Positions 1-64,000 of a DNA stretch of 64,000 bases are shown piece after piece. Origin of the DNA: Cupriavidus sp. P-10 (GTDB lineage Bacteria; Pseudomonadota; Gammaproteobacteria; Burkholderiales; Burkholderiaceae); the NCBI RefSeq assembly GCF_003402535.2, contig NZ_AP025173.1, positions 124,001 to 188,000 of the forward strand. Direction: 5' to 3'. How positions within the stretch are numbered: position 1 is the first letter of the stretch; each line of letters starts with the position of its first letter. Made by a program: the position numbers and the translations under genes. The notes under the pieces are model-generated. The model worked only from the letters and a program-made list of their open reading frames with translations. It had not been told where the DNA came from and did no database searches.

Positions 1-41
1 GGCAGAGCGGCAAGCATGCAAGTCAATATCAGGAGACGACA

Positions 42-1007
42 ATGAGAAGTATTTTGAGAGCGCTAGTGGCCACAAGCTTTGGTCTTGCCGCCACGCTGGC
101 TCTCGGCCAGAGCTACCCCAACAAGCCCGTCAGAATCGTTGTGCCGTACCCCGCTGGTGGAACAGTGGACGCTGTTACGCGGGTTGTTGCGCAACGCCTA
201 AGCGAAAACCTCGGCCAGCAATTTATTGTCGATAACCGGCCCGGAGCCAGCGGAACGCTGGGCAGCAAGTTGGTAGCGACCTCGGCGCCAGACGGTTACA
301 CCCTACTTGTGCAGGCATCGACCTTCGTGGCCACGCCGATGCTGATGAGCGCAACGACCTATGACATCGAAAAGGACTTCACGGCGATCACACAACTGGG
401 TAGCGTCCCAATGCTCGTGACGGCGCATCCCAGTGTTCCAGCAAAGGACCTCAAGGAGTTCATGGCCGCCATCCGCAAGGAGCCCGGGAAGTACACCTTT
501 GGAACTTCAGCAGTCGGCTCGGCTAGCCACCTGGCCGAAGAAGCGATCAAGCACGACGGGAAGCTCCAGTTCGAGATCATCCCCTACAAGGGTACGGCTC
601 CGGCGTTGACGGAAGTCATGGGCGGCCACATCAATGCCATGGTGGATGCCTTGCCATCGACGCTGCCCCATGTGAAGAGTGGAAAGCTGAAGCCGCTTGC
701 AGTCACTAGTGCGAAGCGCATTGCCGCGTTGCCGAACGTTCCGACGGTTGCAGAGTCGGGATTGACCGGCTTCGAGATGGTTTCCTGGTACGGCTTGTGG
801 GGACCTGCGAGAATGCCCGCCGAACTGACTCAACGCATTCGGAATGAAGTCGCGAAGGCATTGGCTTCGGAAAAAGCGGTCAAGGTATTGGGCGAGTATG
901 GATTCAGCGCCACGACGTCCCAGCCGGCGGACTTCACCGCATACATTAGGCAGGAGAAGGCCAGATTCAGCACCCTGATCAGGGAGGCAAATATCAAGCT
1001 CGACTGA
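42..1007 (+). CDS. Bug-family periplasmic solute receptor (TctC-like)
   Basis: A 321-residue extracytoplasmic binding protein of the tripartite tricarboxylate transporter receptor (Bug) family. These bind carboxylates or similar small organic acids in the periplasm. A signal peptide is evident: a short basic start (MRSILR), then a hydrophobic stretch to about residue 22, with probable cleavage near ALG/QSYP. The family hallmark YPNKPVRIVVPYPAGG follows directly, then VDNRPGASGTLG and a C-terminal half with the usual SGLTGFEM..WYGLWGP region. Length is typical. An AGGAG ribosome site ends 6 bases before the ATG. No TctA/TctB membrane genes are adjacent, which is normal for the many orphan Bug receptors in Burkholderiales. 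The ligand cannot be read from sequence. Confidence 0.93.
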   Translation: MRSILRALVATSFGLAATLALGQSYPNKPVRIVVPYPAGGTVDAVTRVVAQRLSENLGQQFIVDNRPGASGTLGSKLVATSAPDGYTLLVQASTFVATPMLMSATTYDIEKDFTAITQLGSVPMLVTAHPSVPAKDLKEFMAAIRKEPGKYTFGTSAVGSASHLAEEAIKHDGKLQFEIIPYKGTAPALTEVMGGHINAMVDALPSTLPHVKSGKLKPLAVTSAKRIAALPNVPTVAESGLTGFEMVSWYGLWGPARMPAELTQRIRNEVAKALASEKAVKVLGEYGFSATTSQPADFTAYIRQEKARFSTLIREANIKLD

Positions 1008-1027
1008 GCGGCATTTGGAGAGCCACG

Positions 1028-1399
1028 ATGAGCACATATACCGCACGCGACCGGGCCAGCACGGTGGAACACATCCATGGTCGCGGTGCCGGCACGCTTG
1101 AGTTGGACTACGAGACCGCATGGCAGGACGCGATCGAACTGGAGCAACTCGGCCGTCAATACGGTGTCGACGTGTAGTATCGCGCCGTCGAGCATGTCTC
1201 CGTGGCATCCCCCGAAGCATTGGTGCACGGCCTGCGCATGGAGAAGCCCACATTCAGGCAGCGCTACCTCTACTGCAGGTTCGACATGGCCGCGCTGTCT
1301 GAGGATACGCTGCGCAATCTGGAGGAGCTTGCCATTGAACACGGCGACTACCTCATGGCCGGTCACCTCTTTACGGAGGAAACGCTGACCTGGGTGTGA
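1028..1399 (+). pseudogene. Conserved small protein, disrupted by an in-frame TAG (paralogue of 11675-12049)
   Basis: The frame from ATG 1028 to TGA 1399 encodes about 123 residues but is cut by TAG at 1175-1177. It aligns along its length with the intact gene at 11675-12049: LDYETAWQDAIELEQLG matches LNYESGWQDAIELGRRG, and KPTFRQRYLYCRF matches KLTFRQRNLYCQF; GDYLMAGHL matches GDYILAGHL. The intact copy has CAG (Gln) exactly where this copy has TAG, so one C-to-T change explains the stop. The family is unknown to me. Readthrough or re-initiation at GTG 1202 is possible but unsupported. Confidence 0.75.
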
Positions 1400-1521
1400 G
1401 CGGCCGGATTCACATGCCGGTCCTCGGCCGCCGCAGGAATTCCCCTTTGAGCAGGATCGGTGACTGCAATACCACGGTCATTGGACATTGAGCTCGCGTT
1501 CGCGGATGACCGAGAGGGGTC

Positions 1522-3207
1522 GAGGCTGTGTGAAAACGTCTCGATCACCTAGACTGAGTCAACGCATTCAGACTGGGGGATCGGATGAAGCGATTCATAG
1601 AGGGAGAAGACCGCAAGCAAGCTACCCTGCTTCCAGAATGCCTCGATGATTTCATCGCCGAGGACAACCCCACCAGGATCATCGACGCGTTTGTTGAAGA
1701 ACTGGATCTCGAGTCGCTCGGGTTCGAAGGTACCAATCCCTCGACTACAGGTCGCCCTTCATATCATCCTGCTGTCCTGTTAAAGATATACATCTATGGT
1801 TACCTCAACCGGGTCCACTCCAGCCGCCGTCTGGAACGCGAATGCCAACGCAATATAGAACTGATGTGGCTTACCGGTCGACTGGCGCCGGACTTCAAGA
1901 CGATTGCAGACTTTCGGCGGGATAACGGCACGGGCATTCGCAATGTCTGCCGTCGCTTCGTTGTACTGTGCCGAGATCTTAAGTTGTTCTCACAGGCCCT
2001 GGTCGCCATCGACGGCAGCAAGTTCAAGGCAGTCAATACTCGGGACCGCAATTTCACCGCTGGCAAGGTCGACAAGCGCCAGCAGCAAATTGAGGAAAGC
2101 ATCCAGCGGTATCTGAGCGCGCTGGAGACTGCGGATCGCACGCAGCCTGCGGAGGTAGAACTCAAGACAACTCGACTGCGCGAGAAGATTGTGCAACTGC
2201 GTCAACAGATGCATAGCCTTGACCAGATAAAGGAAGAGCTCAAGACGCTGCCAGATGGTCAGATCTCGATGACCGATCCTGATGCGCGCTCGATGGCGAC
2301 AAGTGGCAAGGGCTCTGGAATGGTCGGCTACAACGTACAGATGGCCGTAGATGCCAAGCATCATCTGATCGTTGCTCATGAGGTCACCAATATCGGCAAT
2401 GATCGGGCGCAACTCAGCTCGATGGCTCGAGCTGCTCGCGATGCGATGGGTAAGACCAGGCTTAAAGCCATAGCTGATCGTGGCTACTTCAGTGCGCAGG
2501 AGATCAAAGCATGCGCGGATACGGGCATTGCTGCCATCTTGCCCAAGCCAGCAAGGTCCAGCGCGAAGGTAGGTGGTCGATTCGTTCGGGCGGACTTCAT
2601 CTACATTGCCCGAGACGATGAATATCAATGTCCCGCCGGAGAACGTGCGATATACCGCTTCACCAGAGAAGAACACGGACTGCAGCTACGCCGCTATTGG
2701 AGTAGTGCATGTCCTCAGTGCACGATGCGGTCGCAATGCACGCCGAGTCCGTACCGGCGCATCTCCAGATGGGAGCATGAGGAAGTGCTGGAGGCCGTCC
2801 AGCGCCGGCTCGACAAGATGCCGGATGCAATGACGGTTCGCAGGCGAACCGTCGAGCATGTCTTCGGAACCTTCAAACATTGGATGGGCTACACGCACTT
2901 CTTGACGCGCACGCTGCCGAATGTAGGAACTGAAATGAGCCTGCATGTTCTGGCGTACAACCTGAAGCGCGTCCTTCGAATTCTCGGGTTCTCGAAAACA
3001 ATGAAGGCCATGCGCCTGGTGGGTGCGTAAGCACCCATTTGCGCGCAAAAGATGGGGCTGAAGATCGCTCTCAGGGGCCCCATTAGCGCTGTTCCCACCC
3101 GTTTCGACGCCGCCGACGACCGGATTGGCCGAAAATTCGATAAGGCAGGCTACGCCCCGGAGGGGGCGCGCATTGGTGCGATTCGAGAGACGTTTCCACA
3201 CGGCCTC
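1522..3207 (+). mobile_element. Complete IS1182-family insertion sequence
   Basis: A 1686-bp element bounded by imperfect terminal inverted repeats. The left end is at 1522-1544 (GAGGCTGTGTGAAAACGTCT...). The right end is at 3183-3207 and reads GAGGCCGTGTGGAAACGTCT on the opposite strand. The tetranucleotide GGTC occurs immediately outside both ends (1518-1521 and 3208-3211), consistent with a 4-bp target duplication. One transposase gene fills the interior. The element looks complete and potentially active. Confidence 0.88.
1585..3030 (+). CDS. IS1182-family transposase
   Basis: A 481-residue DDE transposase. The N-terminal DUF772-type region (about residues 30-120) contains the typical GRPSYHPAVLLKIYIYGYLNR stretch and a conserved RRLERECQRNIELMWL segment. 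The catalytic core shows the first Asp in VAIDGSKF (about residue 143), a second in AIADRGYF and a C-terminal Glu in RRTVEHVFGTFKHWMG. A four-cysteine cluster (CPAGE..C..C..C) near residue 350-400 is usual for the family. The reading frame is full length and starts just inside the left inverted repeat. Confidence 0.93.
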   Translation: MKRFIEGEDRKQATLLPECLDDFIAEDNPTRIIDAFVEELDLESLGFEGTNPSTTGRPSYHPAVLLKIYIYGYLNRVHSSRRLERECQRNIELMWLTGRLAPDFKTIADFRRDNGTGIRNVCRRFVVLCRDLKLFSQALVAIDGSKFKAVNTRDRNFTAGKVDKRQQQIEESIQRYLSALETADRTQPAEVELKTTRLREKIVQLRQQMHSLDQIKEELKTLPDGQISMTDPDARSMATSGKGSGMVGYNVQMAVDAKHHLIVAHEVTNIGNDRAQLSSMARAARDAMGKTRLKAIADRGYFSAQEIKACADTGIAAILPKPARSSAKVGGRFVRADFIYIARDDEYQCPAGERAIYRFTREEHGLQLRRYWSSACPQCTMRSQCTPSPYRRISRWEHEEVLEAVQRRLDKMPDAMTVRRRTVEHVFGTFKHWMGYTHFLTRTLPNVGTEMSLHVLAYNLKRVLRILGFSKTMKAMRLVGA

Positions 3208-3365
3208 GGTCGATCAGAGACGATCGCCTTCCCAACTCTGCCTGAGAGTAGGAGCAGCCGCTGAGTTGAACTGGCGTCAATCCTTCGAGTACCGCAGCGA
3301 AGTTGGCGCGCCGGCCGCACCGCTGGCCATAGGCCCACAAAGGATTCAACCTCAGAACGAAAGGG

Positions 3366-3975
3366 TTAGGGAAAAGAGTTAGCCGCCCTAAGTGGTTGAT
3401 TGGAACAAAAATTTTTCCACCTAACTGTTAGCAACGTTCCCAAAGCGTTGTATGTACCGGGTTTCTGTCGCTCCATCGCGGGCGTCCACCCCGGCATCCT
3501 GCATTGATAGCGCATCGGGATCACAACTCGCTGGCCATCCTGCACCACCATCACGGGCGCGTAGTGGCCCGGGAAAATACGCGAGTCTCGATCCAGCAAA
3601 TCAGTTCGCTGCAGGTCTGCTAGATTGCGCTGCGCCCTCGCGATCTTGTCAGTCGCGACGCGTTGATCGTTTTCCGCCTTCTTTGTCGGCTTGCCTGCCA
3701 ATGCGCGCTCGGCGGCAGTCAGCCGTGTCTTCTGCTGGAACAGCTCCGTCTCCAAGGCTATCGCCTGATCTTTGTCACCCGCCGCAACAAGGTCGGCGAC
3801 AGCGCGCTCCTTGTCGTTCGTGGCAGACGGCACGCATTGCTTTAGGCAGTTTGGACCAGCCGCCGTCTCTGCGCTTCTCCCAGAAGAGTTCGACAAAATG
3901 CTCAAAACTGTCAGAGGCCCCGAATTCCCGAACGTACTTTCGATAGCTGGCGTGAATCTGCGCGGAATAGCACAT
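3366..3975 (-). pseudogene. SRAP (YedK-like) protein, frameshifted and truncated
   Basis: The frame from ATG 3975 begins MCYSAQIHASYRKYVREFGA, with the Cys2 that SRAP-domain proteins use to cross-link abasic sites after Met removal. It runs through LFWEKRRDGGWSKLPKAMRA. Near 3830 the homology moves to another frame (ERAVADLVAAGDKDQAIALETELFQQKTRL...). It then continues through FPGHYAPVMVVQDGQRVVIPMRYQCRMPGW to GTYNA, where it ends abruptly (GTLLTVRWKNF...). The conserved C-terminal half with the catalytic Glu/His region is missing. The gene is therefore both frameshifted and 3'-truncated. SRAP proteins act in DNA damage tolerance, a theme shared with ligD/ku next door. Confidence 0.7.
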
Positions 3976-4340
3976 CGCTGTCACCGTGGCGTTGTGGCTA
4001 AAGAAGCCATTCTAGTGGCGGCGGCCTGACCCTGCAGGGGCACGCCCTTAACGGGTGAGCATGCCGGTTGCAAGGCAGGCCTTCCGGGTGGACGTGTAAG
4101 ACGCTGCCTTCTACAGGGCATTGAGATAGCGGCCTAGACTGCAGAAATATGGCAACCCGAGGAGCCGACATGTCAAACGTTTATGTAGTGCCACGCGGCG
4201 ACCGACGGAAGGTTGAGGTAGGTGCCGCATAGTTAACTTATGTTGGGACGCAGCGATTGGCTCCGGGACGATGCTGGCATAAAGACAGAGGGGCCAAGCG
4301 GATCGTCCACGGAAGGGAGCGATCCGGATGCGAAACGCCT
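3976..4340. other. Intergenic stretch with a possible small-ORF remnant at 4170-4232
   Basis: About 365 bases between the SRAP remnant and ligD. A 20-codon frame (ATG 4170, TAG 4230-4232) reads MSNVYVVPRGDRRKVEV, which resembles the start of short DUF2188-type proteins but stops early. It may be a decayed gene. No clear promoter was identified for the ligD operon, which must start in or before this stretch. Confidence 0.3.
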
Positions 4341-6863
4341 ATGGCAACGACACCAGGGATGTCAAAGGTTAGAGCGCGCACCGCGGAGCGGTTGCCCGAC
4401 CTCGACCGCTATCAGAAGAAGCGCAACTTCAGCGTCACCCCAGAGCCGGCGGGAACACGAAAACGGCGCAAGAATGCCGAACAGTTGCGTTTCGTGATCC
4501 AGAAGCATTGGGCGCGGCGGCTGCACTACGATTTCAGGCTCGAACTCGATGGCGTGCTGCTCAGCTGGGCGGTGCCCAAGGGGCCTTGCTACGATCCCAG
4601 CGAAAAGCGTATCGCGGTCCATGTGGAGGACCACCCGCTCGACTATATCAACTTCGAGGGTGAAATCCCGGCTAAACAGTATGGCGCCGGCTCGGTGATC
4701 GTCTGGGATCGTGGCACGTGGGAGCCAATCGGCGATCCGCGTGAAGGTATGGCCGCAGGCAAGTTGCTCTTTGAACTTTACGGAGAAAAGTTGGCCGGCC
4801 GTTGGGAACTGGTACGCATCGCCAAGCCCGGCGACAGCTCAGAGCAGTGGTTCCTCTTCAAGAAGCGAGATGCCTGGGCGCGACCGCTGGCAGAGTTTGA
4901 CGTGTTGGCAGCTTTCCCGGATAGCGTCATCAAAAAACCGCTGGGTGCGCTGACCCAAGCGTCGACGGGCTCTACTGAAATGGCGTCCGATACCGCCATC
5001 GTGAACGCCCCGCTCGTCCCCTTGCCGGCAAAGCTCGGGCCGCAGCTCGCCACCCCGGCACCCGCACTTCCGACTGGTACCGGGTGGGTCATCGAAACAA
5101 AGTTCGATGGCTACAGAATCTTGGCCAGAATCGAGGATGCCCGAGTAGCGCTCTTTACTCGTAATGGCCATGACTGGACGCGCAAGCTGGGATCCCTGGC
5201 GGCAGAGATCGAGACGCTAGACATCTCGGAAGGCTGGCTGGATGGCGAGATCGTCGTGCTTCGCGATGGCATGCCGGATTTCAATGCCTTGCAGAACGCA
5301 ATCGATGGGCATCGCAACGACGCAATCGTCTTCTTCGGCTTCGACCTACCCTTCTGGGAAGGCCGGGATTTGCGCAATGTGCCCCTGACCCAGCGGCGCG
5401 CGAAGCTGGCGGAGCTTGTCGGAGATCGCTCCGAACGGGTGCGCTTTAGCGAGGCCTTCGATGCTTCCCCAGTGCAGATCTTCCAGGCGGCGTGCCAGCT
5501 CGGTCTCGAAGGCTTGATGTTCAAGCGGGCCGACGCCTCCTATGTTTCCGCACGCACCCAGACCTGGCTGAAGGCCAAATGCAAACTGCGCCAGGAGTTT
5601 GTGATTGGCGGGTTTTCGGACCGCAGTGGTGCAACAGCCGAGGTAGGCAAGCTATTGCTTGGCGTATATGCGGATGGAGAACTCCGTTACGTCGGCGGCG
5701 TTGGAACCGGCTGGGACAGCGCGACGGCAACAGAACTCAGAAGACGCTTGACCACCTTGGAAACTGAGCGAAGTCCCTTTTCGACGGAGGCGCGTTCCAG
5801 CCGGCGATGGGGCGGAGGCCGGGAAGGCGTTGTACGTTGGGTGAAACCGACCCTCGTTGCAGAAGTCGAGTTTTCCGAGTGGACCCCTGAAGGCCAGGTA
5901 CGCCAAGCCTCGTTCAAGGGCCTGCGCGCCGATCATCCGGCTAAGTCGACCCGGCGAGAGGCGATCCAGACTGCCGTGACGCCGCACGGCGTCAGCGCTA
6001 TCAAGGTCTCCAATCCGGACCGTGTCATCGACAAATCCACAGGCATCACGAAGGTCGAGCTGGTTCGCTACTACGCGAGCGTGGCGGAGCGGATGCTGCC
6101 CCACCTCAAGGATCGGCCGCTATCCTTGGTGCGCGCGCCGGAGGGCATCGATGCCCCGACCTTCTTTCAGAAGCACGCGGAAACGGCGATGCCTGGCCTC
6201 ACCGAGCAGCTCCCGTCCCTTTGGCCCGGCCATGCCGCATTACTCACTGCTGATTCGGCAGACGCAATCGTCGCCGCTGCCCAGATGAATGTGCTTGAGT
6301 TTCATACGTGGAATTCGACGGCCCACCACATAGATCGTCCGGATCGAGTCATTTTCGACCTCGATCCTGGCGAAGGGATTGCATGGGAGACGATGATCGA
6401 GGCCGCCATGCTGGTGCACACGCTGCTGGATGAGCTGGGGCTGCAGTCCTGGTTGAAAACGAGCGGCGGCAAGGGGCTGCACGTCGTCGTGCCATTGGCG
6501 CCGCAGCGTTCCTACGACGAAGTGAAGGCGTTTTCGCGTGCCGCCGTCAAACACTTGGCGGCCACTCTGCCCCAGCGCTTCACCGCCCGCTCTGGGGCGG
6601 CTAACCGCAAGGGGCGGATTTTTGTGGATTATCTGCGCAATGGCTTCTCCCAGACCACCGCAGCCGCGTTCTCGGCGCGAGCGCGGCCAGGACTCGGTGT
6701 CTCCATGCCGGTGTTCTGGGAGCAGCTTACCAAGCTGAAAAGTGGCGCACAGTGGACTATCCGCGATGCCCGCGAATACCTCAGTTTCCAAGTGGCGGAT
6801 CCCTGGCAGTCTTACTGGGAGGCACCCCAAAATTTGACCGCAGCCATCGAACGATTAAGCTAA
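4341..6863 (+). CDS. ligD: Multifunctional ATP-dependent DNA ligase D (NHEJ)
   Basis: An 840-residue three-domain LigD that works with Ku in bacterial non-homologous end joining. Order: 3'-phosphoesterase domain with HWARRLHYDFRLELDG and HVEDHPLDY; ligase domain with the adenylation motif ETKFDGYR (Lys about residue 254), EGLMFKR and WLKAKC; C-terminal primase-polymerase domain with AIKVSNPDRV and the metal-binding IFDLDPGEG. This PE-LIG-POL order is that of Pseudomonas-type LigD. The frame is open upstream to 4257. I chose ATG 4341 because family homology starts at PDLDRYQKKRNF; ATG 4359 is also possible and neither has a strong Shine-Dalgarno. The ku gene follows after 31 bases. Confidence 0.93.
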   Translation: MATTPGMSKVRARTAERLPDLDRYQKKRNFSVTPEPAGTRKRRKNAEQLRFVIQKHWARRLHYDFRLELDGVLLSWAVPKGPCYDPSEKRIAVHVEDHPLDYINFEGEIPAKQYGAGSVIVWDRGTWEPIGDPREGMAAGKLLFELYGEKLAGRWELVRIAKPGDSSEQWFLFKKRDAWARPLAEFDVLAAFPDSVIKKPLGALTQASTGSTEMASDTAIVNAPLVPLPAKLGPQLATPAPALPTGTGWVIETKFDGYRILARIEDARVALFTRNGHDWTRKLGSLAAEIETLDISEGWLDGEIVVLRDGMPDFNALQNAIDGHRNDAIVFFGFDLPFWEGRDLRNVPLTQRRAKLAELVGDRSERVRFSEAFDASPVQIFQAACQLGLEGLMFKRADASYVSARTQTWLKAKCKLRQEFVIGGFSDRSGATAEVGKLLLGVYADGELRYVGGVGTGWDSATATELRRRLTTLETERSPFSTEARSSRRWGGGREGVVRWVKPTLVAEVEFSEWTPEGQVRQASFKGLRADHPAKSTRREAIQTAVTPHGVSAIKVSNPDRVIDKSTGITKVELVRYYASVAERMLPHLKDRPLSLVRAPEGIDAPTFFQKHAETAMPGLTEQLPSLWPGHAALLTADSADAIVAAAQMNVLEFHTWNSTAHHIDRPDRVIFDLDPGEGIAWETMIEAAMLVHTLLDELGLQSWLKTSGGKGLHVVVPLAPQRSYDEVKAFSRAAVKHLAATLPQRFTARSGAANRKGRIFVDYLRNGFSQTTAAAFSARARPGLGVSMPVFWEQLTKLKSGAQWTIRDAREYLSFQVADPWQSYWEAPQNLTAAIERLS

Positions 6864-6894
6864 ATGCTGGCGCATCTGCGCTGTGGAGTATCCA

Positions 6895-7785
6895 ATGCCT
6901 GCACGATCCCTCGCCTCTTTGTCGCTGTCTTTCGGCCTGGTGTCCATCCCCGTCAAACTCTACACCGCCACCGAGACAAGCTCTGCTGTGCGCTTCAACT
7001 TACTGAGCAAAGAAGGCGCACGGCTGAAACAACAGTACGTTTCCGAGCAGACCCAAAAGGTTGTCGACCGTGCAGACATGGTGAAGGGCTACGAGTTTGA
7101 GAAAGACCGCTTCGTGACGTTCTCCCCCGATGAACTCAAAGCCTTGGAAGAGAGTGCCAGCCACATGGTCGATATCGTTGCGTTCATTCCCGAGCGCAGC
7201 GTGGATCCGCTGTATTTCGACAAGGCGTACTTCATCGCTCCAGATAAGCGCGGCGGTAAGCCTTACAGCCTTTTACGCGAAGCCATGTCGAAGACCGGTC
7301 GCTGTGCCATTGCGAAGTGGGCCTCGAAAGGCAAATCGCATATCGTGCAGATCCGACCGGTCGAGGGCGGCCTGGTGTTCCAGCAACTGTTGTTCGCGGA
7401 TGAAGTGCGCAACATCGCCGAACTGCATATCGAGGAAGTGGCAGTCTCAGATGCGGAGCTAAAGCTGGCGATCCAGCTGATCGAGCAAGCCTCGGAAGAC
7501 CAATACGATCCGGCCCAGTACAAGGACGAGGAGAAAGTCAGGATTCTCGCCGCCATCGACGCAAAGATCGCCGGCAAGCAGATCGTATCGCCCGAACCAG
7601 TTGAAGTCACCGCCGGCGGGCAGGTCATCGATCTGATGGATGCACTTCGCGCGAGTCTGTCCAAGAAAGGGCTGCCCGCGACAAAAGCCAAAGCCGCCGA
7701 GCCATCAACTCGCAGAGCCGGTAAGCGGGGCACAGCGCCTTCCGAGCCGACACCGATCCGACGCACCACTAAGAAGTCGGCATGA
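6895..7785 (+). CDS. ku: Ku DNA-end-binding protein
   Basis: A 296-residue bacterial Ku homodimer protein. It binds double-strand ends and recruits LigD. The start MPARSLASLSLSFGLVSIPVKLY is the family signature, followed by the beta-barrel core (PDELKALE, DPLYFDKAYFIAPDK, FQQLLFADEVRN). A lysine-rich low-complexity tail after about residue 255 is typical of proteobacterial Ku and contributes to DNA sliding or LigD contact. ATG 6895 is preceded by GGAG at 6885-6888; an upstream in-frame GTG (6883) overlaps that site and is unlikely. The stop overlaps the start of the next gene (ATGA at 7782-7785), so the two are translationally coupled. Confidence 0.94.
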   Translation: MPARSLASLSLSFGLVSIPVKLYTATETSSAVRFNLLSKEGARLKQQYVSEQTQKVVDRADMVKGYEFEKDRFVTFSPDELKALEESASHMVDIVAFIPERSVDPLYFDKAYFIAPDKRGGKPYSLLREAMSKTGRCAIAKWASKGKSHIVQIRPVEGGLVFQQLLFADEVRNIAELHIEEVAVSDAELKLAIQLIEQASEDQYDPAQYKDEEKVRILAAIDAKIAGKQIVSPEPVEVTAGGQVIDLMDALRASLSKKGLPATKAKAAEPSTRRAGKRGTAPSEPTPIRRTTKKSA

Positions 7786-8597
7786 GCCACGGCGAAGGGT
7801 TGACCAGGCGCGAGCTGGAGACGCGCCTGGGCGCTTCGCGCCGGCTGATCTCCAGCCTGGTAGCCGCCGGGCTGGTCACGCCTGCACGAGGCCCACGCGG
7901 CCAGTACGTCTTCTCCTTTCGGGACGTGGTTCTGATTCGTACCGCCGAATCCCTGCACAGGTCGAGCGTTGCGCCTGCACGGATTCTGCGGGCGCTGCGT
8001 CGTCTCGAACGGCTCACACCGAACCGACACCTATCGGCCCTGCGAATCTCCGCAAGCAGCGGCAACGTATCGGCATGGGACCGGCACGGCGCGTGGCTGG
8101 TTGAGAGCGGCCAACGGCTGATCGAGTTCGGGCCGGATGAAGCCGATGTGCGAGTCGTTGATTTAACGCGAATGCGTGCCAACGAACCGACCGCCGAGGA
8201 ATCCTTTGCGCAAGCCTATGCACTTGAACCTGTCGACGCCAATGCGGCTGAAGCGGCCTACCGACGCGCCTTAGAGATCTCGCCAGGAATGCTGAACGCC
8301 TACCTGAACCTTGGGTGCATGCTGGCAGACCAACAACGATTCGACGAAGCCATCATGCTCTATGAGGGGGCGTTGTCCGTCCTTCCGAACGCGCCGCAAT
8401 TGCATTTCAACCTGGGGGTTGCACGCGAGGATGTCGGCGCCCCGCAGTCAGCTCTGGCAGCGTACGAGCGATGCATCGAACTTGCACCGGACGACGCCGA
8501 TGCCCACTACAACGCAGCGCGTTTGCATCAGGAACTGGGCCACTTCCAGAAGGCGCTGCGACACTTCAACGCATTCCGGAGGCTCGACCGTCCATAA
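7782..8597 (+). CDS. MerR-type HTH protein fused to TPR repeats
   Basis: A 271-residue protein. Residues about 5-70 form a MerR-like winged HTH (LTRRELETRLGASRRLISSLVAAGLVTPARGPRGQYVFSFRDVVLIR). Residues about 145-265 hold at least three tetratricopeptide repeats (AYLNLGCMLADQQRFDEAIMLYEGAL, LHFNLGVAREDVGAPQSALAAYERCI, AHYNAARLHQELGHFQKALRHF). The start overlaps the ku stop by 4 bases, so it belongs to the ligD-ku operon. The architecture suggests a DNA-binding regulator or scaffold that takes protein partners through the TPRs. A role in NHEJ is inferred from position only. Confidence 0.85.
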   Translation: MSHGEGLTRRELETRLGASRRLISSLVAAGLVTPARGPRGQYVFSFRDVVLIRTAESLHRSSVAPARILRALRRLERLTPNRHLSALRISASSGNVSAWDRHGAWLVESGQRLIEFGPDEADVRVVDLTRMRANEPTAEESFAQAYALEPVDANAAEAAYRRALEISPGMLNAYLNLGCMLADQQRFDEAIMLYEGALSVLPNAPQLHFNLGVAREDVGAPQSALAAYERCIELAPDDADAHYNAARLHQELGHFQKALRHFNAFRRLDRP

Positions 8598-8828
8598 AGC
8601 CAAGCCGCGGCATTATTCGGCGACCAACCTGATGCGTCGCCCCAAGAGGGCCGCATAAGGCACGTATCGAAAGAGGCTCAATTGATCACTTCCACGTGCA
8701 AAAGTGATGACCGCTCCATTCTAGTAAGACGCGGGAGCCTTCTGCTGAAAAAAGCGCGTTAAATTCGGACTAATTCAGACTTAAGCGTTTCTTGCGACGT
8801 CATATCATGCCTGGGTAGTCCTGCTACC

Positions 8829-8865
8829 GCCCGCTTCGCCGCCCTGGTGACGCGGGCTCTTTTTT
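8829..8865 (+). terminator. Rho-independent terminator
   Basis: GCCCGC (8829-8834) pairs with GCGGGC (8852-8857) and is followed by TCTTTTTT. It lies 230 bases downstream of the MerR-TPR gene on the same strand and probably ends the ligD-ku transcript. Confidence 0.6.
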
Positions 8866-8939
8866 GGGTAAAGCGAGCCCGTGCGCAACAGTGGGCAGGC
8901 CGATTGCCTGGTGCGGGGCGACTGGGCGATACTGGGCGC

Positions 8940-9016
8940 GGGAAACTCCACAAGTTTCCCGATTTCTTCATGGACGTTCTGCGGCTCTCTGCTACCGGTC
9001 GAGAGCCGTCTTTTTT
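8940..9016 (+). terminator. Hairpin followed by a second Rho-independent terminator
   Basis: GGGAAACT/AGTTTCCC forms a tight hairpin at 8940-8960. After it, CGGCTCTC (8982-8989) pairs with GAGAGCCG (9001-9008) followed by TCTTTTTT. Because a terminator already stands at 8829-8865, this second one may end an independent short RNA starting near 8870. Confidence 0.5.
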
Positions 9017-9123
9017 CGGTCATCGCCCGATTTGACCGCGTGTGTTGCGCGGTCCGCCGCGGGGTGGCCATTCCCATGACGAGTTGCCTGCCCCGACCCG
9101 CTCACATTGGCGTTGCAAACAGC

Positions 9124-9438
9124 TCATTCCTGCTGGATAAGGAAACGCTCGGGCCGCTTGCCCAGCCAAGCCGGCGTCCGGCCACGTCCCGACCAGGTCT
9201 TGCCGGTTTTGGGATCCATATACTTCGGCGGCAGCGGCGCTTTCTCGGTGGCAGCGGACGCTGTACCGGCAGGCCGGCCCCGACGACGCCGCGGCGCCAC
9301 GTCTTCCGGCGACAGCTCATACCGAGTCATCAGCTCGCGAATCTGCTCGATGACGCCAGCGACCTCAGTTGAACGCGCCTCTTCGAGCTGGGCTTCCAAC
9401 GCTTGCTTCCGCGCCATCAATTCTTGATACGTTGCCAT
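9124..9438 (-). CDS. H-NS-family nucleoid protein (Burkholderiales type)
   Basis: A 104-residue H-NS-like protein. The N-terminal coiled coil (MATYQELMARKQALEAQLEEARSTEVAGVIEQIRELM) mediates oligomerisation. The C-terminal domain KYMDPKTGKTWSGRGRTPAWLG is the classic H-NS DNA-binding loop, preceded by a basic RRRRGRPAG linker. ATG 9438 has GGAGG at a good distance; an in-frame TTG 12 bases upstream overlaps that site and is not favoured. Such proteins silence AT-rich foreign DNA, of which this window has several tracts. Confidence 0.93.
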   Translation of the reverse strand: MATYQELMARKQALEAQLEEARSTEVAGVIEQIRELMTRYELSPEDVAPRRRRGRPAGTASAATEKAPLPPKYMDPKTGKTWSGRGRTPAWLGKRPERFLIQQE

Positions 9439-9773
9439 CTTCGCCTCCAATTGTTCAGTCGCTTTTGACTTATACGCATTCTAAAGTCGGCCTGCAAGGT
9501 ATTCGTTCTCTACCTTCATACGGAACTTAACATTCCATTCACTTTAATGAATATTCGTATGGGCCTGTGACAGCGGTCGGCGGCGAATAAAGTGACACGA
9601 AGATATCGCCCTCCCCAGGAATGGCGGCCATTCGCCCCAAAGCCGTAGCTCGCAGAAATAGGTACGCTCGGCGGCGTGAAATCCCATTGGGCGATGTAAT
9701 GGAGCTCGGCGCAAGCGATCCGCATACAACGAAGGCTTCACGATGAAGTCGCCGCTGCGCATCTGCGGTTGAA

Positions 9774-9849
9774 TGGTGGGCCTCCCGTGAGTCGAACACG
9801 GCACCAACGGATGAGTCCGCTGCTCGAACCAGGCATGAGCTAGAGGCCT
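9774..9849 (-). tRNA. tRNA-Met(CAT)-like gene with shortened anticodon arm (probable pseudo-tRNA)
   Basis: Read on the minus strand, 76 bases fold as a tRNA ending in encoded CCA. Acceptor AGGCCTC pairs with GAGGCCC (only the first pair, A-C, is mismatched). The D stem is GCTC/GAGC. The T arm is CCGTG-TTCGACT-CACGG with five pairs and a seven-base loop, followed by discriminator A and CCA. The anticodon arm is three bases short: GCGGACTCATCCGTTGG lacks about AAT compared with the expected GCGGA-CTCATAA-TCCGT. A normal seven-base loop cannot form with the five-pair stem. CAT remains readable as the anticodon. No function should be assumed. Confidence 0.6.
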
Positions 9850-9967
9850 AATTGGAAGGGGGAAAGCTGTCAGCACAAAGTTTGTCGGGCCTCAGCTTTC
9901 CTCAGCAGTGCTCCTACCTTGCGCCAATCGGCTGGTTGCGGATAGGCGTTACCAGCCGATGCAAGGA

Positions 9968-10438
9968 TCACACCGACGCTTCAGGCGAAGCTACAGCTGG
10001 AACCACCTTCTTCGCCGAAGCCCGTTTCTTCGTCACGGATTTCACTGCTGCCGCCTTCGGCGCTGCTTTCGCGGCGACCTTGCCCTTGATACCGGGTGCG
10101 GCCTTTTTCGCGGCCTCTTTCGTTGCGGCAGCTTTGTTGCTCGTCGCCTTCTTGGCGCCTGCAGCCTTGGCCTTCTTCGCCGCGAGCTTGTCCTTTGCGG
10201 CTTGCTTTTCAAAGCGGGCCGCGGCCTTTGCGGCTTCCACGGCCTGGGCAATTTCGCGCTTTGCCGCTTCAATTGCCTTCTTCGTGTCGGCGCGCAACTT
10301 CAGCAAGCGCTTCTTCGCTGCCTGAGCCTCACGGGCGAGCACGCTAGCCTTTTTCGTCGGCACTGTCATCTTCTTCGCGGCAGACCTTTTCTTCGTGACT
10401 GCCTCTGCAAGAACAGTTCTTTTAGTTGCTGCGACCAT
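9968..10438 (-). CDS. Histone H1-like Lys/Ala-rich DNA-binding protein
   Basis: A 156-residue highly basic protein made mostly of Lys and Ala (KKAAPGIKGKVAAKAAPKAAAVKSVTKKRASAKK), similar to bacterial histone-H1 homologues such as Bordetella BpH1 and AlgP-like tails. The middle part (KKRLLKLRADTKKAIEAAKREIAQAVEAAKAAARFEKQAAKDKLAAKK) is predicted helical. Such proteins condense or bridge DNA non-specifically. It lies about 530 bases upstream of the H-NS gene on the same strand, but with the tRNA-like sequence between, so co-transcription is unlikely. The repetitive sequence makes copy-number slippage probable. Confidence 0.8.
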   Translation of the reverse strand: MVAATKRTVLAEAVTKKRSAAKKMTVPTKKASVLAREAQAAKKRLLKLRADTKKAIEAAKREIAQAVEAAKAAARFEKQAAKDKLAAKKAKAAGAKKATSNKAAATKEAAKKAAPGIKGKVAAKAAPKAAAVKSVTKKRASAKKVVPAVASPEASV

Positions 10439-11109
10439 GTTGATTACCCGTTAGTTGTGGAGAGCGGAGTATAACCGCAGGGCTGGCGTACCTAATAGCG
10501 GTCTGGCTTGTCCTTGTGGGCGCGACGCCTTTGGCAGCCTGGCGCAATTAGCGGCGGCCAAAAAGCGGCATCACGATTGAGCCAATACGGCGCTCTGGCG
10601 CAATTGGCGGAAACGACTCATCATTCGCGCCGGCTTCTCACGTCGTTGCCCACCCCTTCCTCTGCTGCTAGCCTGCGCAGCGGACACCGCTACTCTCGAT
10701 CATTTCGGCGCCGCCTTCCGGCGTTCAGCCGGGGGCATCACGAGGTAGCCAATCGCGCGACGCTCGAGTTGAGCGAGGGGTCACCATGATCAGGCCGTAG
10801 TGGCGTGCCTGACCGCTCTTCCACATAGGCTCCGAACAGAGGGTCGGAGATGATCGGCACGCCGCCGATGGTAGGTGCGCGCAACATCGCCTGGTTGCGT
10901 TGCTTCATGCTGCTGCGTTGCCGCATTCTTTTGGCTTGATGCCGGCGACAAAGAAGTTTATTGTGGCCGCTCGGTGTACGCTTCCCCGCCCTCCTCGCAC
11001 CAATCCACCATTGCCCCGGCCACTGTCCACATTGTCGACTGGGGAATCTATCTCGCGGCAGCAGTAGTAGTAGTTCGTTTTTCCAAACCACGACAACGGA
11101 GGCCGACAT
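10439..11109. other. 670-base stretch without a confident gene
   Basis: The only coding-like tract is on the minus strand near 10738-10910 (AMLRAPTIGGVPIISDPLFGAYVEERSGTPL), which looks like a gene fragment but was not identified. CTGGCGCAATTRGCGG occurs twice, at 10540 and 10593. The promoter of the small gene at 11110 should lie at the right end. Confidence 0.35.
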
Positions 11110-11310
11110 ATGCTAAGCCCGCATGAGATCGCCGCGCTACTGCTGCTCGGCGACGAGGAGGAGATCGACGACCTCGAACCTGAGCAATTGGACACCTTGT
11201 TGGCTCACAAGCTGGTCACGATGGAACATGGTCATGCCAGCGGCAATGCCTATCCTCGCCTGACAAGTCAGGGGCATTCCATTCTCGAAGCGGTGCGCCG
11301 AATTCGGTAG
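11110..11310 (+). CDS. Conserved 66-residue protein, family with the gene at 37050
   Basis: Short acidic protein beginning MLSPHEIAALLLLGDEEEIDDLEPEQLD and ending with PRLTSQGHSILEAVRRIR. A close paralogue at 37050-37241 shares SPHEIAALLLIGD, DDLEPDQLD, KLVTIE, and AYPRLTRQGQSMLEAV. The C-terminal half resembles the winged-helix end of some MarR-like proteins (LT..G...LEAV), but there is no recognisable domain assignment. The ribosome-site context GGAGGCCGAC is also shared by the two copies. Conservation between copies supports a real gene; function unknown. Confidence 0.75.
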   Translation: MLSPHEIAALLLLGDEEEIDDLEPEQLDTLLAHKLVTMEHGHASGNAYPRLTSQGHSILEAVRRIR

Positions 11311-11674
11311 TCAGTCAGCTTTAGCCCAAAAGCAGACGACCGTCGCGGCCGAAGCCGCGAACTGGTTGATAAGCTGTGGCTTCCTGGCGTGTGGCGCCTG
11401 TGGCTGGATCCTGGTGCATTGTTCGGTGTCACATTGCCGTGGCAGCGGCTGGCGCGGGCGGCTGCGTGTTGCGCCTATGATCTTTCCCCCGCTTCCCCCG
11501 TTCCGCGGCTCCCGTGCCCAGACGCGGACCTCCAGCATATTGCTCGGTTCAACCTGCTCCCATGACGGGACCTGACAAAGACGGCCGCTCCCCGCTTACA
11601 ATGCTGCTATGCAATATGGATCAGGGCTGAAGAAGCGCGAATAGCCACACGCCCTGTATGTAGTGGAGGAGAAA
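11311..11674. other. 364-base intergenic stretch
   Basis: I see no gene, repeat or clear structure here. It presumably holds the promoter for the gene at 11675, whose GGAGGAG ribosome site is at 11664-11670. Confidence 0.4.
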
Positions 11675-12049
11675 ATGGCGACAGCTCTGGCTGGGACGAA
11701 AAGCGAGGCGCTGAAGCTCCTGGAAACAGAGGGAGTAACGGTCGTGGATTTGAACTACGAGTCTGGTTGGCAAGATGCGATTGAGCTTGGCAGGCGGGGT
11801 GAAAAGCTCGGTGTACACGTCCAGTATCGCGGCCATGAGAGCATTGCCGTTAGCTCCCCGGCGGCGCTCGTTGGCGGGCTGATTCGCCCGAAGTTGACCT
11901 TCCGTCAGCGCAATCTTTACTGCCAATTTGAGCTCAGCAAGCTGCCAACGGGTGAGCTAGAGCGCCTGGAGGCAAAGGCGGCCAGGCTTGGCGATTACAT
12001 CCTCGCGGGACACCTAACAAGGGATGTCGATGCGGTGTGGTCGGAGTAA
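11675..12049 (+). CDS. Conserved small protein of unknown function (intact paralogue of 1028)
   Basis: A 124-residue protein with a conserved core: VDLNYESGWQDAIELG, VQYRGHESIAVSSP, KLTFRQRNLYCQFEL and a C-terminal LERLEAKAARLGDYILAGHL. The disrupted copy at 1028-1399 aligns throughout, which supports the reading frame. ATG 11675 is preceded by GGAGGAG at 11664-11670; an in-frame GTG at 11663 starts within that site and is unlikely. No signal peptide or membrane segment is visible. I do not recognise the family. Confidence 0.75.
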   Translation: MATALAGTKSEALKLLETEGVTVVDLNYESGWQDAIELGRRGEKLGVHVQYRGHESIAVSSPAALVGGLIRPKLTFRQRNLYCQFELSKLPTGELERLEAKAARLGDYILAGHLTRDVDAVWSE

Positions 12050-12185
12050 CGCATCGCCAGGCAGCCTTGGTGAAGCCGAGATCAGATTCAGCTCCCCGAG
12101 TCACGCCTTGATGCTCTGCCCCGCCCCAACAGACCCGCATGGGGACGAGCACGGCCAGTGTAGTCGTACCTAGCCACGGGCCTTT

Positions 12186-12530
12186 CTACCGGAGCAGCTC
12201 AAAGATCTCTTTTGCGTGCTCAAGGTGGCGCCTTCTGCTCTGACAGCGTCGATGCCTTCGATTTGATCGCAGCCGGAGGAGGCCTGAGCCTCGGCAGCCT
12301 GCGACTAGCGCTGAAATCGCGGGAGGATGCTGAGCTCGCCGAGTGCTTGTGTCCGAAGGTGCACGGTGCCGGTCCGGACGATTTCCGGACGTGCCCTTCG
12401 CGAAACAGGTGATGGTATCGCCCGTGAGCACCGATACGGGATATGCGCCTCGTCGAGCGCGGTGGCAACGAGCTCGAGCATGCTGGTGAACTGCGAGAAC
12501 AGGAGAATCTTTCGACCTTCCTCGACGAGG
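12186..12530 (-). pseudogene. SNF2-family helicase C-terminal remnant
   Basis: On the minus strand from about 12530 the sequence reads LVEEGRKILLFSQFTSMLELVATALDEAHIPY across more than one stretch, a hallmark of the SNF2/Swi2 helicase C-terminal lobe. It then shifts frame to VLTGDT, shifts again, and ends at about 12186 with LEHAKEIFELLR and a stop, matching the C-terminal end of such proteins. The upstream two thirds of the helicase are absent. This is a decayed 3' fragment. Confidence 0.6.
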
Positions 12531-12691
12531 CAACACTACCCACCGCATATTGCGGCGCACAACGTCGTCCGGTATTATTCAAAATTCCCCCATTCTGCGC
12601 ACACCGGATTCCGCGAGAGGCATTCTGACCTCGACTGTCCGTGCGTCATTCCACGATTTCGTTCGCACCCCGACAGGCTTGAACAGCCGTC

Positions 12692-14722
12692 ATGTCCGCG
12701 ACGATCGTCGGCCAACCTGTCGAGGAGAGTGTATTGGCAAATCCAGTTCGCGACGATTCAGCATCCCGCACGATCGCGGTCACGTCAAAGACCGGCCGCC
12801 GCTCTCCAAAAGGAAAGATCCAGGCGGTCGCAACACCGCTGGACATCGCGTCCATGGCGCGCCAGGACGAGGAGCGTCAACGCCAGATGCGCGCGCTGAT
12901 CGCGCTTGGCCGTGAGCGCGGCTATCTCACCCACGCGGACATCAACGATCACCTGCCCGACAACTTTACGCAAACTGCTGCGATGGAGACGATCGTCAGC
13001 ACATTCAGCGACATGGGGGTGGCCGTGTACGAGCAGGCGCCGGACGCGGAGACGCTCCTGTTAAGCGATGCCGCGCCTGCCGCGGCATCCGACGATCAGG
13101 CGGATGAGGAAGCGGAAGCTGCACTGTCGACCGTCGATTCCGAATTCGGCCGCACTACTGATCCGGTCCGGATGTACATGCGAGAAATGGGCGCCAGTGA
13201 ACTGCTGACTCGCGCCGGCGAAATCGAGATCGCAAAACGCGTCGAAGGCGGCCTGCAGGACATGATTCAGGCGATCGCCGCGTGTCCGTCAGTCGTGTCC
13301 ACGATTCTTGCCGATGCGGACCGCATCGTTGCCGGCGAACTGCGTATCGACGAACTGGTCGATGGCATCAGCGACGACGTGAACGAAAGCGAAATGGCGC
13401 TAGAGTCCGATGACGTTCAAGTGGAAGCAGACGCCTCCGACGATGACCCGGATGGTGATGACGCTGAAACGGACGCCGCGGATCCGGAGAAAGCGAACGC
13501 AGCCCGCCTCGAACAACTCACGATCGACAGTCTTGCGATTTTCGCGCGCGTGCGTGTACTGTTCGAGCAGTTGCCGGATGCACCCGTTACTGGGAAAGCC
13601 CGTTCCGCAGCCGTTGCGCAATTGCGCTTGGAGATCCAGCGTGAACTGGCTCCGATCCGCTTTACGGCCAAGACTATCGACCGCCTGTGTGCCAGTGTGC
13701 ACGAACAGGTTACCGAGGTTCGTGCAATCGAGCGCAGCATCCTGGAGATCGCCGTCGACCGTTGCGGCATGCCACGCGAGGCGTTTGTCGAGTCGTTCCC
13801 GGGCCACGAGACCGACCTTGAATGGACCAGCCATCTGGCGGCGACTTCGCGGCAGTTTGGCGCAGCGCTCGAGCGACATCTGCCGGCCATTCAGGCCGGC
13901 CAGCAGAAACTCATAGACATCGAGGCCGGGGTCTCGCTGCCGCTCCAGCAGCTCAAGCGGATCAACCGCCAGATGAGCGCCGCGGAGTTGAAAATGCGGC
14001 AGGCCAAGCGAGAACTGATCGAAGCGAATCTTCGTCTTGTCATTTCAATCGCCAAGAAATACGTGAACCGCGGCATGCAGTTCCTGGATCTAATCCAGGA
14101 AGGCAATATCGGCCTGATGAAGGCGGTGGACAAGTTCGAATACCGGCGCGGCTGGAAGTTTTCGACGTACGCCACTTGGTGGGTCCGGCAGGCTGTCACG
14201 CGTGCGCTTGCCGATCAGGCGCGAACCATTCGTGTGCCGGTCCACATGATCGAGATGATCAACAAGCTGAATCGGATTTCGCGCGAATTCCTGCAACAGA
14301 CGGGACAGGAAGCGCATCCCTCCGTCCTCGCCGAGCGCATGGAGATGTCCGAGGAAAAAGTGCGCAGTATCCTCAGGATCGCGAGGCAACCTGTCTCGCT
14401 CGAGACCCCTGTGGGCGACGACGCCGACGCGACGCTCGGCGACATGATTGAGGATGTCTCTGCGAGTTCACCGGCTGAGGCCGTGATTCACGCGAACATG
14501 CGCGCCGCGATCGATGAGGCACTCGACGGGTTATCGCCGCGCGAGGCCAAGGTCCTGCGGATGCGATTCGGGCTCGATACGATCTCGGACCACACGCTTG
14601 AAGAGGTCGGCAAGCAGTTCGACCTGACCCGCGAGCGGATCCGTCAGATTGAGAGCAAGGCGATGCGCAAGCTGATGCATCCCAGTCGTGCTGACAAGTT
14701 GAGGCCCTTTCTCGAGCGCTGA
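12692..14722 (+). CDS. rpoD: RNA polymerase primary-type sigma factor (additional RpoD)
   Basis: A 676-residue group 1 sigma-70. Region 1.1 is near residues 65-110, region 1.2 reads [28 protein letters not shown], and an acidic non-conserved insert lies around 230-260. Region 2 is canonical ([59 protein letters not shown]), as is region 4.2 ([31 protein letters not shown]). Small departures from housekeeping RpoD ([20 protein letters not shown], weakly conserved region 1.1) suggest a second, plasmid- or chromid-borne copy and not the chromosomal one. No recognised operon partner (dnaG, rpsU) is next to it, which supports that reading. Confidence 0.92.
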
Positions 14723-14831
14723 GCAAAGGCGAGGAGTACGCGCCCCCTTTCGACGCCCTACTCCAGACCCACAGCGATCACGCATCGGCCCGATCGCTGC
14801 CCTGGCAGGACGCGTTTGCTGCGCGGAGAAC

Positions 14832-15035
14832 TTACAGCGGTTTGATGTTCGCTGCCTGTTTCCCCTTGGGGCCTTGCTTGACTTCAAAACTGACCTTCTG
14901 GCCCTCCTGAAGTGATTTGAAGCCATTTCCCTGAACCTCGGAGAAGTGCGCGAACAGGTCATCGCCGCCGTCGTCCGGCGTGATGAAACCAAAACCCTTC
15001 GCATCGTTAAACCACTTGACGGTACCTGTTGCCAT
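14832..15035 (-). CDS. cspA: Cold-shock protein, CspA family
   Basis: A 67-residue CspA-type RNA/ssDNA chaperone. [34 protein letters not shown] carries both RNP motifs (KGFGFI and DLFAHF). The C-terminal [13 protein letters not shown] is typical. Length equals that of E. coli and beta-proteobacterial Csps when started at ATG 15035. A longer frame upstream lacks homology. The gene is convergent with the sigma-factor gene. Confidence 0.95.
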
Positions 15036-15169
15036 GTTCTGAATGTTCCAAGGAAGACTAGTTGTAGATGACGCCACCGGCCTGCGCCAGACGTGCGGCT
15101 ATCTTGTATCACAGGTGAGCCGTCGCAGACAATCCAGGTTTTTTCGAACGGGCTCCGACGAGCTGTACC

Positions 15170-15580
15170 ATGACGTTGTGCGCGAAGGTTTGCGTCAACT
15201 CGCCGGTCAGCGTGGTTTCGACTTCCCCGGCCACCTGAACGCGACCGGTTGCCGCAGCGTGCGATCGCGCTGCAGCAGAATGCGATGTTCGTACAGCCAC
15301 CGTTTGAGATCCCGCAGCAAGCCATTGCGATCCTGTTTGCCCGAGATCGCCCTTGAACCAGCGCACCACATAGCGGCGCTGATGCTCCGTCATCGCGCCG
15401 AAGCCGAGTGCCCGATACGCGCAGGTCTGTGCTCGACCAGCGTGTCGATGTGACATCATAAGGCGCGTACAGCGTGCCGAGATCGGGCGGCTCAATGCCC
15501 AGTTGCTCGCCCGGGTGTTGCCTGAGATTGCGCGGTACGTACCGGCAGGCCTCGGTGCGCCCCGACTGCAGTGAAGCGAA
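15170..15580 (-). pseudogene. Tn3-family transposase (DUF4158-type N-terminus) remnant
   Basis: On the minus strand, pieces in different frames read YVPRNLRQHPGEQLGIEPPDLGTL, then AYRALGFGAMTEHQRRYVVRWFKGDLG, then RDLKRWLYEHRILLQRDRTLRQP. These resemble the N-terminal DUF4158 region of Tn3-family TnpA proteins (MTEHQRRALVR.., RWLYEHRLLI). Frames change several times and the catalytic part is absent. No Tn3 terminal repeat was found nearby. Confidence 0.5.
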
Positions 15581-15753
15581 TGTTATCGCCGAGGGCATCG
15601 AGCGCCGTCCCAGCGCGGATGGTGACTGGGCAGACTACGCGAACACCGGTCTAAGCACCGACGCCCGCGGAGTTACCGATCGCTGTGGGAGCAGATCCAC
15701 GGCCCCGGCTCATGGATCGCCAACCCGTGAGTGAGCCTGGTGGAGTTCAGGTT

Positions 15754-15957
15754 TCAGACATGAGCATCAACCCACGCCCTCGCCCAGACGAGGCCTTCCG
15801 CGACTGCCCGCTGGAAGCTCGGGTAGAAGCCAATCGGATCGGAGGTCTCCAGCACTTGGGTGCCCTTCTCTACGGCCCCCGAAGCTTCGAACGAGCCGTC
15901 CCCCATGGGCTTCGCAAAGCCTCGAATGGTGTATCCCCCGTAGGTCTCTGTTGCCAT
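15754..15957 (-). CDS. Small conserved protein of unknown function
   Basis: A 67-residue protein, MATETYGGYTIRGFAKPMGDGSFEASGAVEKG...DAHV. Short proteins of this pattern (YGGY.IRG.A.P..DG.F.ASG.V) are common in Burkholderiales as stand-alone hypotheticals; function unknown. A G-rich ribosome site stands about 6 bases before the ATG. The acidic, compact sequence with no membrane segment suggests a soluble cytoplasmic protein. Confidence 0.65.
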   Translation of the reverse strand: MATETYGGYTIRGFAKPMGDGSFEASGAVEKGTQVLETSDPIGFYPSFQRAVAEGLVWARAWVDAHV

Positions 15958-16021
15958 AGTCCCCCCCGTCCGTTTCGGAGGATCGTAGCATGACGAAACA
16001 AACGCCCCATCCCGGCCATAA

Positions 16022-16741
<720 letters not shown>

Positions 16742-16974
16742 ATGTGCGAAGCCAGACAAGAGTTGACTTTGCGGCTCCAGTCCAATGCTGCTGGCAACCT
16801 GACTCTTGTTTCGGCTCGATGTCCGCTCGTCAGAAAAGCGAACGGCGGAGATGGGTTGCGCCGACCGCCGCCTTCCATTCAGCTGACGCCAGTCGACCCG
16901 AAGAGTCAGTCAGTTCCTAGCCGAAGCGGCCGTTCCCCGATTACGATCGAAGGGGGAGACTGGTCCCGTGGGCT

Positions 16975-18024
16975 TCAGAGTGAAACTTCGACAAACTGCT
17001 CGCCGGCCATCGGATAGAGGGGCTTGAAGCTCGGCCACCCTTCCGGTTTGAGGCGCCATCTCGAGGTGTGCGGCACGTCGTAGTTGAAGAAGATCTCTGG
17101 GTGCTTGCCTTTGGCAATCAGCCGCGCGATCAGCTCGTTGTCGGGATGCCGGTACTTCTTTCCGCTCGTGCTAATCAAGAATCGCGAGCACCGGAGGGAC
17201 GTCAGGAGATCCAGGTCAGTATTGGCCTTGCTGCCATGGTGAGACACCTTGAGCAGATCGATCGGCTCTTGCTTCGAGTGATGGACCGCGAGCCCAGCCT
17301 TCACCACTTCGGCGAACGCGTCTGCGGCCAACAACATGCGCTTGTCGCCGAACTGCAGTAGTAGAGCAATACTGCTGCCGTTGGGAGTGGAGCTATCGGA
17401 CCGGGACTTTGACTTGGACAACTGTGAGAAGTCTCCTGGGGGCCAAGGGTCCTTGCGTCCCAGTCGGTCACCGGGGCCTGCGGGCGGCTCCGTCGGCGGC
17501 AACTCGGGATTCGCCCATTCCTCCGACAGCTTCTTCAGCGCCAAGGCATCTGGTGACAGCACCCGCACCTGTAGCTTGCCTTCAAGGATGACCTCCTTAC
17601 ACGATTGTTGGATCGTGCCCCTATCCGGAAACGCGTGATTCCAGGGAAGATTCCGGCGCCGGATCAACTTCGACAGAGCGTCGCCTTCACTCGGACCAAG
17701 CCTGTCTGCCTGTCGCAGGTGTTGATAGCCGTTGAACCATACGTCCGCGATGTCGAGCCACTCGGGCGGGTCGCTCAGCAGTTCGATCATCCCCTCGATG
17801 TGATCGAGGTCATAATGCGTCACCACCAGAGCCTCCAGTCGAAGCCGGCCGTTGACGCATAGCGGCTTCAGTACGGCCAGCAGCGCTTCCCGGGTGCCAG
17901 CGGGTCCGCCGTCGACTAGCACATGGCGAGGCCGGTCCGGGTTGCCGTAGCTGACGAGCAGCGCGTCGCCGTGTTCGGCTTGGATGGCTCTGATTCGAAA
18001 CATGCGCTTCTCCACTCCGCTCAT
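16975..18024 (-). CDS. ComEC/Rec2-type metallo-beta-lactamase-fold hydrolase
   Basis: A 349-residue stand-alone MBL-fold protein. The metal site THYDLDHIEG (His70, Asp72, Asp74, His75) and the later KVSHHGSKANTD are the two signature motifs of the ComEC-type MBL branch, without the ComEC membrane channel. The middle region (about 170-240) is low-complexity (GPGDRLGRKDPWPPGDFSQLSKSKSRS). It starts at ATG 18024, overlapping the stop of the CHAT gene by 4 bases (ATGA at 18024-18021), so it is translationally coupled. Known relatives are nucleases or phosphodiesterases. Here the partner protease suggests an effector or regulator pair. Confidence 0.88.
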   Translation of the reverse strand: MSGVEKRMFRIRAIQAEHGDALLVSYGNPDRPRHVLVDGGPAGTREALLAVLKPLCVNGRLRLEALVVTHYDLDHIEGMIELLSDPPEWLDIADVWFNGYQHLRQADRLGPSEGDALSKLIRRRNLPWNHAFPDRGTIQQSCKEVILEGKLQVRVLSPDALALKKLSEEWANPELPPTEPPAGPGDRLGRKDPWPPGDFSQLSKSKSRSDSSTPNGSSIALLLQFGDKRMLLAADAFAEVVKAGLAVHHSKQEPIDLLKVSHHGSKANTDLDLLTSLRCSRFLISTSGKKYRHPDNELIARLIAKGKHPEIFFNYDVPHTSRWRLKPEGWPSFKPLYPMAGEQFVEVSL

Positions 18025-20606
18025 TTGTTGCCGAGCACCGTGTCGGCATCGCCGAATGCCACCAGGGCCAGGCCAAGCGCGATCTCGTCCGCCAGGAATT
18101 TGCGCCGCAGCGTGCCCATGATCTCCCCGACCAGAACAGGTGTCGGTGACTTCGCCGCACTGAGAAACCCAATCGCTAGATCCCGTGCCGCCCGATTGGC
18201 ATGGCGACCTAGCACGTCCGTCATCGCCGCTACGACCATGCGCGCGCCATGCCTCAACAACACCGTCGGCAAGGTGCCCCCCGGCAGGTCTCCGTAGCCG
18301 GTGCTGCATCCAATGGTGATTGCCACGGGCGCCCCCATCCCGACATGCATCCGGGATATCCCCGCCAGGTTGAGGCCGACCTCTTCTTCCAAAAAGAGTT
18401 GGGTATTCTCCATGTGGACCACGAGCAGCAGCAGCGACGGGGACTGTTCGGCGACGCGGGCCTTCCAATGGGCCCAGGTTGGAAGCCTTTGAACCCCCAA
18501 GGACTTTTCGATGTCGGCGAGTCGAACCACCGCGTGTGGAGCGACGTCTTCGTCTTTGAAGTCATCGGCGCGGTCGCTTGCCGCGAAGGCGACGGTAGAC
18601 AAGTCCTTGATCTCCAGTCGCGTCCGTGCTCCTGGTGCGGCCGGTCTCCACAGAGGCGCGGGAAGTCCAGGCTTCCATGTGTGTCGTTCGACGATCGCGG
18701 ACACGCCGACAAAGCCCATGGGGCACAGCTGCACGGCGGCCTCCCGAATGGGACATCCCGGAATGGCATGTCCGCTCTTCAGGCATCCGTGGCGTTGTGA
18801 GCACAGTTCCGCATCGCTCGACTCCGGCACTGTGCCTTCATAAAGATACTCGATCGGGAAAAAGGCATTGCTCTGCGTCACCAGCTGGACGCGTGTCAGT
18901 TGGCCCGGCCAGGTGGGCACGAGCTCGCGGAGGCTGGACAACAGCAGGGAACCCTGATTGGCCAGGTCAAGCAGCATCGGCGCAAGCGGCGTTTCGGGGT
19001 CCACCACGGCCTGTTGAAGGATAGCCAACAGCTTTTTGCGGGCCTTCTCGGTGTCCGTATCGGTCAGCGGGGAGAAGATCGCTTCGCCCTCGGCGGTAAT
19101 CAATGCGACGCTGGGCTGGTTCCCGAGGCTGTCGTTGACCAGCAGGGCCAAGTCGAAGTTCTGCTTCTTGCGATGAACGGGCGTCACGACATTCTCGATG
19201 AAGAAGTGGATCGCCTCTCCAGGGGCTGATTGAAGGCGAGCGGTCTGGAGAATGCGCGCGCCGTCGCTCACCACGAGGCGCAGATCGACGGGACCGTTCC
19301 TGATCTCGCGAGAAAACGTGACAGCCTCGGAATCCCCCGTCCTTCTCACGGTCAGCGGCCGAGTGACCGGAGCACTTCCGATCTCAAGCAGGTGGACCAT
19401 CAAAACTTTACTGTCGCCGTCCCACTCGACCTGCTGTTCCGGGAAAGCCGGGCGAAGGCTGTGCAACGGCGTCCTGAGTCGGATATCGACGACGATGTCC
19501 ACCACGCCATGAAGAGGCCAAGTCTCGAGCTCCCGATGGCCCTGCCGGACACGGGAATCCAGCACCCTCTCCATGGGTGGAACGTGACGCTTGGCGTCGG
19601 TGCCCGGCCGTTCGCCATCGATCGTCGGCAAAAATGGCGTGAGCTCGGGGGCATCCAGCAAGACCTCTGGCGACGGGGCTGCTCGCTGCGCATGGGTCAA
19701 TCCGAGGTAATCGCCGCGCCTCTCCTTGATCAAACTCTGGCGCAGGAATCGGGCGCTACCCACGATAAACGTTTGAGTTGATGCCAAGATTCGGCCGCTG
19801 GCATTCGATTGAGCATTGGCTTCCTCAATGGCGTCTCCGAGGGGCAGTCCAAACTCACCCCATGACGTCAGCTGAAGTCGGAGCCATTCGGTGATCTGTC
19901 CGTCATCGACGTCGACATGAATCACGCACTGCGCGCTGAACCGGTCCCGCAGACTCTCGATCTGGGCCAGCAGATTTCCCCCCTGCCTGCCATACAAGAT
20001 CACGACCCGAGCCGCGACCATATCGCCCAGTGCCGCCAACGATTCGGCAACGACGATGTCGGCGACCTTGGCATCAGGACGCCAGACGACGTGGCGAGGC
20101 AATACCTCGTCGCTGCGAAGGCGATCGAGCGCGAACCGAGTGCCTGCGATGACGCGCAGCGGCGATTGCTCGGTCGCAGTCAATGGGAAACGGGGTCGAG
20201 TGTTCCGTGGCCAGTCCGCGAAGACGCGCTCAGGCCCCACGACCGTCGAGAGCTCAAGGGCGACCGAATTGACGGTTTCGGCATGTCCTGGCCAACTCCA
20301 TACCGACCTGACCACCTTGATGCACAGCGGCCCGCGACGATTCAGCGACGCGAACGCCCGGGCAATAGAGATGGCGACCAGCGGATCCACCCACTTGTCG
20401 GCCTCCATCACGCTCGCGTCGCCGCCCCACTTGGCGAGACCACTCTTTGGCACCGCACGTTCCAGCGCGTCACGCGCGTCGCCAGGGTCGTTCCACCAGG
20501 TCCAATCATTGCTTTCGAACAGAATACCGAGCCCCGCCCGCGCGGCGGGGCCAAGGTAGGCGTCCTCTTCGCCCAGCCATTGGATGTCCTTGTCTTTCTT
20601 GTCCAT
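18021..20606 (-). CDS. CHAT-type caspase-like protease, large
   Basis: An 861-residue protein whose last about 250 residues look like a CHAT (caspase HetF-associated with TPR) peptidase. LLLLVVHMEN carries the probable catalytic His731. AITIGCSTGYGDLPGGTLPTVLLRHGARMVVAAMTDV carries the probable Cys767 followed by the typical G(A)..VV..MT..V strand. The N-terminal 600 residues match nothing I recognise. They include a possible Rossmann-like region (VVILYGRQGGNLLAQIESL) and a region of beta-rich character, and probably sense or regulate. CHAT proteases act in programmed cell death and phage defence. The MBL gene downstream overlaps by 4 bases. The C-terminal identification rests on motifs only. 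Confidence 0.78.
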   Translation of the reverse strand: MDKKDKDIQWLGEEDAYLGPAARAGLGILFESNDWTWWNDPGDARDALERAVPKSGLAKWGGDASVMEADKWVDPLVAISIARAFASLNRRGPLCIKVVRSVWSWPGHAETVNSVALELSTVVGPERVFADWPRNTRPRFPLTATEQSPLRVIAGTRFALDRLRSDEVLPRHVVWRPDAKVADIVVAESLAALGDMVAARVVILYGRQGGNLLAQIESLRDRFSAQCVIHVDVDDGQITEWLRLQLTSWGEFGLPLGDAIEEANAQSNASGRILASTQTFIVGSARFLRQSLIKERRGDYLGLTHAQRAAPSPEVLLDAPELTPFLPTIDGERPGTDAKRHVPPMERVLDSRVRQGHRELETWPLHGVVDIVVDIRLRTPLHSLRPAFPEQQVEWDGDSKVLMVHLLEIGSAPVTRPLTVRRTGDSEAVTFSREIRNGPVDLRLVVSDGARILQTARLQSAPGEAIHFFIENVVTPVHRKKQNFDLALLVNDSLGNQPSVALITAEGEAIFSPLTDTDTEKARKKLLAILQQAVVDPETPLAPMLLDLANQGSLLLSSLRELVPTWPGQLTRVQLVTQSNAFFPIEYLYEGTVPESSDAELCSQRHGCLKSGHAIPGCPIREAAVQLCPMGFVGVSAIVERHTWKPGLPAPLWRPAAPGARTRLEIKDLSTVAFAASDRADDFKDEDVAPHAVVRLADIEKSLGVQRLPTWAHWKARVAEQSPSLLLLVVHMENTQLFLEEEVGLNLAGISRMHVGMGAPVAITIGCSTGYGDLPGGTLPTVLLRHGARMVVAAMTDVLGRHANRAARDLAIGFLSAAKSPTPVLVGEIMGTLRRKFLADEIALGLALVAFGDADTVLGNK

Positions 20607-20705
20607 TCGGAAGTGCCAGAGATCCCTCCGCCTAAATCATGCGGGGAAGGTGAAGGCCAATTGAGCCAGAGAGCCCCGGCTGTAAGGCAGTCGACCTCGC
20701 GCCGT

Positions 20706-20721
20706 CTGGAAAATTTTCCAG
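20706..20721. promoter_or_regulatory. Perfect 16-bp palindrome upstream of the CHAT gene
   Basis: CTGGAAAATTTTCCAG is a perfect palindrome 100 bases upstream of the CHAT start (20606). It is a candidate operator for the CHAT/MBL operon. No regulator gene is adjacent. Confidence 0.4.
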
Positions 20722-20815
20722 GCCGCCATGAAGGCCATGCAACGTACGCCGTTAAGCCATAGGCTGGGCACCGCGTGAGCTTCTAGTTCGCTTGGGGCAG
20801 GACGGATGCGCCTAA

Positions 20816-20849
20816 CGTAGCCCGTTCAAAAGCTCTTGAACGGGCTACG
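20816..20849 (-). terminator. 14-bp perfect hairpin downstream of the membrane-protein gene
   Basis: CGTAGCCCGTTCAA (20816-20829) and TTGAACGGGCTACG (20836-20849) pair perfectly with a six-base loop, six bases after the stop of the gene ending at 20855. The following T-run is weak, so efficiency is uncertain. It may be bidirectional. Confidence 0.6.
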
Positions 20850-20854
20850 GGGCA

Positions 20855-21220
20855 TCATTGCGATGCTCGCTTGTCGGCGGTGAAGTAGAGATAGAGTAGC
20901 CCAACGGGAGCTACGAAAACCGCAAAAACCCAGCAGAACGCCATAGTGATGTACTTGGCAAGGAGCATCAAGAACGCGTTCATGAAGAAGGCGTTGTTAC
21001 CAAGGATATAGCTGACAACACCTTCGTAGACAAAGCGTGAGTAGGGGTAGAGAAGCGAGCTCACACTTAGGAAGAGCACCATCGCGAGTGACATCCACTC
21101 ACTCTTGCTATGGCTCCAGGCAAATATGAAGATCGCTGGGAAGATGAGGCCGAACAGGAAGTGGCGAATATAGCTTTGGAGCGAAAGGCCGCCAAACGAC
21201 TTAACAAGTGCGGGATGCAT
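20855..21220 (-). CDS. Small membrane protein, unknown
   Basis: A 121-residue protein with three or four predicted transmembrane helices: about residues 19-36 (IRHFLFGLIFPAIFIFAW), 42-60 (WMSLAMVLFLSVSSLLYPY) and 78-113 (FFMNAFLMLLAKYITMAFCWVFAVFVAPVGLLYLYF), ending in a short basic tail. Base composition is more AT-rich than its neighbours, suggesting foreign origin. It lies upstream of the CHAT/MBL operon on the same strand but separated by a strong hairpin and about 250 bases. A functional link is possible, not shown. I do not recognise the family. Confidence 0.6.
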   Translation of the reverse strand: MHPALVKSFGGLSLQSYIRHFLFGLIFPAIFIFAWSHSKSEWMSLAMVLFLSVSSLLYPYSRFVYEGVVSYILGNNAFFMNAFLMLLAKYITMAFCWVFAVFVAPVGLLYLYFTADKRASQ

Positions 21221-21599
21221 GTGCTTACAATGATAGTTTGCTTGTACGGCGACAATTGCGCCTAAGCATGTAGTACGGCAAATCTTGCAAGGCTTTCATA
21301 CCTCTTCGGTAGGGGGTAGTGAGTTCCTGCTCAAGTAATGAGCACCTCGGCACTGCTCACACCGATATTTTGATAATTGAGCGTCGGTGGACCGTACTGC
21401 ACCGGACGCTCTTTGCACTTCGGCCCGATCCTGCCGCCAGCTTATCCCCAAGCGATGCTGGAGGACATCAAGCTTTTTCGCCAATGAGCAAGCGTGCCCA
21501 GGCTTCGCCGGCTCGCGCAGCGCCTAACATCGACAGTCATCGTTTTCGCACAACCGAATTCTGTACGTTCTCGTCGCGCGCTGTCGCCAAGATCCAGGC

Positions 21600-21812
21600 T
21601 GGCGACTGAACGATGCGTTCGGGCAAGCTACAAAATGGCTTCAAACATCGGCCGGAAGAACAATTTCCTGCAGCGATTCTTGAAGCAACTTTGTTACCGT
21701 CATCGCTCAATCGGCGTGCCGGCGGAGCAGCAGCAGGAAAAAAATCGTGCAAACTGACATGAATCGTTGGTTTGCATAATTTTGTTCCTGGATTTTGCAG
21801 CATTTTGTTCCC
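21600..21812. repeat. Two abutting orphan ends of a TniABQ-type transposon
   Basis: 21766-21812 closely matches the left end of the transposon at 40518-45346: it starts GTTGGTTTGCATAATTTTG and continues to TTTTGTTCCCGACCCC, like the 40.5-kb copy. 21600-21752 matches the other end on the opposite strand: TTGTTCTTCCGGCCGATG and GAAGCCATTTTGTAGCTTGCC correspond to TTGTTCTCCCGGCGAACA and GAAGCAATTTTGTATCTTTGCC near 45210-45255. It finishes GTGCAAAC at 21747-21754. Only about a dozen bases separate the two ends. No transposase is adjacent. These are relics of one or two related elements. Confidence 0.65.
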
Positions 21813-22018
21813 GACCCCAATGGGCAGTTTGCCTGGCACGCTGGAGAACGCACGCGGGCGGTAAGCGCGGCAGGCTCCGCTAGCTCGCGCAGCGCCAGCG
21901 GTCAGCGATGGGCACCGTTTTCGCACAATGAACCGCCCCGGGTTTTGAGGAGGCTCCAACTCTTGAGAGCAAGCAGAACAAGTATTCCCCCGAAGTCCGC
22001 GAGCGAGCCGTTCGCCTG

Positions 22019-22288
22019 GTGCTGGCACAACGTGGAGAGCATCCGTCGCTGTGGGCGGCGGTCAACGCCATCGCCCCGAAGATTGGCTGCTCGGGCCATA
22101 CCTTGCTGAAATGGGTTGAGCGTGAGGAGATTGACCGTGGGCAGCGGGATGGCGTCACGACTGTCGAGCGTGAGCGCCTCAGGGAGCTAGAGCGGGAGAA
22201 CAAAGAGCTGCGCCGTGCCAATGAGATCCTGAAGCTGGCCAGCGCGTTTTTCGCCCAGGCGGAGCTCGACCGCCGGCTCAAGTCCTGA
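22019..22288 (+). CDS. IS3-family transposase OrfA
   Basis: HTH protein of the IS3 OrfA type: [27 protein letters not shown] is the HTH and [37 protein letters not shown] the leucine-zipper tail. The conserved N-terminal residues ([19 protein letters not shown]) are encoded upstream of GTG 22019, back to about 21965, but no ATG, GTG or TTG precedes them in frame. Either an unusual start is used or the start codon has mutated and only a short OrfA from 22019 is made. Confidence 0.8.
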
Positions 22289-22344
22289 AGACCTTCGTCG
22301 ATGAACATCGCGATGTCTTCGGGGTCGAGCCGATCTGCAAAGTC

Positions 22345-23199
22345 TTGCAGATTGCCCCGTCGTGCTACCGGCGCCATGCCGCTCGGCTTCGCGATCCGTC
22401 GCGACGCAGCGCCCGGGCGATTCGTGATGAGCGGCTGAGGCCCGAGATCAAGCGGGTCTGGGAGGACAACATGCAGGTCTATGGTGCGGACAAAGTCTGG
22501 AAACAGATGAACCGGGAAGGCATGGCAGTGGCGCGCTGCACGGTCGAACGACTGATGAAGCAGCTTGGCCTGGAGGGGGTGTGCCGGGGCAAGAAGAAGC
22601 GCACCACGGTGGCCGACGACTCGGTGCCGTGCCCGCTGGATCGCGTCAAGCGCCAGTTCCACGCCACACGGCCCAACCAACTGTGGGTGAGTGATTTCAC
22701 CTATGTTTCAACCTGGCAGGGCTGGCTATACGTGGCCTTCGTGATCGACGTGTTCGCCCGGTGTATTGTTGGCTGGCGCGTCAGCACTTCGATGACCACG
22801 GACTTCGTACTGGATGCCTTGGAACAGGCACTTTACGCGCGTCAGCCCGACAATGATGGGACACTTATCCACCACTCGGACAGGGGGTCGCAATACGTCA
22901 GCATTCGCTATACCGAGCGGCTCTCGGAGGCCGGTATTGAACCATCGGTCGGCAGCCGTGGCGACTCCTACGATAATGCGCTGGCTGAAACCATCAATGG
23001 CCTGTACAAGGCCGAACTGATCCACAAGCGTGGCCCCTGGAAAACCCGTGAGGCCGTGGAGCTTGCAACCCTGGAATGGGTGGCCTGGTTCAACAACCAC
23101 CGCCTGATGGAACACCTCGGCTATATCCCGCCGGCCGAAGCTGAGGCAAACTACTACCGGCAACTTAGCGACACCGCTGCCGCGCCGGCATCAACTTAA
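22345..23199 (+). CDS. IS3-family transposase OrfB (DDE integrase)
   Basis: Catalytic subunit with the rve core. Conserved residues are seen in LWVSDFTYVSTWQGWLYVAFVIDVFAR (first Asp), IHHSDRGSQYVS (second Asp) and GDSYDNALAETINGLYKAELI (Glu). Homology in this frame begins earlier, at about 22288 ([20 protein letters not shown]), so the protein is normally made as an OrfAB fusion by -1 frameshifting near the end of orfA; ATG 22345 is only the first internal start. Full length at the C-terminus. Confidence 0.9.
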   Translation: MQIAPSCYRRHAARLRDPSRRSARAIRDERLRPEIKRVWEDNMQVYGADKVWKQMNREGMAVARCTVERLMKQLGLEGVCRGKKKRTTVADDSVPCPLDRVKRQFHATRPNQLWVSDFTYVSTWQGWLYVAFVIDVFARCIVGWRVSTSMTTDFVLDALEQALYARQPDNDGTLIHHSDRGSQYVSIRYTERLSEAGIEPSVGSRGDSYDNALAETINGLYKAELIHKRGPWKTREAVELATLEWVAWFNNHRLMEHLGYIPPAEAEANYYRQLSDTAAAPAST

Positions 23200-23233
23200 A
23201 CCAAACAGCCTCCTCGATACCCGGGGCGGTTCA

Positions 23234-23801
23234 CAATCCAATTCTGTTCGTGGTCGTCTCTCAAGCGGTGGTGGCTTTGACTTTGGTGCAATTTGCGACG
23301 GTTCCCGAACTCAATTGCGTTGCGGGTAGGGCCAGATACCATTTCACACCGTAATGAAAGGCATCAGTTGCAGCGGACTAAGCAGAATTCCGGAAGCAAA
23401 GCCAAACACAAAATTTAAGAAAAACAGCTACTCACCCTCCAGAGTCCAGTCGTAAATTGCATTGGGATGAAGACTACCCCGCCAGCAGCGTCCGGGAAGC
23501 AGTCCTGCAGCACGCCGGTCATCCCTCGACGCGGCCCGCGGTCGGGCTGTAGTTGGCGCACAGGATGTCGATGGTCAGCGCGTAGACGGCTCGCCCGAAC
23601 CGGGTACAGCTACTTCCTGTCGGGGCCTCACGCTGGTGCACCCAGAAGATGCGGGCCATGTCCGAATCGCATCGCCTCGGTGGATCACAAAGGCAATAGC
23701 ATGGAACCTACCCCCGACATTACTATCTAGGTGCAGTCGGGCATGAGCGCGGCGCTGCTCCTGTACCATACCAAGACTATATCACTTGAAACTCTGAGAA
23801 A
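23234..23801. other. 568-base stretch without a recognisable gene
   Basis: It contains the right half of the sequence interrupted by the IS3 element and then mixed-composition DNA with short AT-rich tracts (23380-23420). No frame shows homology that I recognise. It contains the promoter region for the PIN-domain gene. Confidence 0.4.
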
Positions 23802-24953
23802 GTGCATAAAGAGGAACTCAAAGACTGGCTGGCCCGCGGCCGTGTCGGGGCGATTGCCATCGACACGAACGTGTTCGATGAGGAAGGGCAAAACATCCAT
23901 GATGGCAACCTCCCGTTGCTTCGGCAAGTCGAGCAGGCCGGCAAGCGGCTGTTGGTTCCGGACGTTATTGCTCGGGAAATGGAAAGTCATCTGCGGGAAA
24001 AGTTTGGCCAGGAGAAAGCCTTCGACTCGAAGGTCCTGAAGCATCTAAAGAAATTTGCCGCCGACGAGGTGGTCAGCGCTGTCGCGCGCGCCATCCACGA
24101 GCATGATCGGGATGCGAAGAAGGCGCTCGACGCCTTCTTCGCGAATGTGACGGCGACAGTGATTCAAGCTTCCGACTACACGTCGCTTGAGTCGGTGATG
24201 GATCGATACTTCGCTTCGGAGCCGCCATTTGAGCCAGGCGGAAAAAAGAAAGCTGAGTTTCCGGACGCAATCGCTCTGCTCAGCCTCGAAGGATGGGCGA
24301 ATAAGAACGATACGAAAGTGCTTTGCGTTACGAAGGACGGCGACTGGGAGCGCTACAGCAATCAGTCTGATCGCCTACTCATCACACCTGAACTCGAAGA
24401 TGTTCTCGCAGCTTTGGTCCTTGTACGGGGCGAAAAGTTGCCCGATCGTGTCCGCGCTGCCGCCGCCATCTGGCTTGAGTCGGAAGCCGCCAAAGAGAAA
24501 ATTGAAGCCAGCATCCAGTTCCACCTTGATGACCACTCTCCCTTCGTCGATGCCGACTCATATTGCGGTTTTAACGACGAGGTCGTCGAACTCTATCCAA
24601 AGCGCGGCTCGCTTGCGATTGATGCGGCAAATGTGGCAGTGCTCTCCGCCGACCATAGCGACGCAGTCATTTCGGTATCTGTCGACTTCGTCGCAAAGGG
24701 GAGATTTTCCTTCGACTTCTTTGTTCCCGACTCAATCGACAAGGATGACGTACCGGTTGGCCACGCCTATGCGACGAGTGAAACCGAGGTGAGAGCCGAT
24801 CTTTCGATCGGGCTCTATCTCGAGGATTTCGCGGCAGACGAAACCCAGGTGCTGTCGGCGGACGACGTTACGGAGATCACTGTCAAGATGTCGGGCCTTC
24901 ACTTCGACGTTGGGACGATCGGTCCGGACTATTCGAACGATGCACCGGACTAG
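23802..24953 (+). CDS. PIN-like (DUF4935-type) ribonuclease domain protein
   Basis: A 383-residue protein. Residues about 15-190 form a PIN-like nuclease fold: AIAIDTNVF (Asp21), LLVPDVIAREMESHL (Glu59), FPDAIALLSLEGWA (Asp in the third acidic position) and KVLCVTKDGDWERY (fourth). This arrangement, with a long helical insert between the second and third motifs, is that of DUF4935 proteins. The C-terminal half (about 200-383) is beta-rich and of unknown role. Start is GTG 23802. Large stand-alone PIN proteins of this type are found in toxin or defence contexts. No antitoxin is adjacent. Confidence 0.72.
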   Translation: MHKEELKDWLARGRVGAIAIDTNVFDEEGQNIHDGNLPLLRQVEQAGKRLLVPDVIAREMESHLREKFGQEKAFDSKVLKHLKKFAADEVVSAVARAIHEHDRDAKKALDAFFANVTATVIQASDYTSLESVMDRYFASEPPFEPGGKKKAEFPDAIALLSLEGWANKNDTKVLCVTKDGDWERYSNQSDRLLITPELEDVLAALVLVRGEKLPDRVRAAAAIWLESEAAKEKIEASIQFHLDDHSPFVDADSYCGFNDEVVELYPKRGSLAIDAANVAVLSADHSDAVISVSVDFVAKGRFSFDFFVPDSIDKDDVPVGHAYATSETEVRADLSIGLYLEDFAADETQVLSADDVTEITVKMSGLHFDVGTIGPDYSNDAPD

Positions 24954-25511
24954 AGTGCCTTGGGTCGGACGCTCAGTAAGACGCATCCGAACCGCAGAGA
25001 ACGGTCGGCCCGGGGCGCTCGCAGTTCCGCAGCTCCATCCTGCCAAGATTGGTCAGAAAGAGGTGCTCGGCGCCTTCCCCTCCGATATGTCGGTTCGCGG
25101 CAGAGGGGCGGTCATTACTGAACCAGCCCGTGGACGGCTGCATCGAGTCGCGAACCGCCACCCAAGCTCCGTAGATCGCCAGGATCGAGGCAGACAGCGG
25201 ACCAATTTATGTTTTAGTATCTCTGGCGAGGTCGAGTATGAAACGAAGGCGCAAGGACGCACTCCATCGGGTACTGGCGCACGATCGCTTAAGGCTGAAA
25301 GTGGCGCGGCGCGATCGGAAAATTTGACAAGGAACAATGCGGAGATTTCCGCTATTCGCCCGCCAGCTGTCAACAGGTGAACGTGTACGACTTGGAGCAG
25401 ATCCGCGGGCTGCACCCCCGCAGTGCGCAGAGACGTTGATTAGTATTCTAGAAAGGTTCTACGCCTCGATTCTGTTACCGTAGACCCTTCAGACTTTATT
25501 GGAGAATAAGA
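24954..25511. other. 558-base stretch, possibly with a tiny gene at 25237-25326
   Basis: No clear gene. ATG 25237 opens a 29-codon basic frame (MKRRRKDALHRVLAHDRLRL...) with a GAGG upstream, which may be a real microprotein or a remnant. The TTG start and GGAG ribosome site (25501-25504) of the next gene are at the right end. Confidence 0.3.
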
Positions 25512-25952
25512 TTGAGCAACCCGTCCTTTGCAAAGCGCATCGCCGAGATGAACGCGATGTACAAGCTGCCGGCGCAGCCGACGCCGGCTCTGCCGGCGGA
25601 CCCAGCCGATCGGCTGCGCAAGTTCAAGACAACCCTCCTGGATGAGGTAAACGAGATCGACGAGATCATCGCGGCCTGTGAAAGTAAGGCTGAGCCCATC
25701 GATGTGCTGGTCGCGGTCGCTGACCTGCTGGGTGACGTGATTGTCTACTGCCGATCAGAAGCGCTGAAGTACGGAATCCCACTCGAGGATGTCTTGAGCG
25801 TGATCATGGATAGCAATGAGAGCAAGCTGGGGGCTGACGGCAAGCCCATCTACGACAGCAATGGGAAGTTCCTGAAGGGGCCGAACTATTGGAAGCCGGA
25901 GTCGAAAATCAAGGAACTGCTTCAAGCGGCGATTGGCAGCGCCAAGACCTGA
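25512..25952 (+). CDS. MazG-like all-alpha NTP pyrophosphohydrolase
   Basis: A 146-residue protein with the helical MazG/all-alpha NTP-PPase pattern: KFKTTLLDEVNEIDEI supplies the ExxE metal ligands and DVLVAVADLLGDVIVYCRSEALKYGIPLEDVL the ExxD-like second helix pair, followed by the conserved VIMDSNESKLGADGKPIYDSNGKF..GPNYWKPE tail seen in phage- and plasmid-borne relatives. Such enzymes hydrolyse non-canonical or excess (d)NTPs; in defence contexts they alter the nucleotide pool. Start TTG 25512 with GGAG seven bases before it. It converges on the operon ending at 25957, leaving only a few bases between stops. Confidence 0.72.
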   Translation: MSNPSFAKRIAEMNAMYKLPAQPTPALPADPADRLRKFKTTLLDEVNEIDEIIAACESKAEPIDVLVAVADLLGDVIVYCRSEALKYGIPLEDVLSVIMDSNESKLGADGKPIYDSNGKFLKGPNYWKPESKIKELLQAAIGSAKT

Positions 25953-25956
25953 CGCG

Positions 25957-26880
25957 TCAACCGGCCGTAGCGGTTGGGGCCGCGTCGTCGCCGCGGTCCA
26001 CCGTCACTGTGAAGCGGTGCCAGAGATCCACTCCCGTCGACCGCTTTTGCTTGCGGCGCGGATGATCGAAGAGCAAACCAACTTGCTCAGGATAGACACT
26101 CGCAAAAATCGCTGACGCAATGCCGCAGGGCTTAGGGCCGATCGGCGCGACAAACATCCGTCTGTCGGTGCCGAGAGCGTCGCGTGTTCGCTCAAGGCAC
26201 TCGAACGCCGCTTCCGGGTCGTTGGCCGAGCAGTAGTCGAGTTGCAGCTTGTGCTGCTCCAACGCCGGCAGGTGCGGGATGATAGCGTCGAGCTCCCACC
26301 CGGGATGGTAGGCGGGTATACCGAAAACCAGCTTGACGTCCTTCGAGGTGATCATCTGGTACTCTTCGAGTGCTCGGTCAAGTCTTTCAGGCTCGAAGCC
26401 CAGGAAGAAGACACCAGCTTCGACTTCCTCGCTGGACAGATCGACAATCGCGTTGGGGATGGCAACATAGCCGCGCGTCGGTTCGGACAGGGCGAACTGG
26501 TCGGCGCCTTTGCTAACCCGCGTGTATTCCCCCGGTTCGACGTAGATGATATTCACTGTCGTCGCGCCACTGGCCAGCAACGCGTTGGCGGCGCAGAACA
26601 GCTCCGCGAAGCCGAGCGTAGTGGCTTCCAGAAACACTTTGCGCCAGTCGTATCCACTGAGCAACTCAACTGCCAGGTCACTCGGTTTCGTTTCGCCGCC
26701 GACTGTAAGGGACATGTCTTCGACACCAAAACTGAGCATCACGCGGGCGTCCTTCGGCGCGCACCCGCATGCCGACTCACCGCGCTCATCAAGCTCCTCG
26801 CCGTGCAACAGGACGATGTCGTCTGGAAGACTGAGGTCGGCGGCGCTGCTTCCAGAGACTGAAAAGAACCGGACCCTCAT
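25957..26880 (-). CDS. Unrecognised protein, last gene of the methylase-PRTase-ATPase operon
   Basis: A 307-residue soluble protein with no family I recognise. It starts MRVRFFSVSGSSAADLSLPDDIVLLHGEELDERGESACGC. It contains alternating beta-strand and helix stretches (VNIIYVEPGEYTRV, YVAIPNAIVDL, AGVFFLGFEPERLDRAL, VKLVFGIPAYHPGWEL, MFVAPIGPKPCGIASAIFAS), suggesting a Rossmann-like alpha/beta fold. The ATG overlaps the stop of the ATPase gene by 4 bases (26877-26880), so it is co-translated with it. A conserved partner of the ATPase is the best guess; an effector role is speculation. Confidence 0.75.
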   Translation of the reverse strand: MRVRFFSVSGSSAADLSLPDDIVLLHGEELDERGESACGCAPKDARVMLSFGVEDMSLTVGGETKPSDLAVELLSGYDWRKVFLEATTLGFAELFCAANALLASGATTVNIIYVEPGEYTRVSKGADQFALSEPTRGYVAIPNAIVDLSSEEVEAGVFFLGFEPERLDRALEEYQMITSKDVKLVFGIPAYHPGWELDAIIPHLPALEQHKLQLDYCSANDPEAAFECLERTRDALGTDRRMFVAPIGPKPCGIASAIFASVYPEQVGLLFDHPRRKQKRSTGVDLWHRFTVTVDRGDDAAPTATAG

Positions 26881-28844
26881 GACAACAGCAGGCCGAGCTG
26901 AAGCGCATCGGTATCCGACAGCTGGCGCGCAAGCCCGCGCGCGAGATCGCGGTACTCATTCTCGTTGCCCATGATAAGCATGTGAAACTGCTCCACTGAT
27001 ATTTCTAGCTTGCGCTTTCGTCTGTAGCTGATCTGAAAGTATGGCGCGTAGATTGGATTCAGCTGATAGTCCACGATATCCTGGCCAACCCCCGATTTGG
27101 ATTTGGTTTCCAATTGCTCGACCAAAACCCCGTGCCGTAGCGCCTCCGCGATGAATGCTAGCTCGTCACCCTGCAAAGGACGGCCGCCAGAGTTGATTGT
27201 GAACTGATTTTGCTCAGGCTCGCTCATCGCAGGGCTGGCTTGCAGTGCTCTGAAAATGCTTCCTAACCTGAGCACAAACACTCGTAACTGCTCGCCGAAA
27301 CGCCCGAAGGTACGGATTTCCTTGATCAGCTGTTCGGAGGCGTCATAGGCCGCCCGGCATTGAATATCAACTGCATAGGGTGGTTCAATCTGATCGCGCA
27401 GCTCTGCGACCTCGAGAGTTTTGTAGCAAAGGATTAGAAAATTCCGAAGGTTGTTGTTCGACATCGTGCAAAGCGTGTCGAAGCCACTGTACAGCGGACA
27501 TTCGCGGGCGAATGGCCGATACAGCTCCAAAATCGCCCCGAAGAGATTGTTGTGTATCCATGTGGACTCGAAGGAGCCTTTGCGGTTCTTGGAGAATTTC
27601 TTGAGCTCCGCCAGAACATTGTCTGGAAGCAGCGTTTCCCGGTTTAACAACGCGGGGAGCGTCACCAACGCTTCCGCAGGCGCACCTTCAAACAGGAAGT
27701 CCTCAACAGCCAAATTGCTCCTGCGATCCTTGAGTGCCTTGCTTATCCGGCGATAAAGGCTTTCCTTCAGCGTCTGAACTTGAAGCGCGTTCGCTGCAAT
27801 TTGCTTGTCAGTGACGTCGGGAAATCGCGTGCGCATGTCCGCGACGACCTCCCTTTGGTACTGGGGCTTCTGGCGCTCGGCTAGACGTGCATGGGAACAA
27901 ACAACGTCGAGCAACTCACTATCAAATCGCCCAGCCGCAATGTCCAGGTTGCCGAGGAAAACCTCGGCAAAGAATGGCATGGCAGCTCCGCTAAGCTCCA
28001 GATAGTAGTCGAGGTCAACCAACCGGTAGTCGTGGGTGGCGTTAATCGACTCGGGGCCGGACGTATCGTTGTTGGAGGGATGTTCCTTTGACGTGAAGTT
28101 GATGATCAGCGGTCGCTGGCTGTGTTTTAGGAACGAGTTCAGGACATGCCGCTGATATGGCACGAGGTTTTCGATTTCATCTACGTAAACAAAGACAGAA
28201 AGCGTTGCCAACGAAGCTTTTGCGCGGAGGTCACCCACCAACGACAAAATGAAGTCTCGCCCGGGTGGCAGGACGGGACAGTCCATCGCTTTCACATTGG
28301 AAACCCACGTCGTGAACTTGCGTCTTATCGACTCTAGGTATTGGACCAACTGCCGAACGCCTGTTGGCGCATCGTCCAAGTAGTCGGCGGCGCTAGGAAG
28401 CGTGAGAGCCGCGAGGTCGTCCGAATTAAAATTCGGAAAAGAACTGTTGGCAATGGCTTCGACCGCACGGAGCAACTCGGTGGCGATGACGAGCCCGAAG
28501 TAGCTTTCAAAGACGACGCTCCACTCGGTGTCCTCTATGCCTCGATGCTTGAGCGAGCTGCAGAACTGGGTGTCGACACGCCAGTAGATCCCGATATGGT
28601 CGATAGCGTCTGCAGGAATGTCCTTCCTGCGTTTCGAGAACGCCGTGTGGTAATCGAAATATTTCAGCAGCATGGTCTTGCCACAACCACGCTTGCCAGT
28701 GATGTAGGCCGACTTGGTGGCCGTCGTCAGTGCCAATCGGTCGAAATAGGGTGGAATAAAGAATTCACCCCATACATCGGCGTCATGTTCCTCGGCGCGC
28801 GTGCGCGCTAGCATGGAGGCGTTAATTTGCATGGTCAAGCTCAC
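26877..28844 (-). CDS. ORC/Cdc6-like P-loop ATPase
   Basis: A 655-residue AAA+/STAND-type ATPase. Walker A is GKRGCGKT (residues 50-57) in AYITGKRGCGKTMLLKYFDYHTAF; Walker B is VFVYVDEIENLVPYQRH; a sensor-like LIINFTSKEHPSN follows. The arrangement and the about 400-residue helical C-terminal region resemble the ORC/Cdc6-like ATPases of bacterial conflict systems. The start overlaps the PRTase stop by 4 bases and its stop overlaps the next start by 4, so it is the middle of a tightly coupled operon. It probably provides NTP-dependent switching or DNA recognition. Confidence 0.82.
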   Translation of the reverse strand: MSLTMQINASMLARTRAEEHDADVWGEFFIPPYFDRLALTTATKSAYITGKRGCGKTMLLKYFDYHTAFSKRRKDIPADAIDHIGIYWRVDTQFCSSLKHRGIEDTEWSVVFESYFGLVIATELLRAVEAIANSSFPNFNSDDLAALTLPSAADYLDDAPTGVRQLVQYLESIRRKFTTWVSNVKAMDCPVLPPGRDFILSLVGDLRAKASLATLSVFVYVDEIENLVPYQRHVLNSFLKHSQRPLIINFTSKEHPSNNDTSGPESINATHDYRLVDLDYYLELSGAAMPFFAEVFLGNLDIAAGRFDSELLDVVCSHARLAERQKPQYQREVVADMRTRFPDVTDKQIAANALQVQTLKESLYRRISKALKDRRSNLAVEDFLFEGAPAEALVTLPALLNRETLLPDNVLAELKKFSKNRKGSFESTWIHNNLFGAILELYRPFARECPLYSGFDTLCTMSNNNLRNFLILCYKTLEVAELRDQIEPPYAVDIQCRAAYDASEQLIKEIRTFGRFGEQLRVFVLRLGSIFRALQASPAMSEPEQNQFTINSGGRPLQGDELAFIAEALRHGVLVEQLETKSKSGVGQDIVDYQLNPIYAPYFQISYRRKRKLEISVEQFHMLIMGNENEYRDLARGLARQLSDTDALQLGLLLS

Positions 28845-29734
28845 CGTTCAACCAGCGGCTTCCAACTCGGGGAGACGTCCCAAAGTAGCTGAATCGAATC
28901 ATCCGGCACTCCGTGCTCAAACGCGACCAGTGCCCCGATATTGCCATAGCCGTTGCCGCCATTTCCGTTCGCAAAAGGTTGATTGCGCTTGTGCACGTCA
29001 TCATAGACTTCCAGCGGGGATTTCTCATAGCTCCATTGCCCGGTCTCAATCCACTTTTGAGACAGAGATTGAAAGCACATGTCTGCGGTCAGGAGCTCGC
29101 CATAAATTAGCGGCACGTTCGGGAACTCCTTCTTTAGATGCTCGCAAGCCGTCTTGTGAGCCATCGCAACAGCGATCGCGACGCGCCCATGAGAAAAATC
29201 GATATCCCATCCCCGCAGGAAGTTCGCAAGCTGGACGCCTGTATATGTTCCGTCGTCTACGACGATGAATCGTTCATCTGGCGGCAAGACTTTGACGTCA
29301 GAGGGATACTGCTTGTCTATACCATACCGCTGGTTAATCAACCTGGCGATCAGGTCACCGCTCTTTCCGGGCTGGGTTGGCAAGCCGAAAGTCGGAAGCG
29401 ACGGCGGACCGCAGTAGAAGGTCAGACCAGCGTGGCGTTTAAGCGCATCATTCCACGCAACGTTCTCCCGCAGGCCTAGCTGATCGACAAAGTGGATGGT
29501 CGCCTGTTTCAGGGCCTGCCGCATGGAAGACTGCAACTGCTCGTTAGTACGAAAAATCAGGTTTCGTAGGATCAGCCAGGCTAGTGTCTTTTCTTCCGGC
29601 GCTTGAAATTGTTTGACCCACTGCTTGATGCGCTCAACGCTAAGGGGGGACCGCACGCCTGTGCGACTAAGCCAGTGAACCGCCCGCTCGACGGAAAGCT
29701 GGTCGAAGCTACCGATTTGAGGAATCTGCGACAT
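28841..29734 (-). CDS. Phosphoribosyltransferase-fold protein
   Basis: A 297-residue protein with a type I PRTase core. The PRPP loop is RFIVVDDGTYTGVQLANFL (residues 155-173), with the paired acidic residues and TG motif. A long helical N-terminal part (residues 1-105) precedes it. There is no link to purine, pyrimidine or cofactor salvage in the neighbourhood; it sits between a methylase and an ORC-like ATPase, with a 4-base overlap with the ATPase start and an 11-base gap after the methylase. Conflict-associated PRTase families of this kind are thought to modify nucleotides or produce a signal. Substrate unknown. Confidence 0.8.
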   Translation of the reverse strand: MSQIPQIGSFDQLSVERAVHWLSRTGVRSPLSVERIKQWVKQFQAPEEKTLAWLILRNLIFRTNEQLQSSMRQALKQATIHFVDQLGLRENVAWNDALKRHAGLTFYCGPPSLPTFGLPTQPGKSGDLIARLINQRYGIDKQYPSDVKVLPPDERFIVVDDGTYTGVQLANFLRGWDIDFSHGRVAIAVAMAHKTACEHLKKEFPNVPLIYGELLTADMCFQSLSQKWIETGQWSYEKSPLEVYDDVHKRNQPFANGNGGNGYGNIGALVAFEHGVPDDSIQLLWDVSPSWKPLVER

Positions 29735-29745
29735 CGTGAGTCAGG

Positions 29746-31026
29746 TTAGAACTGAATCTCGAACAAGTTGGTCTTCGACATAAACCTTGCAGCCACACCA
29801 TGCGCGGAAGAAGCCAGGGCATGCCTACCCAGATCGCTGTCGAAGAACCGATACAGGCGCTCGCGATGTTCATCCATCGCACGCAACGCAAAGATGCAAT
29901 CGCTAATAACGCATGGTCCGTGAACTACCAAGGCTAGTCGGTCTTCAAGGGATCGGCCCACGCGAGCAAGCAAAATGTCGCCCGGCAGCGCCAGCCGGGC
30001 CTCTTCCAACATTTGCTGAGCTTTGCGTTCGCTAAGCGCAAAGCGCTTAGGCACGACCCTCACGGCGTGCTCGCCTAGCGGTTCTGAAAAGTCGCCGAGG
30101 TGGAACACCGGAGCCGGGAACGCTGAAATTGACGATGAACAGACTGTCCCTCGCACGACGTCCGTCAATGCTTGGCGTACGGACATCCGCATCGGCCCTT
30201 CGCCACTTCGCTGAGGTGACACGACTCGCGCATGAAAGGTGAAATCGAGCCGTTTGACAGCCGCTTCCTGCAGGATCTCGATCGGCACGCTGAGTTGCCC
30301 GTCGGAATCCATCTGCCTAAGCGTCACTTGATTCGTCTCGCCGGCGCTCTTAGACAGCACGGCGAGGTAGGTTTGAGCCTCAGTGCCCTTGAACACTCCA
30401 CGCGGTAGCTGAACCACCTGCTCAATCAAATGTTGTCGAAGCAGGGTCTTTCGCACTCCGGAGAATCGTTCGGCGGTGATAAGGCCGTCAGGAAGGATCA
30501 GCCCAAGCTTTCCGTTTTTGCGCAATAGGCGCAAGTTCTGAGCAAGGAAGAGAAGGTCTGCGCCGGCGTCGTGCAGCGAGGCAAGCGTGCCTGACAATCC
30601 GGCATCCTCTAGAATTTTGCCAAAATCAGATCGCCACTTGGGCCGAATGTACGGCGGGTTGCAGACTGCCACGTCCACCGTGCCGGGAGCCAAGCCAATC
30701 TTGTCGGATAGCGCAGCGTCGAGCACGTCGTGGACATAATGACTGTGTCGGCGGCCGGTCCCGACCATGTCGGCATCCAGGGCCTTCGGAGCGCGGCTGT
30801 CGACGTCGACTGTCACCAACTGGGCTTTGTGCCAGCGAGTCGCGGCAGCGGTGCACAAGGAGCCAGAGCCAGAGCCCAACTCAAGAACTAGCTTCGGCTT
30901 GGCTACCTCGATCCTATCAACCAATGATTGGCTGACAATGGGCGTGGTGTAGTACCGCCCCCAAGGGTCGGATGTATGACCTGCTCGAGCCAGAACTTGA
31001 CCCATACCACTTGTTGACGTAGCCAT
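29746..31026 (-). CDS. N6-adenine DNA methyltransferase with C-terminal specificity-like region
   Basis: A 426-residue class I SAM-dependent methylase. LVLELGSGSGSLCTAAA is the SAM-binding motif I, VDVAVCNPPYIRPKW holds the catalytic NPPY (residues 123-126), and GKLGLILPDGLI follows as in HsdM-like enzymes. Residues about 270-426 (GDILLARVGRSLEDRLALVVHGPCVISDCIFALRA) resemble the target-recognition end of type I S or type IIG proteins, so target choice is probably built in. First gene of the operon; no restriction endonuclease is present. ATG 31026 directly follows GAGGGAG, unusually close; ATG 31005 is an alternative start. Confidence 0.87.
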   Translation of the reverse strand: MATSTSGMGQVLARAGHTSDPWGRYYTTPIVSQSLVDRIEVAKPKLVLELGSGSGSLCTAAATRWHKAQLVTVDVDSRAPKALDADMVGTGRRHSHYVHDVLDAALSDKIGLAPGTVDVAVCNPPYIRPKWRSDFGKILEDAGLSGTLASLHDAGADLLFLAQNLRLLRKNGKLGLILPDGLITAERFSGVRKTLLRQHLIEQVVQLPRGVFKGTEAQTYLAVLSKSAGETNQVTLRQMDSDGQLSVPIEILQEAAVKRLDFTFHARVVSPQRSGEGPMRMSVRQALTDVVRGTVCSSSISAFPAPVFHLGDFSEPLGEHAVRVVPKRFALSERKAQQMLEEARLALPGDILLARVGRSLEDRLALVVHGPCVISDCIFALRAMDEHRERLYRFFDSDLGRHALASSAHGVAARFMSKTNLFEIQF

Positions 31027-31344
31027 CTCCCTCGTCTGTCACAGCACTGTTATTCTGTGGAGTCGCTACAATTCCAGTGCGGCATGTCCGTAGCAAGACG
31101 TGCTAGTGTATCCTAGTTAATGCTCACGATCGGCGACCTCGCGCGCGTTGAACGTTGGAACTGCATTCACGCGTCCAGATTGTGACAACTTCTGCAGAAC
31201 ATTAATCGTGCATTGAAGCGAGCTTCGCTAAACCGCCCGGGCCATGGCACCCCATTGAGGGGCGCCCGGGATTCGAAAGGAGTCCGCCAATCCTCGGCAA
31301 CCTGAAATCTTCAGCACCCCGGTACCCCGCTCTGTGCGAACGCC

Positions 31345-31593
31345 TTATCCGACCCGGAAAAACTCCACGCTCTGCCCCGCATTGACCGCCCGCTTGAGCC
31401 ACGACGGCATCTCGCCCTGCCCGTCCCAGGGCAGCCCTTCCGCGTTGCGATAGCAGACCACCGGCGGTGAGGGTGGCAGCGGGGGCGGATCAAAGCACCC
31501 CGCCGCCTCCAGTTCCTCCAGTGTCAACCCATAGTCGGCCATCTGCGCCTGGATTCAGCGGATCGAGTCCGCCCGCTCAGCTTTTGCTGCCAT
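31345..31593 (-). pseudogene. H-NS-like small protein with an in-frame TGA (paralogue of 38964)
   Basis: The frame from ATG 31593 reads MAAKAERADSIR, then TGA at 31557-31555, then IQAQMADYGLTLEELEAAGCFDPPPLPPSPPVVCYRNAEGLPWDGQGEMPSWLKRAVNAG. The intact paralogue at 38964-39218 has Trp (TGG) at the TGA position. A shorter product from ATG 31542 could still contain the H-NS-type DNA-binding domain (YRNAEGLPWDGQGEMPSWL) without most of the N-terminal part. No KfrA gene accompanies this copy. Confidence 0.7.
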
Positions 31594-31773
31594 CGTTGCC
31601 GTCATCCGAGTGGCCGGGCAGCGTCCCTGCGAAGGTATCGAATCGACATCGGCCGCGCGCCAGCGTCAGGTGATGTCCGCCGACGGAATTCCCTGCGGCC
31701 AGGCGCGCAGGGCTGATGCCCGTGTAATCAGCTCCAGGGCGCCGGGCGGGGAGGCCGAAGTCACCGCCATGAA

Positions 31774-34248
31774 CTACGGCTTCATCGCTGGCAGACTTCC
31801 GACAATCTGGGCACCAGCAACGCCGCACTCATTCAACCGCCGGCCAACCGTTGCTGGATCGGTGAAGAGCGGCCCATCGAAGGTAAGGCTTAGCACAACC
31901 TGCCGCAGACGATCGATGATGCTCATCAGCACCGCTTCGCTCAGCAGGCGAGGACCGAAGCCAATGTCCTCTGCCCGGTCGGCTGCCGTGACATTGGTCG
32001 CAAACACCGGTACTGGCTTGGGTGTACCTGGGGCCAGCGAATCATCACACCACTGCATGCTGAGGACGAGTTGCGCTGCCTCTGTCTTGAAGATGGGCGC
32101 AGTCTTCTCGCTTTTCGCTTCAATGCAGAGCCCGCAGTCATCGAACAGCCAGAGAACATCCGGTCCCCGACCGGTCTCCTTCTCCGGGCGATTGGAGGTC
32201 GCGCCGAGCAGTTCGCCTAGTTCATGCAGACCACGCTCGACGACCTCTGCCGAATTGCCGTACGAAAGCTTCGCACGGACCTCGTCCAATCGCGCCACAG
32301 CTGCATTGGCAGAGGCAAAGCTGCTGAACGCCTGGCACACGGCAATTGCCTGATTGGTCAGCCGCGCGAACTTGCGATCTGCGACCTGCTCCGGTCGCGG
32401 AAACTTGGTGTTCGCTGCGAAGACGGCCTTGTACGTCTCCGCCGCTTGGGCGGGACTGAACTGATTGAGATACGTCGCAACCCAATAGAGGATCTCGGCC
32501 TTCTGGATAGGATGCAATTGGGACGCGTTCGCCGCCTCCCGCAAGCGGGTGACCGCCCCCTGGAAGTTCTTGGCTTTGGCCAGCATCCACGCTTCCCGCA
32601 TCGCCACCGCAGCCGCTTCGAATGGAGTCAGTGCAGCTGGTCTGGGCTGCCTTGCCTGAACTTTGACGCGCACACGGTGCGCTTCCTTCCAGCCCTCATT
32701 GCGGCCCAGCAGGGCCTGCCCCATCTCCGCGATCACGGCGGAAATAGGCCTGCCCTTTCCCGCGTTCTGTGCAAGTTCTCGACCGAGATCCAGTTGCAGA
32801 CGCGTCCGCGCTTCAAGAAGCGCGACGACGTTCTTGCGGCCGATGAATGCCGCGATGTCGGGGCCAACCAACAGGACCGCCGCATAGTCCGCGCTCGACC
32901 GGACTGCGCGCCCCAGTGCCTGCTCGAACTTGTTGACAGTTCTGACTTCGTACTCGGGACTGTCCTTCTGACGGAAAGCATCGGCTTGGTCGGTGATGCG
33001 CTCACCGCTCGGGATACCGTCGATCACCAGAATGCGGCAAGCGTCGTCGGGCAAGTCGACGCCATCAAAGCGCTGCGCAAAAACGACATAGTTGCCGATC
33101 GTGGTGCGAAGCCGCTCCAGTGCGCCGGCGAACTCGGTGTCCTGAGACAACGTGGCACCAGCATCGGTCCAGGTCTTCGCTTGTGCCGCCGAGGTTGTCA
33201 GCACGACGACGTTGGTCTGCTTGGAAAGTTGGGCGCAGACGGCGGCGATCTCCTCCTTCTTGCATTCTGCACTGATGAGGGATGTCGGCAGGATCATGCG
33301 CTCACCGGCCCCCTCATCTTCAGCCGGCTCGACAATGCGCCCGTACGCCGCTGGGTCGCAACCCAGCACGGCAATCAGCCCCGAGATATCCTTGATACTG
33401 GCCGACATGAACAGCCGGTGCTTGGCTCCGGCATAGGCGGACACCTCCTCAACCGGCGGGACCTGCAGCACAATTTCGGCGGACACGCCCGAAATGCAGC
33501 AGCGCGCCAGTTCGAGATAGCGCGCGATGTTTGGCCAGGTGAACCGCAGCGACTTTTCCGTCTTGTGAGGATCCAGTATCTGTGCCACCTGACCGCACAC
33601 CTGTGCCCAGATCCAGTACGGCACTTCATACAGGGAAGCGACATCATTCTTCATGATGCCGGCCCACGTCGCAGCATCGGTTGGTTCGCACAAGGGCCTA
33701 AGCAAAGTCCGGAGCTGATCGAGACACTCTGCCGGCACTTGGACGGTATAGTACTTTCGCACACGTTCGGTGCCAGCATGCACGTCATCGAGCACGATGG
33801 CCGAGGGCCGGATCGCCTGGCTCTCGAAGACTGAGCCGCTTGTGAACAGCTTGTCGTACGTGCAAGCAAGAATGGCATCACCGCTCATGGCCGCGTAGGG
33901 AAGGCCGGTGCCAAAGGTGGAGACACTCACGCCAATTGCCTGCCCAGTGGCGACAACTTGTTCGACAAGCTGCCTTGTCGGGCACAGATAGACGACGGGC
34001 TCCCCCTTGTACTTGCGGCGCATCATCTCCGCATAGATCAGGCCGAGGATGGTCTTACCCGAGCCCGTGCTGAGCTTCATGATCACGTCGCGCTGTACGA
34101 GCTGCAGATCCAACGCAGCGAGCGCTGCAAGCTGCGCCGGGCGCAAGCCCGTATGGGTAGCCCTTCTATCCAGTTGCTTGAACAATTCGGCAAGCGTCGC
34201 CGGCACTTCAGCCGCCGTCGTCTTCGCCAACGATCCGAAATCAAACAT
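31774..34248 (-). CDS. DEAD/DEAH-like helicase with C-terminal PD-(D/E)xK nuclease motif
   Basis: An 824-residue superfamily 2 protein. Walker A is STGSGKT (residues 60-66), motif II is LDDVH (about 153-157), motif III-like MSASIKDIS and motif VI-like FEQALGRAVRS. The two RecA-like lobes span about residues 40-480. A helical TPR-like part follows (about 540-660). Near the C-terminus GPDVLWLFDDCGLCIEAKSEK gives the D...ExK pattern of a restriction-type nuclease. A single-chain helicase-nuclease of this size is a common design in phage defence. It lies downstream of the RES gene on the same strand, separated by about 155 bases. Confidence 0.82.
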   Translation of the reverse strand: MFDFGSLAKTTAAEVPATLAELFKQLDRRATHTGLRPAQLAALAALDLQLVQRDVIMKLSTGSGKTILGLIYAEMMRRKYKGEPVVYLCPTRQLVEQVVATGQAIGVSVSTFGTGLPYAAMSGDAILACTYDKLFTSGSVFESQAIRPSAIVLDDVHAGTERVRKYYTVQVPAECLDQLRTLLRPLCEPTDAATWAGIMKNDVASLYEVPYWIWAQVCGQVAQILDPHKTEKSLRFTWPNIARYLELARCCISGVSAEIVLQVPPVEEVSAYAGAKHRLFMSASIKDISGLIAVLGCDPAAYGRIVEPAEDEGAGERMILPTSLISAECKKEEIAAVCAQLSKQTNVVVLTTSAAQAKTWTDAGATLSQDTEFAGALERLRTTIGNYVVFAQRFDGVDLPDDACRILVIDGIPSGERITDQADAFRQKDSPEYEVRTVNKFEQALGRAVRSSADYAAVLLVGPDIAAFIGRKNVVALLEARTRLQLDLGRELAQNAGKGRPISAVIAEMGQALLGRNEGWKEAHRVRVKVQARQPRPAALTPFEAAAVAMREAWMLAKAKNFQGAVTRLREAANASQLHPIQKAEILYWVATYLNQFSPAQAAETYKAVFAANTKFPRPEQVADRKFARLTNQAIAVCQAFSSFASANAAVARLDEVRAKLSYGNSAEVVERGLHELGELLGATSNRPEKETGRGPDVLWLFDDCGLCIEAKSEKTAPIFKTEAAQLVLSMQWCDDSLAPGTPKPVPVFATNVTAADRAEDIGFGPRLLSEAVLMSIIDRLRQVVLSLTFDGPLFTDPATVGRRLNECGVAGAQIVGSLPAMKP

Positions 34249-34403
34249 CCACTGACTCCTTTATCCGATTCCTATTCCAGCCAAGCCGCCATTCGTGTGG
34301 GCCGTTCTGCATAGCATGAGCCGAGCAATGGACCCGTCCCGGCATCACCATAGCTGTCGTAGCCATGCCGCACCCCGCAACCGCTGCACATGGGAGAGCC
34401 GAC

Positions 34404-35120
34404 TCATCGGTCCACCGTAAATCCCCCCTCGAAGGGCTCCGCGTAGCTGCTGTCCCTCCGGAGCGCGTTGAACTCGGGCATTTCAGAGAAGCGCACGACC
34501 TGCACATCGACCTGGCGGCGCCATTGCCCCAGTGAGCCGGATTGCACAGCCAGCGCAAGATGGCCCTTATGCTTACGCGACGGATAGCGAAAACCGATCG
34601 GTGCGCCGCCGTCGGCAAAGCTCGCCAGGACGTCGAACATCCGCAGGCCGAACCACTGACACCAGTCGTATTCGCCCTCGTGGATGCGATCATAAATGCC
34701 CAGCTTGCTGAGAACGGTGCCGTCAAGATCGAGGATGGGGATATCCGCTTGCACGGTGAAGGTCGCGATCAGGCCCGTCTCCGCAATGGCTCGGGGGATA
34801 TAGAACGTGCCCGGCTGCGTGATGTCGTTCGTGCAGAAGCCGGATTCCCACAGTGCAGTCGTGAGATCCTGGGCGGCATACATCCAGTAGATCGGGTAAC
34901 GCCCTCCCTCACCGGCCAATGCGGCGGGCGGTCCGAATCGGTAGGTGCGCTCCACGTGTGGCGGGATGACCGCGGCCGGATGCCGGACGGCGCGGACAAT
35001 CCGGGTGCCGGCCGGCACGAAGACCACCGCGCCGTCCAGCGCCCGACGCAAATGGTCAAGGGTAGGAAGAGTAGCGGCAATCGAAGCCGGTACGACAAAT
35101 TCTCTTGGTATCAACATCAA
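34404..35120 (-). CDS. RES-domain toxin
   Basis: A 238-residue RES-domain protein. The family triad Arg-Glu-Ser is suggested by RTYRFGPPAALAGEGGRYPIYWMYAAQDLTTALWE and the later hydrophobic core up to QWFGLRMFDVLASFADGGAPIGFRYPSRKH. RES toxins are ADP-ribosyltransferase-like enzymes that deplete NAD+ or modify a metabolic enzyme. The ATG overlaps the stop of the upstream antitoxin-like gene by 4 bases, the usual Xre-RES arrangement. Length is at the upper end for the family. Confidence 0.85.
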   Translation of the reverse strand: MMLIPREFVVPASIAATLPTLDHLRRALDGAVVFVPAGTRIVRAVRHPAAVIPPHVERTYRFGPPAALAGEGGRYPIYWMYAAQDLTTALWESGFCTNDITQPGTFYIPRAIAETGLIATFTVQADIPILDLDGTVLSKLGIYDRIHEGEYDWCQWFGLRMFDVLASFADGGAPIGFRYPSRKHKGHLALAVQSGSLGQWRRQVDVQVVRFSEMPEFNALRRDSSYAEPFEGGFTVDR

Positions 35121-35737
35121 CTGATCAGATCCGAACTGCGCGAGGACAGCGCGGCCAGCTGCGTGATCACCCTGCCCTGCCGCTCGCTTGCGGCTTGAGC
35201 AAGGTGGCCACGCTGCGCAGCAGTTAGCGCCGCTCGCGATTCGAACGCCCTGCCCGCCAGCAACTCGGCCGGCGTCAGGTCGTCGAAGGCGTCAACCGGC
35301 GTCACCCAGAACGCATGGATTTCGCTGCTCGGCAGGTTTTTCATCTGGCGCAGGACCGGAGTCAGCAACTCGGGCACCGGCGGCGCGAATTGCCAGGCCG
35401 GGAATGCGCGGCCAATCGCCTTGCCGCGGGGGGTGACACAATAAAAGCGTGCATCCTCCACCGCGCGATACAGCGTCGCCTGCGACATGGCCACCAGACC
35501 TTGCGCAATGACCTCCGAGGGCTTCAGATATGACACGGCGAGGCGGTCTTCGACTGCCGCCGCCGAGGCGGGGCTGGAGAGCGTTGCCGTCAGGCACTGG
35601 CGCACAATGGCCATTACGCGGGCACGCTCGCCAGCGTCGATGGTCTGCTCCAGTTGCTCGTCAATGTCGTGGACCAATTTCTCGACCAGTTGGGGGCCGG
35701 GTGCGACGGCAGCCGGCGCGTGAAAACGCGGTGTCAT
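35117..35737 (-). CDS. Antitoxin-like protein with Xre/MbcA/ParS-type C-terminus
   Basis: A 206-residue protein with the C-terminal toxin-binding pattern of Xre/MbcA/ParS antitoxins: GKAIGRAFPAWQF...IHAFWVTPVDAFDDLTPAELLAGRAFE. An N-terminal helical part (RARVMAIVRQCLTATL, LKPSEVIAQGLVAMSQATLYRAVED) may supply the DNA-binding HTH. ATG 35737 has AAGGAG at 35745-35750; the longer upstream frame is not coding. It overlaps the RES start by 4 bases and follows the SSB-like gene by 11 bases, so the three form one operon. It should neutralise RES and autorepress. Confidence 0.82.
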   Translation of the reverse strand: MTPRFHAPAAVAPGPQLVEKLVHDIDEQLEQTIDAGERARVMAIVRQCLTATLSSPASAAAVEDRLAVSYLKPSEVIAQGLVAMSQATLYRAVEDARFYCVTPRGKAIGRAFPAWQFAPPVPELLTPVLRQMKNLPSSEIHAFWVTPVDAFDDLTPAELLAGRAFESRAALTAAQRGHLAQAASERQGRVITQLAALSSRSSDLIS

Positions 35738-35748
35738 ATCAAACTCCT

Positions 35749-36393
35749 TCAAATGACCGCAACCGGCGGGGCAAAGGCCGGGTGAATCGTCGCCTCCCGG
35801 TCGGCGTGGTGGCACGACACTACATGACCAGCGAGGAAGGACCGGACCTGAGCGGCCAAAGCAGAAAGGCGGTGCGTCCGCCGGGATTCCGCAATCGAGG
35901 CGCGAAGAGCGCTGCGCACAAGACGGCGAACGACTGCCGTCAATCTGGCCGGAACGTGTCCTCCCAGCAGGTCTAGATACAGGAGTGCGCGCGTCTCCCT
36001 GGTGTCATACCCGAATTCGACGACATCCCTCAGAAGTCGCCAGTAACGGTGGGCCACTGCGAGGCGGATGTTCGCGACCGGCGCGTCGGACGGCAGGCAC
36101 CGTACTTCGGGACCCTCGCCCAGCTGGCCCACCAGGATGACGCGATTGACCTTAGGCTTCGCCGGCGTCTCCAGACCCGGATCCGCTTCCCCGCGCACCT
36201 CGGCGGCGATCTCGATCGTCCGCGGGCCGAGCAGCTTCCGATAAAGCGCACTGAGCGCGGCGACATCGGCCTCGTAGACGGGCTCGCGGTCGTCTGCTTT
36301 GTTCACCCCCGCTTCCCGAAGCCTCTCGAGAAGCGTGTCCGGCTCGATACGCATGCGGGCGGCCAGATCGGCCACACTAGAATAGGAACTCAT
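35749..36393 (-). CDS. Chimeric protein with SSB N-terminal segment, first gene of the RES operon
   Basis: A 214-residue protein. Residues 1-50 (SSYSSVADLAARMRIEPDTLLERLREAGVNKADD) look like a small HTH or IF2N-type helical module. Residues about 82-118 (KVNRVILVGQLGEGPEVRCLPSDAPVANIRLAV) match the first two strands of bacterial single-stranded DNA-binding protein very well. The remaining SSB OB fold is missing; instead there is a helical basic C-terminus (HRYWRLLRDVVEFGYDTRETRALLYLDLLGGHVPARL). No frameshift restoring SSB was found. It may be a functional fusion or an old recombination product. No strong ribosome site. Confidence 0.65.
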   Translation of the reverse strand: MSSYSSVADLAARMRIEPDTLLERLREAGVNKADDREPVYEADVAALSALYRKLLGPRTIEIAAEVRGEADPGLETPAKPKVNRVILVGQLGEGPEVRCLPSDAPVANIRLAVAHRYWRLLRDVVEFGYDTRETRALLYLDLLGGHVPARLTAVVRRLVRSALRASIAESRRTHRLSALAAQVRSFLAGHVVSCHHADREATIHPAFAPPVAVI

Positions 36394-37049
36394 GTCAGAG
36401 GCAGACGAACTGTGGATGATTCCCAGAGGCTACTCAATTTTCTCAACATTCGCAAGATTCTCACTGAGAAAATTTAGCAAACGTCATTTAGCGAAAGAGC
36501 TGCGCCGAACAATGAGTTCTATCATTCACAATCCGTCGCCGGCTCAAGGTTGACGCCGCTGACCATGGCCCGCAGCCGACTTTCCAGCATCAAGCGCAGA
36601 CACGTTCGTGCCCCCTTGTCTTCCTCGACGCCCATCTCGAGCAACGTTCCCGCTCTGCGGCTAAGCAGTGGAGGTCGGGCCCGGCAAGTTCTACCCCGCG
36701 GGGTCTCCTGCGCCGTTGATCGAGGGGGCGATCCAAGGCGATGAGTTGCCGACCTATGGCAGAACCTGGCGCACCCGGCTACATGCCATGAGGTTTCCGG
36801 AATACAAGGGCGGCCTGAATTCACTACCGCCGAATCGGTGGCCAAGCCCACCCGAGAGTCGCCCCCGCCCTTATGCGCTGAAGAGCATAAGGGCGCATCT
36901 TGGCCGCAGGCCTTGAACGTTCGGCGTACCCTACCGGCAGGTTCCTCGCACCGATGCATTCACTGCCGTTCTCATCGTCCTCCGTGGCACTCGATCCACG
37001 GACCAGCGGTCGGAGTTTCCGTCTTCCGACGCCGACAAAGGAGGCCGAC
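36394..37049. other. 656-base stretch with gene fragments and a hairpin
   Basis: A minus-strand tail at about 36536-36660 (LLEMGVEEDKGARTCLRLMLESRLRAMVSGVNLEPATD) and a plus-strand piece at 36668-36840 (KFYPAGSPAPLIEGAIQGDELPTYGRTWRTRL) look coding but were not identified. GCCCTTATGC (36867-36876) and GCATAAGGGC (36885-36894) form a perfect 10-bp hairpin with an 8-base loop, a possible factor-independent terminator or transposon remnant. AAAGGAGG at 37037-37044 is the ribosome site of the next gene. Confidence 0.4.
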
Positions 37050-37241
37050 GTGCTGAGTCCGCACGAAATCGCCGCGCTACTGCTGATTGGCGATGCGCAG
37101 GGGATTGATGACCTCGAGCCAGATCAATTAGATGGCCAAAAACTGGTCACGATCGAGCGCGGACATGCCCGCGGCCATGCTTACCCTCGTCTGACGCGTC
37201 AAGGACAGTCCATGCTCGAGGCCGTGCGAAGCAGTCGGTAA
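37050..37241 (+). CDS. Conserved 63-residue protein, paralogue of 11110
   Basis: Starts at GTG 37050 with AAAGGAGG placed 6 bases before it. The product VLSPHEIAALLLIGDAQGIDDLEPDQLDGQKLVTIERGHARGHAYPRLTRQG...SSR aligns with the protein at 11110-11310 along its length, with a two- to three-residue deletion after DQLD. The upstream ribosome-site sequence is also conserved between the two, so the copies share a recent ancestor. Function unknown. Confidence 0.72.
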   Translation: MLSPHEIAALLLIGDAQGIDDLEPDQLDGQKLVTIERGHARGHAYPRLTRQGQSMLEAVRSSR

Positions 37242-37560
37242 GACTATCCCTGGGCCGAGGGCGGCGCAATTTCGTCGCGCCTTGCCCGGCTGGTTCCGGA
37301 CTGCGGGCAACCGGTTCGGCACAACAACCGCTAGCCACCTTGGCATGGTCAGCGGACGATATCGTGCCTTATCTCTGTGCCCGGGCAACGCCAGCCTCAC
37401 GTTCTTCCTGGCCCAGCACTGCAACTAACCGTCGCCAACCAGGAATGGCTGAAGCGGCAACGGCTGTAGCCGGTTCCGGTCGCTCGAGCAGCGACCCGGT
37501 CGGGCATCCGAAGGTCCGCTCGCTCAGTTGCGGAGCGTTCCGACCATCATTTTGGTGTCC
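37242..37560. other. 319-base intergenic stretch
   Basis: I see nothing recognisable here apart from a generally GC-rich composition; it separates two convergent genes, so terminators are expected but no T-run hairpin was seen. Confidence 0.35.
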
Positions 37561-38553
37561 TTAGTATTCGGACAGATAACCGGTACCGTACTTTCGCTCA
37601 AACTCGCTCATGTATTTTTTCCATAGACCAAGACGCTTCATTTCTTGGATACACTCCTCTCGATTTGACATCGTCGCTCGATAGCGGTCCGTTAGGGCGA
37701 AATTCAATACTGCCTCAGGAGTTTTGTAAGCATCAGATCGCACGATAGTCTCACTGAACATTGTGTGATGTGCTACCGACCGCAGGAACCCATCAAACCC
37801 AAGCGTACCTAGAAGTTTTTTGTTTGCATCCAGCGCGATCTTTCGAAGCAAATGAGAGCAGAGAATCGCTTGGGTAGGTTCGATAAAAACATCCTCGTTG
37901 ATCACGTACTTTCGAAGACCGTTGGATGCCTTGTCCAAGAGGTTACTCACCAGCTTATGTACGTCTGCATCAGAAGAATGTTTGACAAGTGCGCGCGACG
38001 CACGCCCGTTTCGATGAGCGATGCAGTTTCGACAAAGTCGAAAGTACCTTACCACCTTTAAGATCGGATCGATCGACCTTCCGTCCCATCCGTTTTTGGC
38101 ATAGAAAGCGCGCAGTCGTTCTTCCGAGTCGTCATCATCATCATTTTCTTCGCCGTCGTTAATATTTGTTTCCTCTATAATTGTCGGTGTCGCTTTATTC
38201 ATTCCGATATGCCTGGATGACTCTGTGGCCGAATAAAATCGATGCAACTCCGCTTTCGTCCCGATGAGGAAGTCATCAAATGCTGAGAAGACAGAGATTA
38301 GGGCAAAGGCTGAGATGGAAGCGTGAGTTCTTCGCTGAATGTCTATTGACATATCTCTGACAGGCGGGGTATTCCAAGACGGATGCGCAAGCTTTATAAG
38401 ATCGTGCAACTTGTCTGAATCCTGCGGCTCAGCCGAATGACGAACTAACAACAATGCGGAGGAGAGGGCTACCTTCAGGTAAATATTCAGATCTTCATGA
38501 AAATAATGGAAACCGCGATATGGGTCGAGTTGAGCATTCGATATATCAATCAT
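37561..38553 (-). CDS. HEPN-type putative ribonuclease
   Basis: A 330-residue protein (from ATG 38553) with the HEPN nuclease signature RxxxxH in RYFRLCRNCIAHRNGRA (about residues 170-186) on a helical background. An acidic linker (EENDDDDDSEE) precedes it. Sequence composition is clearly more AT-rich than the surrounding DNA, which suggests recent acquisition. Large single-gene HEPN proteins are common abortive-infection effectors. No MNT or other antitoxin partner is adjacent. The frame is open to 38667 but the extra N-terminus is poorly supported; no strong ribosome site is visible at either start. Confidence 0.72.
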   Translation of the reverse strand: MIDISNAQLDPYRGFHYFHEDLNIYLKVALSSALLLVRHSAEPQDSDKLHDLIKLAHPSWNTPPVRDMSIDIQRRTHASISAFALISVFSAFDDFLIGTKAELHRFYSATESSRHIGMNKATPTIIEETNINDGEENDDDDDSEERLRAFYAKNGWDGRSIDPILKVVRYFRLCRNCIAHRNGRASRALVKHSSDADVHKLVSNLLDKASNGLRKYVINEDVFIEPTQAILCSHLLRKIALDANKKLLGTLGFDGFLRSVAHHTMFSETIVRSDAYKTPEAVLNFALTDRYRATMSNREECIQEMKRLGLWKKYMSEFERKYGTGYLSEY

Positions 38554-38963
38554 TAGAGTTTTTCTGGTTGTTCGGCCGCCTGCAATATAGCCCTTGGCGG
38601 TGGCCCGATGGTAGGGGTCATCGTACTTTCCGTGCATTTCCTGACGACGACCTGCAGAAAGTGTCAATCTATCAATGACTTACAAATGCCACGTGGTGAT
38701 CCAAGGCGCAGAGAGACCGTGCAAGAGGTGGCTCAGCGGTCCGCTACCGCCATTTTTTACAAAAAGTACGATGACCCAGCTAACGCGCTTTTGGACATCA
38801 TCAGTGCGATTCGCTCCACGCGCGGCCCAGGACATCGCCGCTTGGTCTGCTGGCCCTCCTCAAGGTCTTCCAGAGGGACACCCGGGATTCCCAAATCCGC
38901 CATATCCTCTGTAAACCTATGATTGGAAAGGAAAATATATCCCTCGCAGCAGCCGAGCTTCGT
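38554..38963. other. 410-base stretch with a 15-bp inverted repeat
   Basis: GGGTCATCGTACTTT (38615-38629) is repeated in inverse as AAAGTACGATGACCC (38763-38777). Between and after them is a plus-strand coding-like piece (QRSATAIFYKKYDDPANALLDIISAIRSTRG) that was not identified. This may be the ends of a small mobile unit or a duplicated fragment. Confidence 0.35.
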
Positions 38964-39218
38964 TTATCCGGCCCGAAAAAACTCCACGCTCTGCCCTGCA
39001 TTGACCGCGCGCTTCAGCCAGGACGGCATCTCGCCCTGCCCATCCCAGGTCAGTCCCTCGGCATTGCGGTAGCAGACCACGGGCGGCGGAGGCGGTGGGG
39101 GCGGGGGCGGCGGATCGAAGCACCCCGCCGCTTTTAGCTCTTCCATCGTCAGCCCATAGTCGGCCATCTGATCCTGGATCCAGCGGATCGCCGCCGCCCG
39201 CTCAGTCTTTGCTGTCAT
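38964..39218 (-). CDS. H-NS-like small DNA-binding protein with polyproline linker
   Basis: An 84-residue protein. The N-terminal helix (MTAKTERAAAIRWIQDQMADYGLTMEELKAAG) is followed by a run of about eleven prolines and a C-terminal H-NS-type DNA-binding domain (CYRNAEGLTWDGQGEMPSWLKRAVNAGQ). It starts inside the end of the kfrA gene (17-base overlap) and is co-transcribed with it. A disrupted paralogue is at 31345-31593. Probably a xenogeneic silencer-like factor of the plasmid module. Confidence 0.8.
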   Translation of the reverse strand: MTAKTERAAAIRWIQDQMADYGLTMEELKAAGCFDPPPPPPPPPPPVVCYRNAEGLTWDGQGEMPSWLKRAVNAGQSVEFFRAG

Positions 39219-40380
39219 CGCTGCTGTCGCTTCTGTGACTGCTCTCGCTGCCATCTTCCGGGGTGAGGGAGGCCGTCGGCGCCCCCTGATTTTCGTCCAG
39301 TTGTTCGCCCGGCTTTTCGTTTAGCCGGCTCCCGGCCTTGCGCCGCCGCGCACCACCGTCTCGCTCAGGCGGCGCCAGCCGCAACTCTGCCAGCAGCTGC
39401 CGCACCAGCGCCGCTTCGGCCTCGGCGCGCTCGGCCCGGCGCTGCGCCGCCGCGAGCTCCGCCTGCACGGTGTCCAGGTCGCTGACGGATTTGCGCTGCG
39501 CCTGCTCGGCCACCGCGAGCCGATCGGCTAGCGCCGCGGCCTGCGCTTCCAGCTTAGCCCGGCCCTCCGCCTGCGCCACGGCCGCATCACGCGCCTCGCC
39601 GCGTGCCGCCGCCAGTTCACCGCGCAACGCTTCGGCCGTGCGTTCGCTCTGCTGGCGCGCCGTGCGCTCGGCGTCGAGTTCGCGCAAGCTGCGCCGCTCG
39701 CTGGCTTCGGCGCGTTCCTGCGCGAGCGTTACCGCCTCGCGCGCCCGCTCCAGCTCGGTCGAGAATTGGGTGCGCAGCGCGTCCAGCTGGCGCCGGCCCG
39801 CCTCCAGTTCCGTCCGCCCCGCCTCGAGCCGGGCCTGCGTGGCGGCGTGGGCCTGTCGCTCGGCGGCCAGCTCCGCCTGCACGGTGTCGTGCGCCTGCCG
39901 GGCTTCGGCCAGCTGGGCCGCGATCGCCGCAGCATCCTCGCGTGCGGCCGCCGTCTCCGCGCGCGCCGCATCCCGCTCGGCTTCCGCTTCGCTCGCGGCG
40001 TGACGCGCCTCCGCGCGCAGCGTCGCCAGCTCGGCGGACGCGGCCTCGTTGGCCGCCTGCCAGATCGTCTGCACCGCATTGGCGGCGATCGACTTGAGCG
40101 CCTCCGGCAGGTCCGGATGGTCGATGGTGACGCGCGTGCGCCCGCGCAACTCCTGCCAGAACGCCTGCAGCACCTCCGCCGGCGTGCCCATGCTGCCCTT
40201 GCGCACCAGGCTGTAGAGCTTGTTGGCGGTGGGCGTGACGCCGTAGCGGAAGAACAGCAGGCCGCAGACCTCGCGGTACAACGCGCGGGTCTCGGGGAAG
40301 CGACTGCGTAGCTCGGCAATGTCGTTGGCCATGGCGGTCTGCAGCGCGGCGTCGGTCAGATCCAGGTCGGCAGCGGGCAT
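39202..40380 (-). CDS. kfrA: KfrA-type plasmid DNA-binding coiled-coil protein
   Basis: A 392-residue protein. Residues about 1-115 form the KfrA N-terminal DNA-binding domain (IAELRSRFPETRALYREVCGLLFFRYGVTPTANKLYSLVRKGSMGTPAEVLQAFWQELRGRTRV). Residues about 115-340 are an almost uninterrupted Ala/Glu/Arg coiled coil. The tail is acidic and Ser-rich. KfrA proteins are plasmid accessory segregation or stabilisation proteins that autoregulate by binding palindromes in their promoter. Two such palindromes lie upstream (40411-40423 and 40456-40479). There is no Shine-Dalgarno before ATG 40380. Confidence 0.9.
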   Translation of the reverse strand: MPAADLDLTDAALQTAMANDIAELRSRFPETRALYREVCGLLFFRYGVTPTANKLYSLVRKGSMGTPAEVLQAFWQELRGRTRVTIDHPDLPEALKSIAANAVQTIWQAANEAASAELATLRAEARHAASEAEAERDAARAETAAAREDAAAIAAQLAEARQAHDTVQAELAAERQAHAATQARLEAGRTELEAGRRQLDALRTQFSTELERAREAVTLAQERAEASERRSLRELDAERTARQQSERTAEALRGELAAARGEARDAAVAQAEGRAKLEAQAAALADRLAVAEQAQRKSVSDLDTVQAELAAAQRRAERAEAEAALVRQLLAELRLAPPERDGGARRRKAGSRLNEKPGEQLDENQGAPTASLTPEDGSESSHRSDSSDDSKD

Positions 40381-40410
40381 AGGGAGAAAAAAACAGAAAT
40401 GTTGATAAAT

Positions 40411-40479
40411 ATTACTACGTAATACGTTATATATACAATTTTCTTGGCGATACTTTAGACATAACTGCGCTTATGTCTA
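40411..40479. promoter_or_regulatory. Palindromes in the kfrA promoter region
   Basis: The AT-rich region upstream of kfrA has ATTACtacGTAAT at 40411-40423 and a 9-bp perfect inverted repeat, TAGACATAA at 40456-40464 and TTATGTCTA at 40471-40479, separated by six bases. TATATATA at 40429-40436 could supply a -10 element. Position and symmetry fit autoregulatory KfrA operators; the assignment to KfrA is inference. Confidence 0.5.
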
Positions 40480-40638
40480 TAATTGCGAAGCTAGCTGTGA
40501 CTTTTTAGACCCCCGCGTTGGTTTGCACAATTTTGTTAGCGTTTTCTGCACAATTTTGTTCCGAGCCCCCTGGGCCGAAACTCTGGCCGCAATGCGTCGC
40601 AAGCCAACGGGCTTCACGTTGCTCACGGTACGTTGCGT

Positions 40639-42081
40639 TCAGATCCGGGGTCGCCCCCGACGCACATTCGCTTCTGCCCTCGTCCACTTGATCAGCAAGA
40701 GGCCATCGTCGGTTTCGCACAGGCGGACGCAAAACTTGGAATCGTCCCGCTCAAGCGGATCGACACCCCGATCGATGTCATCTAGCCAAGTGGTCAACGC
40801 ATCGAACGTCAGCTCGATTTCCCACGTGACCGCCATATCGAGCACTGCGGTTAGCGTCGACTCCCAGACCCACTCGCAGCAGGTCCAGACGTCCTGATCG
40901 GCATATAGGTAACCCGCCGGCGCTACCGCTGCCTCCCGTGTATAGCGGATGAGGCCCAAGTCGCGCATCGCGTGAGAAACGCTGCAGAAGCGCCGCCGTT
41001 CCTGCTCCGCCGGCCGATTGGAGAGCGCCAGGTCCGAACGGCCCCAGCCGAGTTGAAGTTCGTTGAGCGCGATATCGTATGGGCAGATCAGGCCCCAGCG
41101 GGGCCCCTCCTCTGGACGCACGCTGACCCAGCGCGAAAGCCGTCCCTCCTTAGTCAGCCTCCACCGACAGCGACAGGTGCCATGGCGAGCCTGTCGGTCT
41201 TGCATGGCATTCAGGCGCGTGACAAACGAAGACGGATTCGCCGAAGCGGCGTTGATGCGTATATAGAAGTGAAGAACGTCGGCAAAGCTGAGGTGGCTCG
41301 ACCTGAGGCGGCCGAGCTGGATTTTCGCTTGCCGCGCAAACGCGTGGCTTTCCAGACTCCACCGATCACCGGCTTCGGTAAGGAGCGGTTCGATGTCCTC
41401 GGGCGGGGGCTCAAGCGCGCGCAGCTGACCGAACGCTTGGTCGAGGGAGACGGCCCCCGGCATGCCATCGTTGCCCGACGACCAGATCTCGCCGAGCGAC
41501 ATGCGCGCGGCAGCGACGCTCGCCCGTGCGACCCAGCCGGCGAGCGACGCAACACGCCCCGGCTCTCGGGCGGGAAAGCCGGCATCAATGCCGTGCGGCC
41601 ACGTCCTGCAGCGTTGCCGCATCACGAACTCCAACGCGCCCACACGCTGCGACACGAGCCTGGCGGTGTGCTTCTGCGCCCAGGTCGTTTTCAGCTCGCT
41701 CAGGTGAAATGGGCACCGCGAAAGCCACCCAAGCTGATGCAGGTAGCTGTGGTAGCCGTGCTGCACACAGGTCTCGCAATAGCGGATGGCACGTCGCTCG
41801 CGACTATCGGGAGGCGGGCCATAACGGCCGACATCGATGAACCGTATGGAAGGCGAGAAAACGTCTTCGACAAGCGGCGCGGTCTCACCCAGCACGGACG
41901 CCAGGCGCCTGATTTCGTCGATCGGAAGCGGCGTGCTGCTATCGGGCTCCACACTCAAAAACTCCGCGCATTTTCGGACGTTGATGCCATTCAGTGCGCA
42001 GAAGCGGGCGACGAACGACAGCCTCGACTCGTACGGACGGAGGTTTCCCGGCCACCAGTTCACCGATGGGTAGGCCGCCAT
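40639..42081 (-). CDS. tniQ: TniQ/TnsD-like target-selection protein
   Basis: A 480-residue TniQ-family protein. The N-terminal part (WWPGNLRPYESRLSFVARFCALNGI) and the zinc-finger-like CETCVQHGYHSYLHQLGWLSRCPFHLSEL (about residues 100-130) are the TniQ signature. These proteins bind DNA and direct the transposase to target sites with the ATPase. It follows the ATPase gene by one base (ends 42083/42081) and is the last gene of the tni operon. Confidence 0.8.
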   Translation of the reverse strand: MAAYPSVNWWPGNLRPYESRLSFVARFCALNGINVRKCAEFLSVEPDSSTPLPIDEIRRLASVLGETAPLVEDVFSPSIRFIDVGRYGPPPDSRERRAIRYCETCVQHGYHSYLHQLGWLSRCPFHLSELKTTWAQKHTARLVSQRVGALEFVMRQRCRTWPHGIDAGFPAREPGRVASLAGWVARASVAAARMSLGEIWSSGNDGMPGAVSLDQAFGQLRALEPPPEDIEPLLTEAGDRWSLESHAFARQAKIQLGRLRSSHLSFADVLHFYIRINAASANPSSFVTRLNAMQDRQARHGTCRCRWRLTKEGRLSRWVSVRPEEGPRWGLICPYDIALNELQLGWGRSDLALSNRPAEQERRRFCSVSHAMRDLGLIRYTREAAVAPAGYLYADQDVWTCCEWVWESTLTAVLDMAVTWEIELTFDALTTWLDDIDRGVDPLERDDSKFCVRLCETDDGLLLIKWTRAEANVRRGRPRI

Positions 42082-42082
42082 G

Positions 42083-43063
42083 TCAACTACCCGTCGAGAT
42101 GATCCTCATGTGGTCCGGGAAGTTCGCTTTAGCGAGTTCTCGCAACCAGCTCTCATAGGAGGTCACGTCGGCCCAGTCTTCGCCCCGCGCCAGTTGGAAG
42201 AGTATCGCCTCGGTGGCTTTCGCGACATGCTGCATTGGAAATTCGAAATGCCCGCGCGCAGATTCGGGCGAAAGCTCCATCAGCGCTTTCCACAGCAGCG
42301 CCGCGCATTCGGCGAGCCGGCGCCCGGCCGCATAATCCGCCGGCGCGAAGTGCGCCAGGTACGGAACGCCGCTGCTTGGCGGCCACTCGGAGTCGATATC
42401 GTAGCCGTTGAGCACGTACCCGATCTCCTCGGGCGAGCGCAGGCCGTGGAAGCGCGCATGCGCTGCCATAAAGCGCGCGGCGACGTGAGCGTTGCCCGTG
42501 ATGGCCATATATTCGTGGCGATAGTTCAACTGGTGTGAGCCGACTGAAAATACGCTGAGTAAATAGCCCTCGTAATCGAGCTCATTTTGCAGGCCGACCA
42601 GCCACTTCCACTCCCGCAACGTCAGATCCTGCGCTTCGTCGATAAGCAGCACCATGTAGTTCCGTTGCGCGTTGTTCGCAATGGCGATGAAGCGTTGCTT
42701 GCACAGGTATATGCCTTCGGCTTTCTTCGGCGGCTTTGCCGGGTTGGCGAATTCGAAACGCGAGGCGAGTAAGAGCTGGTGCCAGAATCCCGCTTCACTA
42801 CTGTGACTGTCGGGGCGGCGATTCCACACCACCAGGGGCATGACGGCCTTGAAGCGCTCCTGCAATTCGTTTGCAACGTACCACTGCACACAGCGGGACT
42901 TGCCTAGGCGTGACGCACCATAGATATAGCCGCCGGGGCGCTGCTGGTCGATCCATTCGCCGATTTGCTCGATCATTTCGTGCATGGGCGGTGTATACAC
43001 CGCGTATTGCTTCGTCACGATGCAGTGCCGCGGATCGATGCGCTCGGGCAGTGAGAAGGACAT
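42083..43063 (-). CDS. tniB: TniB/TnsC-like transposition ATPase
   Basis: A 326-residue AAA+ ATPase. Walker A is GASRLGKS (residues 49-56), Walker B LLIDEAQD. The N-terminal region (ERIDPRHCIVTKQYAVYTPPMHEMI) matches TniB-like proteins. TniB/TnsC polymerises on target DNA and links TniQ to TniA. It is separated from the transposase stop by 3 bases and from TniQ by one base, so the three genes form one operon. Confidence 0.87.
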   Translation of the reverse strand: MSFSLPERIDPRHCIVTKQYAVYTPPMHEMIEQIGEWIDQQRPGGYIYGASRLGKSRCVQWYVANELQERFKAVMPLVVWNRRPDSHSSEAGFWHQLLLASRFEFANPAKPPKKAEGIYLCKQRFIAIANNAQRNYMVLLIDEAQDLTLREWKWLVGLQNELDYEGYLLSVFSVGSHQLNYRHEYMAITGNAHVAARFMAAHARFHGLRSPEEIGYVLNGYDIDSEWPPSSGVPYLAHFAPADYAAGRRLAECAALLWKALMELSPESARGHFEFPMQHVAKATEAILFQLARGEDWADVTSYESWLRELAKANFPDHMRIISTGS

Positions 43064-43066
43064 GGC

Positions 43067-45112
43067 TTACCTCGACTGCGCCATTCGACGCGGAGGCAGC
43101 GTAGGACCCGCAGAAGGCTTCAGCGGGTCCGCGGCGCCAGACTGCGCGCGTCTTGCCGTCGGCTCCGAAGCGGCCCCCTTGCTACCCTTTGAAGAACTGC
43201 TGCCTGCCTTGGCCCGAGCCATTGCTACATCCAGCATGGAAGGCCCGATTGATGAATCGGCTGCGGCTGCCAGTATGCGCCGTGCCTCGAGGTAGGCCGG
43301 ATGGACCGGCAAGCGGTTGTGCGCCTGACTCTCCACGTAGCGCATGAAGACATCGATGGCGTCGACGCCTGCCGGAATCGCAAACTTTCCGTGAGAGCAC
43401 GCCTGGCAAATTGCAGCACGTAGCGACAGGCTGTGCGGCGACATGTTCCAAGGCGGTGCTGCCCGCAACACGCCGAGTGACATACCGTCCAGCGTGGAGG
43501 CAAGCGCCACCCGGCAGTCATCCTCCTTGTGGCAGACCACCCAGATCTCGGAGCCGACAAGGTCGTGCCGGTTGTGCAGCACGTCGTTGGTATAACGGCC
43601 GTAATGGAACTCAACGAACGGGGCACGCCCGCTCTTAGCGCCCCCGCGCACGATGCAGCGCTTGCGGATGCTGAATAGCGTGTCCACGACAGCGGGGTCG
43701 GCTCGCCGGAAGCTCTGCTGGGAATGGTGGTACAAGAACTTCGCATACGCGAGCGGCGTGCGGTTACCAATCCCGCTGTGCGGTGTCGCGTTGTAGTTGG
43801 CAATGAGCACGTTCAGCAGCTCTTCCGCATATTCGTACTGGAATCGACTCGCCAGGGCGACCTCTTCCGGCTGTCTTCCCTTGCGGTCCTGGAAATTTGC
43901 GCCGGTGGTGTTGGAAAGACGCTGGAATCCCTGTCCGGCCAGATTGCGGAAAAACGTCTCGATGAACGGGCGGTCATCCTTGCTTCGACGTTTCGAGAAC
44001 GAGGTCTTCGGGTCCAGTAGCGTGGAGCCGACGCTGTCGCGCAGCGCATCCCGCACGTGCTGACAAGTCTCGGCAAGCGCACCATCTACGCTGGTCTCGT
44101 CCCAGCATAGCCCGACGAAATCGCTACCCAGAGCGGAAAGAAGCCCGGCTTCAGGCAGATACGGCGTATCGCAAAAACTGACCGGGCGCAGGCACCATCT
44201 GCCCAATGCCCGCTTCAGCGCGCGCATGACGTCATCTTTCGATATTTCCCGTCTCACGCTGAAGTAGTACCCTAGCACCGCGCGCGAAACGACCTCCAGG
44301 ATCACAACGACCCAGAGACGATGAACGATCTTCTCCTTGAAACCGCCCCCCATCAGGGGAAGCGACACGCAGAAACGTCCGTCTAGCTTGTGCGCGTCCA
44401 TTTCGACGCGTTGCATGAACCTCTGCACCGGCCGCCCGGTTCCGTCACCGGACCTCAGCTTCACAGCCAAATTCGGCCCGCCACTCGCCGCGGCCAGCGC
44501 CCTTGGGTTGGCCGACAGCACCTTGTCGATATACCGACAGATCGAAGAGTAGCCAAGGCTCAATGTGTTGAACGGCCATTCGTTTCGCGCTTCGTACCCG
44601 AAGCCACGCAATTGGTCCAGAAACCACGCGCAATGACGCCTTCTCGACTGTTTAGTTTCGACTAGTCGCTTGGCTGAGGCGCTCGCGAGGATACGCGCCT
44701 CAAATGCCTGACGAAGCGCCGGCTGACTGTCCAGCAGCGCCTGCATCGCGCCCGCAGCACCGCGGCCGAACTGGTCGACATGGACCTTCGTGCTACGACG
44801 GTATGGCTTGACTCGGAGCCATGGCACAAGCCCGCGCCAGCCATAAGGACGCCCGTCGGGATGCGTCTCAAGGCAGCGCTCCCGGATGAGACGATAGGCC
44901 TGACTTGTGCCAAGCGACGTCAGCCGCCTGATGCTTTCGCCCGAGGCACCGGAAAGATACAGCGAAACCGCCTGCTTTCTCGCAAGGTACAGGACGCGTC
45001 GGTCACCAGTAAGCGCTCCCTCATCGGGGCTGGCCCAGTGGGAAGTGTCGACGGTTCGCCCGTCTATCCTCCGGCGGGAGCAACAGGAATTGTCGTCAAT
45101 ACCCTCTTCCAT
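43067..45112 (-). CDS. tniA: TniA/TnsB-like DDE transposase
   Basis: A 681-residue transposase with an rve integrase core: first Asp in RVEMDAHKLDGRF, second in LCWDETSVDG and Glu in DDRPFIETFFRNL, followed by YNATPHSGIGNRTPLAYAKF, as in Mu/TnsB-type enzymes. The N-terminal part contains HTH-like segments (LYLSGASGESIRRLTSLGTSQAYRLI). The frame is open to 45319, but that extension overlaps the transposon-end binding sites. ATG 45112, preceded by GGAG at 7 bases, is the likely start. A Mu/TnsB-type C-terminal domain for ATPase contact should follow residue 500. Confidence 0.85.
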   Translation of the reverse strand: MEEGIDDNSCCSRRRIDGRTVDTSHWASPDEGALTGDRRVLYLARKQAVSLYLSGASGESIRRLTSLGTSQAYRLIRERCLETHPDGRPYGWRGLVPWLRVKPYRRSTKVHVDQFGRGAAGAMQALLDSQPALRQAFEARILASASAKRLVETKQSRRRHCAWFLDQLRGFGYEARNEWPFNTLSLGYSSICRYIDKVLSANPRALAAASGGPNLAVKLRSGDGTGRPVQRFMQRVEMDAHKLDGRFCVSLPLMGGGFKEKIVHRLWVVVILEVVSRAVLGYYFSVRREISKDDVMRALKRALGRWCLRPVSFCDTPYLPEAGLLSALGSDFVGLCWDETSVDGALAETCQHVRDALRDSVGSTLLDPKTSFSKRRSKDDRPFIETFFRNLAGQGFQRLSNTTGANFQDRKGRQPEEVALASRFQYEYAEELLNVLIANYNATPHSGIGNRTPLAYAKFLYHHSQQSFRRADPAVVDTLFSIRKRCIVRGGAKSGRAPFVEFHYGRYTNDVLHNRHDLVGSEIWVVCHKEDDCRVALASTLDGMSLGVLRAAPPWNMSPHSLSLRAAICQACSHGKFAIPAGVDAIDVFMRYVESQAHNRLPVHPAYLEARRILAAAADSSIGPSMLDVAMARAKAGSSSSKGSKGAASEPTARRAQSGAADPLKPSAGPTLPPRRMAQSR

Positions 45113-45352
45113 GCGACGCTCCAAAATCGGCCGATCGCCCCAGAGGCGATGGTTATAAACCTTAGGGCACATTTGGGAAAAATCGCACGACGAGAATGGA
45201 ACAAACGTTGGCAAAGATACAAAATTGCTTCGAATGTTCGCCGGGAGAACAAAATGGTGCAGAATTTCGTGAAGTAAATTTGTTCTCGCACGCCCGGGCG
45301 GCGTCGATTTCACGGCCACGTCTCGGATACAAAATTGTGCAAACTAACGACC

Positions 45353-46588
45353 GTGGAATCGCCCGCCCTTCCGCCCGCCCCACCTACGTCCGCCCCCCTC
45401 GCCGCCCTACCCACTCCGCTGGAGCAGTTACGGCTGCCGTCGGCGCTGTCCGGGCACGACGGCAGCAACCGAGCGCCCGCCACGGCCACCCGCATCGCGG
45501 CGACCGACGACCTGTCCGCCGTGACCGCCTGGCTCGCGCGCTACGCCGACAGCGCGGCGACGGTGACCGTTTATCGCCGCGAGGTGGAGCGGCTGATCCT
45601 GTGGGCCGTGCTACAGCTCGGCAAGCCGCTGTCTTCCCTGACGCACGAGGACCTGCTCGTCTATGAGCGCTTTCTGGCCGATCCGCAGCCGGCCGCCCGC
45701 TGGGTCCTGGCCGGCAGCAAGAAGCTCGCGCGCAGCCATCCGGACTGGCGCCCGTTCGCCGGGCCGCTGTCGCCCGGCAGCGTGCGCCAGGCGCTGGTGA
45801 TCCTGAACGCGCTGTTCGCCTGGCTCACCGAGGCGGGCTACGTGGCCGGTAACCCGCTCGCCCTCGCCCGCCGTCGGCGCGCGCCAACCAAGGCGCGCAT
45901 CACCCGCTATCTGAGCCACGACATGTGGGCGATCGTCAAAGACACGGTCGAAGCGATGCCAACCGAAAACGCGCGAGAACGCCTGCATGCGGCGCGCTGC
46001 CGCTGGGTGCTGACCGTGCTCTATCTGGGCGGCTTGCGTGCGTCGGAGGTGACGGCCACCCCCATGGGGGCGTTCTTCTGCCGCCGCGATGCCCAGGGCA
46101 TCGAGCGCTGGTGGCTGGAGGTGACCGGCAAAGGCAGCAAGACGCGGCTGGTGCCGGCGACCGACGAGCTGATTGCCGAACTGGCGCGCTACCGCCGCGC
46201 CCACGCATTGCCGCCGACTCCGCAGTTCGGGGAGACGCGGCCACTGGTGCTGCCGGTGATTGGAAAAGCGGACAGCGAGAAACCGCTGTCACGCGGAGCG
46301 CTGCACCTGATCCTGAAAGAGGTGTTTGGCATGGCCGCGGCGCGCCTGCGCGCGCGGGGGCCGGAATGGGAAGCACAGGCCGCGGTGCTGGCCAGTGCCT
46401 CGGCCCATTGGCTGCGCCACACCGCTGGCTCGCATATGACCGACCAGCAGGTCGACCTGCGCTTTGTGCGGGACAACTTCGGGCACAGCTCGCTGTCGAC
46501 GACGAGCGGCTACCTGCACAGCGAGGAGGATGCGCGGCATGAGGCCACGCAGGAGCGGCATCGGATTGGTTGGGGAAGCAAGAAATAG
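45353..46588 (+). CDS. Tyrosine recombinase (phage-integrase family)
   Basis: A 411-residue site-specific recombinase. The SAM-like N-terminal arm-binding/core domain (TAWLARYADSAATVTVYRREVERLILWAV...SLTHEDLLVYERFL) precedes the catalytic domain with the Arg of GGLRASEV, the HxxR of HWLRHTAGSHM and the GHSSLSTTSGYLHSE with the catalytic Tyr. GTG 45353 starts seven bases after the end of the tni transposon, so the natural promoter and ribosome site have been displaced. The kfrA gene, its likely original divergent neighbour, is 4.8 kb away beyond the insertion. Fragments of the same gene lie at 50751 and 53380. Confidence 0.88.
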   Translation: MESPALPPAPPTSAPLAALPTPLEQLRLPSALSGHDGSNRAPATATRIAATDDLSAVTAWLARYADSAATVTVYRREVERLILWAVLQLGKPLSSLTHEDLLVYERFLADPQPAARWVLAGSKKLARSHPDWRPFAGPLSPGSVRQALVILNALFAWLTEAGYVAGNPLALARRRRAPTKARITRYLSHDMWAIVKDTVEAMPTENARERLHAARCRWVLTVLYLGGLRASEVTATPMGAFFCRRDAQGIERWWLEVTGKGSKTRLVPATDELIAELARYRRAHALPPTPQFGETRPLVLPVIGKADSEKPLSRGALHLILKEVFGMAAARLRARGPEWEAQAAVLASASAHWLRHTAGSHMTDQQVDLRFVRDNFGHSSLSTTSGYLHSEEDARHEATQERHRIGWGSKK

Positions 46589-46786
46589 CAACCGGGCGCC
46601 GTATCATCACCATCGTGAAATTTCGGCGCCATCCCATTGATGCAAGCTTCCCGTTCAAGTCTTCGGGCGCATCAAGGTGATTAATTGCATTTTATAAGAG
46701 CCGCTTACGGGACATGAGGAGGCGGGTCGAACGCGCGCATTGGCGGCGGCGTCTCGTCGAAGCGCTCTACTTCTGTTGAGGATCGC

Positions 46787-47241
46787 CATTCGTGCGAGCC
46801 ACGCTCAACATTCATGCGAACGTAGCAATTTTTCGCTCAGCATTCGTGCGACTGTATCTTTCCCATGCGAAACAAGGTCCCGGTGGCGTGAAGTGTAGTA
46901 ATCGCGCTCCCTGTGCGAAGTAATGTTGATTCGCGCGCTTAATCACGCAGAACGTATCATCTTTACTTCCGCAGTTCGGAGAAATCGTGTCCCCTGCGCG
47001 ACTACTCTCACTCTGCGGCAAGGCCACCTCACATTCGGAGTTCTCGGCTGCGATTGCAGCCTTATTTTGGAATGTTTCGCGCGAACGCTCCTTTTAATCA
47101 CCCCGAGCGAATCCGCGTAGTCAGAGCGAAAAGTAGTAAAGATGACACGAGGTGACGGACCCGCGATCGTTTCAGAATTACTTCGCGCCTCACGAAAGTG
47201 CCAGGATTACTACTCGAAAAATCGTAGCAATGTTGATACGG
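46787..47241. repeat. Non-coding block of direct and inverted repeats
   Basis: CATTCRTGCGA occurs at 46787, 46809 and 46841, with a partial copy (CATGCGA) at 46864, spaced 22, 32 and 23 bases, near whole helical turns. Further right, three short motifs occur in inverse on both sides of 47050: GTAGTAATC (46895 and 47213), GCGAAGTAAT (46915 and 47185) and TCATCTTTACT (46958 and 47143). Position sums agree on one centre for the last two pairs. Such structure is typical of transposon-end arrays, a small non-autonomous element or iterons. No gene overlaps it. Confidence 0.55.
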
Positions 47242-47349
47242 ACGCCCACACAAGAAACGCTAACTTATTGATTTAATTGGCCTTGTGCTCAGCCACTGAC
47301 GAACTACTTTTATTACACTTCACGCCCGGTAACGTCGCCACACCGGAGT

Positions 47350-47662
47350 GTTACCGGGTAACGATCATGAGGAGTGCAGATGGCGCAGACGACAGCACAG
47401 CGGCAGGCCGCCTATCGGGCAAGGCGCGCGACGGCGGGCAAGGACGGCAACGGAGAGCGGCGGCTGGATATGTGGGTCAGTACGGAAGCCGACCTTGCTC
47501 TCGCCCGGCTGGCGCACCGTTACACGGTAACAAAGCGTCAGATGCTGGAGCGGCTGATCGCACGAGCGGACGACGCGATCGTGCGCAGGCTCAATCCGGA
47601 TTCGGAGCAGTGGGATCTCTATTTCAACGTCCCCCGCTAGCGCCTCGCTGTTACCGGGTAAC
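47350..47662. promoter_or_regulatory. Three palindromic operators around a small gene
   Basis: GTTACCGGGTAAC occurs identically at 47350-47362, just upstream of the small gene, and at 47650-47662, ten bases after its stop; the two are exactly 300 bases apart. A variant, GTTACACGGTAAC, lies inside the gene at 47519-47531. A half-site, CCGGTAACG, is at 47327-47335. The arrangement suggests binding sites for the encoded protein. Confidence 0.6.
47380..47640 (+). CDS. Small ribbon-helix-helix-like DNA-binding protein
   Basis: An 86-residue basic protein: MAQTTAQRQAAYRARRATAGKDGNGERRLDMWVSTEADLALARLAHRYTVTKRQMLERLI. The short strand RLDMWVS followed by two helices (ADLALARLAHRY, TKRQMLERLIARA) fits a ribbon-helix-helix fold of the type used by plasmid regulators and CopG-like proteins. 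GGAGTG stands nine bases upstream of ATG 47380. It is bracketed by identical palindromes that are the obvious candidate operators, so autoregulation is likely. It may also act in plasmid partition. Confidence 0.7.
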   Translation: MAQTTAQRQAAYRARRATAGKDGNGERRLDMWVSTEADLALARLAHRYTVTKRQMLERLIARADDAIVRRLNPDSEQWDLYFNVPR

Positions 47663-47710
47663 GAGGGGCTTCTCTCCGTGTGATGGAGTCCCCGACTTGG
47701 GGGCAACTGC

Positions 47711-47842
47711 GTATTCCGGTGAACGTGACCGCCGATTCCGGATGAACGTGACCGATTTTCCCGGCTGTCCGGAATGGCCGATCACGATGCCGGAATGGCC
47801 GGTCACGATACCGGAATCGGCGGTCACGTTGAACCGGAATAC
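47711..47842. repeat. Converging IS21-type terminal repeats (132-bp inverted-repeat unit)
   Basis: GTATTCCGGTGAACGTGACC (47711-47730) with GCCGATTCCGG is repeated in inverse at the other edge (47811-47842), giving an about 31-bp near-perfect inverted repeat. Inside are three more copies of the ATTCCGG-n-CGTGACCG unit, at 47735, 47769 and 47790. Multiple such repeats mark the ends of IS21-family elements. Here both ends face each other with no transposase, either a MITE-like unit or the collapsed remains of an element. Confidence 0.55.
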
Positions 47843-47865
47843 CCAGGCAACTATCGACCCGCCGC

Positions 47866-49473
47866 TCAGGCAGGGTGCGGCGGCGCGGTTTGCCGCCGGG
47901 GGAAGTTGAACGGCAACAGGTCGCTGATGTCAGCCTCCAGCGCGCGCTGTGGCAGCTCTGTGAGCACGTGGAGCAGATAAGCATACGGCTCGACCTCACA
48001 GGCGCGGCACGTAAGCATCAGGCTGTAGATCATGGCGCTCGCCTTCGCCCCCGCGACAGTGTCTGCAAAGAGCCATGCCTTTCGCCCTGTGCAGAATGGG
48101 CGGATGTCACGTTCGACCGGATTGTTATCGATGGGCGCACGCCCATCGATAACATATCGGCTCAGGTATTCCCACTGGTTGCGCGCGTAGGCGATGGCCT
48201 TGCCCAGCAGGCTTTCCGGCAGTACCTGCGGCGCCTGCTGGTCCAGCCATGCCTTGAGGGCTTCCAGCAGCGGCACGCTGTGCTGTTGACGCAGCCGGTA
48301 CGTGTAGTTGACGCGCGTTTCGCCTTCGGGCAGGTCTGCCTTGGCGAGCGTCTCGACCTGATACAGGGCCTGGAAGTACTCGAGCGCCTTTAGTACTCGA
48401 GCGCTGGGCTTTTTCTGCCCCTTTTGCGCATCAACGAACATTCTCCTCGCGTGCGCAACACAGCCAAAGTGGGTAACGCCTTCGAGCGTGCGCCAGGCGC
48501 TGTAGCCATCGGTCATTAGCATGCCCTCGTAGCCGGCGAGAAACGCCTGCGGATACTCCTGTCCGCGCCCCGGCTGGTAGTCGAACAGCACCACCGGATG
48601 CTCGCAGTCCTCCGCGCTGCGATACACCCACATGTACGATTTGCTCTGCGCGGCCTTGCCTTCCTCCTTGAGCACCTGCACCGTCGTCTCGTCGCCATGG
48701 ATCAGTGGCTGCGACAGCAGCGTGCGGCGCAGCGCCTCGTACAGCCGGCTGTAGTGCAGTTGCGCAGGCCGGATGATCCAGTTGGCCAGTGTGCCGCGGC
48801 CAACTTCGATGCCGGCGCGACCCAGCGCGTCTTCCATCCGATAGAGCGGCGTGCCATCAACGTACTTGCCGGTGGTCACCGTTGCCAGCATCGCTGGGCT
48901 GGCGTTGCTGCCCGGCAGTGGTTGCGCCGGCATCGGCGCAGTCAACACCGGCGTGCGTTCGGCATTGCGCTCGCAGTGCCGACACGCGTATTTGAAGCGG
49001 ACGTGCTGCAGAACGGAGACCTTTGCTTCGATGTGCAACTGCTCGCTGACTTCCTCGCCCATGCGGTGCATCGAACCCTGGCAACATGGGCAGATCTTCT
49101 GGTCCTCGGTCAGGTCGTACTCGATTCGCTGGCGCGGCATGTCCGCCGGCAGCGGCTTGCGGCCACGTTTGCGGCCTGCGGGCTTATCAGGCTCTGGCAG
49201 CCCCGTGTCTGGCGGCGCGAGCGCGTCATCCTCATCGTCGTCGGCCGGCTCCGCAGTGGCCATTTGTTCGGCTTCGTCGAACACTCGGTCCTTGAGCTTC
49301 TCGCTGCTTGGTGCGAAGCGTTTGGACTGTGCGAGGCGGAACTGTTCCTCAAGGAGCTTGATGCGCTCGTTCAGCTCGGCGATGTGCTGGGCGTTGGTGG
49401 CAGCCTTCGCTTCGAGCTCGCGGATATAGGCCTGGGCGGCCGGCGGCAATTGGGAGAGGTCGTGTTCGTTCAT
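47866..49473 (-). CDS. tnpC: IS66-family transposase TnpC
   Basis: A 535-residue IS66 transposase. An N-terminal coiled coil (IAELNERIKLLEEQFRLAQSKRFAPSSEK) is followed by a zinc-finger-like CPCCQGSMHRMG..C..C region, then the DDE core (LIHGDETTVQVLKEEGK, GMLMTDGYSAW..CVAHARR and YVIDGRAPIDNNPVERDIRPF). ATG 49473 gives the standard MNEHDLSQLP start. The C-terminus (DLLPFNF) is complete. Confidence 0.94.
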   Translation of the reverse strand: MNEHDLSQLPPAAQAYIRELEAKAATNAQHIAELNERIKLLEEQFRLAQSKRFAPSSEKLKDRVFDEAEQMATAEPADDDEDDALAPPDTGLPEPDKPAGRKRGRKPLPADMPRQRIEYDLTEDQKICPCCQGSMHRMGEEVSEQLHIEAKVSVLQHVRFKYACRHCERNAERTPVLTAPMPAQPLPGSNASPAMLATVTTGKYVDGTPLYRMEDALGRAGIEVGRGTLANWIIRPAQLHYSRLYEALRRTLLSQPLIHGDETTVQVLKEEGKAAQSKSYMWVYRSAEDCEHPVVLFDYQPGRGQEYPQAFLAGYEGMLMTDGYSAWRTLEGVTHFGCVAHARRMFVDAQKGQKKPSARVLKALEYFQALYQVETLAKADLPEGETRVNYTYRLRQQHSVPLLEALKAWLDQQAPQVLPESLLGKAIAYARNQWEYLSRYVIDGRAPIDNNPVERDIRPFCTGRKAWLFADTVAGAKASAMIYSLMLTCRACEVEPYAYLLHVLTELPQRALEADISDLLPFNFPRRQTAPPHPA

Positions 49474-49530
49474 GCTGAACACGATAGTGCAGCCATGGCG
49501 CAATCGGGTATACGTCACCCCGAACGACCA

Positions 49531-49884
49531 TCAAGCCGTGTGCTGATATTTGCGTGACGGGTGGCGCTTCACCGCGTCCACGTCGATGCCGTCCAGCAGC
49601 CAGTGCAACTGCTCGGTTGTCAGCTCGATCACCGCCTGCTGGCGCCGTGGCCACACGAAGCGGTCTTCCTCCAGGCGCTTGAGCAGCAACCAGAAGCCGT
49701 TGCGGTCCCACAGCAACAGCTTGATGCGGTTGCGCCGACGGTTATGAAAGGCATAGACGGCGCGGGCAAACGGATCAAGCTGCATCGACTGTTCGACCAG
49801 GGCAACCAACCCGTTGATCCCGAGGCGGAAATCCACCGCATTGCGGTGCAGGTAGACCTGTACGTTAGCGTCGAATCGGAACAT
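49531..49884 (-). CDS. tnpB: IS66 TnpB accessory protein
   Basis: A 117-residue IS66 Orf2. MFRFDANVQVYLHRNAVDFRLGINGLVALVEQSMQLDPFARAVYAFHNRRRNRIKLLLWDRNGFWLLLKRLEEDRFVWP is the full signature of the family. It overlaps the tnpA stop by one base. Required with TnpA and TnpC for IS66 transposition. Confidence 0.94.
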   Translation of the reverse strand: MFRFDANVQVYLHRNAVDFRLGINGLVALVEQSMQLDPFARAVYAFHNRRRNRIKLLLWDRNGFWLLLKRLEEDRFVWPRRQQAVIELTTEQLHWLLDGIDVDAVKRHPSRKYQHTA

Positions 49885-50360
49885 CAACGCGCTCCCAGCG
49901 CTTCGATCATCGCCTTCACCAGCGCAACGTCCTGTCCGCCGCATTCAAGTTCGACCGTCACGCCGTTGGGCAGCCGCGCCGTCAGTAGTGCAGGTTTCAG
50001 CGACGGTCGTACCGATGGTTGGGTGGAAGCAGGCGCCTGGGCTGGCAGGCATTCCCGCGCCAGCGGCGACTCCGGAACTCGCTTTACCCCGCTAATCTCG
50101 ATGACCGGTACGAACGCTGGCACTGCAAGCTCCGCGCTGTCGGCCGCCGCGGCTTCCGTTGCCGCTTGGTGCAGCCGAATCCACTTGCGCAACTGGTTCG
50201 TATTGATGCCGACCTTGAGCGCCATCCCAGCTACCGATACCCCTGGCCGCAGACACGCCTCGACCAGTTGGCGCTTATCCCTGGGGTCAAAGTCTCGCTT
50301 CCCGTTGGAGCGAACACGGGTCACTCTCAGCGGCGGAACTTCACATTCGTTGTCCATCAT
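49884..50360 (-). CDS. tnpA: IS66 TnpA accessory protein
   Basis: A 158-residue IS66 Orf1, HTH-containing: RDFDPRDKRQLVEACLRPGVSVAGMALKVGINTNQLRKWIRLH is a transposase_8-type HTH, and the C-terminal LPNGVTVELECGGQDVALVKAMIEALG is typical. Start chosen at ATG 50360 (MMDNECEV); further upstream codons are close to the terminal repeat. Confidence 0.9.
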   Translation of the reverse strand: MMDNECEVPPLRVTRVRSNGKRDFDPRDKRQLVEACLRPGVSVAGMALKVGINTNQLRKWIRLHQAATEAAAADSAELAVPAFVPVIEISGVKRVPESPLARECLPAQAPASTQPSVRPSLKPALLTARLPNGVTVELECGGQDVALVKAMIEALGAR

Positions 50361-50444
50361 GCTTGCGTCCGCAAATGGTGGTTGCGGACGCAAGCCTGCC
50401 CACTCTCAGCCACAAAAGCTAGGTGCGCTTAATTTCGCGCTTAC

Positions 50445-50702
50445 GGTGGTTATGCCCACGCGGGCTTGCATGGCCTGTGTACCGCGGTGCTGCTCGCCGG
50501 CTTCGGTATGGCCTACTGGCTCTGGCTAGGGATCACCGACGCTGTCGTTCACTACATGATCGATCGCTGGAAGGTGCGTCTCGGCCGACGCGCCAAATTG
50601 ACACCGAATCTGCCGCAGTTCTGGTGGGCATTTGGCCTGGACCAGTACGCGCACGTGCTGACCTATCTTGCCATCGTCTGGCTGGTTGGGAGGCTGGACT
50701 GA
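50445..50702 (+). pseudogene. DUF3307 membrane protein, 5' end removed by IS66
   Basis: From the IS66 right end the frame reads [82 protein letters not shown] to a stop at 50702. This matches the C-terminal two thirds of DUF3307 membrane proteins. The N-terminus lies beyond the insertion or is lost. ATG 50466 could start a shorter product. Confidence 0.7.
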
Positions 50703-50750
50703 AAGCGCTGAGACCCCCTGCCAGCGACGCGCAGGGGGGACCAGGGCTGG

Positions 50751-50880
50751 TAGCTGGAAATCGTCGGTCGCAGGCGACAAGCCAAGACCCCGGTGCCTGT
50801 GACCGACTCGGTGATTGCCGAGCTCGCCCGCGACTGACGCGCGCATAAGGTGGCGCCGACGACCGGCCAGCGAAGTGACC
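50751..50880 (+). pseudogene. Tyrosine-recombinase fragment (C-terminal part)
   Basis: The frame reads [46 protein letters not shown], which aligns with WLEVTGKGSKTRLVPATDELIAELARYRRAHALPPTPQ of the intact recombinase at 45353-46588. It has two in-frame stops at least (W to TAG, and TGA before RAH). It is a short relic of a related recombinase. Confidence 0.6.
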
Positions 50881-51089
50881 ACGCGGCTCACTGTCGACGA
50901 GCACGCCGATCACCAACACGATTATGTCGCGAACAGATAGGGCGCGGCGGAGAGAGCGTTCTTGAAAATCAAGGGTCCCGAGCGCGTCGTGCCAGGGACC
51001 GCGTACTTCCATTTTCCGCTTACGCCTTGGCGTAGGTGCCGGCGGACATGACCTCAACGGCAACGAAGGGCTGGACGCGTGCTGGCCTG

Positions 51090-51400
51090 TAGACGCTGCG
51101 AGCGTGTCGAGGTAGATAAGGCCGTCGGAACCGACCTCCAGGTACGTCACCTCGAAACCCCGCCGCTCCAGTTCTCGGCGAGTGTCAAGCACGGCCGTGT
51201 GCTCGGGGCGAACGGTCACTAGATGCCGCCGCTCGATCGAACTGCGCAGCGCCCTTGATCGCCAAGTTATTCCCCCCGGTCGCGCCCGAGGTCCAGATGA
51301 TCTCGCGCGGGTCGGCGCCAAGCAACTGCACCAAGTAGCGGCGTCTGGCACGTCGGAAGGCAGTTGTGCCAGACGACTTGTTACTATCGTCCGGCAAGCC
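51090..51400 (-). pseudogene. Cysteine desulfurase (IscS-like) fragment
   Basis: On the minus strand, [37 protein letters not shown] and, after a frame change, [47 protein letters not shown] match consecutive parts of IscS/NifS enzymes. The catalytic Lys and Cys regions are missing. A single frameshift near 51240 and loss of both ends make it nonfunctional. Confidence 0.75.
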
Positions 51401-51472
51401 AGACTGTATGCCCGCTAGAGGCCGCCCCCGTAGGCGAGAGAAGCCCATGTGTGCCCTGGACGCAAGGCCCCT

Positions 51473-52339
51473 CTAGCCAGTAGCCAACCCGGCAACCGCC
51501 CGATTGAACGCGCCTGGGTTGGCAATATTCATGCCGTGAGATGCTCCGGCAATTGTCTGACGCTCAGCGCGCCCGATCCATTCTTGAAGCTTCTCGACCG
51601 TGCTACGGAACATGCGCGGACTCTTTTGCCCGTCGATCAGCAACGTTCGACACTGGATTTCACGGGCGGCTTCACGTGTGTAGGCGGGCAACGGGTCAAG
51701 CAGCTGCTTCGGCAGTGTGGGCGCATTATCGAGCGCCATCCTGCGGAAGCTCTGGGAACTCTTGCTCCAAAAGCCAGGCATGGTTACCGAGTCTACAAAC
51801 AGATTCAGACCGGCATCGAATTCGCCCTGCTCAATCAGTTCTGCGGCCTTCGCTCTCAACGCGTGGGTGGCCGGCGGCAATTTTCCGGCCTCTGCTTGCG
51901 GCGTTGCCTGCACTGGGCCGCCCGGATCAGCGAGGGTGAGCGTCTTCACCAAGTGAGGGTATTCGCGCGCCAGGTGAAACGCGATGCAACCGCCGCGCGA
52001 GTGCCCGACCAGATGGACCGGCTCCAGACCCAGCGCCGCGATGAACTCCGCAATTTCAGCGACGTGCGCCTCCCAACTGAAGGCGCCGCGTCCGAATGCA
52101 CCGGTTTCCGGCCAATAGTGGCCCAAGCTCGGAGCGAAGCAGTGGAAGTTCTTCGATAACGAAGCGAGCTGCGGGTCCCAATAGCGGAAATCGCACAGCG
52201 ACCCGTGCACGAATACCATTGGCTCGCCGCTTCCAGCTTCCACGTATGGAACGGCGATGCCAGAGGCGGTGGAAACAAAAGAGGGTTGTGGCCAGGCACC
52301 GGCAAGAGCCAGCGTAGTAAGGGGCGCTCGGGCATTCAT
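51473..52339 (-). CDS. Alpha/beta-hydrolase
   Basis: A 288-residue alpha/beta-hydrolase fold enzyme: oxyanion HG in MVFVHGSLCDFRYW, nucleophile elbow GHSRGG (Ser), acid in LLIDGQKSPRMF and His in GASHGMNIANPGAF. An N-terminal segment with a short hydrophobic stretch (LTTLALAGAWPQPSF) could be a weak signal peptide. ATG 52339 has AGGAGT nine bases before it; longer upstream frame is not coding. It is transcribed divergently from a LysR gene that probably controls it. Substrate unknown; could be esterase, lactonase or dehalogenase-like. Confidence 0.88.
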   Translation of the reverse strand: MNARAPLTTLALAGAWPQPSFVSTASGIAVPYVEAGSGEPMVFVHGSLCDFRYWDPQLASLSKNFHCFAPSLGHYWPETGAFGRGAFSWEAHVAEIAEFIAALGLEPVHLVGHSRGGCIAFHLAREYPHLVKTLTLADPGGPVQATPQAEAGKLPPATHALRAKAAELIEQGEFDAGLNLFVDSVTMPGFWSKSSQSFRRMALDNAPTLPKQLLDPLPAYTREAAREIQCRTLLIDGQKSPRMFRSTVEKLQEWIGRAERQTIAGASHGMNIANPGAFNRAVAGLATG

Positions 52340-52444
52340 GTCTAACTCCTTTTCGCAGACTTTGCTGCACCGCACCCAAAAAGAAAATCGCATAATATTG
52401 ATGGAATCTTTCAGATTTTCTGATACCTGTACAAGAGAAAGCGC
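52340..52444. promoter_or_regulatory. Shared promoter region with LysR-type box
   Basis: The 105-base divergent intergenic region contains AATCTTTCAGATT (52403-52415), a dyad of the T-N11-A LysR kind, in an AT-rich stretch. It lies between the hydrolase and LysR starts, as expected for autoregulation and activation. Confidence 0.5.
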
Positions 52445-53308
52445 ATGAGCACTGAGCGGAAAGCCCTCGACGTCGACGTTCTCACCATGATCATCGCCGT
52501 CGCAGATACGGGCACGATCAGCCGAGCGGGCGACCTCGTGCATCGCTCGCAATCGGCGGTGAGCATGCAGATCAAAACGCTGGAATCGGCCCTCGGCAAG
52601 GCGCTCTTCGTGCGCAAGCCGCGCAGCGTGATTCCGACGCAGGACGGAGAGGTCCTTCTGACGTATGCGCGCCGGATCATTGCACTACGCGATGAGGCAT
52701 GGGCAGCGGTCGTGCGACCGGACGTCACTGGCCGCGTGGTGATCGGCGTACCTGACGATTACGCGACCTCACTGTTTCCGCCGATTCTCAAGAAGTTCTC
52801 GGCCAGCTATCCCAAGGTCGAAATCCAGGTGATCGGGCTACCCAGCGTCGCGCTAGCCCCGATGCTGCGAGACGGCACGGTAGATCTCGTCTGCGCGACA
52901 CGTGTCAAAGGGCTGACCGGTGAGTTCTTGCGGCATGAGCCCATGGTGTGGGCAGCCGCCCCAGGCTCCACTGATATCTGGCGAGAGCGGCCGCTACCCA
53001 TTGCCGTGTTTCTGCCTGGAAGCGTCGCACGCGAGAAGGCGATTCGAAGCCTTGAGCGCGTAAAGATTGCGTATCGAACCTCATATGAGAGTCCGAGTCT
53101 GCTGGGCCTGCTAACGATGGCCCGAGCCGGCCTCGCCATTACCCCACTGGCACGGTGTGCGGTGCCGCCTGACTTTACGTTGCTCGGGTCTGCGCAGGGA
53201 CTGCCTGAGATTGGCACGCTCGAGATCATACTTGCGCGGAGTGTCAAGTCGAACCGGCCCCCCTGCGATTTTCTCGCGGAACGTATTGTCGCTGAGCTAC
53301 ACGCATAA
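52445..53308 (+). CDS. LysR-family regulator
   Basis: A 287-residue LTTR. HTH: VLTMIIAVADTGTISRAGDLVHRSQSAVSMQIKTLESALGKALFVRKPRSVIPTQDGE. Effector domain: GRVVIGVPDDYATSLFPPILKKFSASYPKVEIQVIG, then LCATR and the usual C-terminal GLAITPLARCAVPPDF. Full length for the family. ATG 52445 gives the standard spacing to the HTH. Likely regulates the adjacent hydrolase. Confidence 0.92.
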   Translation: MSTERKALDVDVLTMIIAVADTGTISRAGDLVHRSQSAVSMQIKTLESALGKALFVRKPRSVIPTQDGEVLLTYARRIIALRDEAWAAVVRPDVTGRVVIGVPDDYATSLFPPILKKFSASYPKVEIQVIGLPSVALAPMLRDGTVDLVCATRVKGLTGEFLRHEPMVWAAAPGSTDIWRERPLPIAVFLPGSVAREKAIRSLERVKIAYRTSYESPSLLGLLTMARAGLAITPLARCAVPPDFTLLGSAQGLPEIGTLEIILARSVKSNRPPCDFLAERIVAELHA

Positions 53309-53379
53309 ACGCGCTGCGATGGCGTTCGCCCCAGATATACGAGTGCGTGGGAAAGTTGGGGAGAACGATGTCGAAAGAG

Positions 53380-53560
53380 GGCCGTGCTGCAACTGGATAA
53401 GCCACTCTCGTCACTGACTCATGAGGACATGCTCGCCTACGAGCGCTTCTTGGCCGACCCGCAACCGGCGGCATGCTGGGTGCTGGCCGGTACTAGGAAG
53501 AACGCTCGCGGGTGGTCACCCTAATCGGCGCCCGTTTGCCGGGCCGTTGACCGCCAAGGC
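53380..53560 (+). pseudogene. Tyrosine-recombinase fragment (N-terminal part)
   Basis: DNA here encodes AVLQLDKPLSSLTHEDMLAYERFLADPQPAACWVLAGTRKN and then, after a frame change, RPFAGPL, matching WAVLQLGKPLSSLTHEDLLVYERFLADPQPAARWVLAGSKKL of the recombinase at 45353-46588. Both ends are missing. The 50751 fragment corresponds to a later part of the same protein but lies upstream, so they do not form one split gene in order. Confidence 0.65.
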
Positions 53561-53889
53561 GCGTCAGTATGGCTTTGATGAAGCTCAAGAATCGCAGGAC
53601 ATGTTCCTGCGGCAGTTCGACAAACTACGCGCGAATCGGATCATTCCATAGTCGCCGGCTCAATTGCGGTTCCCTATGCGCGCAACTGAGCGCAGGACGT
53701 CAGCTTCCGCCGGCAAAAACTATCGTTCCTCACCAAGCCCCCTTCGCCTTCTTCCCACGCGTTTCCGAGATTCTGGGCTGCACGCGGGTTTCCCTTCCGG
53801 CATCGCCTCACCCGTCAATGCGGGGGCACACGGACTCTTGCTCATACATCGATCTGAAGTGACTGGCTAACGGTCAAGTCTTGCAGCCA
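53561..53889. other. About 330 bases without a recognisable gene
   Basis: A short coding-like tail (YGFDEAQESQDMFLRQFDKLRANRIIP) ends at 53651 but is not identified. I see nothing else in this stretch. Confidence 0.35.
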
Positions 53890-54200
53890 ACTTGTAGCGA
53901 GCCTGGAGCAGGCAATCGAACGCGCGGTGTAAGACTGCCCGGTGTGGCCGGTGACCGAGGCATGGATGGCCTTGCAGGATGTCAGCCTGATTGCTCCAGT
54001 AACCGTAGTCGCCGAGCTTGGCGATTAGCGACGCTTCTCCGATGCGCCGCAACGGATGGCGTATTCGGGCCTGGTGCCAAGCGAGCATTCCAGCGGCAAA
54101 CGAGACCGACGAGGCGGCATAACCAAGGCCGGCAATAGCCACGTGCGGCGGGTGTTCGTCGAGGCCGCCTGGACGTCATCCGGCGCGCAAGACGGCCGTT
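53890..54200 (+). pseudogene. IS110-family transposase C-terminal fragment
   Basis: The sequence reads EAWMALQDVSLIAPVTVVAELGD, stop, RRFSDAPQRMAYSGLVPSEHSSGKRDRRGGITKAGNSHVRRVFVEAAW. This is the C-terminal transposase_20 domain of IS110-family enzymes (GLVPSEHSSG..R..GGITK.GN..VR). A TAG interrupts it and the DEDD N-terminal half is missing. Confidence 0.75.
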
Positions 54201-54537
54201 CTCCAACGGCGCGCAGACCAGTAGATTGCATAGTGCATGCCTCAGTGGCCGCTTTGTCTCGTTTCCATCACATACATAGTTTTCAGGTTGCGGCACACGC
54301 AACGCAATCTTGCGCAGCGGGCCAATTCTCTCTGACAGCATTGGCGCCTAACCTTTAAGACATCACCGTGATTTGAGCGCGACCCGAACCCGAGCTGGCG
54401 CACGCTGATCGGTTCGAGGCACGGCATGGACGCCAAGCAAGGACCAAGTCACGACAGCCTGAACCCGCAACGGTCGGCTGCTAGTCCTTGCATTGATCGC
54501 TGTGCTGTGCAAACTCACGTTTTTTAGGGAAACTACG
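54201..54537. other. 337-base intergenic stretch
   Basis: No recognisable gene beyond the IS110 remnant. The promoter and GGGA ribosome site of the EthD gene are at the right edge. Confidence 0.35.
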
Positions 54538-54846
54538 ATGGCAAAGTTGGTGGTGCTATACAAGAAGCCTGCAGACACGGCGGCGTTCGATTCATATTAC
54601 TTCTCGACCCATGTTCCAATCGCCAAGAAAATCCCCGGCCTGCGACGCTACGAGGTCAGCAGCGGCCCAGTTTCAAGCCCTGCCGGCGATTCGCCGTTTC
54701 ACCTGATTGCAGTGCTGAGCTTCGATTCGCTGGCTGCGCTCCAGCAGGCGATGGCTTCCCGTGAGGGCGCCGCCGCGGCAGCTGACGTCGGCAACTTTGC
54801 CCCGTCCGGCGTTGACATGCTCATATTCGACACCAAGGAAGTTTAG
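54538..54846 (+). CDS. EthD-family protein
   Basis: A 102-residue ferredoxin-like alpha/beta-barrel (EthD) protein: MAKLVVLYKKPADTAAFDSYYFSTHVPIAKKIPGLRRYEVSS is the family start, with the conserved His in STHVPIAKKIPGL. Members occur with ring-degrading oxygenases and are often required for ether or aromatic degradation, probably as isomerase- or chaperone-like proteins. ATG 54538 is preceded by a weak GGGA. No obvious catabolic partner is intact next to it; the following 400 bases look decayed. Confidence 0.85.
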   Translation: MAKLVVLYKKPADTAAFDSYYFSTHVPIAKKIPGLRRYEVSSGPVSSPAGDSPFHLIAVLSFDSLAALQQAMASREGAAAAADVGNFAPSGVDMLIFDTKEV

Positions 54847-55248
54847 CCTGGGTTTTACGGCCCACTTTCTTTGAGAGGAGGTGGGTTGTACCCGCTATCA
54901 AGATAAACATCGCGATGCAGGAGGTCCCGGGGGCAAGCCGCATGTCAAATGGCACCACAGCTGGCGCGGGACCCGTCATTCGCGCCACATGGAGCGTGAC
55001 CTACAGACTGGTTGTTTGCCGCGCGCTCAGGGCTCCATACAGTGGGCACATGGCTCCTCGTCAGCATCCGCAGCGTCTTCGAAGGTATGCTGATTCTGCA
55101 GCTAGCTGTGCATCACCTCGCATCGGATCAACATCGTTGCCGCCGGCTCCTCGTCACCGCCGGCATGGCCGGCTTTGGCTGACACATCGCAGATATACTT
55201 GCCGGGAGACAAGGCATCCGCATTCATCTTCAGACGTTCAGTACCTCG
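54847..55248. other. 402-base stretch, no confident gene
   Basis: A short coding-like segment around 54910-55000 (INIAMQEVPGASRMSNGTTAGAGPVIRATWS) was not identified. It may be a remnant of a gene that followed EthD. Confidence 0.3.
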
Positions 55249-55905
55249 TTATACGGATAGAAAAGAACCGCTGGCATCGAAGCTCAGTGTTGGCTCAGTC
55301 CTCGCCTGGAGCACATCCCTGGAAACGCCCGGGGCCATCTCTCGGACGATGAGGCCGGCGCCAGTCACATCGATGACCGCCAGGTCGGTGATGATGCGGT
55401 TGACCACTCCCGCTCCGGTGAGCGGCAATGAACAGCGCTCCAGGATCTTCATCTCGCCATCGCGCGTGTTGTGTTCCATAACCACCACGACGCGGCGCAC
55501 TCCACCGACGAGGTCCATCGCGCCACCCATGCCCTTGACCATCTTTCCCGGAATCATCCAGTTTGCCAGGTCCCCAGCCGCGCTGACCTGCATGCCTCCC
55601 AGGATCGTAAGATCCATATGACCGCCGCGGATCATCGCGAAAGACATCGATGAGGAACAGATGGATGCGCCTGGCGCCATCGTGATGGTTTGCTTGGCGG
55701 CATCGATCAGGTCAGGATCGATCTCGTCTTCATACGGAGGTGGTCCAATGCCGATCAAGCCATTCTCTGATTGAAGCCATACCTGCATGCCGTCCGGCAC
55801 GTGCTGAACTATCTTCGTTGGCAACCCAATGCCCAGATTGACATAGTCCCCGTCGCGAAGTTCGGCGGCCGCCTTCGCGGCCATCTGGTCATGCGTCCAC
55901 GCCAT
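55249..55905 (-). CDS. scoB: 3-oxoacid CoA-transferase subunit B
   Basis: A 218-residue beta subunit of a SCOT/PcaIJ-type CoA transferase. [32 protein letters not shown] is the N-terminal signature, and [13 protein letters not shown] contains the catalytic Glu that forms the CoA thioester. [42 protein letters not shown] follows as usual. Starts at ATG 55905 with AAGGAGG before it, overlapping the end of the alpha-subunit gene. It transfers CoA between succinyl-CoA (or another acyl-CoA) and a 3-oxo acid or related acid. Confidence 0.95.
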
Positions 55906-56620
55906 GTCTTGCCTCCTTGTTGTCGCGCGAGCGGAAGCTCTTGCGTTCGATACGTTTCTCCGGATTAGGAACAACAACCAGACGGTCGACAAAGATGCCG
56001 GGCAGATGGATCTCGTCGGGATCGAGCTGACCGACTTCCACAAGCTCTTCCACTTCCACCACCGTGATGCGCCCGGCCATCGCAACTTCCGGATTGAAGT
56101 TGCGGGCGGTACGGCCGAACATGAGATTGCCGGCACGGTCGGCGACTCGCGCCTTCACCAGCGCAATATCGGCCTTGAGGCCGCGCTCCATGACGTAGCG
56201 CTCGCCATCGAACTCGCGTACTTCCTTGTTGTCGGCCACGACGGTACCAACGCCCGTCCGTGTGTAGAACGCCGGAATGCCAGCGCCGCCAGCGCGCAGC
56301 CTCTCCGCCAATGTGCCCTGAGGATTGAATTCGAGCGCCAGTTCGCCGCTGAGGTACTGGCGCGCGAACTCCTTGTTCTCGCCTACATAGGACGCGATCA
56401 TTTTGCTGATCTGACGAGTCTGGAGCAGCAGGCCCAGTCCAAAATCGTCAACGCCGGCGTTATTGCTGATACAGGTGAGACCGGTCACGCCGGTATCGCG
56501 CAATGCGCAGATCAGGGCCGCCGGAATGCCACAAAGCCCGAATCCTCCGACTGCTATGGTCTGTCTGTCCTCGACAATGCCATCGAGCGCGTCCATGGCG
56601 CTTCTGAATAGTTTGTTCAT
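55889..56620 (-). CDS. scoA: 3-oxoacid CoA-transferase subunit A
   Basis: A 243-residue alpha subunit: [53 protein letters not shown] is the CoA-binding GxGGF signature. [26 protein letters not shown] and the [19 protein letters not shown]-terminal region follow. ATG 56620 (MNKLF) is the likely start. It overlaps subunit B by 17 bases. The pair lies downstream of the LysR gene on the same strand. Confidence 0.95.
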
Positions 56621-56807
56621 CTCCGTCACCATCCACTTCTGACAAGGGGTTCTGACAGATCAGTCGAGGAAGTCCGCCGACGTCGCTGTCGTGCTGCCCA
56701 TTATTGTTCGTGCTTTTTTCAACAACAACGGCAACGAACGCAAGGTCGTTGTGCGCAGATGCACAAAGGATGACGGGAGGGTTGGGCGAAAGCGGTGTTG
56801 CGGCTAA

Positions 56808-57707
56808 CTATCGCCGAAACTCGTCCGGGTGACGGGAAACGACTTCGCGAATGAAGTCCCACACACAGCGGATACGCCTGATCCGGAACAGGTCTTCGGG
56901 CGCGGCGATCCACAAAGTGCGCGTAATCAGCGGCTGGTCAGGGAAGATGCTGACGAGATCTGAGCCGGTGCCAGCGACATAAGGCGTCAGCAGGACCAGG
57001 CCCATCCCCGCTGCGGCGGCGGCCCGCTGGGCCAGGACGCTCGTCGTGGTGAAGTGCCGTCTGGGACTCGGCGTCAGCTCTTCGAGGATGCGATACCGCT
57101 CGCTGACCGAGCCGTCGTGGACGTAGTCCACGAACGCGTGCTCGGCAACATCGGCAAGCGCCCCGATCGCAGGGCGGGCCTTCAGATACGCCGGCGAGCC
57201 ATAGAGGAAGTAGTCCACTTCAGCCAGGCGCGCCGTCGTATAGCGGCCGACCTGCGGCGGCTCCAGCGTCACCAGGATCTCGACCTCGCGCGTCACGAGG
57301 CTGGGAAACTGGGGCTGCGCCATCAACTCGACATGCAGATCGGGATGCCGGGCATGGAGATCCACCAGGCTGGGCGCCAGCACGTTGATGCCAAACGCCT
57401 CTGGCGTGCCAACCCGAACCGTGCCGACGACGTCGCCCGACTGGCCCTCGCTCTCTTCGATGGCGCCGAGCAACGCATTCTCCATCCGCTCCGCATGCGG
57501 AACCAGCGCCTTGCCGGCGTCGGTGAGGGAATAGCCATTGCGACGCCGGTCGAACAGCACCGTGCCCAGGCTTTCTTCCAGACGGTCAATCCGACGTGAC
57601 ACGGTCGAGTGCTCAACACCGAGCTTTTCCCCGGTCAGGGAAATCTTCCCGTTCCGCGCAAGTTCGAGAAAGAACCTGAAGTCGTTCCATTCCGGATGTT
57701 TCCGCAT
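56808..57707 (-). CDS. LysR-family regulator of the CoA-transferase/GntP cluster
   Basis: A 299-residue LTTR: EWNDFRFFLELARNGKISLTGEKLGVEHSTVSRRIDRLEESLGTVLFDRRRNGYSLTDAGKALV is the HTH; GTVRVGTPEAFGINVLAPSLVDLHARHPDLHVELM the start of the effector domain. ATG 57707 gives the usual spacing. It is divergent from the GntP permease gene (57890) and upstream of scoAB, so it is placed to control both arms of the cluster. The effector could be the transported acid or its CoA derivative. Confidence 0.92.
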   Translation of the reverse strand: MRKHPEWNDFRFFLELARNGKISLTGEKLGVEHSTVSRRIDRLEESLGTVLFDRRRNGYSLTDAGKALVPHAERMENALLGAIEESEGQSGDVVGTVRVGTPEAFGINVLAPSLVDLHARHPDLHVELMAQPQFPSLVTREVEILVTLEPPQVGRYTTARLAEVDYFLYGSPAYLKARPAIGALADVAEHAFVDYVHDGSVSERYRILEELTPSPRRHFTTTSVLAQRAAAAAGMGLVLLTPYVAGTGSDLVSIFPDQPLITRTLWIAAPEDLFRIRRIRCVWDFIREVVSRHPDEFRR

Positions 57708-57889
57708 GGCATTTCCATATGTGCATGGACGCACAGTAATCTTGCATATTTGCCGTTGTCGTGCAAAAAAGCAATACACATAATCTCCAACACCTCGAGC
57801 CGACCCCGCCGGAACCAGACAGGGCGCGCCAGCGTAGCGACCGCCGCACTCGTTGCTCGAGGATCCCAAAATAAGTGTTGGAGACACCC

Positions 57890-59281
57890 ATGTCCGTCGT
57901 TGTCGCGCTCGCCGCCCTGGCGTGCCTGATGGTGGCCGCCTATCGCGGCTACAGCGTCATCCTGTTCGCCCCGCTGGCCGCGCTGGGCGCTGTGCTGCTG
58001 ACCGATCCGTCAGCGATCGCGCCGGTCTTCTCCGGCGTCTTCATGGAGAAGATGGTCGGCTTTGTGAAGTTGTACTTTCCCGTGTTCATGCTCGGCGCCG
58101 TGTTCGGCAAGGTGATCGAACTGGCAGGCTTTTCCGAATCGATCGTCGCCACCGCGATCCGGTATATCGGCTCTGCGCGCGCCAACCTGGTCATTGTGGC
58201 CGTCTGCGCACTGCTGACCTACGGTGGCGTGTCGGTGTTCGTGGTGGTGTTCGCGGTCTATCCGTTTGCCGCCGAGCTCTACCGTCAGGGCAATATCCCG
58301 AAGCGATTGATGCCGGGCGCCATCGCGCTGGGCGCATTCTCGTTCACGATGGATTCGCTGCCGGGCACGCCGCAGATCCAGAACATTATCCCGACCACCT
58401 TCTTCAAGACCACTTCGTGGGCCGCGCCGATGCTCGGCATTCTGGGGTCCCTGTTCCTTGTCCTGGTCGGCCTGTTCTATCTGGAATCCCGCCGGCGCGC
58501 CGCAGCCAAGCGCGGCGAGGGCTACGGCACTAACCTCCTCAATGAGCCGCAACGAGTGGAAAGAAGCAAGCTGCCTTCGCCGCTGCTGGCCATCCTGCCG
58601 CTGATTGTGGTCGGCGTGTCGAACTTCTGGCTCACGCGCCTGATTCCGCTCTGGTACGGCCACGCCCACAGCGTGTCGTTGCCGGGCTTGTCGAAGCCGG
58701 TCGAAACCAAGGTCGCAAGCGTGACCGCGATCTGGGCCGTGGAAGGTGCGCTGGTCCTGGGCATCGTCGTGGTGCTCGTGACGGCCTTCGGCGCGGTGCG
58801 CCGGCACTTTGCGGAAGGCACCAGGGCAGCCGTCTCGGGCGCGCTATTGGCGTCGATGAATACCGCGTCAGAGTACGGATTCGGTGGCGTGATTGCCGCG
58901 CTGCCAGGCTTCCTCGTGGTCAGCGACGCGCTGCGCGGCATTCCGGACCCGCTTGTGAACGCGGCCATTTCCGTCAGCACGCTGGCCGGCATCACCGGCT
59001 CGGCATCGGGCGGCATGAGCATCGCGCTGGCCGCAATGTCCGAAGCGTTCATTCAGGGTGCGCACGCCGCGCAGATTCCGCTGGAGGTACTGCATCGCGT
59101 GGTCTCGATGGCCAGCGGTGGCATGGACACGCTGCCCCACAACGGCGCGGTCATCACGCTGCTGGCCGTCACCGGCCTCACGCACCGCGAATCGTATCGC
59201 GACATCTTCGCCATTACCTTGATCAAGACGCTTGCCGTGTTCTTCGTGATCGGGGTGTTCTACACAACCGGACTGCTCTGA
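57890..59281 (+). CDS. GntP-family proton:carboxylate symporter
   Basis: A 463-residue polytopic membrane permease with about 12 predicted helices, of the GntP/gluconate-H+ symporter family. Characteristic pieces are YRGYSVILFAPLAALGAVLL, GFSESIVATAIRYIGSARANLVIVAVCALLTYGGVSVFVVVFAVYPFA, MDSLPGTPQIQNIIPTTFF and ASGGMDTLPHNGAVITLLAVTGLTH. Relatives carry gluconate, hydroxy acids or other short carboxylates. Start ATG 57890; TTGGAG upstream is a possible ribosome site. First gene of an operon with the hydratase and dehydrogenase genes. Confidence 0.9.
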   Translation: MSVVVALAALACLMVAAYRGYSVILFAPLAALGAVLLTDPSAIAPVFSGVFMEKMVGFVKLYFPVFMLGAVFGKVIELAGFSESIVATAIRYIGSARANLVIVAVCALLTYGGVSVFVVVFAVYPFAAELYRQGNIPKRLMPGAIALGAFSFTMDSLPGTPQIQNIIPTTFFKTTSWAAPMLGILGSLFLVLVGLFYLESRRRAAAKRGEGYGTNLLNEPQRVERSKLPSPLLAILPLIVVGVSNFWLTRLIPLWYGHAHSVSLPGLSKPVETKVASVTAIWAVEGALVLGIVVVLVTAFGAVRRHFAEGTRAAVSGALLASMNTASEYGFGGVIAALPGFLVVSDALRGIPDPLVNAAISVSTLAGITGSASGGMSIALAAMSEAFIQGAHAAQIPLEVLHRVVSMASGGMDTLPHNGAVITLLAVTGLTHRESYRDIFAITLIKTLAVFFVIGVFYTTGLL

Positions 59282-59335
59282 CGCGCCGGGCCCGCTTCCG
59301 GCTTCTCGCTGTTTATTCAAAGGATGAAAGCTGCC

Positions 59336-60151
59336 ATGAATCATCGCACCTTGTATCAGGACTACCAGAACATTGCATTCGACCGTCCCGCCACGGGCGT
59401 ACTTCGCCTGACCCTCAACAAGCCCGAGCGCATGAATGCACTGGATTCGCGTGGACATGCCGAGCTGGCCGAAGTCTGGAAGGGGATCGACAGCGACCCG
59501 GAGGTCAGCGCGGTCGTCCTGTGCGGCGCAGGCCGGGCCTTCTCCGCCGGTGGCGACTTCGAGATGATTCGCGAGATGACGGAGGACTTCGACGTCCGGA
59601 CCCGTGTCTGGCGTGAAGCCCGGGACCTGGTCTACAACATCATCAACTGCTCGAAGCCGATCGTCTCGGCCATTCACGGTCCTGCGGTCGGCGCGGGACT
59701 GGTGGCCGCCCTGCTCGCGGACATCTCGATCGCGGCCAGATCCGCACGCATCGTCGACGGCCATACCCGGCTGGGTGTCGCGGCGGGAGACCACGCAGCC
59801 ATCGTGTGGCCCCTGCTCTGCGGCATGGCAAAAGCGAAATACCACCTGTTGCTCTGCGAGCCGCTCAATGGCGAAGAGGCGGAATCGATCGGGCTGGTTT
59901 CGCTGTGCGTCGACGAGGCCGCGCTTCAGGACAAGGCGGTGGAAGTGGCCACACGGCTCGCATCGGGGGCTCCGTCGGCGATTCGCTGGAGCAAGTATGC
60001 GTTGAACAACTGGCTGCGTCAGGCCGGCCCGATTTTCGACACCTCGCTGGCACTGGAATTTATCGGCTTTGGCGGTCCCGAGGCACGCGAAGGGCTGGCC
60101 TCCCTGCAGGAAAAGCGCGCGCCGGCATTCTCGCAGCGCTCTTCGGTCTGA
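59336..60151 (+). CDS. Enoyl-CoA hydratase/isomerase family protein
   Basis: A 271-residue crotonase. [42 protein letters not shown] (oxyanion loop) and [29 protein letters not shown] are the family signatures. The second catalytic position, normally Glu in the GAG..LL-type region, reads [21 protein letters not shown], so the exact reaction (hydratase, isomerase or another crotonase) is uncertain. AAAGGA favours ATG 59336 over ATG 59324. Next in the operon is the dehydrogenase gene. Confidence 0.88.
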
Positions 60152-60161
60152 AGGAGATGAA

Positions 60162-61046
60162 ATGATGGAAATGAAGAGGGTGGCCTTTGTCGGCGCTGGA
60201 AGCATGGGCGCGCCCATGGCTCGCTGTGCGCGGCGCGCAGGATTCGATCTCATCGTCTGCGATCGGAATCAGGCCGTGCTCGACGCCTTTTCGGGCGAGG
60301 GAGCGCGCGTGACAACCTCGGTGGCGGAATGTGCCTCTGCAGATGCGATCATCGTCCTGCTAGCCAACGACGCTCAGATCCTGGAAGCGATGCTCGGGCC
60401 GGGCGGACTTGCAGACGCCTTTCCGGCGGGACACCAGCCAGTCGTTTGCATGATGAGCACGACCTTGCCCGATACGCTCCAGACCATCAGCGCCGGCTTG
60501 CGTGCTTCCGGGGCACGCCTCATCGATGCGCCCGTCAGCGGTGGGATCGTGGGCGCAGAACAAGCCACGCTCACGGTCATGATGGGGGGCGATCCAGAAG
60601 ATGTGGCTGCTGTGATGCCGTTGATGAGATCGATGGGAAAAAACATCTTCCACTGCGGGGCCCTTGGCTCTGGCGAGGTTGTGAAAATCATCAACAACAT
60701 GCTTTGTATCGCAAACATGTTCCTGACGGCTGAAGCCATCGACCTGGCGGAACGCTATGGCGTCAGCTTTGAGAGCCTCGCCCCCATTCTGAATGTCAGT
60801 ACCGGACGCAATTTTCTTACCGAAGATGCCGGGATTGGCCGAAGCCAGTACGCCGCATGGGCCCGATCCGAAGCCGCATTCACTTCACTTCACAATGTCG
60901 TCAGCAAGGACCTGCACCTGGCAAAGAAGCTGGCGGATACGACCGGTATCGATTTGCGGTTACTGGATCGGGTCTCCCAGTATCTCGACAGCACCGATAG
61001 CCAGGCAATGCAACGATGGATGCGCCATGGTCACGTAGTTGCTTGA
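60162..61046 (+). CDS. 3-hydroxyisobutyrate-dehydrogenase-like NAD(P)-dependent oxidoreductase
   Basis: A 294-residue beta-hydroxyacid dehydrogenase family protein. Rossmann motif VAFVGAGSMGAPMARCARRAGFDLIVCDR; substrate motif LIDAPVSGGIVGAEQATLTVMMGG; catalytic Lys in GSGEVVKIINNMLCIAN. AAGGAG at 60151-60156 precedes ATG 60162. Oxidises a beta-hydroxy acid, plausibly the product released after the hydratase step. Together with scoAB, permease and hydratase it makes a small carboxylic-acid catabolic set. Confidence 0.92.
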   Translation: MMEMKRVAFVGAGSMGAPMARCARRAGFDLIVCDRNQAVLDAFSGEGARVTTSVAECASADAIIVLLANDAQILEAMLGPGGLADAFPAGHQPVVCMMSTTLPDTLQTISAGLRASGARLIDAPVSGGIVGAEQATLTVMMGGDPEDVAAVMPLMRSMGKNIFHCGALGSGEVVKIINNMLCIANMFLTAEAIDLAERYGVSFESLAPILNVSTGRNFLTEDAGIGRSQYAAWARSEAAFTSLHNVVSKDLHLAKKLADTTGIDLRLLDRVSQYLDSTDSQAMQRWMRHGHVVA

Positions 61047-61374
61047 ACCACGCTCATCTGAGGTGATGAAGACGCGGCTTGCGCCGTTCGAGGCATTGCC
61101 ACTTCGCGGATTCGATCACGCGCTTTGCGCGTGGTCTAGGGTTGGCGCGCAGCGCCGACCGGAGCAGCGCAGAGCAGGAGATCGACGCAATGAACGGTCT
61201 GCACCAGCAACTTGAGACAGCAAATGAGCCGTACTGGCCCGCCATGTATTTTCATGATCGTGAAACTATGTCAGTTTGGGTGATGGTCACCTAAGGCAGG
61301 AGGGCCGTACCGACTGGCACGCACCTCTGCTAGCCGCATACAGGATGTAGGCTTGTACCGGGCGACATGGAGCG
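61047..61374. other. 328-base stretch after the dehydrogenase gene
   Basis: ACGCGCTTTGCGCGT and GGCGCGCAGCGCC-type short hairpins occur near 61118-61155; a possible terminator lacks a T-run. A small frame ending at 61294 (MNGLHQQLETANEPYWPAMYFHDRETMSVWVMVT) looks like a remnant. No confident gene. Confidence 0.3.
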
Positions 61375-61968
61375 TTAGGTCTTCCGGCTGAACAGGCCAA
61401 GAATGAAATCGCGCGCATGAACGATGCGTGGATTGCGCATCGAGGCCTTGTTCCATACCAGATAGAGGTTGTTGGTCGGCGCGTCCTTGGCTCGGGTGAC
61501 GGAAACCAGTCGTCCCGACGCCAGCGCCTCGGTGCACTGATAGTCGGGCAACACGCTCCACCCCTGTCCCTTGACGACCAGGTCCTGGATGATGCGCAAA
61601 TCGGGGATGGTCAGCGCGGCCTGCAATGTCGGCGCAAATTGGAACATGGCCGCCCAGATCGGCCGGATCAATGGCAAATCCTCGTCATAGGCAATGAGCG
61701 GGAGCGCCGGAACGTCCGAAGATGGTCGAGGTGGCTCATGGCGTCGACTTATCGCCGCTGGCAACACGCTCGCGACGAAGATCAGGTAGTGTGACCGCGG
61801 CCTGTATGAAGCAGCGTCCACTTGCCTACCGTCGCACGCCAGCCGGGCTCCCGACAGTATCTCACCCATAAGAATATTTATCCAAGTCCTTAAAATTGAT
61901 TCCTCCGTACTCGGAGCAGAGGTCAAGAAACGCTGCTCGGATGACAGCATCAGCTCGCCCAGCAGCAA
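61375..61968 (-). pseudogene. LysR-family regulator lacking its HTH (probable remnant)
   Basis: The C-terminal part VPALPLIAYDEDLPLIRPIWAAMFQFAPTLQAALTIPDLRIIQDLVVKGQGWSVLPDYQCTEALASGRLV is a LysR substrate-binding domain. The N-terminal 60 residues do not contain the LysR HTH and the region before VASVLPAAISRRHEPP is atypical. The gene is divergent from the MFS gene, the usual position for its regulator, and is probably truncated and decayed. Confidence 0.6.
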
Positions 61969-62083
61969 TAAGAATAATTATCCATAGACAAAAAAATAAT
62001 AATTTTATCTATTTATGCAAGCGCTCTACGATTCGTATCAGTTGCGGCGTCAAGCCGCCCTCAAGGACAGTCGAGAGAGATCC

Positions 62084-63283
62084 ATGCCATTTGTTGTTTA
62101 CATCTTCACGCTCAGTGCGTTTGCACTGGGCCTCGCGGAGTTCGTTCCCATCGGCCTGACCGACGTCATGGCACACAGCCTGAACGTCGATATTGAGCAA
62201 GCCGGAAGCGCTGTGACGACGTACGCGCTGGGCGCGACCTTTGCCGCGCCAGTCCTGACGGCTTTGACGGCCGGATGGACGCGCAAGTGCACCATGCTGA
62301 TGACCGTCTTAGTCTTCACCGTCGGCAGCCTGGCCGCGGCCGTCGCTACCAATCTGTCCACCTTGCTGATCGCGCGTTTCGTCGCTGGAATGGGGCACGG
62401 CCTGTTCCTAGCGGTTGCCTCCAGCACGGCAGCTCGTCTTGTGGGAGCGAAGAAGGCCAGCAGCGCTGTGGCCGTCGTATTCGGTGGCTTCACGATCGCC
62501 ATGGCAATCGGCGTCCCGGTCAGCACTTACCTGGGCGGCACGATCTCCTGGCGCCCGGTGCTCGGCGCGATCGGGGCATTCGGTGCATTGGGCTTCCTGG
62601 GCTTACTGCTGGGCATGAAGGAGCCTCCGCAAACGCAGGGGCATGAAGGTTCGGACTCCGTCGGCCAGGCGTTGAAGGCGATCGTCGACCCCGTTCTGCT
62701 CTTCGCCGCCCTCGTGACGGTCCTGGGCTATGCCGGCTCGTTTACCGCCTACACCTACATCGCACCGCTGCTTACGAAGGTCACGCACGTCAGCAGCCAA
62801 ACGGTCGGCATCTTTATGCTGGTCTATGGCGTGCTTGCCGCGATTGGCAACGTGATCGGGGGCAAGCTTACCGACCGACTCGGGGTAAACCGGGCAAGCG
62901 TAGCCTTGATCGCCGGCATTACCACCATCGCACTGGGCATGTGGGCGCTTGCCTCGTCATCCCCCGCAATGGGCATTCTTGTCGCGCTGCTGGGCATGTT
63001 CACCTTCGCTGCAGTGCCGGCCCTGCAAGCCCGTCTGGTCGGCGTCGCCGAGCAGCATGCTCCCCACGCCCATGGCGTGGCCGCCGGCCTGAACATCGCC
63101 GGCTTCAACTCTGGTATCGCGCTCGGTTCCCTGGTCGGCGGCATGACCCTCGGCACCCTGGGCGTTTCCTACACCGGCATCGCGGGCGCCGTGATCTCCA
63201 CCCTCGGTTTGATGGTACTGCTTGTGCAACTGGCTCGCAGCGGGGGCGTTGACTACCGCGCGGTGGCCGGGACGGGTCACTAA
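62084..63283 (+). CDS. MFS drug/sugar-efflux-type transporter (DHA1)
   Basis: A 399-residue 12-TM major facilitator protein. FTLSAFALGLAEFVPIGLTDVMAHSLNVDIEQAGSAVTTYALGATFAAPVLTALTAGWTRK gives TM1-2 with the DHA1 motif A region; RFVAGMGHGLFLAVASSTAARLVG is motif C-like; the second half repeats the fold (VYGVLAAIGNVIGGKLTDRLG). It resembles YdhP/AraJ-type exporters. ATG 62084 with an AGAGAG ribosome-site-like sequence fits; the frame is open to 62015. Its regulator upstream appears truncated. Confidence 0.9.
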   Translation: MPFVVYIFTLSAFALGLAEFVPIGLTDVMAHSLNVDIEQAGSAVTTYALGATFAAPVLTALTAGWTRKCTMLMTVLVFTVGSLAAAVATNLSTLLIARFVAGMGHGLFLAVASSTAARLVGAKKASSAVAVVFGGFTIAMAIGVPVSTYLGGTISWRPVLGAIGAFGALGFLGLLLGMKEPPQTQGHEGSDSVGQALKAIVDPVLLFAALVTVLGYAGSFTAYTYIAPLLTKVTHVSSQTVGIFMLVYGVLAAIGNVIGGKLTDRLGVNRASVALIAGITTIALGMWALASSSPAMGILVALLGMFTFAAVPALQARLVGVAEQHAPHAHGVAAGLNIAGFNSGIALGSLVGGMTLGTLGVSYTGIAGAVISTLGLMVLLVQLARSGGVDYRAVAGTGH

Positions 63284-63299
63284 GGCGCCGACACCAATC

Positions 63300-63524
63300 G
63301 AGCAGCATGGATGCTCAATAACGGCTATGACTTAGCCCTGGCCGAACAGGCCATCGCAGGCGGCAAGGCCGACCTGGACGCCTTCGGCCGGTCCGTATCA
63401 ACAACCCCGATCTTGTCGAACGCCTGCACCATGGAACGCTGCTGGCCCGGGTGAACACCGACTGGTTGGATGGCGGCGCACAGGGCTACACTGACTACCC
63501 GACGCTGGAGAATCAAAGCTCCTG
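63300..63524 (+). pseudogene. Old yellow enzyme (NemA-like) C-terminal fragment
   Basis: NNGYDLALAEQAIAGGKADLDAFGR and, after a frameshift, NNPDLVERLHHGTLLARVNTDWL...GAQGYTDYPTLENQ are the final about 75 residues of alkene reductases of the OYE family (FMN-binding end). The rest of the gene is absent. It follows the MFS gene directly and ends with TGA near 63524. Confidence 0.7.
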
Positions 63525-63554
63525 AGTACGGCTACCGAGTCGAGCTTAGGAGAC

Positions 63555-63990
63555 TGGTCTGTCGTGCGAGGGTTTAAGGTGCGCCGGGCCAGGAACTCTA
63601 CGCCGTCGATGTGCTCGGCCAGGCTCGCGCAGTCGCGGAAGGCCTGGTGCATCTGCGCGCCCCAAGCGCCGTGGTGGCAAGATCCTCATTGAGGCCGAGC
63701 TGAATCACCACGTCGTGGGCGGCGAGCTGCTTGGACGCCTTCCAGAGCTCCTGGTCGTATGCACCTAATGGGACCCGCGATAACCGGACACCAGCCAGGC
63801 GGTACAGAGGCCACGCACACTGTCGAGCTCACGCTGTATTATCGGCAGGCGAACCAGTGCCTGAATGCCTGTCAGGAATGTTCGCTGCTCGGCTGCTGCC
63901 AAACCCCATGCACCAGTAGCCTCGCTTGAGTAACCACGCGGGCCGCCGTGGTGGTGCCCGATATGGGCGCGTACCAGCACTTCCTGAGCA
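63555..63990 (-). pseudogene. Indolepyruvate ferredoxin oxidoreductase-like N-terminal fragment
   Basis: On the minus strand, FLTGIQALVRLPIIQRELDSVRGLCTAWLVSGYRGS, then in another frame PLGAYDQELWKASKQLAAHDVVIQLGLNEDLATTALGA, then QMHQAFRDCASLAEH, follow the N-terminal order of large indolepyruvate ferredoxin oxidoreductases (GYRGSPLG..YDQELW.A). At least two frameshifts and loss of the remaining protein make it a remnant. It runs toward the right edge of the window. Confidence 0.6.
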
Positions 63991-64000
63991 GGACACTGAC

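Follow-up and report, generated by a model that had tools for sequence, protein, structure and literature searches.

The window, a 64,000-nucleotide stretch of a 425,452-bp replicon of Cupriavidus sp. P-10, contains four adjacent genes that are all on the minus strand and have the coordinates given in the original prediction. In order of transcription they encode a stand-alone N6-adenine DNA methyltransferase (29746..31026), a phosphoribosyltransferase of the PRTase-CE family that we propose to be the effector (28841..29734), an ORC-CDC6-like AAA+ ATPase that appears to be the hub of the unit (26877..28844) and a CARF6-family protein that we propose to be a ligand sensor or switch (25957..26880). 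Read from the sequence, 11 nt separate the methylase stop from the PRTase start, and the ORC and CARF genes overlap in ATGA. The predicted overlap between the PRTase and ORC genes is present as GTGA when the longer ORC frame is used, but RefSeq begins ORC 12 nt further downstream, at an in-frame ATG (28832), and this leaves a gap of 8 nt instead. The RefSeq starts, which were taken from the annotation of an identical plasmid, also differ for the methylase (31005) and for a convergent plus-strand gene at 25512..25952 (RefSeq start 25557) that encodes a MazG/DR2231-like all-alpha NTP pyrophosphohydrolase. Scans of this region for promoters and terminators returned nothing usable above shuffled sequences (5 vs 2.4 expected and 4 vs 7.1 expected, respectively).

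DNA similarity of 70-72% to three other loci (L002, L003 and L006) extends over roughly 25,496 to 30,994, beginning only at 25,701 in L003, and no similarity to these three loci was found beyond this block at E 1e-10. The conserved block is larger than the predicted four-gene interval and takes in the convergent gene, which thus belongs to the mobile cassette. The view of the four genes as one unit is upheld by their conserved co-occurrence at other loci (see below). A helicase gene further upstream (31774-34248, minus strand) was considered as a fifth operon gene and rejected: a 747-nt gap with an H-NS-like gene lies between, tblastn found no relative of the helicase in loci L001-L010 and DNA similarity stops at 30,994. 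This helicase matches the PADLOC model PDC-S28 for a candidate defence helicase (E 4e-224), and a second copy, 36% identical, is present elsewhere in the same genome (G000:C43). The H-NS-like gene that lies between helicase and methylase, directly 5' of the latter (31345-31542, minus strand), is short and assigned to the H-NS family in RefSeq; it is a possible silencer of the operon.

The methylase matches the Pfam families PF02384 (E 1e-17) and Eco57I PF07669 (3e-8) and the PADLOC model MTase_II PDLC03285 (3e-78). It carries NPPY at residue 123, and NPP[YF] is retained in 14 of the 14 four-gene loci compared; its C-terminal region is the probable target-recognition part. The earlier proposal of self-marking by a stand-alone N6-adenine methylase is supported. 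No nuclease family appears among the listed profile matches of the four proteins, so that the unit, taken by itself, does not correspond to a type II restriction-modification system. A homolog of the window methylase at another locus (L034, 37% identity) adjoins a different P-loop ATPase with the motif GPRGCGKT and is perhaps a parallel methylase-ATPase pairing.

The ATPase matches PF24389 at 343.6 bits against a curated cut-off of 27 and its Walker motifs are intact: A reads GKRGCGKT, which places an arginine within the P-loop, and B reads VYVDE. This agrees with its original assignment as an ORC-type ATPase; a claim about its fold from a structure model was dropped, as the model was too weak. 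Within the phylum, 14 of 398 genomes, including that of the window, have a PF24389 match above the cut-off. Used as the query against a phage collection, ORC found two records that belong to a single Acinetobacter entry type and have flanks resembling bacterial chromosome, and a phage-borne origin was therefore rejected. The PRTase belongs to PRTase-CE by its match to PF24390 (104.4 bits against a cut-off of 27, E 1.2e-29) and by its PRPP motif VDD..TG, and it also matches the PADLOC model PRTase_III-A (7e-14). Within its VVDDGTYTG segment, D160, D161 and G166 are invariant in all 12 aligned proteins. The single PRTase sequence matched no PDB chain, and a 12-sequence profile matched PDB 1wd5 (E 0.0002) and, with E values from 0.0025 upwards, uracil phosphoribosyltransferases.

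The fourth protein, which had been left unrecognised, matches the PADLOC CARF6 model PDLC01920 (E 5.3e-72) over profile positions 18-294 of 297 and has the Rossmann-like CARF fold, a receptor fold shared with the SAVED domain of Cap4, with Csm6 and with Card1. We propose that a second CARF-like lobe makes it SAVED-like. Across 46 sequences its invariant residues include E85-A86-T87 and P246-I-G-x-K250, which hint at binding of cyclic oligoadenylate or a related ligand but are suggestive only; the domain could also be a structural relic. Profile and fold searches found no effector domain beyond CARF. The proposal that this gene is the toxin, or the best candidate effector, was consequently rejected. 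The PRTase is the better candidate, because its position in the operon is exchanged among loci while CARF6 is a constant partner of ORC that has no effector domain. Type III-A retrons also typically use a PRTase as their effector, according to the part of PMC12548924 available to us. The nucleotide theme suggested for the unit is in keeping with these assignments. In the genome that carries the window, neither the SMODS profile PF18144 nor the Cas10-palm profile PF22335 had any match. In control searches, SMODS matched in three of 14 genomes, and PF22335 in five of 14, E. coli among them, so that the latter profile is not strictly specific. On these profiles the unit is neither accompanied by a CBASS CD-NTase nor an accessory of a type III CRISPR system.

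The product of the convergent gene matches PDB 3nl9 (E 5e-5) and DR2231 entries (E 0.004-0.025). We link it to DR2231 because of these PDB matches, since the MazG profile PF03819 alone (13.2 bits) is below its cut-off of 22. The gene is retained beside the CARF gene in L001, L002 and L006, and partly in L003. At L004, L007 and L065 a dUTPase_2 protein adjoins the CARF or the PRTase gene instead, and L008 has a close relative of that protein (E 1e-95). Overall, an all-alpha pyrophosphohydrolase of one of these two kinds is located beside the unit in nine of the 15 loci with both CARF and ORC that were compared (the window, L001-L004, L006-L010, L055, L056, L063, L065 and L093), the one at L003 being partial, and none was found in the other six (L009, L010, L055, L056, L063 and L093). 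Both kinds have been linked to dUTP (the review PMC5122711, in the part available to us, and the title of a 2016 paper on DR2231), though these two sources disagree about DR2231, which is specific for dUTP alone according to the title and promiscuous according to the review.

A scan of genome contigs with the fourth protein found ten loci, eight of which carry all four genes. Of the remaining two, one is cut by a contig edge inside ORC and the other retains a 49-residue ORC remnant. Because eight of ten loci are complete, the four-gene association is not due to chance, and the genes do co-occur elsewhere, as the original prediction demanded. Gene order is the same as in the window in six of the eight, and the methylase follows the CARF gene in L009 and L010. 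Further four-gene loci are present on a Diaphorobacter plasmid, on an Enterobacter plasmid, in an Acinetobacter record beside tRNA-Val and in two more genomes (G101, in which the PRTase match has E 1.7e-18, and G582). Across 14 four-gene loci, pairwise identities correlated with those of ORC for CARF (Spearman rho 0.90), the PRTase (0.88) and, less closely, the methylase (0.52), with p-values that do not represent independent tests. The methylase in G582 is only 23% identical to that of the window, compared with 51% for ORC.

We used ORC profile searches of 398, 369 and 399 genome entries, among which the window's own genome and others recur, to compare operon content in the 25 other genomes with an ORC match of at least 90 bits. 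A CARF6-like gene is located directly 3' of ORC in 24 of these 25 loci. The exception (G884) lacks a CARF gene and its methylase has a shortened start, perhaps due to deletion or misassembly. The slot before ORC, or fused to its N terminus, varies. It is occupied by PRTase-CE in nine loci (G101, G434, G243, G582, G837, G879, G1090, G998 and G1105), by HD-CE in five (G107, G416, G465, G1070 and G1136), by a calcineurin-like metallophosphatase in four (G328, G180, G963 and G869), by a Ser/Thr kinase fused to ORC in three (G616, G653 and G1080) and by a ParA-like domain fused to ORC in two (G491 and G958), and it is out of view in G884 and G946.

The methylase varies likewise. A DNA methylase is present within the operon at 19 of the 25 loci and belongs to one of four classes: the N6 type of the window in five (G101, G582, G491, G958 and G884, assigned by similarity rather than by Pfam scan), N6_N4 in six (G616, G653, G837, G879, G1090 and G1080), C5 in six (G107, G1136, G1070, G998, G1105 and G416, the last with three genes between the methylase and the HD gene) and D12 in two (G963 and G869). 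A scripted check found none of the four classes in view at four loci (G328, G180, G434 and G243), of which G328 and G180 are near-identical at the locus and not independent, and the loci of G465 and G946 adjoin a contig end. The four loci with no methylase in view indicate that marking is not obligatory for the core.

ORC matches below 90 bits were left out of the 25, although two of them fit the pattern: a kinase-ORC-CARF fusion in a single protein with C5 methylase genes on both sides within about 2 kb (G341, locus L030; 87 bits) and a PRTase-ORC-CARF6 unit (G084). In a third (G601), a fragment of a contig carries ORC plus a CARF-like gene; the remaining weak matches, including G824, G383, G279, G113 and G413, are short and were not counted as family members. 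Three PRTase-ORC-CARF units (L060, L061 and L062, in G434, G243 and G084) are accompanied by a HAD-hydrolase protein of about 640 residues, and L061 and L062 additionally by a PfkB kinase; this subfamily may make or break a nucleoside-like compound. At two loci with an N-terminal ParA/MinD-like fusion to ORC (L094 and L103), proteins with no Pfam match precede the fusion, and CARF and methylase genes follow it.

From 25,500 to 31,026, the window shares 100% identity with pRK1-1, a Cupriavidus basilensis plasmid (NZ_CP062805.1; 425,364 bp, typed conjugative) and the one plasmid record in which this DNA version was found. Far more widespread is the version of the four genes on the Enterobacter plasmid (L056), whose CARF protein shares only about 25% identity with that of the window. 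Its DNA matches 142 of 72,556 plasmid records, in 140 of them across 80% or more of the four-gene stretch; 130 of the 142 are from Klebsiella and 131 are typed conjugative. This version also occurs in four of 5,426 complete E. coli genomes, in all cases on plasmids and in strains named C600 or J53, names of laboratory conjugation recipients. Other homologs are located on chromosome-sized contigs (1.28 Mb for L004 and 3.6 Mb for L009). In the records looked at, the annotation names only the methylase of the unit.

We consider the chances about even that the unit is a methylation-gated defence module, probably directed against phages or plasmids. The methylase would mark host and plasmid DNA, and the ORC ATPase and CARF6 would form a core switch, with ORC assembling at or close to unmarked DNA. 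Because a constant ATPase-sensor pair is combined with four methylase classes, the pair itself does not appear to read one particular methyl group. Since methylases of all four classes share one core, the methylase is probably the reader of the site as well as its marker, which would be the simplest reading by analogy with the BREX methylase as reported in the accessible part of PMC12839542. ORC would then convert the engagement of an unmarked site into effector activation, with the CARF protein acting as a ligand-gated checkpoint that binds a nucleotide-type ligand. Once triggered, the switch would activate the PRTase as a non-nuclease effector acting on PRPP or the nucleotide pool, such that the infected cell stops growing, and the adjacent dUTPase-type pyrophosphohydrolase might tune the same pool or protect the host. 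The exchanged enzymes (PRTase, HD, phosphatase and kinase) are all compatible with a non-nuclease growth-arrest effector.

Such a module would tie the nucleotide-receptor fold of type III CRISPR and CBASS to self/non-self discrimination by DNA modification, in a genome with no recognisable signal-making enzyme, and the exchange of methylase classes and effectors around a constant pair is a clear and testable design rule. With the four-gene version on about 140 public plasmid records, mostly from Klebsiella, it may affect how sensitive these bacteria are to phages and how plasmids spread among them. A broader proposal seems unlikely, namely that the ORC/CARF6 core is a general immune chassis which reads the mark via any plugged-in methylase and fires any plugged-in non-nuclease effector, its CARF ligand being made by no recognisable CD-NTase or Cas10 but possibly arising from PRTase or dUTPase chemistry or from the ATPase when triggered by unmarked DNA. 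If true, the chassis would constitute its own class of methylation-gated, nucleotide-signalled immunity.

The same parts and the same gating could instead serve plasmid addiction. Loss of the plasmid would dilute the methylase, unmarked chromosomal sites would trigger ORC, CARF and the PRTase, and plasmid-free cells would die, much as with restriction-modification. The conjugative 425-kb plasmid and the predominance of conjugative records for the Enterobacter version fit this explanation, but the homologs on chromosome-sized contigs fit it less well, and we regard it as quite unlikely, though it and defence are not mutually exclusive. It is also conceivable, if improbable, that the PRTase is a signal generator rather than a toxin, with CARF reading its nucleotide signal and ORC blocking replication of the invader directly. 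CARF is a nucleotide-ligand fold in a genome with no SMODS or Cas10-palm match, and PRTase and CARF co-vary with ORC, but the CARF-ORC pair also occurs with HD, metallophosphatase and kinase partners, from which no one common signal would be expected.

Counter-defence sets often include methylases and dUTPases. Together with the plasmid context, this could mean that the methylase shields incoming plasmid DNA from restriction while the nucleotide enzymes help establishment, yet a gated switch better explains why one ATPase-sensor pair stays constant among methylases of four classes, and such an entry cassette is distinctly improbable. We regard it as very improbable that the unit has no immune role and is simply a nucleotide-salvage operon with an orphan methylase next to it. 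Although PRTases and pyrophosphohydrolases are also housekeeping folds, the CARF6 and retron PRTase models belong to a defence library (PADLOC), and both the patchy distribution (the 14 of 398 genomes with PF24389) and the DNA-bounded mobile cassette argue against it.

The methylation-gated module shares parts with several described systems. A kinase-AAA+-CARF fusion of the CARF6 group, with a P-loop arginine finger in an AAA+ domain upstream of CARF, was described in 2014 (PMC4012209). It joins in one chain ORC and CARF parts like those of the window, and L030 is of that kind, whereas the window has separate genes plus a PRTase and a DNA methylase, neither of which is named in the accessible part of that paper. 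Two window proteins are direct members of Pfam families (PRTase-CE PF24390 and ORC-CDC6-like PF24389) that have HD-CE PF24391 as a sister family. Because their accession numbers are consecutive, these families seem to have been defined together from one conflict-system survey, probably that of Burroughs and Aravind in 2020. In the literature searched, no text was found that ties them to DNA methylases of several classes, to dUTPase-like genes or to a CARF/SAVED-fold partner.

An N6-adenine methylase for self-marking is common to BREX, MADS and the window, and BREX further has an ATPase of the ORC/Cdc6 clade and a methylase that can bind unmethylated sites (PMC12839542, in part). PglZ and BrxC of BREX were absent from the PADLOC matches of ten window proteins that included the operon, and matches to the Mad1-8 set were limited to mad2 for the methylase (2e-20) and mad8 for the ATPase (0.045), with NCBIfam MAD2 at 31.7 bits against a cut-off of 720. 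Type III-A retrons share the PRTase family, but no reverse transcriptase was found among 11 window proteins scanned. CBASS and type III CRISPR share the SAVED/CARF receptor fold; the window differs in the absence of SMODS and Cas10-palm matches from its genome and in a CARF protein with no effector domain. The original prediction left open that an operon with the same four components had already been characterised. No description of this set was found in the literature searched, which did not include the 2020 CARF classification and the 2020 J Bacteriol paper, two predictive papers that may list the association. The part families are already catalogued; the literature searched yielded no published account of a plug-in architecture coupled to methylases or of the link to dUTPases.

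Four other genes in the window also stand out. A RES-domain gene by Pfam (34404-35815, minus strand) overlaps a second gene upstream in a layout like that of RES-Xre toxin-antitoxin pairs. A gene at 35749-36393 (minus strand) encodes an IF2_N-like start followed by only the first 38 or so residues of the SSB fold, and the product is a putative chimeric or decayed SSB. At 12692-14722 (plus strand) there is an annotated primary sigma factor RpoD, an apparently unusual gene for a conjugative plasmid to carry. Finally, an 861-residue protein with no Pfam match is encoded at 18021-20606 (minus strand), and its C-terminal part looks, by eye, CHAT/caspase-like.
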